A DNA stretch of 64,000 nt from Ceratobasidium sp. AG-K. Taxonomy: Eukaryota; Basidiomycota; Agaricomycetes; Cantharellales; Ceratobasidiaceae. The position numbers and the translations under genes were made by a program. The DNA lies in contig JAWNGF010000001.1 of the NCBI GenBank assembly GCA_037039685.1, positions 6,262,001 to 6,326,000 on the forward strand. Direction: 5' to 3'. Positions 1-64,000 of the stretch are shown here, in pieces. How positions within the stretch are numbered: position 1 is the first letter of the stretch; each line of letters starts with the position of its first letter. The notes beneath the pieces are model-generated. The model was not told the DNA's origin and ran no database searches. It saw nothing but the letters and a program-made list of their open reading frames with translations.

Positions 1-1
1 C

Positions 2-547
2 GAATTGAGCGACGAGGAAGAGACGGGAAGTGAAATAGGACAAGGGGACGAGTACATGAACGCGTCGAATAGGCGAAGTGAACTGGAGCGGTTGGAGTTA
101 GAGGAGAGAAAGCGGGGATACGAGGAGGCCTTGCAGCGGCACCAAGAGTGGAAAAAGAAGGAAGAGCTGCAGGTGAAGGGGAGGATAGAAGAGCCACCGA
201 GGAGGGAGCACGAGTATGAATGGGAGGGGAAAGAGCATGGGTGGGAGGAAATACAAGAGCACGAGTGGAAGGGGAAAGAACTAGAGTGGGACGTAGCGGA
301 GACGAGCAATCCGCCAATGAAAGGGAAGAACAATGCGGCTTCGCGGGCTTTCTGTGCGCTGTCTTCGCGCTACCTAACCGTGGCCGGCCGTATCTGCGGG
401 AATCCCAACCCCGTGACGGATAACCCAAAGACGGAGAAAGGTCGTACCTCTGATGCAAAGGACGGCTCGACTCTCTTTGATGAATACGCCAATGACTTCA
501 AGCACGACGACGGCGGTGATCTTGATGAAAAGAAGAGGTTAATTTGA
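2..547 (+). CDS. 3' end of a charged coiled-coil protein gene (partial)
   Basis: The reading frame is already open at the left edge and closes with TGA at 545-547; no ATG lies at its beginning (position 5 is TTG), so this is the C-terminal exon of a gene that starts outside the window. The first ~100 residues are extremely rich in Glu, Arg, Lys and Trp, with a repeated pattern of acidic/basic residues around EHEWEGKE-like and EHEWKGKE-like segments, consistent with a long helix or coiled coil. The last ~75 residues are less biased and end in a Lys/Arg-rich tail. I do not recognise a family. An alternative is a spurious open frame in purine-rich DNA, but about 180 codons without a stop argue against that. 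Confidence 0.45.
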   Translation, partial: ELSDEEETGSEIGQGDEYMNASNRRSELERLELEERKRGYEEALQRHQEWKKKEELQVKGRIEEPPRREHEYEWEGKEHGWEEIQEHEWKGKELEWDVAETSNPPMKGKNNAASRAFCALSSRYLTVAGRICGNPNPVTDNPKTEKGRTSDAKDGSTLFDEYANDFKHDDGGDLDEKKRLI

Positions 548-1033
548 ATCGCACATTTATAGCTGTATCCGTATCCGAGTCTTTTCGCCGTGTATTTATA
601 ATTGCTCTCTTGCTGTAACCTCGATCGTCATGATCCACTGAGCTTTGTGAAACATGATCGTTGGCGACAAGCCGTAAAGCTTTTACCCATCCAGAAAGCG
701 AGCAAGTAGCTGAAGTGACTCACCGATTCGAAATCGATCGGCTGTAGATACCGAAAGTTTAAACAGTGTAATGAACGCTTACATCATAATCACATAGCGG
801 GAACTATTTGGCCGCTCGTCGATCAACGAAGCTAGCAACCCCCACAAGGGTTACCATGCAGTGCACACATCGTGCTTCGCAACGGCTGATGAAATTCGCT
901 AAATTAAAACAAGATTCATTGACCCAGAATTCAATTTTTACATAAAAACACAGACGAGTACAGCAAGAAATAAAGACGACTATATGTAAAGCGTTCCGAG
1001 TCAAGGTGGGCCAGCCGTGTAGTGTATCTAGGT
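548..1033. other. Intergenic, no gene seen
   Basis: Between the left partial gene and the 3' end of the cyclin gene. I see AT-rich 3' flanking sequence and no convincing coding frame, RNA gene or repeat. Confidence 0.5.
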
Positions 1034-2392
1034 CTAGGGTTCGTCTCGGTCTGCGCCATCTTCGGTCATTTCGCTCTCGGCGCTGGACCAGTGCGCGCGG
1101 ATCGTGTCCGAGTCGGTGGTGCTCCCGTACCCGCTCTCGGAAGCGTCGACGGAGTAGATCGATGCGGCATCGCTGGCGACCTGGGATGAGCGGTGCGAGT
1201 TACTCGCGGCGTTCCAGGCGCGGCCCTCGATGTCGTGGTGGGACGTCTTGGGGAAGGTGCTGGCAGAGAAGCTAGTGGACAAATGGCCTGGGCTGTGGCC
1301 TGCCGCGACGGGGGACGTCGGGTTGGGCCTGAGTTGGAGGTGGGCGGGTCGGTGGGGTTCGGTGGGTGGAGCAGGGGCTGGCGGTGGAGCGGTGGCAGAG
1401 GGTGAAAAGGCGTCTTCGGGGGACATTCCCGCAGAATAGCGCAATAGTTGCTCGGCGTATCGCTGCATCTCGTCGATGGGGATGCTCAACCTGCGATTGG
1501 GTGAGATGAGGTAAAAAGGGACGTGATATCACACACCTGAAATCGTTGAGAAGCAAAAAGTGGAGTTCGAGCTGATTGAGCTCTGTTTGTGGAAGACCGC
1601 CGACTTTCGCGTAGCGCGAGTTGGTGTAAAAGACGTCGGAAAAGAACTTGGAGGCGACGGTGACGCCGGCGATAAGCAAGCGGTGGATGTTGTAGCTGTC
1701 GATCGTCAGCGTGCGGTGCGGGGTCGACGAGCCGGGCAGCGCACAGTCCGAGGCAAGCTTGGACATGCTGGGGGGTTGTGAGCGACGTCCCGGATTGGAT
1801 GTTTGACTTACCGATCAAAGTAGATGAGCAGACCGAGAAAAACCTCGTTTGTGGTGGGACAGTACTTTAAAATGCGCAAAAGATACTGCTCGATGGAGAT
1901 GCTGGGGATGTTGCGGGCATGAAAGGCAAGGGTGGCTGCCGGGGTGCCGAGAGCGTTGCGGGATGCGGTGGTGAGGTGGGACCAGATGGGGGGTCTGGAG
2001 GCGTCTGGGACGGGGTCTGTGGGGGGCGTCAGGGGCGTGTGGGGCGTGGGCTCGGGGCGCAGCTTGTCGTTTTCGGTCGTAATCTGGGTGAGAAGGGCCG
2101 CCAACAGCCGCAACAAATCCGTCGACGGATACGACCCCAGGTCCAGGCTGCCGTCAGCTAGTCGCTGCATCGCCACCACCGCCGGCCGTGTCGGCTGCGC
2201 ATGGCTCACGGTCGGCGTCGCTGCAGCCGGCACTGCAGGCGTCGAGGTCGTCGGCGGGTCGGTTGGCGCCGTCGTAACGCTTGGGGGGCGGCGGTCTGTG
2301 CGTGAAGAGGCGGTGCGGTGTTGGCGCTCGGGGCGGACAAGAGTGTGCGGCGTGTGCGGCTGATGGGATCCTTGCGGGGCCAGCGCGAGCAT
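1034..2392 (-). CDS. Pho80/PCL-type cyclin
   Basis: Three exons on the minus strand: 2392-1813 (last base 1812), 1767-1537 and 1490-1034. The joins are canonical GT-AG and restore one frame through the cyclin fold: ISIEQYLLRILKY and GLLIYFDR end exon 1, MSKLA and IDSYNIHRLLIAGVTVASKF follow in exon 2, and LNQLELHFLLLNDFR spans into exon 3. The Y-FDR, HR-LI-G-----K--D and N-LE--FL arrangement is diagnostic of the Pho80-like cyclin family, which binds Pho85-type CDKs and tunes phosphate, glycogen or morphogenesis signalling. The N-terminus (~120 residues) and the C-terminus (~140) are low-complexity Pro/Ser/Thr-rich. The start is uncertain: an in-frame ATG at 2455 would extend it, but 2392 leaves room for a promoter shared with the divergent Polo kinase. 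The tail is rich in Ser/Thr and acidic residues, plausible for phosphorylation and turnover. Confidence 0.82.
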
Positions 2393-2522
2393 GTCGTGGG
2401 GGGCGGTGGAGAGCACAAGGCACGTGCGCCATCCCGATGCAATTGGTCCTCCCATTGGTCATCTATTAGTCATACGTCACGTGTGGTACGCGCTGTCTGG
2501 AGCCAGGGTCAAGCCAACCACC
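2393..2522. promoter_or_regulatory. Short divergent promoter between cyclin and Polo kinase
   Basis: Only about 130 bp separate the likely cyclin start (minus) from the Polo kinase ATG (plus). A cell-cycle kinase and a CDK cyclin sharing a bidirectional promoter could be co-regulated; this is inference from geometry. I see no clear TATA box. Confidence 0.4.
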
Positions 2523-5199
<2,677 letters not shown>

Positions 5200-5330
5200 A
5201 CTATTGTATATTTTGCTTTGCTTTGTACCCTCCCGATAATCATCTCACGTTTGTCTGTTTATACATGCTTTCTCCACTACTCGAGCTTTGCTGTGTGTAA
5301 TATTGGAATACGCGCACGATATATATTGAA

Positions 5331-8281
5331 CTAGGATACAGGGGTAACTGGTGTGCGGCAGTGAGGACAGGCTGGGGTCTCTTGGCGGACAAACCAGGAC
5401 ATGATGCAGTTTGTGTGAAAGCTATGTAGACAAGTGAGCAGGACCGCGCTCTCGTTGTTCTGCTGCAATGTGAGCGAGGGCGTAAGAGTATAGTATGGAA
5501 CTTGCCTTGAATTGGGTAAGACAAATTCCGCATTTATCCACTCCGACGCCCATGAGTGATAGTTTGAGCTTGACGCGCCCATCTTTCATTACCCGCCGCC
5601 GTTGAATCTCGACCAGTCCGACGTTGAGGTCGAGTTCCGGACGAGACATGGGAGGATGTGCAGGGCCAAGAACCTCGCCTACCGCCAGGAGTTGCTGTAG
5701 TCACATTAGATGGGTTCTGTCAATGCAAGTGGCTAGTTTACCTCGTAGTTGGCTCCCTGTTGAGCGGCTTCATTTTCTTCCAATCGCGAGACGAGCAGAT
5801 CCAAGTCTGTGTATTCGAAATCGTCGGCGAGACGGGCGGGCGAACTGGCACGCTGTTCTGGCCATAGGGCATTGGGGGCCGGAACTGGAGACGGGCTTTG
5901 GATTGGAGAGGTGGGTTGGGCTCGATTAGAGGGACTTGTGGCTAGGCCAGAGAATGAGTCTTCAAACGGATTGAAGCTCTCTTGGTTCGATGGACTAGAC
6001 GTGCCCTCTAGTGGCGCTCTAGGTGTTCCTTCGAGGTGCACCCTGCCACGAATTAGTGCACTAGCATCCGGTTTAGGAGCATCTTTGTCCAACCATATCA
6101 CGTCCGCATCGGGTATGATCTCAAGCTTCCCATCCGGGCCTATTCGAGCAGGCACCAGCGCTTGAGGCTGAATAGCTACGATCTGTGTACGTTCTGGACT
6201 AGGAACTCGTCGTGAAGGACCGGGTATCGGAGGTGTAGGAAGTGGTCTAGAATGGTTGACCTGAGATTCCGGCTCTAGCGAGATTCGCGTATCCGGATCT
6301 TGTAGTTGAGCACCAAGCGGTCGCACATCCTGCGCTAGCGAGCCAAGTGGTCGCGATGCTGATGGAGAAGTGGTTGTATGCGCTATTGTGGATAAATGCG
6401 GTCCATCTCCTGGGGAACGTTCAGATGGTTCTCGTACACTCGGGCTGGTCGCGGCTGGGGTGGGCGTCTTAGGTTCGCCAGGCCCTGTGATTGGCGTATC
6501 TAGGCTATGTATGGTGCTAGTACTCGCTTGCGAGCACGGCCTTGGTCGGGGTGGCAAAGGAGGCGCCACCTTTGGGGCTTTCGCCAAGAGCGCTTCGTAA
6601 GCTGAGATGCGTGCCGCTACGCCCGCCCCAACCCGACGTGGAGGAGGAGGCGGTGGAGGAGGGCGGCGAGACGTTGGTGCCAGCCGGTGGATAATAGGCT
6701 CGCTGGGTTTCACAGGGGAGATGGATCGAGCAGGAGGGTGTGGCGTAACAACCGTTCGAGATGGGCTGCGACCCCTGGAACCTGAGGGCTGAGTGAGTTC
6801 TTCATAGACGCGTTCAGGCCGTCGTTCTGGTGAGCTGTCAGTAACTCGAGCAGTTGTTGGCTCGAGCGGGAGGCTAGGCTTTTGAGGCGAGTTCCAGGTA
6901 CGCCTCTCTTCCAGTCGGGGATTATTCCCAACGATACCCTGTGGATGGCCTTCTCCCGAAGATAAACGACCGATCTGGGGCTTGTTTATTGAACTCATAT
7001 CTGGAGACTCGTCAAGCCTAAGTCTAGCCGTAAACAAGAGTGAATCAAGAGGGGTTTCGGAGCCAGATGGGCTTGCTTGAGTCGCTAATTTGGAACTCGA
7101 GGGTGCATGACTCAGTGGTTCCGTACTTGGGCTGCTTAAGGTCCGTTCGTCTGCTGCCTCAGGTACCTGAGCCTCTGTAGGCGCTAGTGGTGGTGTTGGT
7201 TCTTGCGGTAGAGCTGCCCCATCGTAACTTAGTGGAGAATTGTGGAGCGATCCAGGTGATTTAGGGGGAACGGGAGGAGGACTTGGAGTTTGAGAGATCC
7301 CAGCCCTCGGAGATTCACTTTCTGGGAGTGAAACGCGAGGAGTGGAGGGTGTCAAGTTCTGCGGAGTCAAAAAATTCGACGCTGCTACAGATGTTGGAGT
7401 ACCAGGCGCGAGAGTCGGTGATGTTGAGCGAGCTCCAGAGTCTAGCCTCGAAGGAATCGTATCCCCGTGCTTCAAAGACCTTTCGAATTCTCGTTGCACT
7501 CGTTCCTCGAGACTGAGTCCCTGTAATCTGTCTTGCTCCCAGGGCGTGGCGTTACGTGAAGGCCCAGGAGGGGCGGTCGGAGCTTGGAGACGTGGCTGGG
7601 GGGAACTCGTCGGTTGGGGGACTGGTACTGGGGTGGTGGATGAATTTCGGCGGTCAAGCGCTAGGACCTCTTCGAACGACGGAGGAGGGTAGTCGGGGTA
7701 AGACGCCGAGTGGAATTCAGGGCTTGATGTTGTACGCGCCTCTAGGCCTTGACGGGGGCGGCGAGGAGATTCGTTAAGTCGCGACTGATTGTTCGCACGG
7801 CTGGGCCAGCTGGGTTGGATGGTCGCGCTGCCACCGTCTCGGCTAGGGAGCTTGTGCTAGCCGCAGCCTCTACATTCCTTTTCCTCTTTGACCTTGCGTG
7901 TTCGGCCTTGATTAACTGGGGGCACTAGAGTTACTTGGCCTTGTGCAAGTAGGTACGGCCACCTGGATACCAAAACGAGAGAGCTCACCATGATGCCTAA
8001 CAGCGCTGGTGAGATACGGCTGATCATCGTACTCTTCCCCATGCTGTGTACGACTAGGAGAGACTCCTCGTTGGCGAGTTCGGCGGCCTGGTGATCCAAC
8101 TGGAAGTGGGAGTGAAACCGTCGAGCTCAAGGCATTGGGAGTGGCGCTGTAGAGTGATGTTGGAGTTTCGAGGGGTGGTGGTGGCCTCAGCAGACCGTAT
8201 GGGTCTATAAAAAAAATAAGCAAGTTCTTAATAAACGACCGAGATGTGCTTACCATGCAACGGAGGCCGAGGGCGAGACAT
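5331..8281 (-). CDS. Large proline-rich RING-H2 finger protein
   Basis: Minus-strand exons: 8281-8254, 8204-7989, probably 7915-7893, then a ~2.1-kb exon 7856-5742, 5694-5506 and 5462-5331. The long exon encodes ~700 residues of Pro/Ser/Arg-rich disordered sequence with proline runs (PPPPPPPPRR) typical of SH3/WW/profilin ligands. It joins at NYE to QLLAVGEVLGPA and then to a C-terminal RING: CGIC ... CLHSFHTNC ... CPHC, i.e. C-x2-C, C-x-H-x2-H-x2-C, C-x2-C, a RING-H2 ubiquitin E3 module. The last intron (5505-5463) begins GC rather than GT (AAG|GCAAGT), a known minor class; reading through it destroys the RING. The exon 3 call and a 36-nt intron at 7892-7857 are tentative: they are the only frame-consistent path past an in-frame stop at 7857-7859. 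Domain calls are secure, the N-terminal structure is not. Confidence 0.78.
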
Positions 8282-8582
8282 GGAGATGTAGACCTGACAT
8301 GGTTAAATGATGTCAGAGTGGACCCTTATCCGAGGGAACTACAATAGGCGCCCCCCTTGATCCTCAGCTTCCATAGTGGCCGACTGCAAAAACATAAATT
8401 GATTCAATAAAGACAATTACTTAGAGTAATAAGAGCAGATTTGCGCGTTTAGATAGTTTCTCGGCCCTCTTCAACTATGCGTTTATGCTTCAACGACTTT
8501 ACTGTACACGCGTTTCCGATTCCATTCATGGCTCTTACGGCCACGTGACATCGTGGCTTCTGCTGCTCGACCTCTTTCAGGA

Positions 8583-9697
8583 ATGGCGCGCGAACATAGG
8601 ACTCCTCTAAAGCGTGTATCTCATGGATCACTCTCTGCGCTTGCTCGATCTACTGGAACAACTAATGGTCCAACGGGTCTTGATTTCTTGGAACCAGCAT
8701 TTGCTGAGTTTGCGGACGAAGCTGCAGCAATGCATCGGAATATCGAGCGAATGGGAGATCTGTACGAAACTCTAGAAACATTTAACGAAAGCTTTTGCAG
8801 CTTTCTCTACGCATTAAACATGAATGCCTATACTGTCGAGTGGCCCCAGGTACGGGTTCCCTCAACCTGTCCATTTCTGAATTCACCCATATGTATTTGG
8901 CGAAAGGCACCCCGACCCGACATTTCTTTCAAATTGGGAGAAGAGAGAGCAGGTATGTCGGAATCTCCAGGTGTATACCGTAATATAACCTATTTCTACT
9001 CTCTCAGAACAGGCAGCAGCCCGAGCCGCGGCCCAACGCACGCCTGCTCCACCCTCGCCGCCTCAACAATCGACTCAACCAGATCCCCGTGAACCCACTC
9101 CTGGACTGGAGTTGGAGGACAACCAGGCGGATGCTTCCGTTCGTCCTGCGGGGCACGTGGCTTCTGCGTCAGTTTCGAAGGGCAAGCAAGGCACGAAGCC
9201 AAAGATGTCGGTCAAGGAGAAGAAAGAGAGGGCTGTAAGTATGCAAGAAAACGAGATGGCACTATTTCTAATTCACTTGCAGCTTGTAATCGAGAAGATC
9301 GTCAACCTACTACCGTTGGAGTACCGAGGATCTGAGCCCGTAAGTCATAGTAGTGCCGTATATGCCGTTCTGTAGGTTTATAACCTATCGCAGCGGCTGA
9401 GAGAAAACATGGAAGCCATTATTGATAAACTCATGGACGCACCTAAAGGCCTTCGTTGTAAGTCCGCCAGTCTTGATTTGGGACAATGCCTTCAATGTGT
9501 GCTGCAGTAACCGAATGCGTCAGTCCACCCGAGATTCCACAAGCACGTGCCAACAAGTGTCTTATTGCTCTCGTGAACCGCAAGTTTGTCAAAAAGACAT
9601 CTGCTGGGGTGAGTAGATGAGGCACGCTTGTTTAAAAACCCGTTAACATTGGAATATTTAGGGAGCAGCTTTATACACATGGGTGGGAGCCGCTTGA
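8583..9697 (+). CDS. DAM1: DASH/DAM1 complex subunit Dam1
   Basis: Seven exons: 8583-8849, 8907-8952, 9008-9234, 9283-9339, 9376-9457, 9508-9608, 9662-9697, all in frame. The conserved core is in exon 1: FADEAAAMHRNIERMGDLYETL followed by FNESFCSFLYALNMNAYTVEWPQ, running into APRPDISF of exon 2; this FNESF-SFLYGLNMNA-block is the signature of Dam1. The rest is a basic, Gln/Pro-rich tail and a helical segment LPLEYRGSEP. DASH forms rings on spindle microtubules and couples kinetochores to shrinking plus ends; Dam1 is the Ipl1/Aurora-regulated subunit that touches Ndc80. The ATG at 8583 was preferred because upstream in-frame starts are non-ATG. An alternative acceptor at 9393 would drop six residues. 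Last exon encodes only 11 residues and stop. Convergent with the lipase gene (172 bp). Confidence 0.88.
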
Positions 9698-9869
9698 TTC
9701 CTCGCTTACTGAACACGACAAACCCATTTCGAGGTGTCAACGCGTGTATATATTGTTTAGAGCTCGTGTACTATATACGATGATGATGTATTATATCTGT
9801 GCGGTGCAATGCAAAGCTAATATAAAAAGCAAAATATCTGAAATGTTGGTCCTGAGAAAATGTTCAAAA

Positions 9870-12800
9870 TCAAGGTGCAAGGGGGAGCCTGCCATTCCGA
9901 GATGTAGGCACTTCCTCCGGGTCAGCCACGAAGGCATTAGATGTTGTTGATACCGCTTCTTTCGCGAGTTTTTTGCCGTTGGAAGACTTGTCGACAAAGT
10001 ATCTGGACATTCCGTTAGCTGTACTGATTCGTTCGAGGTCCGCAGCTGTACTCACGCCATAATACCTCCCCACATTCGGACACCATGCAACGGGTTCGCA
10101 GGCACCTGTTGTTCGGCCGCGCTCTGCCTCTTGGGTTTGACAGGCTCCATGCTCCCACGTAGCACTCGGTCGACGGCTTGCTTAGCATTGCCCTGTCCCT
10201 GTCTACGCGATTCGCTGCTGGGCATGTGCGACAGGGATGTCTTGAGCAAATCCACCGCGTCGGGGGTATCCATCGCCCAGCTATTGCACTCGGAGGCGGC
10301 ATCTCGTCCCCCAAGTCAAGTGGACCCCAGCGTCGACCACTCCGCATCCGTTCGGCGCGCACCGACTCGGACTCTCCGCTATCCAGTTCACGAATAGTTT
10401 CAAGAGCTGCACCGTTAACCTGGGCCCCGTTCGGACTAGTAGGTCTCCCCTCTGTGCAAGCCTTGATGCGCCCCCGTCTGGTCTTTTGCTTCCACACGGC
10501 CTCAATCTGTTCCTCGGTCAGTCCGGCCCGTCGCATCACCTCTCTCGCCTTCTTCTCCCATCCTGCACGCTCTTTCTCAACACCCCGAGCAATACGTTTA
10601 TACTTGTCGTCCCAAGCAGTTTGCCCTGTAAGCCAGCGTTTGACTGGCGCTGCTTTGACAACACCCACACCATCCTTGGGAATACGTAGTGCGTCTGGAG
10701 ATAGAGGACGAGTGACGCCATGTATCGATACTCGCTCGGCTCGTAAGAGAGATTCGCGTTTGGGAGACGATGGAATGGGTGAGTTGGGTCTAGAACCATT
10801 ATGACTAGCATCGTTTGTCGGAGAGAGTGTGTGCGAGATGCGAGGCGACTCGGTGATTTCTGAGGCGACTATCTTGCCATCTTGGAGATCCTCTCCTTCC
10901 GCTTGCACGGTTGATCCTGAGAGCTGTTTGGCGTGTTCAGGGTCTCGATCATCCTGGCCATCCGGCTTTCGTCGTTGAGGGAGTGACAGCGTGCTACCGA
11001 CAGCCGTACCCGGAACACTGCTGGGGAATGCCGAGTGAATGGTTGAATGTTGCAGAGACGCACTCGCAGTTAGATGTTTCATAAACCCTGCGACTTGTCG
11101 ATACACGAGTTTAGCCTAGGGACCAAGATCAGCTTAACCCAGGACTGAAATACGCCTTGATCTAACCAACCTGAACTGTAAACGTGAATACGGTGAGAAC
11201 ATGGCACATCTCGTCGAACACTTGTAGGTGTACTGGTGTTCCTTGTGTCCAGCGCTCTGCAACTTGACGTTGTTGACCGCGAGCGAGCAGTTCTTCTCGG
11301 AGCGGAAAAGCGGTGGGGTTGGCAGCTCGATGCGCCATGTAAATAATCTCGTCACGGAGTACTTCCCCGTCTCCTGCAATGACGTAGAGGGGACATAAGC
11401 CACCAAGGGAGCCGTGAAGAACAGGGGAGACAAGAGGGTGTGTAAGTTGCCTGATTGCCGAATGCGTTAGCCTACCATATGCACAAGTGCATTAGATTAC
11501 TCAACTCGTTGGTTGCATATACCTGGATCTGAGACTTCAGTTCCAATGGAGGTTGTCCCGGCTCCACAGGGACCTTCACGAGCTGAGGTGCGGCCGGCTT
11601 GGGACGGCGTTCGTCGGGTGGAGTGGTCGTTCCTTCTAGGGTATTTTTTCCGCGACGAGGCTCCTTCCCAGGATCTGCGTTATCAGCGCCGCTGGGTGTG
11701 CTTTCATGGTTGGGAGTGCTCGATTCTTCTGTCTGGCGCTTTTGTTGAACCCATTCGCTCGACTCGTCCATCTTGCCGACGCGCGATGCTGACGTCTCGC
11801 CAGTGTCGGTCGGTATCGGCATTGTACCAGTTTGGTCTTGATCCTGATCTGGGTCCTGAGACTGTGGTGCACGTCCGCCTCCGCTGGGGGGTTGTGCCGG
11901 AACTGGCCACAAGGCACTAGGTTTGTGAACGAACCCGTGGGGTGGAATGATATCCTGGTTCCATCCATAGTTATGTATCATTCAAGACAAGCGAAATGGT
12001 GCTTACCGTCTCGGAATTAGCCATAACACTGTCAAATGAGTGTGTGAGGTCGACCCAAGGCGAGATCAACACCGCGCCTGATGGCATAGGTAACTCCATG
12101 TCTCGGATAATTGTGAGTAATGTAAGAGCGAGAGCACCGCCAGCAGAATCTCCGCCTAATACAATATGTTTTGGATTGATTGCTGAATGAAGTGCACCGG
12201 GAGGCGGTCGTATAAGATAGAGGTCTGAAATGGCATATTAGCCGTGTCTGAAACCTTTGTTCCAAAAACGTACAAGCGGCTAAACAGTCTTGCAGCGGGC
12301 ACGGCCAAGGGTATTGAGGTGCCTTGCGATAGTTTACGGCAAATGCACGACCACTGAACTTTCGTGCTATAGTTTTCACGGTTAACCGCAAAGCGTTTAA
12401 GAGTCCCTAGGAAAACTCACCAAAACGGGTTATCTGGTATCGGTGGGTATCTGGAGCCAGTAAGATAAAATCAACTAGGGTAATCGCATGGATACTTACT
12501 TATTGAGCCCCAGAAATATGCACCTCCATGAATATATAACTAAGAAATGACAATTGGTTAAGCAACCAGAGGCGCCTCGTAAGTACTCACCATAACTCGG
12601 GTCAGATTATCGATATCCTCGGTATACTCTTCGTTGGCAAGCGGATCTTCGCGCGGGTGCTTCCCGTGCTTAGCATGCCGCCTGGAGGCGCGCTCGCGGT
12701 GTCGTTGCTTCTTCTTCTCTTTCTTGCGCTCGGCCTTGGAGATCTCTTCCCAGTCGCTCTTCATGGCGACCCATTCTGCTTCGACTCCATCCAAACCGCG

Positions 12801-13358
12801 AACCTGCCACCACCGTTCTCCACCCACAACGCGCTTAAACTCGGCGTCTGCTTCCTCCTCGGTATAGTTAGATCCGGATGGTGTCGAGGTCCGACGCAGC
12901 AGGGTAATCAACAAGTCGGCGGCCTCATTGCATGACGAGAGTGGTATCAAAGTGGGAATGACCGTGGTCCAGAATGGCGCCGGTACATGTGTGTTTGTAC
13001 TGTACAACGTTTGATCGAGGAAGTATGTTCAAAGGGATGGTTCACTCACAACGCTTGAAGATCATCAACCGTGTGGTGTGTGCCCAGCTCGACGAAATCC
13101 TTAACAATATGGAACGCCCTTAAGGGAGGCTAGTTAACATAATGTACAGTTAACCATCAAATACTTACTGATCGAATAGGATGTCGTCCGTCAGCTGCTC
13201 CTCGCCGCCATGTTTGAGCTTATGGATTTTCTTCTGGTAATGCTTGACAAATGTACCGAGAACAGCTGTAGAATTGGATTAACTTTGTCCCATTCAGCAC
13301 GGTATAGCGGCCTACTGGGTGTCAAATGTACGGCTGCACCCGCAGTGGTGAGGGGCAT
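9870..13358 (-). CDS. Hormone-sensitive-lipase-like alpha/beta hydrolase
   Basis: Many exons on the minus strand, starting at 13358 (exon 1 to 13316, exon 2 13265-13169, next from 13118) and ending at 9870. The catalytic core is spread over exons: oxyanion motif HGGAYFWGS near 12490-12540, nucleophile GDSAGG near 12139-12160, acid Asp in GDGEVLRDE near 11349-11385 and His in FDEMCHVL near 11189-11220. This is the family IV (HSL) arrangement; these enzymes hydrolyse acylglycerols or other esters, usually in the cytosol or on lipid droplets. An insertion rich in Lys/Arg/Glu precedes the core, and a ~390-residue disordered tail follows. In the tail the frame breaks by one base near 10269-10272: PPPSAIAGRW is in one frame and DTPDAVDLLKTSL in another (see findings). 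The last exon ends NGMSRYFVDKSSNGKK and a stop at 9870. About 1,000 residues. Confidence 0.85.
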
Positions 13359-13536
13359 AGCACTGTGGTAGCAAAGGATTCAGCACAAAATCACGTGGTA
13401 TGAGCTCACCAGGGGGAGTTTGCCGACAGCTGCTGTAAATCGCGTTTGCTGATATAAGCCCGAGTCACCATGACAAACTCGGGCGCCTCTGGACACTGGT
13501 CTCGGCTATCAACCGACCCTGTGTGTCTCCACCACC

Positions 13537-14230
13537 ATGCATGTCCCTAGCCTTAATCGACTCTTGCCCGCACGAGCTCATGCCTACACCCAGTACCTTC
13601 CTAATTGGAGCTCGCCTCTCTGGTTATCTGCAGTCGCTCTATGTACGATTAACCACATCTATTGCTCGAGCTTGCACAACCAGGGGATCGTGCGCACGGT
13701 TCCTTCGAATGCCGCTGCGACCCAACGCATCTTAGCCTTGCTTATAGAATTCCTCCTACTGGCATCCAATACGTCGACGATATTTCATGTCGTGAGTAAT
13801 CCAAACTTTATGATACTAGAATAGCTTGCTTATCCGCTTCTAGTCTCGCATGCTCGCGTCACGAAAAACACGACAGAATAACAGCCTGATCTCATACATA
13901 TGTCCCATTATCACCCTTCTTATTCTCACTGCCATAAGCATAACTCTCACTGTGATACCCCTTGTCGCCCCCTCCGCAGTCGTAACTGTGACTGTGTACC
14001 CCGGCTATCACGTCAAAACGGCCCAGCTTGCTCCAGCTATCTACACTTACTCTCCTTCCCTTCTTATCCTCGGGTACGGAGTTCCCGTCTCACTGGTTCT
14101 ACTCGGCATACTTGCTGGGGCTGCTTTGATATGGGGATATGGGCAAGGCACGGCCTTGGGTGATGGCGAGTCGCTTCCCCGAAACGACTCCCATGACATG
14201 GCGTGGCAAGCACCAGGCATACGGCTATAG
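13537..14230 (+). CDS. Small multi-pass membrane protein, unknown function
   Basis: Two exons, 13537-13791 and 13844-14230, joined by a GT-AG intron in frame (FHV | SRMLASR). About 213 residues. Hydrophobic stretches: around WLSAVALC, a strong one ILALLIEFLLLA, a strong one ICPIITLLILTAISITLTVI, and LLILGYGVPVSLVLLGILAGAAL, so three to four membrane segments with a short charged loop (RKTRQN). The C-terminal ~35 residues are polar and probably cytosolic. I recognise no family. It starts only ~180 bp from the lipase start on the other strand, so the two may share a promoter. It could also be a lineage-specific gene of no conserved role. Confidence 0.55.
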
Positions 14231-16479
14231 GCATCGAGCAGGAATGGTTAGGTGAACGGTACATTTGTATGGCTCCCCGAACCTCACAAATGGAGCAAAT
14301 ATTTTATGTGTATAACCCACCCGTAATGTTTATTACACGCTCGCTAGAGTATATTACTTAGCATATGGGATACTGATCTACCCATCGCCTTTACCAAATT
14401 TTTTTTGCTACACTATGCAGCAACCCTTTAAGTTGGTAAACGAGTGAACCCCAGGAGTTGGTAGTACTACCTCGTGCGGGGGTGAACGAAGCGAATTACA
14501 CCATATTAATTACGGGTCAGTCTGATCATGAGCGACTCACACGTTCGGGGCCTGGATAACTTTGAGCCTGAGTGAGCTGTTTTTCGTGAAGACCAGTCCT
14601 ACCCAGATAGCCGTACCTGTTGATTGTAAAGTGCAAGGTCGTACCAGATGGCACCTTCGGCCCCGAATTCAGGGTGCGAATGATCCCTGCGAACTTGGCA
14701 GCGCTGACCACAATCTCAACAACCATAGACTCTAATCCGCCGCTTAGGACAGCGCAACAGTTAAAAGCCCATACAACACAGTCATTGCGGATTCAATAAC
14801 ATTTGCTTCTCGTTTCTCATCTTACTCTGCAGGTGGTGCTCGGGAGTTCTGAGTCGTTGGCCTAGTACTAGATTCACTTTCCTAGCTCGAGTGGCTACCT
14901 GGGCTGAGCCTTTACTACATCGGGGTCAAGCTATAATTGATTTTACCATCGGTAAAACTATCGATGCGGTAGACTATCCTAGTACCAAATGACACGCTCG
15001 CAGAGCGACCACTTCCTCTTGTTGATAACCTGAGGAGCTAAACATACAATATCGGAGACTATCTCCCGAGTGCTAGAAATGACCGCAAACGTACTTCATC
15101 CTCGCCCATACTCGGCAGGTCCGAATGTTATACATTCAAACGATAGTGAGTGAGACCATGTCGAAATTATGGATCAAACTCACGTGAACGACATGGTAGA
15201 CTAGCCCAGTGGCAATCGCGTATAGCCTATGCAAGTGGTTCGGGGCGAATTAAGGGCTAGGTGCGAGCTCCTTTTGATTGTGTACCTCTTTGACGGTTAC
15301 GACACGGGCTTGGCTGTGGCTAATAGTATCATGTATTACCCAACTTGAACGCAACCACATGATGCAACACCTCGTTACTGCAACTGGGCTCACAGCTAGC
15401 CAGCAACTGACTCAACAAGATGATAAAGAGAACTTGGCGGTCTTTATTCAATCGCCTTAGCTGCCCTGTCTGAACCCAGAAGCTAGGAAGAGGGAGAAGC
15501 TTGAAGTATTTAGCTTGCGCATTGGACACTCTTACTGGCGCACGCGAAAAGGGTAATGTTTGCCACAGCCCTTTGCACTATCCCTTCATCCGAGTGAGGC
15601 GCAGATGTCTCCTGTGCTAGACCTGCTTCAACCCGCACCCCATCCCACCGAAAACATAGATGCCGTACCAATGACACGATGACAGAATTAACTCCAACTG
15701 TCGATCAAGAGAGGACTAGTATGGACTCGGTAAACGTCCAGAACCAACTTGAAGTCGCTGACGTACGGGCTTCCCAGAGATTACAATATTAACGAGTGGC
15801 TGGCGCTGTTGTATGGTGACACATGTGCACGTATTCCCGTGAGCTTTCCTTGCATATCTAGTTCGATGTGCTCTCACCAGGCATCATGCGAGGATAGACG
15901 TATATATATGGAAAATCAATCAACAAGGATGAGTCGCACAGCCGACCCAGAAAGTAAGTACAGCGCCCTGTGCAAACCACTTTCCGGATCTGATGGCGGG
16001 ATTGTCTTTGTCCGGTACGTATACGAATCAACCCGCCTACTGGAGAGCGGTTCAGACATTTGTGCCTTATTCCAGTGTCGCAGATATACGCCCTAACTCC
16101 CACAAGGGACGAATCTGAGTTTGGTACCCGCTAGTCTGAAGGTTCCTCGATTATTACAGGATCAGGTATAGTTTTTTTTAAGCCAGTTCCATTCCCTCTC
16201 AGCGACGCGTTTGTTTTGTCTTACGGGATGGTTGTATCACATGTTTTTCAACACGAATCTAATTTAAAAGGAGAAAGAATAATCGCACAAGCCTTTGTGG
16301 CAGCATTAGATTCCCCAAGCGAGCCGAAAATGTTTTGTGGAATTGGCCAGAGAAGTTATGCCGCTTTAGGTTTACGGTGCACCCAAACCGGAAAAGTGCG
16401 ATGACCACACGAAGCAACTCGGTCCTTGCAGCCAACATGAGGATAACCCCATTCGTCTGCCCCGAGTCCTAATAGTAGA
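14231..16479. other. Gene-poor stretch
   Basis: No gene I can support. Short open frames exist (for example 15749-16096) but lack recognisable motifs or a convincing exon chain. No transposase, reverse transcriptase, terminal repeat or tRNA was recognised. This begins the accessory region that holds the peptide gene cluster. Confidence 0.5.
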
Positions 16480-17055
16480 CCCACGCCTCGCCAGCCTCAG
16501 CCGGACTTTCATCCCAATGGGCACACAGGGTATCATGCCAGTGGGCGTCTACCAGCCGCAGTCGCCCCTCGGCCATTCTCTCGCAGTCAGTGGCGAGTGC
16601 GTATAGTTTGATCCGTACTCTACGCATAGCCACACCCAGTCATGTACAGTCATTGGCAGAAACGATGCTGGATAAATGTGAATTTTAAACGTTTTCTACT
16701 CGAATGGTCGAGCAATCACTGGTAGGAATGTTCCCACCCAGCTGGTTGTGAGCTGCACAAAGTGAAATACGATAATACCCACCGCACAGGGAATGAACCA
16801 CTAGACCAATCTCAGTGCAGAGCTGGATAGGGATAATTTAGTGACATGTATGCGCTTCGCGGAGAAACAAAGTCAGCAACCACAACATGGGAAACGTGGA
16901 GGAACGGTTGGGGGTACGAGCCGATGATCACTTTGAGCCCGAAGCAATCCATATAGTTGTGACAAAGGTATTAGTCGGAGAAACTGTCGTCCGCATCCGG
17001 CAATACAACGGACCTGGAGATCCATGAAAACAACACTGGAAAGCGCGGGAGTAAG

Positions 17056-17063
17056 TATAAAAG
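17056..17063 (+). promoter_or_regulatory. TATA box of peptide gene 1
   Basis: TATAAAAG 84 bp before the ATG; the same octamer stands at nearly the same distance before peptide genes 2 and 3, within otherwise drifting sequence, which supports function. Confidence 0.7.
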
Positions 17064-17139
17064 CACGCCTCAAGTGCTCACCGGGCATTATCATTCCTCC
17101 ACCCCCACTTCTCTCGTAGACGCTCCATTTACAGCTATC

Positions 17140-17491
17140 ATGCGTTGTAGGTCGAGCTCTGGCCGGATGGTCTAGCCCGCACACTAACTCCATGCATTAG
17201 TTGCTCTTGTTGCCGCCGTTATTGCATTCGTTGGCTTTGCTGCCGCCGCCCCGAGTCCAGTAGAAGAGAAGCGCCTGGATTGCTACGGCAAGTGTAAGTT
17301 GGATGATCGCTGCTTGGGAATGATAATGGGAATAATTGACCCAATCCTTGGCTCTTACAGGCATGCAAGGATGCTACCCCCGGGTGCCCCTATCTGTAAG
17401 TTGAATGTGTTCCAAGCAACGCACTTGGTCACGGCTTGATAATACACCTACCTAGGCTCGATTCTATGCGGGAAGGAGTGCAAGTAATTAA
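17140..17491 (+). pseudogene. Six-cysteine secreted peptide, copy 1, frameshifted
   Basis: Same four-exon layout as copies 2 and 3: 17140-17146 (ATG CGT T, 7 nt), 17201-17293, 17361-17395, 17456 onward. Exon 2 encodes a signal peptide (FALVAAVIAFVGFAAA), the pro-segment APSPVEEKR with a dibasic KR site, then LDCYGKC. Exon 3 has one C fewer than copies 2 and 3 in the run after TGCTA (five C instead of six, near 17374), making it 35 rather than 36 nt. Reading therefore leaves the family frame, loses the last three cysteines and stops at 17489-17491; the ancestral stop sits at 17485-17487. Either a real inactivation, a truncated three-cysteine variant, or a homopolymer sequencing error. Confidence 0.75.
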
Positions 17492-18843
17492 CTTAGCCAC
17501 GTAGTCCTGGGGGAAGGAGGGTAATTCTAACCCTCCATACTTGTTAACACTTTGAATGAATTTTTTGCTTGAAATGGCCGGAGATTTGAATGGAGCGTCA
17601 AAGTGGCCGTCCTGGCATGGATTCAATCGCGTGCTCTATTTCCTCGGCTCAATCGGTTACTACGCATGGTACCGGTTTGACTACTTAGGATTTTCCACCT
17701 AAATTCGTGCGAGTAACTAAACTTTGGGGGTTACCTGCTACGCGTTGAGCTTGTTCTCTCCCTACCCATGCTACCCAACGTACATACATTTATTGAAATG
17801 TATGCGCAGATATGCCGCGAAGGGGACGGCAAGCGCCAATCCACTTGACTAGTATGGCGCTCTGGGCATACAACTTTAAGATGCTAGAATACTCTACCTT
17901 TTTTCTTCTCTATTGCAAAGCGGTCATTTTCTCACAGAAGCTGCTTGGAAACTCTCCTGTACTATACGGGAATGACCTTGGGACCCGGGTATAATATCTG
18001 GCTTTAGTATTACACGCACCCTTTCACCAATCCTCGCAATATGTACCTGTCAACCCATCCCTTTGAACGCCGTATGTATTCTGACCACCTTGCAGGGTCG
18101 AAATCAAGAAGTTGCTGTAGCCTTACGAGATAATCGGAGCACGGCAGCCAGCGTGACATTAATCCCGTTTGACTGGTATCTGGGCTACCAATAACCTACA
18201 CCTTACCAGCTCTCATGCACAAGAGTTTCATTGCTCTTATATTAGTTGTCATGTAATCATTCAGCTTGCATATAACAATTTTTAAATCCAGCCTCGACCG
18301 GAGTTCCGTCCCAATGGGGTATACGGAGTGCGATGGATGTTGACTCAATGTGGTCATTTTCTCGGCCATCGCCCGCAGCTGATGTCGCATACATGTAGAT
18401 TGATCCGAATTCTACGCATAGCCACTATCGGCAGTATGTAGCCATCAGTGTAATAAAGCCATGGTAAGTACTTTATTGAAAATTTCCTTCATGAACAGCA
18501 GAATACTGGTTAGTCAAATATCTATATAGTGTCGCGCTGCGGATTGCATCGAATGGTGCGTTATAATAGGCTCCGCAAGGCAAGCCGAATACACGGACGA
18601 ACTATTGGTATTATAAAAACCTCAATAGGTTCAATGTATGCGCCTGGCGGAGAAACACCATCAGGAGTCATGAGTTGCGGAATGTGAAAGATCAATCAGA
18701 TGTTACAAGCCGATGAGTGTTTTAGGCGTGGAGTAACCCGGGTAGCTGTCACGGTGTGCCGCTCGGGAAAACCATCTTTCCAGTCCGATTGTACGGCGAA
18801 CACCAAACTTTGTAAAGCCAGTTGTTGGGGGCAGAGAGGCGAG

Positions 18844-18851
18844 TATAAAAG
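18844..18851 (+). promoter_or_regulatory. TATA box of peptide gene 2
   Basis: TATAAAAG 81 bp before the ATG, conserved with the other two copies. Confidence 0.7.
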
Positions 18852-18924
18852 CATACTTTTGGGACTTATCGACCAGCACCATTCCTCCACTCTCACTCTT
18901 GAATACATCCAATTAAAAGCTACC

Positions 18925-19293
18925 ATGCGCTGTAGGTCGAGCTTCGTGTAAACGTCCTGGTGCCCGTATGCTAACCTTATGCTTCAGTTGCCCTTGTTGC
19001 TACCATTTTGGCGTTCGTTGGCTTTGCTGTCGCTGCCCCAAGCCCCGTAGAAGAGAAGCGTCTGGATTGCTATGGAAAGTGTACGTCTGAGCAGCCATCC
19101 ACTGAGAGTGGTGACATGAGGTGCTGATTACACCCAATCGTTGTAGGCATGCAAGGTTGCTACCCCCCGGGTGCTGGCGTTTGTAAGTCGTTTCCCTTTC
19201 AAATCGCGTGCTTGATCACGCTTGGCCTTCTGTTAACTACGTTTCTGACTCACCCACCTAGGCTCGATCTTGTGCGGAAAGCAGTGCAAATAA
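18925..19293 (+). CDS. Secreted six-cysteine peptide, copy 2 (intact)
   Basis: Exons 18925-18931, 18988-19080, 19147-19182, 19262-19293; all introns GT-AG (52-79 nt) and phases agree. The product is about 55 residues: signal peptide MRFALVATILAFVGFAVA, pro-segment APSPVEEKR ending in a Kex2-type KR, then a mature peptide of 28 residues that starts LDCYGKCMQGC, turns through YPPGAGV and ends CSILCGKQCK. Cysteine spacing is C-x3-C-x3-C-x7-C-x3-C-x3-C, i.e. two matching CX3CX3C arms around a Pro-Gly turn. Six cysteines, a signal peptide and a dibasic site imply secretion and disulfide folding; function (antimicrobial, signalling, host interaction) is unknown. I recognise no family. Too short for usual gene prediction, but three paralogous copies with conserved splice sites make it real. 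Confidence 0.85.
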
Positions 19294-19430
19294 TTAAATT
19301 GATAATACAGTTCTCGGGGGAAAGGGAGAGTGGTGTTGACCTTCAGTATATGACGTATTTGCGTACAGTACAAATAGATTTTGCTGCTTGAAACCGCTTA
19401 AGAGTTGAACAGAACGCCATTCCAACCGCC

Positions 19431-20494
19431 TTTGTTACGGATGCTGCCACAAGTCGATTCCACGTAAATCGCTCCACTTGGGTCTTCTGCAATAGATATC
19501 GCTGCCGACATAGTTTATTTTTGAGAAATTAGACATTAACTCACGCTGCCCTGAATCGTCTCTCTCCGAAAAGCACTCACTTGGGTTTTATTCATGATTT
19601 TTACTCGGGAATTCTTCAAAGGGCGTGAACGACGTTGCTGTAAGGTTCTCGTAACCGATGTATCTTAGTTAGCCTAAGCGACGTAGTCGCCGTTAATGAC
19701 AAGCCTTAACACAATCGAATTGGTAGTATAAACGAGAACAGGGGAATAGGCGGAAACCCGGGTCCTTTAAAGGACACCGGTCCGATACATGCGCATACAA
19801 GGAACCAAGTCGCCACGCCACGCGTGGCACCTCCACTCCATCTCGTAAGCGTTACCGTAACCGTTACAGTTGCATTGTCCCAGCGAAGAGGCTCATCAAA
19901 AAGTCGTGAAGACAATATAGAATGATATTCAGTCGATCCTTGCAGTGTCAGGAGGGATACAAGCGCTTTTTGCCGATGAGCCTCCTTGTCCCGACATGTA
20001 TTGAAATGACGAGAAAATTGGCTTCGACTCCAATGCCTTTGGCAGACCGAACATTATTTGACCTCAGTACCAGCTAGTTCAGTGTCTATGCACCCGTTGC
20101 GTCGTTCAGCCATTGTTTAGAACTGTCGTAGCAGATTGCCTGACGCGTAAATCGTAAAGGTGTCTGGACCGAGTATCAGGGGATAAGCGCCCGGGACAAT
20201 GCGTAGATCCGTTTAGGCCACTGTACCTGAACTTTAATGTCTTTTGAATACCACTGCGTGGTCATGGCATATTCATACATTTGGTACATCATGTTATATT
20301 ATCATTGGTCTTTGCGAACTACAATACCATGATCATGCACATTATGACGTATGACATCGCGTGGATGTGGCAAATCACAGCATTGCCACGGGAATTTCAT
20401 GCTCGATCACATGATAGCGCTTTCCCCCTTTTTTTTAGGATACTTCACATGATAGCGCACCACCTTGCAGATCAAATCTTTTTAACATAACTTT
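19431..20494. other. Spacer between peptide repeat units
   Basis: About 1 kb without a recognisable gene, present between units 2 and 3. Contains only short uninformative frames. Confidence 0.45.
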
Positions 20495-21539
20495 ATTTGA
20501 ATGTATGCGCAGATATAGTGTCAAAAAGGACGGCGAGTGCTACTCCACTTGAGCAATATAGCGCTCTGGGAGTACAACTTTAAGGTGCTAGAATAGTCTA
20601 CCTTGTTCTCTATCGCAAAAGTGGTCATCTTCTCACAGAAACCACATGAAAACTATCATGTACTACACAAGGATGACCTTGGCTACCTTGGTCTGATATT
20701 TGGCTTTAGTATCTGATTCTTGCAATATATGTTTGTCAAACCATACCTTTGGACACAGTATGTATTCCGATCACCGCGCAGAGTAGAACCAGGAAGTTAC
20801 CATAGCCGTGCGAAGTAATCAGGGCCCGGCAGCTAGTGGGAAAGCAACCCCATTTGCCTGTTACCTGGGCTGCCGAAAAATTACACCTTACTAGTTCCCA
20901 TGCACAAGGGTTTCATTGCTCTGATATATATTAGTTACCGTGTAAGCATTCAACTTGCCTATAGTAACTTTTAAATCCAGCCTTGACCGGAGTTCCATCC
21001 CAATGAGGTATACAGGACGCGATGGACGTTGACCCAACGTGGCTGTTCTCTTGGTCGTCACCCGCAGCTGATGCCGAATACATGTAGATTGATCCGAATT
21101 CTAAGCATAGCCATTAGCGGTAATGTGTTCTCATTAGCGTAATAAATCCTTGCTAAACACTATGTTGAACTTTACTTCACAAACGACAGAGTGCTGGCAA
21201 GGCGAATGTTCATACAGTGTCGCATCATGGATTGCATCAAATGGTGCGTCATAATAGGGACTGCAAGGCAAACCAGAAATGCAGGCAAACCAGTAGTGGC
21301 ATAAAACCTCAGCAGGTGCAATGTATGCAATGTATGCACCTTGCGGAGAAACACCATCAGGAGCCATGAGTTGCAGAACGAGAAGAATCAATTAGATGTT
21401 ACAAGCTGGTGAGTATTTTGGGTGTGGAGCAGCTTGTGTAGCTGTCACGAGTGCCTTGCTCGGAAAAACTGTCATTCAAGCCCAATTGCATGGCAGATAG
21501 CGAACCCCGTAAAGACCGCCATTGGGGCAGGGAGGTGAG

Positions 21540-21547
21540 TATAAAAG
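21540..21547 (+). promoter_or_regulatory. TATA box of peptide gene 3
   Basis: TATAAAAG 86 bp before the ATG, conserved with the other copies. Confidence 0.7.
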
Positions 21548-21625
21548 CACACTATTTTGGGACTTATCGACCAGCACCATTCACTCACTCCCACTCCTCT
21601 TGTAGATATCCAATTTACAGCTATC

Positions 21626-21993
21626 ATGCGTTGTAGGTTGAGCTTGGGTTGAACGGTCTGGCGCCCTTATGCTAACTATACGCTTTAGTTACCATTGTTG
21701 CTGCTGTTGTTGCGTTTGTTGGCTTTGCTGTCGCCTCCCCAAGTCCTGTAGAAGAGAAGCACCTGGATTGCTACAATAAGTGTGCGTTGAAGTGGCCATC
21801 CCCCGAGAGCGGTGATATGAGGCGCTGATTATCATCCAATCATTGTAGGTATGCAAGGTTGCTCTCCTCCAGGCTCTGGCACTTGTAAGTCTTGTTTAGT
21901 CCAAACAGCGTGCTTGGTCACGGCTTAGGCTTGTACTGACTATCTCTCCGACTCACCCTAGGCTCGATCATTTGTGGGAATAAGTGCAAATAA
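21626..21993 (+). CDS. Secreted six-cysteine peptide, copy 3 (intact, altered processing site)
   Basis: Exons 21626-21632, 21689-21781, 21849-21884, 21962-21993, same layout and phases as copy 2. Signal peptide MRFTIVAAVVAFVGFAVA, pro-segment SPSPVEEKH, then a mature region that starts LDCYNKCMQGC, turns through SPPGSGT and ends CSIICGNKCK. All six cysteines, the MQGC and CSI blocks and the PPG turn are kept while other positions vary (Y to S, G to N, A to S, V to T), a pattern suggesting selection on the scaffold with change on the surface. The KR of copies 1 and 2 is KH here, so Kex2 cleavage may be weaker or absent. Function unknown. Confidence 0.85.
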
Positions 21994-22135
21994 GTCGTTC
22001 GATCACAAAGTACTCGGGGGAAAGGAGGTCAATCCTAACCTTCACCTTCAGTACATGCCATACTTGTGTAGAATTTGAACGAGTTTTGCCTCTTAGAATC
22101 TCTGAAAATTCGAACAGTGCGCCATTCTAGCCGTG

Positions 22136-23410
22136 TCCGCTCACAATGGGTGTTGTCCCAAGGCAACACCAATTGCCAAACCGACTCTACGTAAATTACC
22201 CATCAAGGAATTCCAAACCCTCCCCTTGGGGTTTCCTAAAATAGACACTACTACTGGCGTGCGATCTTTGCGAGAAATTAGATATTCTTAGCTCCATGTA
22301 TGAAGCTCAACTTATTGACTGGACAATCCGGCTCCATGGGCTGGTCGGGCATCACGGGGACTGACTCATCGGTGCTTCCCCACCCCTGCTTCTAAAGTTT
22401 TTGATCCGACCTCTAAGCATGGTCATACATAAGGTGGAGTGTTCACTCTGCTCGTATAGATTTACTCTCAAGTCGGTGATTGTAACATATCATTAGATCG
22501 GGTTGATTAATGTAGGTTCATATCTCTTCCCTTGCACACTGCCTGTACTAACACATCGTGGGGACTATTTTTAGCCTCTGCCTCGTGAAGTAGTTGCATT
22601 TTATGCGTGATTCGAGTTGGTAAGTTTTCTATGATCCGGAATTCAGCGATTGCCGGTCATGGCAAGCCTCATTAGCGGAGAAACTCCATCAGTCGGTTAA
22701 TTCGGTGAACCACGCTTCGCTGGAAAACACATGAGATGATCTACTTTAGGAGAAATATATGCTAGGCCCGCGTCGCTCGGACAGTATGTATAATGTTTTC
22801 CCTCAATTCGTTCATGAGGACGACCCTAAGCAACCAGACCTAGGATTAGAGTGACCATTTAAACGAAACCTTCCAAGCTTGGGTTTCAACCTTACTCACT
22901 AGCCGAACTTTTAAGCATCCCAGTCATTGTAGTAATGTGGTATAGAACCGAAATAGTTCAAAGGAGTGGACACCTCCCTGTCGAGTTTCCGCATGGTTGA
23001 CAGTGCTGCTATTATCGCTGCCGCCGCCCAACTGCCACCGAGTTCAGCGAACGTGCAGATTCACCTGTTACCAAAACTTTGGGTAAATGCTCGGTTCAAC
23101 ATGCCCAACGATTCGAAACCTAGTTATTAATGACTGTATAGGAACGGTATGCTCCCCTCGCCTAATGGCTCTCTCACATGCGAGTTGTATTTACGAATTC
23201 GGGCTCCGTGATCTGCAATAATGGCACCGTTATAATAAAGAATTTGTGCCAACCGCTCTGGAATTGAAACCCTTACACTACATTCACCTTTAGTCAAGAG
23301 GAAGATTGAACAAACAGGGTAACTAAATATTTGTGATGAGCGATATACAGTAGTAAAGGCTAGGGTAAGTGTGTCAAACAATCAAGTTGTAAGGGATCCT
23401 CGCATTCCAA
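22136..23410. other. Gene-poor stretch downstream of the peptide cluster
   Basis: No gene supported. A short block GCGGAGAAACTCCATCAG near 22675 resembles the conserved GCGGAGAAACACCATCAG upstream of copies 2 and 3, so a decayed fourth unit is possible; I found no matching coding exons after it. Confidence 0.4.
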
Positions 23411-25247
23411 TTATGTCTGCATAAGTCTCTCGAGTGCCAAAGCTGCCTCGTGGATAGAGGTAGCTGGTAAGATTTCATGGGCTGCAGTCGCATTGGACTT
23501 TCCAAAGTGAACCACTAATCGTGCGAGGACCTCGCCCAGATCCACCAAGCAAGCCACCACGATTAGCCATATAATAATCCATCTAGTCCGAGCGTTGGTG
23601 TTAGCTTAATTCAATCGTTTCTCATAAAAATGCCTACGTGATACGCATCATAGCACCGTTGTTGAGGTGCTCGTGGATAATATCGAGCTAATGGAGCAAG
23701 TCAATGAGCTGTTGTCGACTAACGCCTAATTGGTTGCTTACCAAGTCGGATGCAACCCCGAGCCTCTCATTCAATACTTGCACTCGGGGTTCTATCTCAA
23801 AATATTCTCGAGTCGCATCATAGAGGCCTTTGAGGCTCGCCTCGGACCAGAACAGCTCCGGAGTATCGAGAACATTGGACACGAGATTCACGTCTCGCCT
23901 AAGCTTGAAAAGTCGACCAGTAAGTTTCAGTGCTTCCCCGCGGCGTAGTTTTAGTTCTCCCGAGTCAGCAAGCTGCTTTGGCAGCGCCGTCACAGAAGGG
24001 GCAGCCAAGACTATCTGAGCGATCGACTCGTAGTGGGCGAGAAGCGTCGACTGCGCCAGGGCATGAGCCAGGGATAATTTCAGAAGGTGCGAGGCAGATT
24101 TAAATGCTATGAAAGATTTAGTATCGGGCCTTATGGGTGTAAATGCAACAACTAACTGAAGAAGTCGTTGTATATCCGCGGTGAGGGCGCCATCGGGTCG
24201 TACTACAGACATCCTTAATTAGTTGGCTCCTTCACGAACAAATAGCCCAACATACTTCGTAGTGACATTCCTCCATTTCCCAATCGTCTTCCGACCTCCG
24301 GCCTTGCAAGATACCCGCGCTGTGCAAATCGTCCAAGATATCTCGCTCTTGACTCTCGTCCAAACCAAAGAACACAACGACACCTTGAAACGCATTTAAC
24401 AATCAAATTCCAGTAGAGTACAGCGTGCGTACCGTAATCAAAAAACACAACATCTGCGAGATTACTTTCGTCTTCAGTTGGCCACTGATCTGAGTTGTTT
24501 CGATTCAAGGGTTCAGCTTCCCGCCTATGGGGCTTTCGAGACTTGGGCGGAGATGATGCTATGTATCCTCCTCCTTCGAGCGAGTATGGATTACTAGGGG
24601 ATCCAGAAGCAAAGTAAGTTCCCTCGTAGCCGTATTCCTCTGCCTCAGACATTTTTGACAATATCGATTTGCCCCCCGGTGATTTGACCACAGGGGAGGA
24701 CCGGATATTAACATGTTGACCATAACCGGGAAGGAGCGGCAGGTGATACACCTGAAGCTAATTAGCGCTCGAAGTTGGAGATCGGATGAAGCAAACTCAC
24801 TGCATAAACAGCTTCATCGAATACTCGAGGAGCTACACCGTGTTCTCGCTTCAGAAAGGCAGTCAAGAGCTTCATGCGAAACGCCTGCGCGACGCAGTAT
24901 GCGGTGAGTCGTTTGTATCCCGCTCTCTGTCTCTGCTCCTTGCCCATCCGCTCGCCTTCACTTCTGTGTTCACCGGCCGGTGTGCTGGGGCCTTCTCCAT
25001 CGACTGGGGTTTCACGAGAACGAGGGAGTGGTTGTATTTGCACAGCCGATGGGAGAACAACGAGTTTCTGGGATGTTTTGGAGGTTCTTTGGGGTTTGGA
25101 TGCCGCCGCGAGAGGAAGAGAATTCGTTGCACGTCGGGGAGTATAGGCTCTGGTCTCTGGTATGGGAGGCAGGTGAGAAGCGCGCAGTCGGCCAAGCCCT
25201 GCCATCGGAGCAGAGCTTCGTCTGTGAGGAGAGGGCTTATTTGACAT
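23411..25247 (-). CDS. RMD1/RMND1-type DUF155 membrane protein
   Basis: Seven exons on the minus strand: 25247-24801, 24751-24433, 24383-24256, 24202-24157, 24106-23742, 23687-23638, 23582-23411. Every junction is GT-AG and restores conserved sequence: FFDYG|VVVFFGLDESQERDIL, EECHYE|YDPMAPSPRIYNDFF|TFKSASHLLKLSLAHALAQST, EYFEIEPRVQVLNERLGVASDL|LDIIHEHLNNGAMMRIT|WIIIWLIVV. These are the hallmarks of the DUF155 family (yeast Rmd1/Rmd8, S. pombe Sif2, human mitochondrial RMND1). The final exon holds one hydrophobic segment (WIIIWLIVVACLV), the usual C-terminal anchor. The N-terminal ~150 residues are Ser/Arg/Pro-rich and disordered. Rmd1-type proteins sit on microtubules or vacuole-related membranes, RMND1 in mitochondria; which applies here cannot be told. 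Divergent from LSM8. Confidence 0.92.
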
Positions 25248-25454
25248 TTTGCTGTCTTTTCGGCACGATCCTAATATGAGCCCAAATACACAACCCAAAA
25301 GATAATCGTGAGGTTGTGTTATTGTCGAGGTTGTTGTCACCGAAATGCAAATGACGTTGTGGCCGCTCACCTCCTAGGGCTCAAGACCCTTAATCCCTGA
25401 ATTGGACACACGGGCCTTGTAATCCTCAACCACGACCAGACACGCGTTACAACG
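25248..25454. promoter_or_regulatory. Divergent promoter between DUF155 gene and LSM8
   Basis: About 207 bp separate two start codons on opposite strands, so both promoters must lie here or overlap the 5' ends. No TATA box evident. Confidence 0.45.
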
Positions 25455-25941
25455 ATGTCAAGTCTCCAAGGTTATGTCGACCGTGAGTGGATTCACGCGT
25501 ATTTCGTGATTGAAACTAACCCAAACTCAGGCAAAGTTCTACTTATTCTCCAAGATGGACGAGCGATAGTCGTAAGTGCCGCTTCAAATCGCGAACCAAG
25601 GGCCGTGCTGAACTTACGCGCAGTAATTGGCCTTCGTTGAATTCCCTGTTGACATTCATCTGCATAGGGCACCTTGGTTGGTTTTGACCAACGATCTAAT
25701 GTTGTCCTATCGGAATCGATAGAGAGGATATATAGTATGGAGGAGGGTGTCGAGGAGGTTCCGTTGGGTCTGTACTTGGTCAAGGGTGACATGATGTGAG
25801 TGCTCGCTGCCATAATCTGTCCGCAACTCGATTTAATTTTCTTCGTCCAGTGTGTTGATCGGAGAAATGGATGCCGCGGTTGACGCGGGAACAGATTTAT
25901 CAACTGTTCGAGCAGAGCCCTTGCCAGCCATCCGCTATTGA
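25455..25941 (+). CDS. LSM8: U6 snRNA-associated Sm-like protein LSm8
   Basis: Four exons: 25455-25482, 25531-25571, 25668-25795, 25851-25941. The joined product is about 95 residues: MSSLQGYVDRK, LLILQDGRAIV and GTLVGFDQRSNVVLSESIERIY form Sm motif 1; EVPLGLYLVKGDM with IVLIGEMD forms Sm motif 2. The GYVDR start, ERIYSMEEGVEEVPLGLYLVKGD block and the C-terminal AEPLPAIRY are specific to LSm8. LSm8 replaces LSm1 in the nuclear LSm2-8 ring that binds the U6 3' oligo-U and stabilises U6 for splicing. Length matches the family exactly. Convergent with the dehydrogenase gene, 168 bp apart. Confidence 0.95.
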
Positions 25942-26108
25942 TAATAGCCCTTGATACATTATCATAAAATGTTCAGTCTCTGTACGTCGAGGCACGAAAG
26001 TACTCCTAAACATTGCAAATAATTCAATGTTATCAGAGCGATTTAGGCTTGTCCGTATATCGACGAATTGATTCATTTAATTACAATAATGGTCACTGTG
26101 ATAACAAC

Positions 26109-27511
26109 CTACTCAATCTTGATCACAATCTTTCCAAAATGCGACCCCTTCACTTGGTAGTCAAGAGCATCAATGGCCTCGGTCCACGCAAACACACGGT
26201 CAACCACCGGTTTGATTTTGTGTTCGGCCAAGAACGAGTCAAGTCTTCTAGCCATCTCGCGGCTTCCAACTACAAGGCCAGAAAGCTATGGAAATGGTAA
26301 GTCTCGAGTATATCCTGGTTGCTATTAGAAGCCCTGCCTTGCATTGCCCGAAGAGTAGCGCCTGGGTCACGTCACCAGCCTTCTCTGTGGACTTGTCGTG
26401 CGTTAACGCTCCAATAACGTGAACAATCCCTCCTCGCCGAACCGACTTGATCGACTGTAATACGGTGCTTTGTCCGCCTATATAACTACTGTTGGAACAC
26501 AAGTATACATATATCTTGAATCCTTACTTACCAATTTCAAGGACTTGATCGACACCTTCTCCACCGGTCAACTCCCTCACACTTTTGAACCACTCGGGGT
26601 GTTCACGATAGTTTACAACGTGGTCTACACCGAGTTCCTTGTATTTTTGCTCTTTTTCCTTGTTCGATGTTGTGGCAATGACGCGGGCACCAGCTGCCTT
26701 TGCAAGCTGGGCGCCAAACACAGAAACCCCGCCACTTCCAAGGACAAGCACAGTCGAATCCTTTTTCAACTGGCCTTCTTCGAAAAGAGCGTTCCAGGCT
26801 GTTATGCCTGCACATGGTACCGATGCTGCCTCTTCGTACGACAGGTGACCGGGGATGGTGAGCATAGTTTCAGCCGGGAATATACTGCAATCGGATGGAT
26901 GGGTAAAGTGCCTAGACAGATGTACTGAACATTGCTAACCGATATTGGGTAAGGCAGCCGGGGACTTGTGACCCAATTTGGGTATCAAAATATTCTGTCT
27001 GCTTGGACAAACATCATGAGCCTCATCTCACACATTTCGGCATTCAGAACACGGACCTTTGGAGGGCCATCGAGCCATCCTTCGGCGAAGATGGAATGCA
27101 CCCGGTCTCCAACCTTCCATCCAGAAACGCCTTCGCCTATGGCAACGATCTCACCAGCGCCGTCGCAGGTCGGAATCAAACCCTGTCCATCTGGTCCAAT
27201 GCTGAACGGGCTGCCGTAGTAGTTTTGTTCGCTAATCATAATATCCTGCGCAGGCGTCGTGAGTTAATATACATGGGTGTATGCTTGCCGGCGTACCCTA
27301 TAAATGTGGGTCAGTAAAGCTGCGAGTGCCATGCGTTACAGCTAGAATCTGACCTATAGTTGAGCGCGGCAGCATGAAGCTTGACAAGGACCTGGCCTTT
27401 TTGAGGGGAAGAGACTTGAACGTCCCGTAATTCAAGGCTCCTGAACCCATTCCAGGTACTTTGGTCAACTGGGTACCTCCAGGCTTTTGCTGCAGAAGGG
27501 ATACTCGACAT
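26109..27511 (-). CDS. Quinone oxidoreductase-type dehydrogenase (MDR superfamily)
   Basis: Minus-strand exons begin 27511-27354, an apparent 1-nt exon at 27297, then 27245 onward; further introns follow AAG near 27050, near 26930, 26525 and 26310, ending with TAG at 26109-26111. Motifs: GQVLVKLHAAALNYRDIM, GEGVSGWKVGDRV, AASVPCAGITAWNALFE, the nucleotide-binding loop VLVLGSGGVSVFGAQLAKAAGARVIATTS, and GVDQVLEIGG, then a C-terminal HFGKIVIKIE. These mark the zinc-independent medium-chain dehydrogenase/reductase group; no structural-zinc Cys cluster is seen. The enzyme should use NAD(P)H to reduce quinones, enones or similar cytosolic substrates. The penultimate intron appears to start GC (CAATGCAAG|GCAGGG), less certain. 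About 345 residues, normal length. Confidence 0.88.
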
Positions 27512-28404
27512 ATTTCGGTAGACTTGATGGTTGATTCCAACGAAACCGAAATGTCCCTCTTATATGAACCTCCTTCTTCAGAGTTGCCGAACCATCGCAA
27601 GGCGGAGGTTACCAGTGCTTATTCACGAGAAGCAGCATCCACTAGTCACACGACGTCATGGCGGGGGTTACGCAGGGAGGATTGAGACCGCTAACTCATG
27701 TGGGGCATAGTTCCGTTAACCCCATGACGTAGCAATAGACGTAACATGAGCGGAATATCGCAGCCAAATAACCGGCAGGCCGCCAAGTCAGGCTGTAGAC
27801 GTCTCCATATCCGAGCGATATATGCGTCAATCGAAAAGCATACCCACCGAAATCAAAAGCCCTATTGATCGAGGCTGACGTTTATCTCTAGATTGGTATT
27901 GTTAAACGATTGTAGAAAGCTTTACATACCGAGCAATAGGGAGTTACACCAGAATGTCCGTGATCACACCACATTCAGAGCCCACAGTCCTGACATCGCT
28001 TGACTGACAAAATCAAGAACGGCGTTCAAATGGTTACCAGTAAAGGGAAAGTATGTGATGTCAGTCATCGGGTTTGATTTCCATAAGCTCTATATGGGGA
28101 CCCAAGATAGCGTTGTAACCATATATGGGGGAAGGAAATTTGCTGGCTAATCCCAAGAGAAATATTTCGAGTTGTCGGCGGCGGGTGTTCGTTTGCGTTT
28201 GGCTTTTCTTAGTACTACAATACAAGCATATTCGGGAGCAACTATCCTGACAAGCTTACCAGATTCGGTATGGAAATATTAAACCCGAAAGTGCGACCAT
28301 GTATAAATGTATCTCACTATAACTGGGGTGAGGTCGACTCAGCGCTCGGCGCCTAATGTTCCCGATCAATTTCTTCTGAGCCCAACTTGGGCGACGATAT
28401 TGGC
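27512..28404. other. Intergenic between dehydrogenase and methyltransferase
   Basis: Divergent 5' region of about 0.9 kb. No gene or RNA recognised. Confidence 0.45.
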
Positions 28405-29506
28405 ATGGAATCTGAGGACATACTTGCTGATTCTTTCAGACTACTGGATGGATATCGAGTAGATCCAGCGGAAATTGGTGTTCTTCGGTACGGAAAGATG
28501 AAACTAATGGTTGCACCCAAGGTGGGATATCATAAATTTATCGACTCCATCTCTCACATTCAGCTAACATACCTGGAGATGCATTAGGAGGGAAAGGTAA
28601 TAACTTACCACTGATTCCTGGATGTACACTACTAAGCTATGAAATGGATAGGCCAATACATTGCTTGCGAGCGCTGTCTTTTCGCCCTCACTTTTTCTTG
28701 CAGACCAAATCGAGTCAAGAAGGATTGACCTAAGCGGGAAAACAGGTGTGCATTCATGAAATTAGAGCGTGAAAAGCTTCTATAACGCAGGTCAATAACT
28801 CATAAAATAACGTGCAGTGCTCGAGCTAGGATCCGGGGCAGCCTTACCGCTGCTTTTAGCTGCCACACTCCAATCGCCTCCAGCACTGATTACAGTAGGG
28901 AGTTTCTCTCATGGATAGTAGGCTCGTCATTTAACCAGTGTGTTAGCTCTCCGATTATCCGGATGAAACCATTATTGGGAGCCTACACCGCAATCTCGAT
29001 GCCAACCGGGCATATATCCAACACGATTGCCAGGTTAATGCCGTCGGTTATGCATGGGGAGCCGATGTTGAATCACTACTGTGGGTCCTACGTGCAATAG
29101 GAGCACATGTAACTTTGACTGAAGGATTCATCCTAGGTCGATTCTCAGAAAAGATCAGAACCACGTCGATGGGTATGACGTGCTCATACTATCAGACTTG
29201 CTTCATTTCGATTCATCGCATTCCGATATCCTATCCACAGTCGTTAAAACGCTCTCACGGTCCCCACATGCGCTCATTTATGTCGCTGCTGGCCTCTATA
29301 CCCGGGAGCCCGTTCGAGAAGCGTTCTTAAAGGCGGGGGAGGCTGTCGGTTTTGGATGGACTCCGATAGAAAACAACGGTCAGTGGCAGGGAAAAACCAA
29401 GGTTTGCTCCGATGGAGTCCCATGGTCCCTAGAAGACTTGCAAGCGCGCAAAAGCAATGTAGTAGCATGGGTTGGCAGGTGGAGAAGTGGAGTTAATGAA
29501 TATTAG
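28405..29506 (+). CDS. EFM7: EFM7/Nnt1-type protein methyltransferase
   Basis: Six exons: 28405-28521, a 9-nt exon 28588-28596 (EGK), 28652-28745, 28818-28894, 28947-29080, 29137-29506. Joined frame reads EGK|ANTLLASAVFSPSLFLADQIE, then GKT|VLELGSGAALPLLLAA (SAM-binding motif I), SDYPDETIIGSLHRN (acidic motif II that pairs with the cofactor ribose), and GYDVLILSDLLHFDSSH (post-I/IV region). This matches the EFM7 group of class I methyltransferases, which modify the N-terminus and adjacent Lys of elongation factor eEF1A; the older name Nnt1 assigned nicotinamide as substrate. The ATG at 28405 is the first ATG in the open frame. The 9-nt exon is supported by GT-AG on both sides and by restoring family sequence. 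Confidence 0.83.
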
Positions 29507-29700
29507 TAGAGCATGTAAGAATTTAACGGGATATTCGAATAAATGGATGCTCGAAACTCGCAGTCTCATTTGACCTTAGATTCGCACATTGAGCGCACTC
29601 AATTCATTAGGCAAACAACGCGTCAACACTGATCGCTTATATAACGGTGATCGCTCCTCCCTCCTCTAGCCACAACAACCAACAACGCATTTTACAAGAC

Positions 29701-32700
29701 ATGCCTCCAAAGAAATCAAGCGAGAACCTGAAACAAAAGACTTTATTCAATTTTATCAAAAAGCCTGCGGATGCCGCGCCATCCTCTTCTCCCAAAACGC
29801 CATTTTCAAAGCATCGCAAACCCACGAACTCAGTTGGCTCGTCTCCAGATGTAGCCTCTTCTCGTCGAGGAGATTCTAGTGATGTAGACGTGACTATGAG
29901 CTCTCCCGCTGCTCGAGCACTCAAGAACTCGAGTAGCGTTCAAAACAGTAGCCCAAATACAAACACAACTGTTGATCTCTCCGTCCATGAGGATTCGGAT
30001 GATGAGGCGCCGGTTAGAATGGTATGTATTTTATTCTTTTTATTTCGATTTTCTAAACGTTGACCCGGAACACCAAGGTGGGCAAGCCAGCCGCCAAACG
30101 CAAGGCTAGGGTGCATGACTCGGACTCGGAATCTGAAGGCAACCAAGCCGCCACTCAAGGTTCGTTTGCGCAGCGAATTGCAAAGCATGCTGCACCCAAA
30201 GGTGATTTCTTAGCTGCCATCTTGTTCGTACACTAAGCCGGGCTTTAGACAAGGCCCCAGCTAAGAAGCGTCGGACTTCCATGTCATCCCGAGACGAGGA
30301 TGATTTCATCGTTTCAGACGAGGAGGTCGATGCACCTTCGTCCAAAGCGTCGGACGACGAAGAATTCTCGGGGGTAGAAGACGAATCCCCAAAAAAGAAA
30401 ATCAAAAAGGCCAGTTTGAATCTTGCAATGCCTGGAAAGTTAGCTCATACCCTCTGTTTAACAGGCCCCTTCCCGCCCCTCAGCGAAACCGACCACGGGT
30501 GCGACTTCCGGAGGGTCGTCTACGAATTTCATGCTGACTGCAGCTGAGCAACGCGCACAAAACATCAAAGCAGACAAGAAAGTCAACGACGAAACGTACT
30601 CTTTCTTGAAGGACCCGAAAGATGTAAGTGTTTTTTTATTGACGTCGTTCTTTGTAGACTTACTCCCTGATAGAAAGATGGTGTTCGCCACGCTGATGAG
30701 GGACATGACCCGCGAACTCTGCAGATCCCCAAGTCCGCCTGGAGCACGTTCACCCCGTTCGAGAAACAAGTGAGTCGAGATCCGTCTGGGGTTGACATGC
30801 CAAACTCACTGGAAATTTTAGTTCTGGGAAATTAAACAGAACCATTTCGACACTGTATTGTTCTTTCAGAAGGGTAAGTCGTCTCACTTTTGATTGATCT
30901 ACACGCTACACATCTCGATAGGCAAATTCTTCGAGCTTTACGAAAATGACGCTCAAATTGGACATTCCGAGTTCGATTTGAAACTCACAGACCGAGTTAA
31001 AATGAAGATGGTACGCGTCATCGACTTTGCCTCGGTGCTTGATTTTAATAGACTATGTTTGAAGGTTGGCGTTCCGGAGTCCAGTTTCCAGGTGAGCAAC
31101 TTTGACTTGCGCAACGACCGAATGCTGAAATTGTAAATAGTTTTGGGCAGCTAAGTTCCTGGCTAAAGGTGAACAATGGCGCCATTGGGTTTAATATATC
31201 TTGGTATTCACCCATCTGGTAGGCTACAAGGTTGGCCGGGTCGACCAAGCTGAAACGCAGCTGGGTGCTGAGATGCGCCAAGCCGCCAACAAGTCGTCCA
31301 AAGGCAAGGGGGCGGCTTCCGCGGCAGACAAGATCGTGCGCAGGTATGTCAATAAATGTCTCGCAATCCCCCATAGTGTTTCTGATTATGAGCCAGGGAG
31401 CTGAGCAAAGTTTTGACCAATGGGACCCTTGTGGATCCCGAACTCCTCCAAGACGAACAGGCCGGCCACTGCGTTTCTATCCGGGAAACTGAGGAAGAAG
31501 GAGAATTCGGACTATGTGTGCTAGACGCTTCGACGGGCGAGTTCAACCTTTCAGCTTTTAAAGATGATGTCGTCCGCACGCGTCTCGAGGTTTGTGTTAC
31601 ATCGTTGAATAGGTTAGGAGAAGTGCTAATTGGTTGGAAACGTAGACCATCATGCGTCAAATTCGTCCCAAGGAATTAGTTTACAGCAAGGTATGAACTG
31701 TTTACTGTATTGACTTATGGTCAACGGCTTAACCCTTTTTCAGGGAAATCTCTCAGTAGCAACCACACGCCTTCTCAAGGTCTTGCTACCAAGCAATTGT
31801 CTCTGGACATCGCTCAGTCAATCTGAAGGCTTGTCGTATGATGCGACTATCGAAGAACTCAAGACGTTGTATCCTCCATCGACAAAAACCGAAAATGACA
31901 TGGAAGAGGATGCGGCTTGGGATAGTGGGGTGCCTGAAGCCATTAGGACATTCATTGGCAACGAAACCGCGATCGAATCTCTTGGATCCATGGTCTGGTA
32001 CCTTCGTCAGCTCAACATTGACAAGGATATATTAACTCAGAAGAACTTCAACGTATACGATCCACTTCAGCGAGGAAAGGGCCTTGCGCTGGACGGGCAG
32101 ACCTTGTCACATATCGAGGTTCTGGTCAACAGCGAAGGCACAGAGGAAGGCACCCTGCTAAAACTCCTTGGACGTTGTATTACGCCATTCGGTAGGTTGT
32201 TAAACGTGCTTGCCTCTGGAGTTTTAACACGATCATTTTTAGGTAAACGCCTTTTCCGGATTTGGTTGTGCAATCCACTGCAAGATGTCAAGGCGATCAA
32301 CGACCGGTGAGCACTTCCTCATGCAGGCCTACTTCATTTATCCGAACCACGATTTTTCAAGTCTCGACGCCGTACAAGACCTCATGAAGCACCCTGAAAT
32401 CGAGTCTAGCTTCACTAAGCTACTGACCGGGACCCCTGACCTCGAGCGCATTGTCTCTCGCGTGCATGCAAAGTCGTGCCATATCAAGGATTTTCTCAAA
32501 GTGCTAACTGCATTCGAAAGTTTGTCGAAGGGTCTTGCCACGCTAGCTGAGATGTCTGAAGAATTCGAAAACAAGAGCGTGTCGAGTTTGCTAAGACAAA
32601 CACCGGACTTGAAGGAGAACATCAAACGCGTTAGGGGCTTCTTCAACGGTATGCTCGCTCACACATTTATTCTGACGACCGTACTCAACCTATCCCGCGT

Positions 32701-34754
32701 TAGTTGAGGAGGATTTGTTGGTACCCAGCTCTGATGACGTCGATGAGGCTTATTCCGAGATTCAGACGGAGATCAAGACGCTTGAGGCGAAGTTGGAGAA
32801 GAAACTTAGCGGGTTGAAATCCGATGTAGGGTAAGTCGGTTCATCCTACGCTCACAGTAGTCGCTGAAACGGAATGAGCATAGATGCAAGGATCTCAGCT
32901 ACTGGCATAGTGCGACCGGTACCAAAGATATCTACATCGTAGGTGTTACACTGCCAACCATTCAGATTTTTGTGTCCGAATTATCACGCTTTAGGTCCAA
33001 GTTCCTGTAGGCAAGAAGGTTACAGTTCCCAAGGACTGGTCAAAACATGGAGGTACAAAGGTACGTGACCGACAACGAATATTCGCGCATACACTTACAT
33101 CTTGCCCAGGCCATAACTCGATATAATGTCCCAGCTCTGGCTTCTACAATTCGCTCCCTCAAAGAAGCTCGTGAAACTCGTACTGGCATCGTACGCGACT
33201 TCAAGCTTCGGGTATTTGCTGAATTCGATGAGGACCGGGACGTCTGGCTCCAAGCTGTCAAGGTCACGGCAGAGATGGACTGTTTACTGAGCCTTGCCAA
33301 GGCATCGGAGGCTTTGGGTTCGCCTAGTTGCCGACCCGAATTTGTCGAAGGCAGTGGAAGGGCGTTTGTTGAGTTCGAGAACTTGAGGCATCCTGCGCTG
33401 GAACTCAATATGAAACGGGAGTTTATTGCGAATTCTGTGAGACTAGGTAGGATGAGCCATCTTGAGTTAGGTTGACTGTGTGACTAATTTTGGATGTGTT
33501 TTAGGCGGCAAATACCCGAATGTTGCTTTGATGTGAGTTCGCTACATTCTGCGGGTCGTACAATCTAAATCTGTCTTCATAGCACTGGTCCTAACATGGG
33601 CGGCAAGTCGACTGTGAGTGCATCCAGGTCAATGCATTATTGTACTCCAAGTAACTTTCGCGCAGGTGATGCGAATGACGGCAACTGGTGTTATTATGGC
33701 TCAGTTAGGAATGTTTATTCCGTGCGAGTCTGCACGGTAAGTTGACTCCACACCATTTCAACTCGATCTAATGATCCGTGTACCACAGGCTATCTCCAGT
33801 GGACGCAATCCTTACGTGAGTGACTACAGTGACGTTGCAAGAGACTTGGCTGACGCCGCTTTCAGCCGAATGGGAGCCTATGACAGTGTATTCACAAATT
33901 CGTCCACCTTCAAGGTATGTGCTTTGTCCTGACTGCAGGGTATTTGCTGAGACTTTGGATTTTACACAGGTTGAACTGGATGAGTGTTGCAAGATTCTGC
34001 GAGACGCGACTCCAAAGTCCCTGGTCATTATGGATGGTGAGTCGGAGTGTAGCGGGTGTACGCTATAAGTTCTAAAACCCCGCTCAGAACTTGGTCGTGG
34101 AACGTCTACCTTTGTAAGCTTGTAACCCGATTAGATTCGTTCCAACGCTAACCACGTCACGCTTTATAGGACGGCATGGCGATTGCAAGCGTGAGTTCTA
34201 ACGTTCGCGCTCAATGAAGCACTTATTCAGACGTTACATGCAGTCCGTGCTCCGCGAACTCGCAAGCAACACTCTCCCACTCACTCTTTTCGCCACGCAT
34301 TATTCATCGTTGACCGATATGGGCGAGAAACATCCTAACATCCGCAACATGACAATGCAGACAGTCGTAGACGAAGAGAAACGCCAAGTTAGTGCCTAAC
34401 TATTCATGGGCTCTTGACGACACTGACCTTCGCGTGCAGCTGGTGATGATGTACAAGTTTATTGAAGGGATCGCACCCGGCTCCTTTGGAACTCATGTCG
34501 CAAACGTGGCTGGAGTACCTGCATCGGTGGTTGACCGCGCCGAACAAGTTTCTCGCGATTTTGCCGAAGTGAGCCGTAAGAAACAGCTCGAGAAGCGTGC
34601 AGCTGTTTCCAGGATCCCTCTCGACCTCCAAGCCGACTTTGCTCAGCTCGCTAAGCTCGCGGGAGGAATGAAGCTCAACGATGACCCGGTACAGCAACTT
34701 GAGAGCTTGAGGATTCTCAAGGGATCGGTGCGAAGTCTCTTGGCCTCGGTCTAG
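29701..34754 (+). CDS. MSH6: DNA mismatch-repair protein MSH6
   Basis: Many-exon MutS homologue of about 1,150 residues. The N-terminus has a PCNA-binding PIP-like box QKTLFNFI at residues ~12-19 and a long acidic/basic disordered region. The mismatch-recognition domain has the MSH6-type block [46 protein letters not shown], with the Phe-x-Glu that wedges into the mispair. Further on are [25 protein letters not shown] (connector/lever start), the clamp, then Walker [11 protein letters not shown] near 33590-33615 and Walker [22 protein letters not shown] near 34015-34190, with VNVAGVP-type C-terminal helix. MSH2-MSH6 (MutS-alpha) corrects base mismatches and small loops. One boundary near 30436-30467 does not resolve: sequence before (SLNLAMPGK) and after ([12 protein letters not shown]) are out of phase with the obvious intron. 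Confidence 0.94.
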
Positions 34755-35054
34755 TCTGATTCGACCAGCTTCCCAATGATTTTCTTCCTCGTATATTCAT
34801 TTGTTTACATCGTTTACTCGCACCTGTACATTGAACTTCGCTGTATATTTTGTAGCTTTATCTATATCGGCTGACATCGGCGCTGATAATTACTCAGCAG
34901 TAATTTGCCATCTTATCAGATAGTCAGGTGATCGCCGGATTCTGACGTTGGCATCGGCTGATGAGTTTTTGCCCACCATCGGGACTACGTCGCTCCTTGG
35001 AGCTCGTTTAAAGCCTACACCCCCGCTCCATCGACCTAAACGACCCCTTCCATT

Positions 35055-36424
35055 ATGACCATCACCATGTCAGCCAATGCAAAGGGAAAGCAAAAGATGG
35101 TCGAAGTGCCGCCCGTCTATGCAAAGGCGATCGCGGCTGCCACGGGTTCAACAATGACTGCTCTTACAAGTACGCACCGGACGCTTCGGGATACACTCGC
35201 ACATGCTTACGATCTGCTCTGAACCCAGTGACCCCGTTTGACTTGATCAAGACTCGGCTGCAGACACAACCGACGTCAAGCGCGGCCCCACCCACCTTAT
35301 TCCCGCGTCCGCCGCTCCAAGCCAAGTCTCATCCCTCGACCGGTCTGGCAGCTGCCTGTTGTCGCCCATCACCGCTACCTTGTGTTCGGAACATTTCTTC
35401 GCTTGCTGCCGCTTATCCATCACACGCGACGTTTGCTAGGCAATCCGAGAGTATTGTCTGTCTTTGGGACGGCACGTGGCGATCAGAGCGAGTAAAGGGA
35501 TTCTGGGATGCAGTCGTAAAAGTATCGAAAGCCGAAGGCGTATCAGGCTTGTGGAAAGGTGTCGGGACCTCGCTGTGAGTAACATCCGGCCGGTCGACCT
35601 CGTGATTATTAACGCCAAAATAGAACCATCGCCGTTCCTGCCTCGACCGCCTACATGCTTACGTATGACTACTTGAACCATTCGTTGCCGGTCATCCAAG
35701 TAGCGCCGCTACTCACACCGCTCACCGCCGGTATCGCGTCACGTACGATTGTTGCTTCTATCGTATCGCCGCTGGAACTAGTGCGAACACGGCTGCAATC
35801 TACGCCCACCGCACCAGGATTACCTCATACCATGGAATCGGTGCTTGCCGGTATTCGGTCGATGGTAGCGAGTAATGGAATCCGAACGCTTTGGCGTGGA
35901 CTTGGTCCAACATTGTGGAGAGACGTTCCATTCAGCGGCATCTACTGGGCGGGATATGAGAACGGAAAGAATGTCCTTGGGAGGTACGGGTACACAGGTG
36001 TCGATGCTGCCTTTGCGAGTGGTGCAGTATCCGGAATGGTTAGTACTTATCTGCGCGTAAGAAATGCTGATACTCAATTTTCACCCCATAGATTGCTGCT
36101 CTCATCACTATGCCTTTTGATACGCTGAAGACTCGCCGACAAGCTGCATTGGTTCCAACTGCCGAAAGTGCAACCAACTCAACCGTATCACTTGGAATGA
36201 CGAGGCTTGTCCGACATATTATTCAAACCGAAGGTCCACGGGCGTTGTTTGCTGGCCTTACCCCTCGAGTTGCTAAGATCGCACCCGCCTGCGGTATTAT
36301 GATTGCTTGCTACGAGGTAAGCGATCCATCGTGCATTTTTGATAAAGTCTAATTCCAGTTATTTTAGGGAGTTGGAAAGTTCTTGAGTCCAATCCACCCA
36401 GACTCTGACAAGACAGTCTCATAG
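35055..36424 (+). CDS. MTM1: Mitochondrial carrier, SLC25A39/40 (MTM1) type
   Basis: Five exons: 35055-35169, 35229-35574, 35624-36038, 36092-36316, 36368-36424. Three ~100-residue carrier repeats each have the P-x-D/E-x-x-K/R signature: PFDLIKTRLQ, PLELVRTRLQ and PFDTLKTRRQ. The first repeat is interrupted by a long Pro/Cys/Ser-rich matrix insertion before GFWDAVVKVSKAEGVSGLWKGVGTSL, as is usual in the MTM1/SLC25A39 group. WRDVPFSGIYWAGYE in repeat two is also typical of that group. It should lie in the inner mitochondrial membrane; animal relatives import glutathione and yeast Mtm1 affects Mn/Fe handling and SOD2. Length ~385 residues is normal. Assignment to family is firm, substrate is inferred. 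Confidence 0.9.
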
Positions 36425-37426
36425 TTCCTTCGTTCCTATCTTCATGATCTTTATTGATTTCGACATGTCATCATTTTGTGTAGTCAATAGCCACCTTTTG
36501 CATCAGCACGTGCCCACCACTCGCTCCCATGTCGGAACTATAACTGCTTTTCTTTGCCCGACGGCCGCCAGTGCTAGGTTGAATGGGGCACGATATACAT
36601 CTGGTATTCTGGGGTGCCATGGTAGTGCTTCGCATGGTGAGGCGAGGTATCAGCATGAGTGCGCAGGAGCTGCCCGTAGTCCACTCCTCGGGTCTTTGTT
36701 TGATGGTTGGACTACCTACTTAAGAACTCCACTGTATCCCTAACAGCAAGGATAGTACTTTATTCGTGCGATTCACATCACTCAAGGTCTAGACACAGCA
36801 TGTATGCGTTCACCTTAAACCTTTTTTGACGTAGCTCAAATTGCCCATGCTTGCCGCCCCTATGCTTGTGCGTGGAGTATTGGGCTCCAAGCAGAGCTTG
36901 GCATGCCAAGTCGGTCACTTCGTTCCGAGAATAAACAATGAACTATTGACAACCAATAGCGTATTCAGATAACTTTGCCCATGGGACCCGCCGTCCGGGC
37001 TCGCAGGTCCATCGTCAAGCGATTGCTATACGCACAGTGAGCGCTAATCATCCGCGAATACATGACCAGGCACGTACACGTATACAGTATGCATATTATA
37101 TCTTCCCAGCCCTAAAAAAGGGACACATACCTTAGCACCCTTATCTCCAGTAAGATCTGGCGGAATAAACCTTGTCATCTATCAATTCATTTATCCCGGG
37201 CATGTCACCGAGACTCGGTGTCAAATGTTTGATAGGGATTGACTTGGCCCCGGTATCCTAGCCACCGGCACGTATCTGGAGCGACTGTGCACATGCTCGC
37301 TCGACCATCCGGGTGATTCAATGAGAGCTTTGGGTTATCCCATCAGAAGATCCGTGGTTAGCCAAGTCAGGCTCTCAGCGGCACAGACCCCATTTTGCAG
37401 CGAGTCGATTAAAGAAAAATAGATAG
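36425..37426. other. Intergenic, no gene seen
   Basis: One kilobase of non-coding sequence before the secreted protein gene. I see no RNA gene or mobile element. Confidence 0.45.
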
Positions 37427-37433
37427 TATAAAA
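37427..37433 (+). promoter_or_regulatory. TATA box of the cysteine-rich secreted protein gene
   Basis: TATAAAA 61 bp before the ATG at 37488, a normal distance for a fungal TATA promoter of a strongly regulated gene. Confidence 0.55.
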
Positions 37434-37487
37434 CGCCTGGTGGTTTCTGTCCAAAATATCACGGCCCTACTACCGAATCAACTCACC

Positions 37488-37854
37488 ATGCAGTTCCTGA
37501 CTATCTTCTCTACCCTCCTCGTCGCTTCTGTTGCTCACGGCGCGAGCTCCAACACTCGTCGAGCGGCCGCAGACGTTAATACTTACGCTGAACGTGAGTG
37601 TCACAGGTTACGAGAGTACTCGTACAAGTAGCTGACGCTGTCTTAGTCGGCGTGCGTACTCACGACGGCATCGAGCTGACCGCTCGGGACACCAGCCCAG
37701 CCAAGATCAACGAGCTTCTGGGACGTGCGTGCTGCTACGTCTGCGTCCCCAAGGGCAGCGACAACTGCGGCTGCTGTGGAATTGTAAGTGCGGGTTCGCT
37801 CCCTAGAGCCACGTCCCCCCGTTGCTGAAGCATTTGCTCTACCAGTGTTGTTAA
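37488..37854 (+). CDS. Small cysteine-rich secreted protein
   Basis: Three exons: 37488-37593, 37647-37783 and a 9-nt last exon 37846-37854 (Cys-Cys-stop). Product about 83 residues. Residues 1-18 (MQFLTIFSTLLVASVAHG) form a clear signal peptide; TRR shortly after may be a processing site. The mature part is polar, then ends in a dense cysteine block CCYVCVPKGSDNCGCCGICC, so eight cysteines lie within the last ~20 residues. Such an architecture (signal peptide, short, Cys-rich C-terminus) fits a secreted effector-like or metal-binding protein, but I recognise no family and assign no function. It is unrelated to the CX3C peptides. Splice signals are canonical and phases agree; if intron 2 were retained the frame would run on for a few codons. 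Confidence 0.7.
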
Positions 37855-39084
37855 ATGTGTTTCCGAAGGGTTGAGGACAAGTGGTGCAATGCGATATTCA
37901 AAATAGATACTGTTGCGAGATTCCAAACCAGAGTCCTCTATTTAGTAGTTCTACGACTAGCTGTCTCCTAACGTGCCTGCTTCAGTATAATACACGCATT
38001 ATCTGCCTGGTCTTGTATCTACTCGTGGCGAGGGAAGGTTGCGTTACCCAGGGAGACCCCCCAATTGACGCCTAACGAACGCGCATTCATTTATAGGATG
38101 ACTGGTGGAAGCGAGGTAATCACGTTGCTTTACGCTATGTTTTTGACGCATATAGGGAATAATTTAACGACTGAAAACACCGGGGCCTAGCACACAACAT
38201 GTGTGCTACGTGTACTAGGTTTACTCGGCCCGAAGGGGGGAGCGCGGGTTTCAGCATCCCGGTCTTGGATAGCCAGGCTGGCTCTCAGGATGGCATTGGC
38301 CTTGCTTTGAATTGAGTGGGGAGGAATAGCCTAAAGTCTCGTGGTTGGTCCAAGATACTCCGAATTCAAGTCCACTGAAAAATGCCTATCGTGCAGCCTC
38401 TGATCTTCCCCTCCACTCCCCGCTTTGCCCATCATGCCGCTGGGGTACCAACGCGATTGACGAATGTGAGCGACGCAAGTTCTGGTTGTGTCTCAATAAG
38501 CCACTGAAATTGATTGCATTGGTCTAATTTCCGTGCGCACTTGCACCAACATACGGTTAATATCCTTTGTTCGGTGGCCGACCAACCAGCCGACTTCTTA
38601 GATCCCTATCTCGCGACAAAGCGCATTCGTTTCTGCCTTTGTACGCGCACCCCGTATATCTACACAAATAACTCCCAATAAGCTGCAGCCCTCGCCGGTG
38701 GTTCGTGAGCAAATCCGCGTCAGATGACAGGCGTTGCACAAAGTAGGCTGACACAAACGGTCGATAGGTTTCAGCAGGTTTTGTATGGGCTTTCAACTCA
38801 ATTGGGTTTTATTATTTATTATATTCCACTTTGGTGTGTCGAGATACTTCTTCACACCAAGTTGAACTTCTCCAACGGAGACATGCGCATGCAGGCACCG
38901 AGTTGATATTGCTCGGGATTGAGTGCATCTGCTTGTATCAAGATCTGATATATCCGGAACATACACTCACACTTTCGAAAATATTGAAAGGCCGTCGAAA
39001 TGCAACGATAGTGGATGGCCTACATCGTTGTGTTGGCCAGCGACGGCACGTGCACACAGACCGACAGCAAGCGCCGATTGGCTG
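37855..39084. other. Intergenic, no gene seen
   Basis: Only short unsupported frames; no recognised element. Confidence 0.4.
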
Positions 39085-39143
39085 GTGACATCTCCCGCTG
39101 TCACAGTGACATCCTCCGTCGTGACAGTGACATCCTCCGATGT
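39085..39143. repeat. Three tandem copies of a 21-bp unit
   Basis: Units begin GTGACATC at 39085, 39106 and 39127, spaced exactly 21 bp, with CTCCCG/CTCCGT/CTCCGA variation. Lies ~400 bp upstream of the aldo/keto reductase gene. The core TGTCACAGTGACA is palindromic, so it might bind a dimeric factor; that is only inference. Confidence 0.75.
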
Positions 39144-39455
39144 GGAAGCATGATAATCAGAGGATGACTTTGCGCTTTGTAACTAGTTCGTGGTTCCTTT
39201 CGCTCACTCTGTTCCAAGGCGCGCAGACCCACCCATATCTGGCAGTTCCGATTGCATATTTTCGCAGTGGACTGACAAGTACACGATCACGGCTGCCGTT
39301 TATAGCATTTTCACCAGGTGTTTATATCAGAAGCGCTTAATACTCCTGATGAGCCCGCCAGGGACACAGAATTCGATTGCACCCACCTCCACTTGATGAC
39401 AGTACTACTACGTGACCACCGTTGACTCGAGCACATGCGCGTCTGAGTGCGGCAC

Positions 39456-39463
39456 TATAAAGG
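39456..39463 (+). promoter_or_regulatory. Likely TATA box of the aldo/keto reductase gene
   Basis: TATAAAGG 90 bp upstream of the ATG at 39546. Confidence 0.4.
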
Positions 39464-39545
39464 CTGGGTAGCCTTGATGCGTCCAAAACCCCACTTCCAG
39501 CTATACAATCTACTCCCACCCTAGTTATTCTCAGCAGTTTACAAG

Positions 39546-40952
39546 ATGGCCTCAGATTCCTCTTCTACCACACAAAAGATGCCCTACGGTTGGTTGACTC
39601 TGAAACTCCGCTTCGGGATGACTTTACTAAGTGTCTAAATGTAGTACGCCTCGGAAACTCAGGCCTCAAGGTTTCTCGTGTCATCCTTGGCTGTATGAGC
39701 TACGGTTCATCGCAATGGCAAAGCTGGATGCTTGATGAAGAAGAGGGCTTGAAACATATCAAAGCAGCGTAAGCTTCTGCGCGACTATTTACTCCTCTAT
39801 GCCGTTGACTTTGTTTGGTAGCTACGATCTGGGTATTCAGACGTTCGACACTGCCGACATGTACTCCGGTGGTCTCTCCGAAGTTTTGCTGGGCAAGGCA
39901 ATCAAGAAGCACAATCTGCCGCGCGACAATATTGTAGTTATGACTAAGCTTTTCGGCACAGTCGGACTACCAGCGCACCTATCTTTTTCATCCGGCGCCG
40001 AGTATCCCAATCAAAATGGTCTTAGCCGCAAGGTGTGCTTTAGCTGAAACCTCTGAGACGGGTACTATTTGACTAAGCCTTTACTTGTGCAGCATATTTT
40101 CGACGGCGTCAAGCAATCACTTGGGCGACTTCAACTTGACTATGTCGACGTTCTCCAGTGCCATCGATTCGACCCCGACACACCCGTCGCCGAAACCATG
40201 CAGGCTCTCCACGATGTTGTAAAGGCTGGATACGCCCGCTATATTGGCATGTCTAGCTGTTACGCTTGGCAGTTCCATGTTATGCAGAACTATGCGATCG
40301 CAAACAACTTGACACCCTTCATCTCAATGCAGAACCACCACAACTTGGTGTACCGAGAGGAGGAGCGGGAAATGTTCCCCACGCTCAAGGTATGCGGTTT
40401 CTTATGAAGATTGTATTTCCTAATCAGCGGTCTCGGTAGCACTTTGGAGTTGGGATTATTCCTTGGTCACCGCTCGCTGGAGGTTTATTGGCGAAACCTA
40501 CCGATGTTAAAACTGCCCGTAGTGAGACTGGCCCGTGAGCTCGAACTCTCATATCGCTACACCCATCCCTCTGACGTGTGCTCCAGATGGCGAGATATGT
40601 ATATTAATGCTCACCCGGGAAACCTCAAGATTGTAGCCAAGTATGCCTCTCGCCCATATTGACTAGAATACCTTTATAACTTTCTGTTAGGGTTGAAGAG
40701 ATTGCAAAGAGACTTGGTATTAGCATGGCTCAAGTCGCCATCGCTTGGAGCCTGACCAAGGTGACGGCCCCGATTTTCGGCACCACAAGCTTGAAGAACC
40801 TTGAAGATGTGGTTGGTAAGTGCATAAAGTTGCTGTGTGAGTTATTCATTTGCTGACGTCGCGTAGCCGCTGTGCACGTCCAACTTAGTGATGAGGATAT
40901 CAAAGCCCTTGAGGAGCCGTACGGGCCACAGGCTATCTTTGGGCATCATTAG
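39546..40952 (+). CDS. Aldo/keto reductase
   Basis: About seven exons, starting MASDSSS and joined at PY|VRLGNSGLKVS, KAA|YDLGIQTFDTADMYS, SRK|HIFDGVKQSLG, LK|HFGVGIIPWSPLAGG, K|VEEIAKRLG, V|AAVHVQLSDED. The AKR catalytic tetrad is visible: Asp and Tyr in FDTADMYS, Lys in VMTKLF, His in LQCHRFD. SQNHHNLVYREEEREMFP-type and GTTSLKNLEDV segments bind NADP(H). It is closest in feel to the fungal aryl-alcohol dehydrogenase/YakC-like group, reducing aldehydes or ketones in the cytosol; the substrate cannot be inferred. Length about 345 residues is normal for the family. It stands alone, with no evident biosynthetic cluster around it. Confidence 0.9.
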
Positions 40953-41326
40953 CGGATAACTCGAGGATATAACCCGAAATTTAACTGATCCTAATGTAAT
41001 TCGAGTGGTTTGGACCATAGAGTCGCGAATATAGGCATCGCTTACGTTTCTATTACCTAGTGAAAGGTTTGGCACAAAACAATTGAGTGCATCTGCTGTG
41101 CGGTTAGTGTGCTGAAACTCCACCCTGAGTACGATATGAGATATTTTTGGATGCTCTAAGCCACAAATGCTATTGTATTGACTCTGGTTCATGCTGAAAC
41201 AGTACCTAACATCTCTGCGGCCTATAATGTAAGACTCGGCTGTTTTGGTAATTGTTTGGACTTGTTCCGACCGACGAATTGGCTCGCGATCGGCGCTTGT
41301 TTGCTCTGGGCTCAGCCACACCCACA

Positions 41327-42769
41327 ATGGCGACTCAATCCAGGCGGTCTATTACGACCTTGCAAATCAGCCCAGCCCATCGATCGTACCTAATGAAAAA
41401 TGGCTATACAACAGTGGCGGATATTCTTGCTGTGTCTGCGGAAGAACTAGCTCGCGACTTGGGGCTCTCACTGGAAGACGCCAATGCAATAATTGCGGCG
41501 ACACAACCCCGGTCCCAACTACCTATCCAAAATCCCTTGGAACTTACTGGACCCCCTTCAACCCAGCGTGCTCATATATCTATCGCCGGCTCACAAACCG
41601 CCGCACAGCTACTAAAAGTTCCTGCCTCCGCCACGGCACTTTCGCTTGGAGTGAAAGCTATCGATGAGCTACTTGAAGGGGGTGCATTAAAAGGCTCAGT
41701 TCTTGAACTATCTGGCGTTCCAGGAAGTGGGAGAAGTGCCGCTGTGAGGAGTTTATTGTCCAGCGCCACGAGAGCGGGACATGATACGCTTATAATCGGT
41801 GAGCCTGTCGCTGAGACTGCGGCTCCGTATCTTAACCCCGTCGCGACTAATTGAATCTAGTTCTCTAAATTAGACTCTCGAGGAGACTTTCCGATAGACG
41901 GCTTGAGGAATATGGCAGAAACGACAACGGGTGATGTTGGCAAGTCGCGAACACACTGTCACTTCGTCCTGACCCATTTACAGATGAACAAAATATTGCA
42001 GGTTTGCATCATATTCGTGCAACTTCGCTTCCCGAATTCCTATCTTGCATCTCGACTCTGCCACAATATTGTGGCAATCATCCAAGTGTAAGTAGCCCGA
42101 GAGTTTCGCATCACGCATCGAACACTTATAGGTATTCGCAGATAAAGCTTGTTGTGCTGTCCCACCTCAGCTACCACGTTCAATCGTCGAACATATCACC
42201 TCAGGTCAGAGGGAAGCTGTTGAACATGATCAAACAGCATCTGACTAAAGCCTGCCTGGACGGGCAAGTCGCGGTAGGTATTTGAGATATTTGTGGCTTT
42301 TACGACCCAAACCCTAATTCAACTAGGTTGTCGCCACGACTTCAATGGCCGTGAAACTCGTCGATGACCAGGGCCAGCCCGCAAATTTCTCCACAGGGAC
42401 CAAGGCGTTGTTAATGCCTGCCCTCGGTGTGTTCCCTAGGTATGAACACGGAGCCGTTGATCTAACGAATACTATTCAGGCGACGCGTTTTCCCTGGCCT
42501 CTAAAACGTACAGGATTGTATTGGCAAGGCAGCCTCATGACGGGCAAAGGCAAGCATTTCCGTTTCATTTTCTTCGGGCCTCAGTCTGATTAACCCACGA
42601 CGACGACGCAGGTTTGCACGCCTCGTCACTTCTCCGGTCCGGACAAACCAAGGTAAAACGGTCGATTTTATGATCAAGGTATACCCGTCTCTCCATCGTG
42701 GCTAGACAAATATAAATTCACAGTTGCTTCCCCATTTAGAACGGACTTCTTACGGATATGGAGGCATAG
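41327..42769 (+). CDS. Rad51-family paralogue (RAD51C-like) with degenerate ATPase motifs
   Basis: Eight exons: 41327-41798, 41874-41930, 41984-42087, 42142-42273, 42327-42426, 42480-42549, 42612-42678, 42740-42769. The N-terminal helix-hairpin-helix region reads LMKNGYTTVADILAVSAEELARDLGLS; then ALSLGVKAIDELLEGGALKGSVLELSGVPGSGRS begins the RecA-like core, and DSRGDFPIDGL and ATTSMAVKLVDD are typical Rad51-paralogue segments. The Walker A loop is GVPGSGRS, with Arg where the catalytic Lys should be, and the Walker B strand LVVLSHLS lacks the usual Asp. Intron 6 (42550-42611) starts with GC. The protein (~350 residues) probably supports Rad51 filament function without normal ATP hydrolysis. 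Exact paralogue (RAD51C, Rad57, or Rec2-like) is not certain. Convergent with the sugar transporter gene. Confidence 0.75.
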
Positions 42770-42921
42770 CGGGGGTTTTCGGGACCGGTGATGGAGACAC
42801 GATTGTACAATGACTCGCAAATCTGATTCGATTTGTATGTAAAATATATGCATTAGGAACCTAGAGATACAGATATATATATTGGGCAGCTGGGTTCACC
42901 CAATCAGTAGCGACAAATTCG

Positions 42922-45039
42922 TCAAGGAGACGCTGGTTCATGCTCGCTCTGCCTCAGCTGCGCTTTGGCGGCTCGCAAGCGTTCAGACGCCTTGATACCA
43001 AAGTCGTCGCGGAAGATGAGCTTGACTTCTTCGAGGGACAAACCAGCGGTTTCAGGGTAGCAGAAAATGCAAAAGATCCAGCCAAGAAGGCACAGACCGG
43101 CGTAGAAGCCAAAGGCACCGGAAGGGGTAATAGCGTGCATGAGTGACAGATCTAGGGGTAACGTGGTCAACATTGGGTAGAAGGGGGACCAGCGTCATAG
43201 GGTACGTACATGTTGCGCCAATCACAAGGTTGGCGGCCCAGTTCGTGCTAGTGGCGAGCGAGGCCCCGATTCCACGGACATCAAGGGCGAAAAGTTCACT
43301 TTGCTGTGGGGGAACATAATCGACGTCGGTACAGGTCTGGACTCGAGAGGATGAGATCACTACCGACCTGCCATGGAACATTGCCTAGACCAGTTGCGTA
43401 GGAAGCAACATAAACGATCATAGAGAAAAGGACAAGGGCACTCCAGGACTTTGGATAATCCGTTCCATCAACGAGGACCCCTCCTGTTTGCTTTGTGAGG
43501 TCTGGGATGATGTCATGTTTAGTTTAACCAAGGCCCCATGACCAGAGGCTCGAACTTACAATAGAATGAAATCGAAGCCAGGGTGAGTCCTAAGATCATA
43601 CCAGGTGATGTGAACACCATGATTTTGCGGCGACCAATGATGTCGATGTATTTCAGGGCTACCAGCGTGAAGATAAAGTTAGTTCCGGCGATAATCAACC
43701 CAACGGCCGTAGGCTTGTCGAATCCGATGCTCTTGAACAACGTGGCGGAATAGTACATGAGCGTATTGAAACCACACAGTTGCTGGAATGCCTGGAGACC
43801 GCAGGCGACGGCAAGCGCACGACGGTTGACAGGAACGGCAAAGATGCTCTTGAAACGCTGGATAAAGGTCGTGTTGTTTTGAATGTCGATACTTTCTTGG
43901 ACAGCTGCACGCAAAACTTTGACCTAGAATCAAATTAGAAGCAGTTCAAATAATAACATGTGGTCAAGTACCTTGTTGGCTACCTGTTCAGGTGTCGCGT
44001 GGGCGTAGATCTTGGCCATGTTCTTTTGGGCTAGATTAAGATTGCCTCGGCGAACAAGGATACGGGCTGAGACATTACACTTAACGGTATACTAATCGAC
44101 AATAGGTTAGGGTACGTACGAGACTCGGGGAGGAACACCAAGAACACTAGTTGCAGCGCGGCAGGGACAGCTCCGAGGCCGACCATCCAACGCCAGCCAC
44201 CGGCAGAAGACTCGAAAGCTGCGCCGATACCATAAGCGATCACTTGCCCAGCTGCAATCTGCAAGTTAGAGAAATGATGATCGATCGCATTGAATCGACT
44301 TGCCTGTAATGAATACCACGTTCACAGTGACCAGACGACCACGTAGCTTCGTCGGACTGAGCTCGGAGATGAACAGAGGCGCCATGCATGCTGCCAGTCC
44401 AACGCCGATACCTGCGAAAGGGCATGAGTCTCCGGGTCGCTATGCATGTTAGCGATGCAACTCACCGATGAGAAACCGACCACCAATCATGGCAGCGACC
44501 GTGTGGCACACTGCCTGTGCGACCGCACCTCCGATGAAAACAACCTAATCAGAAGAATATTATTTCCTAGGTTTCTCCTCGGGATTAAACTTGGCTTACA
44601 TTTGCGGCAGCGAGGACCGGTTTGCGGCCTACAAAGTCCGAGACTATGCCCGCCGCAAGACCGCCGAGAAGCGCTCCGAGAGTAGTCGCCGAAGTAATCA
44701 GTTCCTTTTGGGTGTTGGACAACTGTGCAGGGCCAAGGTCGGACCCAATGGTGACCAGAGCTCCGCTGATTACGCCGGTATCGTATCCTGTAGATGTAGA
44801 ATCAATATCTTTAATAATAACTGGCGAAATGACCTACCGAACAAAAGACCGGAAATACTGCTGGCAAGTACCAACATCCACACAAACCACGTTACTTTTT
44901 CTTCGCCTTCTGCACGAACCGCAGCCTCTGAAATTTCTCCAGTGGCCTGGTCGCGCAGAATCTCAGCGACTTGATTATCGTCCAAGGTTTCATTGTGTTC
45001 GGTAGGGAGTTTTGCATCTTTGTCCGTCGAGAACGACAT
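42922..45039 (-). CDS. MFS sugar/inositol transporter
   Basis: Multi-exon minus-strand gene with ATG at 45039-45037 and about 540 residues. After a hydrophilic N-terminus ([12 protein letters not shown]) comes the first membrane helix and the [12 protein letters not shown] motif typical of myo-inositol and related H+ symporters, then [71 protein letters not shown] in helix 7, and GNVPW followed by [23 protein letters not shown]-terminal [11 protein letters not shown] motif closes the sugar-transporter signature set. Twelve membrane segments are expected in the plasma membrane. The inositol assignment rests on GYDTGVISG and LQ--QQ--G-N motifs and is probable rather than proven. Neighbours give no metabolic context. 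Confidence 0.88.
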
Positions 45040-46528
45040 GACGGGAGAGAGTAAGTTCCAACGACTCAGGAAAGAATGGTGGAGAAAAGACCCGACTGTG
45101 GAGATGTGGGGTAAGCGACTCACATGCATTTTTATATGCGAATGCGCGTAGGCGGGGCCAGATGTTCGAGGACGACATCGAAGAGCTATGACATGGGTAG
45201 AGAACGTCCGGTCCGAGTTCCGAGCTTTATCGAAGGCGATACTAGGTCTCTAGTGGGCGAATAACACCGTCCGGAAGACTAAGAACTGTCGACAACGCTC
45301 CAGAATTGACAAACGGGGTGTTCGCGTAGGTATTCTCAGCTTGTGAAATGTGTGTATATTTCAAAAAGCCACCGGAACGATATCCGAAAGTCACGTGAAA
45401 GCCATTCAGTAAATGCTACAAATAAATCCCGTCGCCTCCTCATAGGCTGAGATGGAGGATAACATGCCACAGGACCCATCGCGATAAATCTGGGGTGTAT
45501 TCACCGGTCCGTGCGCCAAGGCACGAGCCGTCCGCGCTCCCACAAGTCTCTCGTACTCAACGCCAAGGATCCTTTGTGCATCCCTTGGTGGTCCAGGTCG
45601 ATTTTCTATTCATGCCAAGAGCAAGGCGAGCCACCACCGCAACAACTCAAATCCTCGACGCTTTGGTCGACCGTGAGTACTTGCTACGGGCTCGCTGGAG
45701 TACATATGTGTACAACCTATCAAACAAGCCCCTCGATACACAAACGCAGCACACTTGGTCAGCATTTCATCGCATTATAAAGGACTACAGTTAAGCATCG
45801 GTTCTCATCTTTCCCAGGCTATCGACTTCCTAGTCAGATCAGCTTTCGATTGATCGTAGACAACAGATCGGCTGGATTGCTTTGTCGCATAGAAGGATCG
45901 GGCGTGCATGTCAATTACCGTCTCGAATGGATCGCATTTGGTCGTGGTCGACGAATATTAGGAAGCAACTCGTGAACGCGTGTCGACATAGGTGTTGTCC
46001 AGCTCGCCTCCAGCGGATGTAGGTCTATTTGTTGCTGGGCTGAACGTTGCGGCAAGTTGTAATTTATCCGCACTCCGTACTCTGAGCTCTGAAACATTTT
46101 CTAATTGGACTGATATATGCGTATGTAGGATAATCCTCGACACGAATCAAGATCCAACACGACTCAATCAGCGGAAAACATCGCGCCGGGGCGCAATCAA
46201 TCAACACGTGCCGCCTATCAAGTACGGAAGTGTCTTTTCTTTAGTCATAGCCGACACCGCAACGCGCGAACATTCGACAGATTCCTCAACAAAGTCCTGT
46301 TGTGATCAATAGACGTTGAACATAGCAATACTCGCCATCCAAATACAGCACTCGAAACCTTTATCCCGATGTCGGACCCTTGATTTGCACTCGGGCCAAA
46401 CGTCCCTGCCTTGTTCCCCATGCAGGGCCGCGGATGCGGTGTATACAAAAACCAGCCGGCGGGAGGTGTCCAGCGTCCTCGTCACGATTTCACGTCCTCA
46501 CTCACGCCTGTACTACTATTGTACCACC
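45040..46528. other. Intergenic, no gene supported
   Basis: A 60-codon frame at 45612-45794 begins MPRARRATTATTQ but has no recognisable domain or partner exon; nothing else stands out. Confidence 0.4.
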
Positions 46529-47205
46529 ATGATGGCCACTATCCACGCCACCGCACCTCACACCTACTTTCCTCGTCGGCGCTCGAGCGCCACGACCTCG
46601 GTCACATTCCAAGAACCCACTCGTCCAAGCATCGAGCTGCACAAACCCGTGTGGGTCGTCGACTATGACTCTGAGTGAGTACTCCACTTTGGAGTTGAGC
46701 CTATCTGACCGCGTTTAGTCAAGCGATCGTAACGGGCGAAATCGAGATCAACACGAGCGTGTTTCCTCGGGGCGCTTCATTCGCGATCGGGCTTGAACTC
46801 AAGACGTCCTCGGCATCTGAGTGGAACCATGACGGCCCCTCGAACAAACCCGGGTCGTTTATTCAGCTTGGACAACGGCTGACAGTTGGTGAGCCCCACA
46901 GTAATTTTGATTATTCATGATTACTAATGGGAGCAGACGAAAGCGCATTTACGACCGTCCGTCTGGCGATCCCGCGTGCACTGTTACCCGCTTCCCAGCA
47001 CGGACGGGTATACACTCTGACGTGCTGTGCGTTTTTGCTCGGTGATCCGAGGGTCAAGACTCCATTGACCGCGGCGAGGTTCATGGTCGTCCGGAGAGCA
47101 CCGGTGGGAGTTGAAGTTGCGCCCTCGAGTGATTCCGAGAGCGAGAGCAAGCACACGCGATCTTGGAGGCGAGTTGGGGCGTGGGGAAAGGTGCCCAAGT
47201 GGTGA
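46529..47205 (+). CDS. Hypothetical protein with a beta-rich domain
   Basis: Three exons, 46529-46674, 46719-46888, 46937-47205, joined in frame by GT-AG introns (DYD|SQAIVTG-type join giving YDSDQAIVTGEIEIN, and TVD|ESAFTTVRL). About 195 residues. The middle is a run of alternating hydrophobic/polar residues (VWVVDYDSDQAIVTGEIEIN, FAIGLELKT, SFIQLGQRLTV, TVRLAIP, VYTLTCCAFLLG), which suggests a small beta-sandwich, perhaps arrestin- or C2-like; this is only a shape guess. The tail is Ser/Glu then Arg/Trp-rich. No signal peptide. I do not recognise a family. Confidence 0.6.
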
Positions 47206-48306
47206 ATGAATGCACCCAGCGTGCACTTCCGCTGCTCGCATTCTACACTTCGGTTGCTCGCTCTGAACATTGTTCTCCCGAATCTCTCCTATCACTTGGG
47301 CCTCCTATCACTTACGTCTTTTTTTATTTATGCTGGCTGGACTCGCTTTACTTCATTGGGTTTGATTGCGCATGTATACCCGCACTTTGACTGAACAAGA
47401 CAACATAGCCGTGTATTTGTATTAAATCAATTATATTGCAATATATCCCCTGTTGCGCGCGGTAACGGGACTCGAGCCCGTTCGGCAACTTGACAACGTG
47501 CTCGAATGTTATCAGAATGCATGTGTCCATCGCAATAGATACAATAAACAACGAGCGCCAATGTCGGATCCGGCTCGCATGTTCGCTAGTTGGTACCTTT
47601 GGATCACGCGAACCAGCATTGTCGAGTCAAAAGTTGCGGCTGCCGGATATGGCAGGTCTGTGCCAGCGCTGAGGGTTATGACGCAAGAAACGCCGGATAT
47701 GAGAGGGAGTTAAAAGCCTAAATAGGTACTGCCAAGCTGTGTGTCGGGCAATGCAGGACGTTCGAGGGGAATGCTAGCGGTGCTAGGCACACAATGAAAA
47801 CGAAATGAAAAAGACGATGGCGAGACCGGCAGAGGAGCCCCGCGGAGATGCGGAGGGCGCAAATGAATTTCTTGTGTTCAGTTGACAGAAACGTGCCACT
47901 GAATTGGTGAGAGAGCGTTGGGGAGAAGCGGGAAAAGCGCCCTCGTGGGTGATGGCTCCATGATGGGGAGAGGGACGTAATTTGTGAGTTGGTGGACGTA
48001 CTCGCCAGCACGGACATGTTTGAACGCGGGTGACTGAAACCTAGGATCGATGGGGGAATATTCGGTGGACGGGGGCATTCGAATTAGCCGACCAACGGGA
48101 ATGAAAACGGGAATGGGTGGGGCCTGGAACATTTGCCAATAAAAAGGGAGGGTCCTCTGTTCTCCCCAAACAACCTCCCCTCCGGACAATCGGGAAATCT
48201 CGAACTCGCCTGGTAGGTCCAGACCCCTGGTTCTAATGACGCCCCCTCACCTTTTCCCTTTAAAAAGTCGCCCACGCCCAGAGAGTGAAACCAATTCCCC
48301 TCAAAC
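47206..48306. other. Intergenic, no gene seen
   Basis: Upstream region of the Ecl1-like gene. Contains an imperfect palindrome AACGGG-ACTCGAG-CCCGTT near 47464-47482, considered and not called as an RNA gene. Confidence 0.4.
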
Positions 48307-49458
48307 ATGGACGCACTCGACCTTGACCATTCGTACTGTGCGCGCTGCGAGACATACATCTGGCCTGAAAAGCGCCAGATGCAAGTGCAAGTGGCTGCAA
48401 AGCCTACCCCCAAGACCCGAGCCGACGAGACGGTGACCAAGACGCGGACGGTGATCTCGCTGGACCGTGCGCCGCTGTACTGCTCTGAAAAGTGCAGGCA
48501 GCTGGACCTCGAGTCGGGCAGCGCCAACGGACGGCGGATCATGGAGCACTTTGAGTCGAGCTCGTGCTCACCGTCGCCTATTTCCCCCTCGGACCGCTCC
48601 CAGCACAACATGGACTATTTTACACGCATCGCCGGGGGGTCTCTGCCCTGGACCCGCCGCCCCAGCACCACCTCCACCCGCTCGACGACATCCATGTCCA
48701 GCATGGAGTTGCTCGAGGAGCACCGCCAGTGGTCTCGTTCACTGCTTGCCGAGTCTGCTGAGCGCCTCACTCACAGCGAATCCCGCGCTGCCATCTCCAC
48801 CACCACACTCCCCAAACCCAAGAGCCGCCCAGAGCGCAAGCCCCTCGACGAGCCCACCCCTGTGCCATTTACCCACCGCCGCTGGAAGGAAGGCAGGCGC
48901 TCCGAGACACTGAGCAAAAGCATCGATGTCGACGTGGCTGCGCTCTACGACCAGTACCCCATGTCCCAGCGCGTCAGGAGCACGTCCAGCATTGGCTCGA
49001 GCGTCCGTCGGGGGTCCATGACAGCCTCGACTGCCTCGGATACGGCGTCCATCTGCACCACTTCCTCGCGCGGATCCACCCGGGGCACCCTATCTGTTGA
49101 TGCCACCCGTGGTCTGCTCGTCCCAGCGGTCATGATCCGCCAGGACAGCGACGAGCGCTCCCATTCTAGCGACGAAGACACCGGCTATTTTGTCCGCCGA
49201 AATCGCACCATCACACAACACACTTCTAAGCGCCGCGACCAGCCCCACAAGACTATCCAGGAGCTCGTCCGAGACGCTGCCGGCCCCGAGTACACCGGCC
49301 GCCCTCGTCTCGCCGAGGCGCACACTGGTCCTCTGTACGAGGTTACCCTTACTCCCCCCGGCCCCACCCGGCGCCATGTCGTCCATGCTGTCCAAGTCGA
49401 TGGCAAGGAGGAACTCCGAATTGTTGAAGAAGACCGTTGGGAACAGCCCCAAAAGTGA
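48307..49458 (+). CDS. Ecl1-like zinc-finger protein, copy A
   Basis: Single uninterrupted frame of 383 codons from ATG at 48307. The N-terminus carries CARCETYIWPEK, then, 40 residues on, LYCSEKCRQLDLE: a C-x2-C ... C-x3-C zinc-binding pair as in the fungal Ecl1/life-span regulatory factor family. The rest is a long Ser/Thr/Arg-rich disordered region with short conserved islands (PVPFTHRRWKE, LYDQYPMSQRVRS, TRGLLVPAVMIR, GPLYEVTLTPPGPTRRHV). All these islands recur in the gene at 57657-59054, proving paralogy. In yeasts, small Ecl1 proteins extend chronological life span and respond to starvation; a protein of this size may do something else. Function is inferred from the Cys motif only. Confidence 0.65.
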   Translation: MDALDLDHSYCARCETYIWPEKRQMQVQVAAKPTPKTRADETVTKTRTVISLDRAPLYCSEKCRQLDLESGSANGRRIMEHFESSSCSPSPISPSDRSQHNMDYFTRIAGGSLPWTRRPSTTSTRSTTSMSSMELLEEHRQWSRSLLAESAERLTHSESRAAISTTTLPKPKSRPERKPLDEPTPVPFTHRRWKEGRRSETLSKSIDVDVAALYDQYPMSQRVRSTSSIGSSVRRGSMTASTASDTASICTTSSRGSTRGTLSVDATRGLLVPAVMIRQDSDERSHSSDEDTGYFVRRNRTITQHTSKRRDQPHKTIQELVRDAAGPEYTGRPRLAEAHTGPLYEVTLTPPGPTRRHVVHAVQVDGKEELRIVEEDRWEQPQK

Positions 49459-51892
49459 GTCCCCTCCGCATATAGTATCCCGACCGACGCTGACTGTCTC
49501 TCAGACTCTTCCACTTTAATGCCTAGGATACCATGTCTGTGTTACCCGGACTTGCATTCGTTCATGTTTACGCTACTCCACGACTAGTCACGCCTGCGTC
49601 ATACTGTACTCCACCCTGGTTCACTTTGATCCCAACGTCAACGAGGGTTTATCTAGGACTCTTACAACGGATGTTGTTGTATTGCTTTCGCGCTCTGTAT
49701 CATTAGCATCTTATTCACCTTATGAATTTATTTTTACGACATTCACCCGAGTGCCTAATCTAGAAAATGGCGTGAAATTTCGAGTCCGATAACGGTTCGA
49801 GTCGGTTGGATTAACCGAGCCGGCCTGCTCCGACGGCCGATCCCGCCTATCTCCCGATACTAATCCCGACGGTCCGGCCGCCCGACCCGTTCACCGCCTT
49901 GACGACCTAATGCTAATGACTCGAGGGGTGGTACGACGAGTTGCTCCCGTGCGCGATATATGCGTCGATCACACCTGGAACCTGCGTGGTTTGCGCCGGG
50001 CCGCATATTGGGTGGCTGGCAAAGGATCTTTACGACACTGATTTACGACACGAGCTATATTCGTTTATGGATTGCGAGGGTATCGGAGAACGAGGGGTAT
50101 AAGCCATTCTATCTAACAAGACCATATCCAGCTGGTCATATGCGTACCGCCCATGGAGCATGCTTTGTTCCAAGCGCCCAAGGTCAGCTGCTGGATCCAT
50201 ATGGTCGAACGACTTGTGGAACATGGCTTCGATCATAACTACTACTATTTCCTTTCGGTCGAATATTGGCCCAGTCTTTGACGACCGAAAACACGTTCTA
50301 GAGGGAAAGACTTTTGAGAAATCCAATATTCGCGCGATTAGACGTTTCGTCCAGGTACAGTGTCAATAAATCGCGAAAATCGAGCGAATTGTGCTACGGT
50401 ACTCTGGCTTTCACCGGAAGTTGCACGCTCCCGAGCGGATTCACAAGCTTGCCCCTTTTTTTACTCCACCCGCTCCACTCACTCGTGGATATGAGCTTTC
50501 GTTATGGTAGTGCGATGTTGAGGTACAGGCTCACTGGCTCGTCCGATATAGCCGTTCTTGTCAAGTCCAGTTGTGTGTGCTAGCCGACCGCCAAGTGGCG
50601 CCGCCGGGAAGCGGAGGTCAGGTGATATGGCAGTAGGCACAGCCACTGGGTTTCTGTACGCTCTGATCGCACCCACGGACAACTGACAGATAGACAGCTT
50701 GGAGCGAGGTGAGGTGCGTTACCTGTTATGTGGCACGTAGGGTCTATTTCGGGGTTGATATCTCGGTAGCTTGTGTCGTCTGATGGATGGTGCCGGACGT
50801 TTTGGTTGGCTTCTTGGAGTGAATCTTCCAATGTCGAGAGAGTTTTTATTAGCATTTCATTAGTGTTTCACTTGTAATGTACTTTTGAATTTAGGTTGGG
50901 GGGAGCATGGTGGTATAGTTGGCAACGATGGTAGATTTTACACCATGTTGCTAAATGGGACTGCTGTGGAGGATGAGCTGGTGGCAAGATAACTTGGATA
51001 GACGTCTTCCATGGATGTACCTGGTGTGAACCCTAGTCCAGACAGACTTTGATCTGGAATTCCCAGCGAAAGCGGTGCGCATACCGGTACCCGTCGCTGT
51101 TCGCTGGAAAAAGCATGTGCACGGTTCACACTCGCCGCCGCGGTCTTCTCTTGCCACACAAAAGCCGTGGCGCGCCCCGAGACGGTCATTACGTCAGCTT
51201 GCCCGGCGAAATACCCACTGCGTGTCGGAATTGGTAATTATGGGTGTCGGTCGACGTAACCTACGGAACTGCAACAGGCGTTTGCCAGTTGTACGTGTTG
51301 TCCCTCTCGCTATGAATATCGATTGACCGCGTTTATATCACGAACAAGTTCGCTGAGCGACAACCGAAGGTTGTATTTGAGACTCAGCATGGGCATCGGA
51401 GACCTACTTGGGACGAGCCGCAAAGTTATAAATCTCACAGGGCTTGGCTTTGTAGTTACAGAGTGCTAATAGTAGGCGGTATATGGTTTCGTGTAACCGA
51501 AACACGATGGAGCTATTACTGTAAGAAACCAAACCGCTTGTCTCAATCACTGGTTGAGTAGTACCAGCGAATTCATCAACACCGGCCGAGTCTTTTCCAT
51601 CGAACGGAAACAAACCATGCAAGTCGACCATGCAAGTCGACCCTCAGAACACTACTTTAGCGGCGAGAGTCCCCGGTGCAGCTTGGGATTGAATTAATCT
51701 GGAATACCAAGTATCGTATACATATGCAGTTATGTCCTAAAATAGGGTGCGGAACTGGTCTGGAGTGTATGCGTGATAGGAAATTTTGGAGATCCAGTCC
51801 CATGAATTTCAAACAACGGCCATGCCTACGCGCTGGACGTCATGTGCTTGTAGTTGACTCTACTGACGAGGTCTGTAGGTCCATTTAAGTAG
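49459..51892. other. Intergenic, no gene supported
   Basis: Almost 2.5 kb between the Ecl1-like gene and TSR3. Only unsupported short frames. A tandem 13-bp duplication CATGCAAGTCGAC is seen near 51615-51641. Confidence 0.4.
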
Positions 51893-51900
51893 TATAAATA
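51893..51900 (+). promoter_or_regulatory. Likely TATA box of TSR3
   Basis: TATAAATA 56 bp before the TSR3 ATG. Confidence 0.4.
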
Positions 51901-51948
51901 CACTATCCATCAAGACTGCTACTCGCTACTTGACTCGTATCCCACAAC

Positions 51949-53099
51949 ATGCCACCCAAGCGGGGCTCGAACCGAGGAGGAAAGAGTTCGCATCGGGGCA
52001 AGTCACATGGAATTAGGGCCAGGGTGTACGATGACGCGCGCCCCGCGTCTGCCATCGACGGTAATGACCAAGGTGAGCCAATAAGTAAACCATCGCCTCT
52101 GACACTCATCATCCGCAGATCTTGTCACTGAAACTGACAACCAGTCTCGAATCCCCGTGCCCGTTGCGATGTGGGTACGTACAACGTCCATGCACCGTCT
52201 CCCACCAACGTGTTTCTAGGACTTTGATCACTGCGACCCAAGCCGGTGCAGTGGCAAGAAACTTGCCCGACTCGGCCTCGTTGCTGATTTACGTGTCGGT
52301 CAGAGGTTCCGAGGCGTCGTTGTGACGTAGGTACCATGTCCCTCGCATGTAGCGTACTTACCAAACCCGCGAATGATCAACGTAAACTCCACAGCCCAAA
52401 AGGCCATCAACCCGTCTCGCCAGCTGATCGAGACGTGATCGCCCAGGCGGGGGTGGCGGTGGTCGAGTGCAGCTGGGCTCGTTTGGATGATGTGCCCTTT
52501 TCTAAACTTCGGTCACCCCACGAGCGACTACGTATGTATGCACCCTGTCGATCATGGCTTTCGCTGAGCCACCCACAGTACCATACCTAGTCGCGACGAA
52601 TCCGGTGAATTATGGCAAGCCTTGGCGGTTGAATTGTGTCGAGGCACTTGCTGCGGCGTTTTATATCGTTGGGTTGAACGAGTATGCTGAGATTTTGTTG
52701 GAAAAGTTTTCATGGGGCCATTCGTTTTGGAAAGTGAATGGGTGAGTCGACTGGTCGCGGTTTGTTGTGTGACTTACAAGTGGTTAGTGGGATGATCAAG
52801 CGGTACCAGGCGTGCGCAGACGCTGCAGAGGTCAAGGATGTTCAAAAGGCCATCATAGCCGAGTTGGAGGCTGAATATGAGGAGAGACGGGCTGAAGGTG
52901 AATCGGTTATGCATTGGATGTATTATTGTCTAATATCTTGCATAGGACCGGGGATGGCGACTTGCTCGTCGCTAATCCAAACCATTCCAATGCTATCTGG
53001 GGTGCAGGGAGCGAGGAAGTCTCGGACGAGGAGGAAGATTCGGACGAGGAGAAAAGTGATGGTGTATCCGACCAGATGAATAAATTAGCGGTAAGCTAG
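51949..53099 (+). CDS. TSR3: 18S rRNA aminocarboxypropyltransferase TSR3
   Basis: Multi-exon gene; ATG at 51949 ([18 protein letters not shown], basic tail). Key joins: [25 protein letters not shown] across an intron that starts GTACGT near 52174, and [42 protein letters not shown]. These, with [38 protein letters not shown] and [10 protein letters not shown], are almost the canonical TSR3 sequence. The enzyme transfers the 3-amino-3-carboxypropyl group of SAM to N1-methyl-pseudouridine in helix 31 of 18S rRNA, a late cytoplasmic step of 40S maturation. The C-terminus is an acidic tail ([17 protein letters not shown]), common in the family. Convergent with the next gene, 159 bp apart. NOC4, another 40S biogenesis factor, is two genes away. 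Confidence 0.94.
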
Positions 53100-53258
53100 A
53101 ATGTAGTACTCCAGTCCACGACATGTATCTATGAATAAATGTGTACTAATAGGAAGTGTTGGTGGTATAGGTGGGATTGCAAGTGAAAGCGGCGAAAATC
53201 CGAGAGAACCAGCAATAAAAACCCGATCCGACAACGTCTGTGAACGAAATGGTCCAAC

Positions 53259-54726
53259 TTAAATACACGCCTGCCCTTGCGCCTCGGCATACTTCATAGC
53301 AGCTAGCGCACGCCCAACGCTGGCAATCACCGTTGCCTCGCTCGGCACCCTGCTATTCTCACCAGCGCACCAGGTTTGGACCGCTTCCAGAGCGGCCTTC
53401 CATGAATCCCACCGCGCATTTCGCTCCTGTTGGGTTTCCATCCCGCATCCAAACCATGTCCCTTCACACTCGTTCAACGGCGTGTTGTTGATATATCGTC
53501 GGAGGGCGGGTGTGGCCTCCGCGAGCCAGACTGAAGCACCTTCGGCCAGCAGCAATTGCAACGGGACAGGAGCACGGGAAATCGGCAACTCGTCTTCGTC
53601 TATCTCTTGTTCCTGGAACGGCTCGGGGGGCGCGTAGTAGAACGAAAGATCCAGCGGCGGAATGATTGGTTCGCCCTCGAGTATGGGCTCCGCTTCAGCT
53701 GCCGGCTGGTCGCCAGTGTCTTCTGTTTCCACTGGCTGGTCTTCCGGCTCGCTCTCAGACTCGGGCATCTCAGGCAGCCCTGCCGCTTTTGGCGAGAATG
53801 CGACGAGCACGTCCAACAGCCGAATCGCATGCGGAAAGTACTCTGCCCGCCCGATACCGTTCCATAAGCGCGCACTGAACCGTTGGAGCTGGAGCCACTT
53901 CCACCGGAAAGCAATCAAATCTCGCACAGATTTTTCGGGGTCGGGTGGAGCGAGGGACGCGCCAGCGACATATCGCTGTATGCACGGACGAGGAAGAGCT
54001 GGGTGGTTTGAAACAGCAGAGAATAGGCCTAGCAAGTCTTCAGTCGGCGTGTTGGAATCCAGACGCGGAAGACCCACCAAATTGATAATCCCGCACCAAC
54101 GACTCGAGCAACGGCAGATCTGACCACCGGGCCGATCTCGACCAGACACTCCAACCTTCCGCGGCTGCGCATTTGATCTGTTCAGCCATTCGTACCACCT
54201 CGAGAGCCCTGTCCATCTTGGCGTCCGCCGCGCGTTTGACTATGGCCAAGGCATCCCAATCCTCCGCGGTGGACAGACTGGGGCTATCTTCCGAGAGATA
54301 CAGTGGTGGTTTGGCTGCCGTCGCGGAATCTACGAGCGATTCCCAGAACCGCCAAAAGAACATGCCGGCTCCTGGTGTATCGATCGTAACTCCGGGTGCG
54401 AGCGGATCTTGAGTTTTGACCCTCATCTTGTGCGAGGAGCACCGTTTTTCCTCCGCGACGCAGGCCATGAACTCGACGGCGAGGGTTTGGAGTTCCTCGG
54501 CAGCCGTACTTGGAACGTCGAAGGGGTCGGCAGTCATATCGGGTACACCCTCCCCCTCCCCCTCGCCCGCCAACTCTCGAAAAATGTGGTTCCTGACAAG
54601 ATGTTGCATGTCGCTCCGGACTTCGTATTCGAGGGACGCGAATGTTCGAGGACATATCGAACTCGCGGCGGATGACCCATCGTCAATCTTGCTTTCGGAT
54701 GTCTTGGTTGGGTCGGGGTGAGACAT
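53259..54726 (-). CDS. Hypothetical protein, helical, acidic middle
   Basis: Two exons, 54726-54078 and 54028-53259, joined by a 49-nt GT-AG intron in frame (DYQF|GLFSAVSNH). Product about 472 residues. It looks mostly helical and globular, with Trp-rich segments (MFFWRFWESLVDSA, FRWKWLQLQRFSARLWNGI, ARWDSWKAALEAVQTW) and an acidic Pro/Glu linker in the second half (ESESEPEDQPVETED). No membrane segment, signal peptide or known motif. Without the splice both exons overlap in different frames, which explains two long overlapping open frames. I cannot name a family; it may be a basidiomycete-specific gene. It starts 230 bp from the end of NOC4 on the same strand. Confidence 0.7.
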
Positions 54727-54943
54727 GGTGGTTGCGTCGAGCAGGTCGTGTTTGTTATTTTCCGTGGTTCGTCGGGGTTTGTGTGCGTGGCTGCCACGCG
54801 AGACCTGACAGAACAGACGTCAAAAGGGGCCATAATGTTTGACTATTTGGGCGAATAGTGCTTGATGGCGTTTGGGAGGTAATAATAAATTTGAAATTGT
54901 CACTACAACGGCACTTGACCCAACGTGATACTCTACACGGCGG

Positions 54944-57156
54944 CTAGAAAACCCAGAGCTCAGATACAACGTCTCCTGTCTGAGCATTATGCGTAACATC
55001 GGTAGGAAACGGGTAAGGCGCTGGCTCGAGAGCGACAGCCGGGTCCTTTTTCAACTTGCGCTTGACTTCGGCTTCAAATAGCTGAATTAACATGACATTC
55101 GTCAGTTGATCCGCCATTCACGGCTGTCAACACCTAATGTGCTCACCGTTGCATAGGTATGATCCAAAAAGTCCTCGAGCGCGTAGGCTGGTTTGGTAAA
55201 CACTTCAGAGAATATCTTTGCCAAAGTGGATACTGAAGGCAGGTAATGTTCCCGGTGACTGACAAGCTCCCACAGGGACGACTCGAGCGCGTTGGTTCGT
55301 AGCGGTGACTTTTCCGTCTCGTCAAATGGATCTACCAGCTCAGGCATTAATTTAACTTGTTTGACCAAAATCGCTCAACACATACCAAGTTCGGCTTCAT
55401 CATCCACGCGGTGAATCATTACCATAAGTGCAGGATGCTGTTTCAGGACATTGTACACAAATGGAATAATCATAACAATCGCAGCTGGTGGCGCCGAGAG
55501 GGACAGTCTTGAAAGTCTCTTGATGAATGACGCAAGAATCGTAGCAGGCAAGTGCCTAGACCGAGTTGCCAGCGTGGTAAAAAGCGTCCAGGGGTACATG
55601 TGTGGATTGACTTACGTTGATGAAAGAAAGATCTCTGTCAGTCGAAAAAAGCGTGCACGGTACTTGAGATGCATGACGTCGCGTGTGAGGAAGGCATAGA
55701 GCCGCGTGTAGAAGTCAGGGAAGTCGCTGATATGGCCAAGGCGCTCAATCAGGTGCCTGAATTGACCGGTATTCAATTATTCGTGCTCACAGGTTGTAAT
55801 CTTTGATAAGCGTGAACAACGCATTCAGTGCGAGAAGGCCGATAGAGCCACCTGAATTCGGAATTGAGGTGAGCAAAAGAGGCCGGAATCTTAATGGTAC
55901 TAACCAAAATCGACGCACCCCCCGACCCAATCCATCAGCCTAACGGGCTTGTCCATGTGTGGCATAACCCCTCGATGAAGGACAGCGAGGGCACGCGCCG
56001 CCAGCGGCGCCGAGGATGCAATGTGCGGAAGCAGGGTCATCCAACAGGCTGAAAATTGCGCGCGGTGCGATGCAAGGGAGTGCAGTCTCTGATGCGTTGA
56101 GAGTGTATGCACACGGGGCTGGCCGCTTTTGGGGGCGGCGGCCTTGGGGGGCGCATCGTCAAAGAATGTTCGCCAATCGTCCTCGTCAAGAGGAATGGGT
56201 TCCTCTGCTTCGTCTTCTGGCCTTTTAGAATCGCGCGTCGATTTAGGGGGCCTGGCTCCCAATTCAACAATCCAATATGAATTCAACTCGGACACCTCCG
56301 TTGGCATCGTTTTTAGCCTCTCCAGGAAGGCCAACAGGTTCTCGACCACGAACGGCGCTAAGGTTGCGGAATCCTTGTATGACCGCAAAAGCGCACTACA
56401 AAATAAGGCCATCGGAGATTCGATAAATGTGTTTGTCCACTTGATATAGTACACTACTTACGTAGCGTCCCGAAAGAAAAACCAGCGCACATCGTCATAC
56501 GAGCTCAACCAGGTTTCCACAAAGGCGTCTCGGACGTCGGCTTCTACCTTGCGGCCTGCCGCTTCTGACGATCCCCCATCCCGAGGGGACGGCGGGCACA
56601 CCAGCAAGGCACTGACAATCTTCCGGAAGTGCATTGAGTGCATCTGAGGGCAGCCTGATGCAATTGAGAAGGCGGTTGAGAGATGCTTCGCCATTGACAT
56701 GAGAATTTGCAGTGCGGCGGCCTGGAGCGGCGCACGCCATCAGTACAGTGTCCAACGTATCAATGGAGGAGCGGATTAGTTTTGACAATCACTCACCCGC
56801 AGTGCCTTTTCTTGGTCCGCCACGAGGCTGCACAACAAATCAGTATATTCACCTACTCGCTCAAGTAACCAAGTCCGGACAAGCTTGCTCTCCTCCGTTG
56901 TACATTTAGACAAATTGATTTTGGGTGATGCGGTTATTGATACGCAGGAACGATAAAGTGCATAGAGTGCCTTGTGGAGGATAGCAGCATCTGATGTGGA
57001 ACGAGCTAGGTCCAGAAGATCCGCCAGACAGTTTAATGAACCTTCCTCCGCGAGAGATCTATTGATAAGAGTCTCCAGAGATTCTATCTGTTTGATTCTA
57101 GAGTCGGCAGAGGTAATTTTTCGCTTTTTTTGAGGCGGGAGCGAGGACGGCGACAT
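54944..57156 (-). CDS. NOC4: Ribosome biogenesis protein NOC4 (CBF/Mak21 family)
   Basis: Minus-strand multi-exon gene starting MSPSSLPPQKKRKIT at 57156 (basic nuclear/nucleolar signal) and ending VVSELWVF at 54944. Conserved features of NOC4 are in order: helical N-terminal repeats, LNSYWIVELGARPPK-region, DEDDWRTFFDD, LPHMDKPVRLMDWVGGCVDFG followed by GSIGLLALNALFTLIKDYNL, YPDFYTRLYAFLTRDVMHLKYRARFFRLTEIFLSSTHLPATILASFIKRLSRLSLSAPPAAIVMIIPFVYNVLKQHP (broken by introns), and NALESSLWELVSHREHYLPSVSTLAKIFSEVFTKPAYALEDFLDHTY. NOC4 pairs with NOP14 in the small-subunit processome and is needed for 40S maturation and export. About 600 residues, slightly over yeast length. All conserved blocks are present, so the gene is intact. 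Confidence 0.92.
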
Positions 57157-57656
57157 GGTGGTAAGGAACGAGCCAGTGCTAGAAATTTGGATAGCAAGGA
57201 AGCGTTACAGTTACATGACATTGGTTCAACTTGCATTTTCAGACACCACCTGAGCTCTTTTGAAGGCACGCTCTTGCAGGCACACTGGTTTGATGGAAAA
57301 TGGACATATATGTGATTATCAACGCAGCAAGATGACGGAGAGAGCGCATATAAAAACTATACAAGGTGATAAAGTGCGATCTCGAAGCTATTGGTACAAC
57401 GTGGTGGCACAGAGGAACGAAACGACAAACGAGAGCGAGTAGGCAAATCATAGCGATAGAGAATGAGAGCATGGATGCGAAGAATGCGAAAACTAGATAG
57501 CCCAGATGCAAAAAACAATAAGAACGAATAAATTCAGGATGAGCTGCGCTTAAAGTGCACAGCAAATTAATTGCAAGAATTATTGCGGCGGCGTTGATCA
57601 CCTCAAATGAGAAAGGTGAATAACCTAGGGGAGCATTGTAAGTATTGGTTTTGAAA
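57157..57656. other. Intergenic, no gene seen
   Basis: Short region between the 5' end of NOC4 and the 3' end of the second Ecl1-like gene. AT-rich, no coding exon recognised. Confidence 0.45.
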
Positions 57657-59054
57657 CTATGGTGACGTTAAAACTAACTTTTTGGGTTCCTCTTCCACTT
57701 CTTCCGTTACTTTCCGCTCGACCAATCGCTCGCTACCGTCCTTGCAGGACTCGCGGACAACGATGGTCTTGACAACGGTTTTCTTGGGGCGAGGAATTTG
57801 TAGGACGGCATAAGTCGGGCCAACCTCATCAGGCGTGCTGGTACCCGAGGGGAACATGCGGTAGTTCTCGGTGCTCTGAAGCGCTCGTGGCTTGAGCATC
57901 GCCTTGCGTTGCTTCCTGCTTTCCCGCTCGCCCTTGCTCCGGGAGTCGATACTGACATTGCGCAAGGACTCGAGGATGTTCTCATCGTCCCAGCTCCTGC
58001 TCAGCTGACTCATGGATGATGTCGACTCGGATCGGATAAGGACTGGGCGAACCAATAGGCCTTTTGTGTGTTCAGCCGTTAGGGATCCGCAAGATGGGAC
58101 GTCATATACGCTGGGCGTCGGCGTTCGCTCTGTGCCGCTCTCTGGGAAGGAAGAAGAGAGCGCAGGGGGACTAGATTCGCGGGTGACGGAAGCGGAAGAA
58201 CGAGTGCGAATGGAAAGCGGATATGCGGCATAGAGTTGGGAAGCATCGGGGGCAGTCGGCAAGGGTAGGGGCATGGCGTGATGAGAGCTTTCCTTGAAGC
58301 GACGATGAGTGAATGGCACTGCGGCTGGGCGTTCAATGACCGGTGGCAGTACCGTGACGGATTCTGGAGCAGCTCGGGACACACCCCGGTAGGGCAGAGC
58401 TGATTGACATGGGGAATCGGTTCGGTTCAAGCGAGCGGCTGATTCAGCGAGGTATTCGCGCGCCCGTCGGCGGTTCTCGTAAAGATACTCCTTGCCGCTC
58501 GAGGTGCTTGAGCTCGAGCTCATGCTGATCGACGATGTGCTGCTCATGCGTCGGTCGATCCAAGGCTTATTGGGGAGAAGACGAGCAAAGTAGCCGGCAT
58601 TGCTGTGATCCGTGTCGACGTCGCTCTCGGAGCCCGAGACAAGGGGTGAAATGGGGGAAGGTTTACAAGGGGAGTAGGAAGGGTCGAACAACGTCTTTAG
58701 GGATGTCTCGGCACGGTTCCCAGACTCGACATCATGGGATCGGCAGATATCAGAGCAGTAGATGGGGCTGGGCGCCTGGCTGATAACTGTTCGTAGCTTT
58801 GTCGCACATGGCTCGACGTCCTCAGGAGCGACTAGGTTCGATGACTTGCGTGCTGATGCCGCGCGACGCAGAGGAGGTTGGGGTTGTTGCTTTGTCCGGG
58901 AGGAAGGACGAGAGGAGGATCGGGCACCAGATTTCTTAGGGGCACGGACGGTGGAGAGGTCGGTAGGCGTCTCGATTGCGACTTGGTATCGCTCGGGCCA
59001 GATGAACTGGTTGCATACAATGCAGTAGGAGGTGTCAAGGTCGAGGGCGTGCAT
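57657..59054 (-). CDS. Ecl1-like zinc-finger protein, copy B
   Basis: Single frame of 465 codons, ATG at 59054. The N-terminus MHALDLDTSYCIVCNQFIWPERYQ mirrors MDALDLDHSYCARCETYIWPEKRQ of copy A, and IYCSDICRSHDVESG mirrors its second Cys pair. Other shared islands: CSPSPISP-like/CKPSPISP, YFARLLPNKPW, EYLAESAARL, VPFTHRRFKE, LYAAYPLSIRTRS, TKGLLVRPVLIRS, GPTYAVLQIPRPKKTV. Between them the sequence is Ser-rich and disordered. Copy B has an extra Arg/Ser/Gln-rich insert after the first Cys pair. The last few codons (LVLTSP) may instead be intron, since AAAAAG is followed by sequence unlike copy A. Function unknown beyond the Ecl1-like zinc motif; the pair probably arose by gene duplication. 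Confidence 0.68.
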   Translation of the reverse strand: MHALDLDTSYCIVCNQFIWPERYQVAIETPTDLSTVRAPKKSGARSSSRPSSRTKQQPQPPLRRAASARKSSNLVAPEDVEPCATKLRTVISQAPSPIYCSDICRSHDVESGNRAETSLKTLFDPSYSPCKPSPISPLVSGSESDVDTDHSNAGYFARLLPNKPWIDRRMSSTSSISMSSSSSTSSGKEYLYENRRRAREYLAESAARLNRTDSPCQSALPYRGVSRAAPESVTVLPPVIERPAAVPFTHRRFKESSHHAMPLPLPTAPDASQLYAAYPLSIRTRSSASVTRESSPPALSSSFPESGTERTPTPSVYDVPSCGSLTAEHTKGLLVRPVLIRSESTSSMSQLSRSWDDENILESLRNVSIDSRSKGERESRKQRKAMLKPRALQSTENYRMFPSGTSTPDEVGPTYAVLQIPRPKKTVVKTIVVRESCKDGSERLVERKVTEEVEEEPKKLVLTSP

Positions 59055-62000
59055 GGTGGGGGGATGTTGGAGGTGGTGGCTGCAAGCTGCTTTTACACGG
59101 TAAACTGGTAAACTCTAGTCAGCACATGACCTCCTTGTTCACCAAGCTGAACTCACTGTTGTTTCAAATGACCAAATTGGGACGTGAAATGTCTCAACAG
59201 CCGAACTGCCGGAGTTGGTCGCTCACAGGCTTTTGGCAGCTGTGCAACAAAGTCAGCAACGAGCGCGCACACAAGTGGCCAACAAAAAGGGGAGGGAAAT
59301 CGGAGGGCAGCCAGAACGAAATGGGATATTTGTAGAGAAGGGACCGGTAGCACAGAAACGTCATGGTCCAAGAAGCATTCTAGGCCAGGGGCACTAGGCT
59401 TACCTGGTTTCGCGTTCCAAGTCGCCGCTGACAGTTTGAATTGCAACGAGATGTAATGAACCCAACTGGTTTGGCGACGCTCAACTTGCCTGGGAGAGCA
59501 GTCGCTGTAGGGGATGCAAGACTGAGAAGAGGATCATCCAGAACCAACCCACCAGACTTCCCAACTATATGCTTTTTTGCACAGACCCAATCATGATCTG
59601 ATCCGGAAATTCCGGCCCGCATCCAACTTTTGCCCACCCACCCTCTGGACTTCTCCCCATCTGGACAGCCGCTTTTCGATGCGAGACATGTGCTTAACCG
59701 CCGTCTCCGTTGTCGCCCGCAAAGCATGCTGCCTACCACACGCGCGCCTCTTTCGCCATATTCGTTCAACTTCCTTTTCAGTACTCACAGCCATGATCCG
59801 GCTCTCGCTCCCAACCCCCTTGACCACGCTCGTCAGCTGGAAACCGCCCAGCTCTGCGGCATTACTTCGTTGTGGCCAGTCCCGCATCCCCGAAATCACG
59901 CCGACGTTGTGAAAAGCGCATGTACCCAGCCCTGGCTTTCATAAATGGGTTCCTCCTAAAACAGTTTAAGCCTCGCCTACGAGCTGATTAGTCTTTTGGC
60001 ATATTGTTGGTGCTCGGCCGACCCACCCAGTCGCTGGTGACCAAAAGGAAAATATGTGATTTAGTTTCCCTTCATGTGTCAAAGAGCCGGTGATCTAGCC
60101 CTTCCCAAAAAGGAAGGTGCGTACCAGGCTTGCGTAAGGTTTCCTAGTTACCAGGTTCCCTGTGTCCCAGCAGTTTGAGACTTCAAAAGACTGTTGCGTG
60201 GTGTCAAAGCGATCAGCTCAGCTTCTCACGTCTAATTTGCGCGATTCCGACCGGGAGTCTCAGCTGGTCTCTCATCGCTGGCGCTCTGCGGCGTTCTTGT
60301 TGTCCTCATCGTATCGCCGGTCCGGGAGCCAAGTGGCAACAATGGTCATCAGACTGTGCGACGAGCTGGTCATGATGAATAGGAATGCGCCATTGATGAA
60401 TAGAGTGCGCGACAATGAACACGGCTCGAGTATGGTTTGTCGGATTTTAGCGCAAATTTAAGCCTTTCGTCCGTAAACCCACTTCCAAATGCTTTCAGGC
60501 CCATTTCAGGCCCGGCGATCCAATATTGATGCGCTCCAGTCCATTAACCCGACGCTCCATTCGGTTCCAGACCTGCGACGACCAACTACGGCTCGGCGTA
60601 CGCTAACCCACTACTTTCAGCGAGGATCATAGTCGGAAGGGAAATCACTGTTGTGATATTTCATCTCGAGCTGTCGCGCATGTGACTAATGCCAGCGGAG
60701 TAATCCTACAACCGACAACCATGACATTTACTTCGCTCAAACTGACATATCGCCAATGTCCACGGCGTTTGTCCACGGCTGTGGGAGGGGGCGAACCGGT
60801 GGGCGCACAGGCAAATGTCGCATCGGGATTGTCGAATAACACACGCCTCCGAAGCGACTAAGAAGTCTGGCCCTTCGAGAACGCTCCATGTCCCGCCAGA
60901 TGCGTCCAGACTCGCAATCTTACTCCGCCCCCGTTGATCAGGCCCGCTCTCGTTGAACGTGCCACCAAATAGACACTAATGCCTAAAAGGGGCGACTCCG
61001 CTGATGTCAGCCTGCGCTCTGCGCCAGAATCACTGCGTTGGGCTTGATCATAAACACATTTGTACAGTCAAATCAAATAGAAAACGGCGTTCTGGTGGAC
61101 TACGATGCCGGTCACTTCGTCCAGACCCGACGGAATGTGGGCGGTCCGGGGGCGTGTCGCTGGCAAAAAGGGTGGCAAATGAATGTTTTGGGGCAACGAA
61201 CACCCGAAACGCATCCCTTGCCACCACAAAGTACGAAGTGCCGGCAGGGTCGACGTACTGCCGACCCCGACCGTTTTGTGTGATAATTAATATCATATTT
61301 TCCAATTTACTTTATTTTATGTTTCAGCCCCTTGGTGGCACCTATATGCACATACGCCAACAGTCCAGACCTTACCTCACCCGACATCATCCTATCAAAT
61401 GGCCCTTCCCCACTGACGCTCAATTGATGGCGGGGGCCCACAATACTCAAAAATTCTCAATATAGAACTACGGACCGAGCGTTGCTGTTGCCTTGATATG
61501 CTGAGGATACCCCCACAAGGACTAGGCTTTGAGTAGTTTTCAGGACTACGCGTGATGTAATCCATAGTTAAGCAACCAAGCTCTGACCGTTGGATTTGGT
61601 GTTCCTGGTTGGATTTCTAGCGTGAAGTATAGAGTGTAACCTTGGTTTGAAACTCACACGCGAGTGGTAGACGACTACTAGCCTACCTCGCTTGAGAGAC
61701 AGCATCCAAGCGAGAGTGCATACCTGCTGACTGGGATGACGAGAGGTTCAACCCGTAAAGTGTGATATTTCAGCTGATGATCGTATTTCTGATGGTCATT
61801 TGTGCGGGCTTTCAGCCAAAATTTCAAGGCGTTGTGCACATGCGTGTACGTGTTTCAAGCTAGTTGCAGTGATAAAGATTATCGAATCTGCTCGCCTACG
61901 AGGTTTCTTCAACCCGAGATAACCACCTGAATCGTTCGGCCAGCGGGTCGCAGCCGGCCCGGACGAGCCGGCGACAATCACAGAAAATGGACAGAACTTA

Positions 62001-62743
62001 CAAATTCGTGGTTGGGTTCTGGAGATAAAATAAGGTTGATATCTTTGAGCCCACAGCTCGATTGCAAGTATGCATCCCGCGGGCAGTGTGAAGTCTTCCC
62101 CAGCGAGCCCACATTTGTAAGTGATCAGTCTGTTTTTCTCTGGACTAATAAAACGTTGGTCACCATTCAACAACATGGGACATTTGTCTAATACCTGTGT
62201 TGTCCTCGATGACGCTGCCTTGGGGTCCGATACAGTTCCATTTTTGAGTACAAAGATAAAAGCTTGTTGAGCGGTGTCTCCAGGCAGGCAAGGCTAGTTG
62301 TTTACCGAATCGGCAACTAGAGGCCTGATATCCCCCAAGGCTTGTCGGCAGTTAGACACCCTTGGACCTGTGTGCTCGAGACGGTCGCTCAATTGAGCTT
62401 TGGGTTTCGCGTTCGCAGATGCATCAGCGATCGTTACAAATGTAGTCGACGCGTCTGTTCGGCTACTGATATATTATCAACATTTTCTAGGTAAGTGAAG
62501 CCAAACCCGTGCTTAATGGCTGTGCATGGCTCAGTCTCATCGCCACCAGTTGATGGTCTGTGCCTCGGCAAGCGCTGGTGATGCGGATGGCCAGATTGTA
62601 TTGGTGGGATACAATTAATAGAGGTTATACATAGCCCAAGCTGCATGCTTATTGACACACTGCCAGTGGAGGCACTGGTCTGATTTTAGTAGATAAGTAG
62701 TTGAGGGTGAGGTTTCGAATTACAACCCATTCTCAGCGTTCTG
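59055..62743. other. Large gene-poor region
   Basis: About 3.7 kb. Several open frames (for example 59577-59944 plus, 61796-62176 minus) have no recognised motif, no good start context and no consistent splice partners. No transposon, tRNA or rRNA seen. Confidence 0.4.
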
Positions 62744-63382
62744 ATGGCTTTCAACCCTCAAAGGCGCTCCTCCGCGACGCAGCACCCACCTGCTATGTCA
62801 AGCCACACCTCCCCATCGGGTTCCTACTTGGATCCTTACTACACCCGTGGCCCGCACCCTTCTCCATATTATATCAGCGACGCTGCCCACGCGTTGGACG
62901 CGTTCGCCACGGTTAATCGAGCGCTTGGAGCTCGAAATAACCGCCAATCGGCGCCAATTGTAGTGCAGCGGGCACCGCGTGCGCCAAAGGCGCCCGCACC
63001 CCTACCACAACCTCAACCGCATTCTAGAACACTACGAAACGCCGAGGTTGTGGGGAATCGAGCGCTCTACCCAAACAACGTTGCGCGACCTTCCCATGAT
63101 CAAGAAAGGATGGACCCGAGGCTCGAAGCTGTCTATGCGGCCGCATATACCCGAGCACCCGGCGCTGGTTTGAGCGACAATCCAAGTCGATACAATACGT
63201 ACCCAAGGGAGACCGCCAACAAGCAGCACATCCCTCCAGCGCGACCGGTTTTGCGATTAATAACCCCATCTAGTCCCCAGTGGCCAACAGAACATGAATC
63301 CCAAGTTCGGGAGAAAACGTTCCAAGACATGGGATTCCAACCTGCACCACTAAAAGATCGTTCCAGTTGCATTATCATGTAG
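62744..63382 (+). CDS. Disordered protein with C-terminal CAAX box
   Basis: Single frame of 212 codons from ATG at 62744. The sequence is rich in Pro, Ser, Ala, Tyr and Arg (HTSPSGSYLDPYYTRGPHPSP, APKAPAPLPQPQPHS), so largely disordered, with one predicted short helix near DAAHALDAFATVNRALGA. The last four residues are C-I-I-M, preceded by KDRSS. CIIM fits a farnesylation CAAX motif (Cys, two aliphatic, Met), so the protein may be lipid-anchored to membranes. I recognise no family; it is far longer than a lipopeptide pheromone precursor and lacks GTPase motifs. A real gene is likely since the frame is long, starts with ATG and ends in a meaningful motif. Confidence 0.6.
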   Translation: MAFNPQRRSSATQHPPAMSSHTSPSGSYLDPYYTRGPHPSPYYISDAAHALDAFATVNRALGARNNRQSAPIVVQRAPRAPKAPAPLPQPQPHSRTLRNAEVVGNRALYPNNVARPSHDQERMDPRLEAVYAAAYTRAPGAGLSDNPSRYNTYPRETANKQHIPPARPVLRLITPSSPQWPTEHESQVREKTFQDMGFQPAPLKDRSSCIIM

Positions 63383-64000
63383 TTTTGTCGTTTGTTTTCT
63401 TCCTCTTTCAAGTATTTTTATTCCCGCTGATAATTTATGTACTTCGAACAATGATAACAATATCAATGCGATCAGCTTTCCTCCATCTTAGACGCGCTCT
63501 CGGTCATTCGCGCCCCGGTATTTCATTTTAACGACGTATAAGCGCCTGCCAAGATAGATCGATTGTCTTCCTTGACAATTCCCTGACAACATCGCCGATG
63601 TTACCCTTGTGATTTGGCTTGGATGATGAACAAGCGGTGCTGATTTCATTGATCCACGTTATCTCCACGATGTTCCAAGGGCATGAGGTATCCGGTTATG
63701 GCCAAAAGTAATCCGGTTATAGGCCAGCGGCTCCGCTTATGTGGTCAAGCAAGTCGGTTAATATAAATAGTCGCTCAGGAATTGCGGGGTGTATGCTGGT
63801 TCGTTGGTCTAGTTTGGCGAAAGTGGCCGCGATTGGAGGGTACGTGGTCGGTGAAAGTCAATTGCGGAGGGCAAACAGGCGCTTGCGAGGCAGGACAAAT
63901 CGTTATCGAGAGAGGCACACCTGTCGCCGAAATGGTCCCTTGGGCCAAATACCAAGCGCAAGATGAGCGTCTTGTGTACCTTAAGTGCTGTAAAGACGTT
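63383..64000. other. Right edge, no gene supported
   Basis: Short imperfect direct repeat ATCCGGTTAT-GGCCA near 63689 and 63710. A frame at 63739-63966 has no recognisable content; TATAAATA stands at 63763. Confidence 0.35.

Follow-up and report, generated by a model that had tools for sequence, protein, structure and literature searches.

Within the window, the whole 64,000 nt stretch of Ceratobasidium sp. AG-K DNA that was analysed, we found three tandem copies of a small gene (c1, c2 and c3; Table 1). The initial annotation had read all three as genes for a secreted peptide with the cysteine spacing CX3CX3C-X7-CX3CX3C. This reading holds for c2 and c3, whose spliced models carry the motif, and does not hold for c1. 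The c2 and c3 genes each consist of four exons separated by predicted GT-AG introns of 56-79 nt. The predicted precursors are 55 residues long and comprise a hydrophobic signal, a short pro-segment and the CX3CX3C-X7-CX3CX3C motif with a PPG turn. Splice enumeration gave four motif-bearing models for c2 and seven for c3, and stricter donor and acceptor rules reduced these to one each; the models used here were chosen because they preserve the signal sequence and use the best splice sites. The mature part is preceded by KR in c2 and by KH in c3, so that c3 has no dibasic KR. This difference at the end of the pro-segment had been pointed out before and is real.

Exon 3 of c1 comprises 35 nt versus 36 nt in c2. 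Because the exon is one nucleotide shorter, the reading frame shifts after the third cysteine; c1 retains cysteines 1-3 only and does not code for cysteines 4-6 or the PPG turn. No motif-bearing model was obtained for c1 in enumerations that required the X7 motif and allowed at most three introns, each about 35-130 nt long. This copy may be a pseudogene or reflect an assembly error.

Table 1. Positions of the gene copies, tandem units and TATA-like boxes in the window
Feature	Position	Strand	Exons or basis
c1, broken copy	17140..17491	+	exons 17140-17146, 17201-17293, 17361-17395, 17456-17491 (borders homologous to c2)
c2, intact gene	18925..19293	+	exons 18925-18931, 18988-19080, 19147-19182, 19262-19293 (splice enumeration)
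c3, intact gene	21626..21993	+	exons 21626-21632, 21689-21781, 21849-21884, 21962-21993 (splice enumeration)
Tandem unit with c2 and its upstream DNA	17824..19325	+	outline, first to last matching direct repeat (D12 to D7)
Tandem unit with c3 and its upstream DNA	20528..22025	+	outline, direct-repeat families; c2 unit about 2.7 kb away
TATA-like box upstream of c1	17056..17062	+	read from sequence
TATA-like box upstream of c2	18844..18850	+	read from sequence
TATA-like box upstream of c3	21540..21546	+	read from sequence

The upstream DNA is also part of the tandem repeat (for example, positions 18238-18480 and 20927-21169 match at 81%). The genes are presumably transcribed. The upstream regions of c2 and of four further copies described below (c4 to c7) were compared, leaving aside c1 and c3 as tandem kin of c2; no 8-mer was common to at least four of the five regions. 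One 9-mer occurs in three of them, against a mean of 0.07 in shuffled sequences. A scan of the window with Rfam at gathering thresholds gave no match.

The family is not confined to the window. Four further intact copies, c4 to c7, are spread over three other contigs of the same genome, which brings the total to seven copies on four contigs. At two of the additional loci (contigs C3 and C4) the four-exon layout was found again together with the cysteine spacing. The linker between the two cysteine arms is X7 in five of the six intact copies and X6 in c7, which lacks the PPG turn. Since the family exons measure 7 to 102 nt and the introns fall inside cysteine codons, these genes are invisible to six-frame ORF lists. 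DNA queries of the genome with c2 and c5 recovered tandem neighbours only. Near c6 there is an exon-length match to an ABA-GPCR-type family.

Among 5.77 billion proteins, a word-based search of limited reach found two annotated homologues, both from Ceratobasidium and both with X7 spacing. With family alignments as query, one of 189 candidates was kept, and then two of 1241, with E-values of 2.8e-28 and 5.5e-21 for a profile that already includes the first homologue; the protein search with c2 alone found none. One of the two, P0001, is annotated as a 'Ctr domain-containing protein'. P0001 has no Pfam match, the Ctr domain PF04145 included, and a label carried over from a fused gene model during annotation would better account for its name. 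In Pfam, none of eight family sequences reached the cut-off of any family and five had no match at all; NCBIfam gave no match for the four of the eight that were scanned. The sub-threshold Pfam matches were Ole_e_6 for c3 and c5, and DUF3551 and CsrA for P0002.

We considered whether there are genes here at all, or reading frames that show the cysteine spacing by chance once spliced together. The models are built from the sequence alone, c1 is frameshifted and several splice models reach the motif. Against this stand the seven copies, which lie on four contigs and agree in exon layout, the codon constraint described below and the two homologues, whose existence makes the chance reading very unlikely. 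The spacing is not a chance product, given that it recurs with the layout on C3 and C4 and that two annotated proteins from other fungi show it too.

For the coding sequence, dN/dS ranges from 0.15 to 0.26 in eight of ten pairs, namely those with finite dS. The comparison across paralogues proposed in the initial annotation thus points to substitutions that are mostly constrained and not accelerated. The mature parts of c2 and c3 are identical at 21 of 28 residues, and the earlier observation that the cysteines and the PPG turn are kept while neighbouring residues change proved right.

The proposal of an intron-containing family of secreted-type prepropeptides is supported. We consider it highly probable that the predicted precursors are processed and secreted. 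The N-terminal signal, whose cleavage was judged by eye, would take the precursor into the secretory pathway, and a Kex2-type protease would then cut after the KR. This dibasic site lies between pro-segment and first cysteine, ending one or two residues before the latter, in five of the six intact copies and in both outside homologues, the exception being c3. The freed peptide of 26-29 residues would fold outside the cell.

Such a precursor, with signal, short pro-segment, KR site and constrained mature part, could also belong to a signalling peptide, for example of mating or development, processed by Kex2 like other fungal peptide precursors. The peptides have no CaaX end, with which basidiomycete lipopeptide pheromones terminate, and the ORFs scanned, which are part of all ORFs, included no receptor gene, the ABA-GPCR-type match near c6 aside. 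In addition, only Ceratobasidium relatives have been found so far and several paralogues differ in their loops, so we regard a signalling function as unlikely.

Another possibility is a secreted copper-handling peptide, in which the six cysteines bind Cu(I) and a Ctr copper transporter is encoded beside c5. A Ctr exon (PF04145, E 2.8e-8) does lie downstream of c5 and shares its orientation, and the name of P0001 points the same way, subject to the explanation of that name given above. Yet no Ctr was found in the 20 scanned of 148 listed ORFs of the window, nor in the 10 scanned of 25 ORFs around c6, and the upstream regions compared, which are those of family copies and do not include the Ctr promoter, share no common element of the kind sought. 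Cysteines normally form disulphides in the oxidising secretory pathway, and the peptides lack the CXC and CC pairs that are typical of metallothioneins. A role in copper handling therefore appears improbable.

As to the fold, the three-disulphide helical hairpin suggested initially is the best reading of the peptide and a probable one. Of the 15 possible pairings, an ideal-helix model allows only two in which every cysteine pair is within reach; of the two, it is the antiparallel nested pairing 1-6, 2-5, 3-4 that has length to spare for the turn. Since two of five other cysteine spacings tried fit equally well, this result permits the hairpin and does not prove it. Structure prediction, also proposed at the outset, gave weak and inconsistent models. 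An AlphaFold2 model of P0001 contains helices at residues 23-35 and 43-52 with a mean pLDDT of only 64.5; in a second model, computed with two sequences, the mean pLDDT is 57.7, the second helix is lost and one helix remains in the peptide part. Foldseek returned nothing significant. As a hairpin, the mature peptide would consist of two short antiparallel helices stapled by the nested disulphides round the PPG turn.

What such a peptide might do was considered next to its composition. The family peptides are near-neutral in charge, and no basic residue occurs in any of the eight loops listed. A small, near-neutral, disulphide-rich peptide would most likely antagonise competing microbes or work at the plant surface; for an extracellular role of this kind, as antagonist or at the host interface, we see the chances as evenly balanced. 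In a narrower version the peptides, on the same scaffold, would not be antimicrobials but effectors or elicitors directed at the plant, or would inhibit a host protease. Both homologues come from Ceratobasidium, a genus with plant-associated isolates (one from an orchid root), some plant alpha-hairpinins inhibit trypsin, and tandem duplication with one broken copy fits an interaction gene. Furthermore, Rhizoctonia solani secretes a small cysteine-rich protein, RsSCR10, that acts on plants according to an excerpt of its description (PMC8421026). The whole-gene averages show no sign of positive selection, and the lack of basic residues in the loops also speaks against this version, which we hold to be rather unlikely. 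Taken as a whole, we lean slightly towards a fungal family of secreted prepropeptides that evolves by birth and death, with a hairpin like that of the plant '6C' alpha-hairpinins, acting on another organism.

It may be proposed, tentatively and with some doubt, that plant-associated fungi of the Ceratobasidiaceae possess a version of their own of the plant six-cysteine helical hairpin, either evolved or acquired, and employ it extracellularly at the interface with plants or microbes. If so, host and fungus would deploy the same miniature scaffold, and a motif class catalogued in plants would extend to fungi; if the likeness is convergent, the CX3CX3C-turn-CX3CX3C design would have been invented independently in two kingdoms. 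The family would also supply a defined peptide that is easy to synthesise (about 28 residues and probably three disulphides) for tests of structure and activity. As the protein search yielded only two homologues, one of them misleadingly named, such gene families may escape automated annotation.

The view that the spacing belongs to no described family does not hold, because the motif is published for plants and the same arms occur in the pollen protein Ole e 6. The six-cysteine arrangement is thus known from plants, and no fungal description of it came to notice in the openly licensed PMC literature, where among the matches listed no title or abstract opening indicates a fungal family with this motif; excerpts of two venom papers contain the motif string within other cysteine patterns. 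For the plant '6C' alpha-hairpinins, defined by CX3CX3C-X4-20-CX3CX3C, 1069 members are predicted, 13 with an X7 and 54 with an X6 linker, and Nigellin-1.1 (PDB 2NB2) is named among them (PMC11591084). Five intact copies and both outside homologues fall within this definition with X7 and c7 with X6, and c1 falls outside it. Both groups have small precursors and an expected helix-loop-helix; in contrast to the plant peptides, the fungal family has a Kex2-type KR site, mostly a PPG loop and near-neutral charge. No significant sequence similarity to plant 6C peptides was seen: the homologue search, with the reach stated above, matched no plant protein, the other searches gave sub-threshold Ole e 6 only, and 2NB2 was absent from the matches of PDB sequence searches with the family.

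The classic alpha-hairpinins (EcAMP1 and kin) share CX3C arms and the principle of a helical hairpin, but have four cysteines in CX3C-Xn-CX3C only. RsSCR10 is likewise a small cysteine-rich secreted fungal protein; with 10 cysteines in 84 residues, as given in the same excerpt, it is placed outside the present family. Ole e 6 (PF09253, PDB 1SS3) is alike in its two CX3CX3C arms, in the CY at the first cysteine and in the alignment of six cysteines, and differs in its X9 linker (X7 or X6 in the fungal copies), its long unstructured C-terminal tail and its plant origin. The PF09253 profile scored 11.5 and 13.4 bits in two of eight sequences, below the cut-off of 27.7, and gave no match in the other six. 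Against the fungus's own genome it had no match above the cut-off; one sub-threshold match lies on C3 near 3045353, where three forward frames look like a repetitive stretch. In a PDB sequence search the alignment to 1SS3 spans all six cysteines at a score below significance, and a further alignment to 1SS3, bearing on the fold, is weak. Two antiparallel helices are described for the pollen protein, and the folded fungal peptide would resemble both it and the plant 6C alpha-hairpinins.

Gene models were obtained by intron enumeration starting at the three ATG sites of the tandem copies c1, c2 and c3. For c2 and c3 four exons each of 7, 93, 36 and 32 nt resulted, and introns 2 and 3 interrupt cysteine codons in phase 1. 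Their products of 55 residues comprise a hydrophobic N-terminus, PSPVEEK(R/H) and the CX3CX3C-X7-CX3CX3C motif with a CK end. The copy c1 has homologous exon borders and a signal of like kind, but its exon 3 is one nucleotide shorter and the translation, as sequenced, is out of frame beyond the third cysteine. Consequently, of the three genes of the initial annotation two are intact, and the third is a copy that is either broken or misassembled. The ATG-to-ATG distances are 1785 bp (c1–c2) and 2701 bp (c2–c3), and a direct-repeat comparison of the window revealed upstream DNA common to the copies. In its pro-segment c3 has KH in place of the KR found in the other five intact copies of the genome and in both outside homologues; maturation of c3 may therefore differ or fail. 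The solo LTR within the array has at least 38 further matches across the genome, five pairs of which are about 8.63 kb apart, spaced as in full LTR retrotransposons.

Further copies (c4 to c7) were located by protein queries of the same genome (53.6 Mb in 17 contigs). The family has at least seven copies, six of them intact, over four contigs; these counts are lower bounds. All four additional copies can be read intact. The four-exon structure is retained in c4, c5 and c6, whereas c7 is without intron 3 and has an X6 linker between the arms and no PPG. The motif could be reached by two or more splice models in each of c5, c6 and c7, and the model with a signal sequence was chosen. Intron 2 is GC-AG in c5 and c6 and GT-AG in the other five copies; intron 1 is exactly 56 nt long in five of the seven.

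Features of the tandem array and of the other loci
Feature	Location	Strand	Basis or remark
DASH complex subunit Dam1, flanking conserved gene	window 8457-9089	+	PF08653
Solo LTR, 230 bp, between c2 and c3	window 19639-19868		TG...CA ends, 5-bp target-site duplication
c3 pro-segment KH	window 21757-21762	+	
RMND1/DUF155 protein, flanking conserved gene	window 23691-24218	-	PF02582
Window with c1, c2, c3	C1		
c4, c5, second tandem pair	C3, L018		protein query
c5 intron 2	L018 5081-5138		GC-AG
Ctr copper transporter gene	C3, L018 about 5612-6090		PF04145
c6, single copy	C4, L032		protein query
c7, single copy	C11, L041		protein query

Pairwise dN/dS (Nei-Gojobori, whole CDS, c2–c6 with c7 left out) was 0.15-0.26 in the eight of ten pairs with finite dS; these figures are rough since dS was saturated in the other two pairs and exceeded 1 in six of the eight. 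Between c4 and c5 the introns are only 56% identical (101/179 aligned positions) at a dN of 0.16; for c2 and c3, also with a dN of 0.16, the contrast is weaker (77%, 152/198).

A protein search with an alignment as query yielded two proteins at E 10 or better among 1241 candidates. The search depends on common 5-residue words, so that more distant relatives can be missed. P0001 (54 aa) from Ceratobasidium sp. AG-Ba (Ceratobasidiaceae, Cantharellales, Basidiomycota) scored E 2.8e-28 when itself part of the query alignment and 3.2e-23 when left out; P0002 (56 aa) from Ceratobasidium sp. 428 scored 5.5e-21. Both, annotated by others and known here from their protein sequences alone, have X7 and PPG. 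Going by these two hits, the fungus of the window would belong to the Ceratobasidiaceae as well. Invariant in the mature part of c2–c6 and P0001 are the six cysteines, the L two before the first and the Y after it, PPG, SI after the fourth and K after the sixth. The name of P0001, 'Ctr domain-containing protein', found no support when P0001 was scanned against Pfam. The name may plausibly have come from a fused gene model somewhere, given that a Ctr gene with the orientation of c5 starts about 340 bp downstream of it.

Most economically, the peptide would be secreted, KR-processed, folded as a disulphide-stapled helical hairpin and active outside the cell. Its target could be either competing microbes or the plant. 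The peptides carry charges of -1 to +2, close to neutral, which argues against a membrane peptide that works by charge alone. An interaction gene would fit the tandem duplication and the presence of a broken copy, though these do not prove it.

The initial annotation knew of no described family with this spacing, a claim that has to be withdrawn: CX3CX3C-X4-20-CX3CX3C defines the plant six-cysteine alpha-hairpinins, of which 1069 were predicted from transcriptomes, 13 with X7 and 54 with X6, and Nigellin-1.1 (2NB2) is a member with solved structure (PMC11591084). In the pollen protein Ole e 6 a short loop joins two antiparallel helices, followed by a long unstructured tail, and its role is given as unknown (PMC8198727); its structure 1SS3 is listed in PMC3969231. 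From these three sources scaffold and cysteine motif count as already described, in plants. For a KR-processed fungal version, a search of openly licensed literature, mostly titles and abstract openings, found no description. Homology between the fungal and the plant peptides is a candidate relation only. Membership in the Ole e 6 family (PF09253) was rejected because the fungal peptides fall under its cut-off of 27.7 bits and differ from its X9 in linker length. The genes form a small constrained fungal peptide family on a scaffold known from plants.
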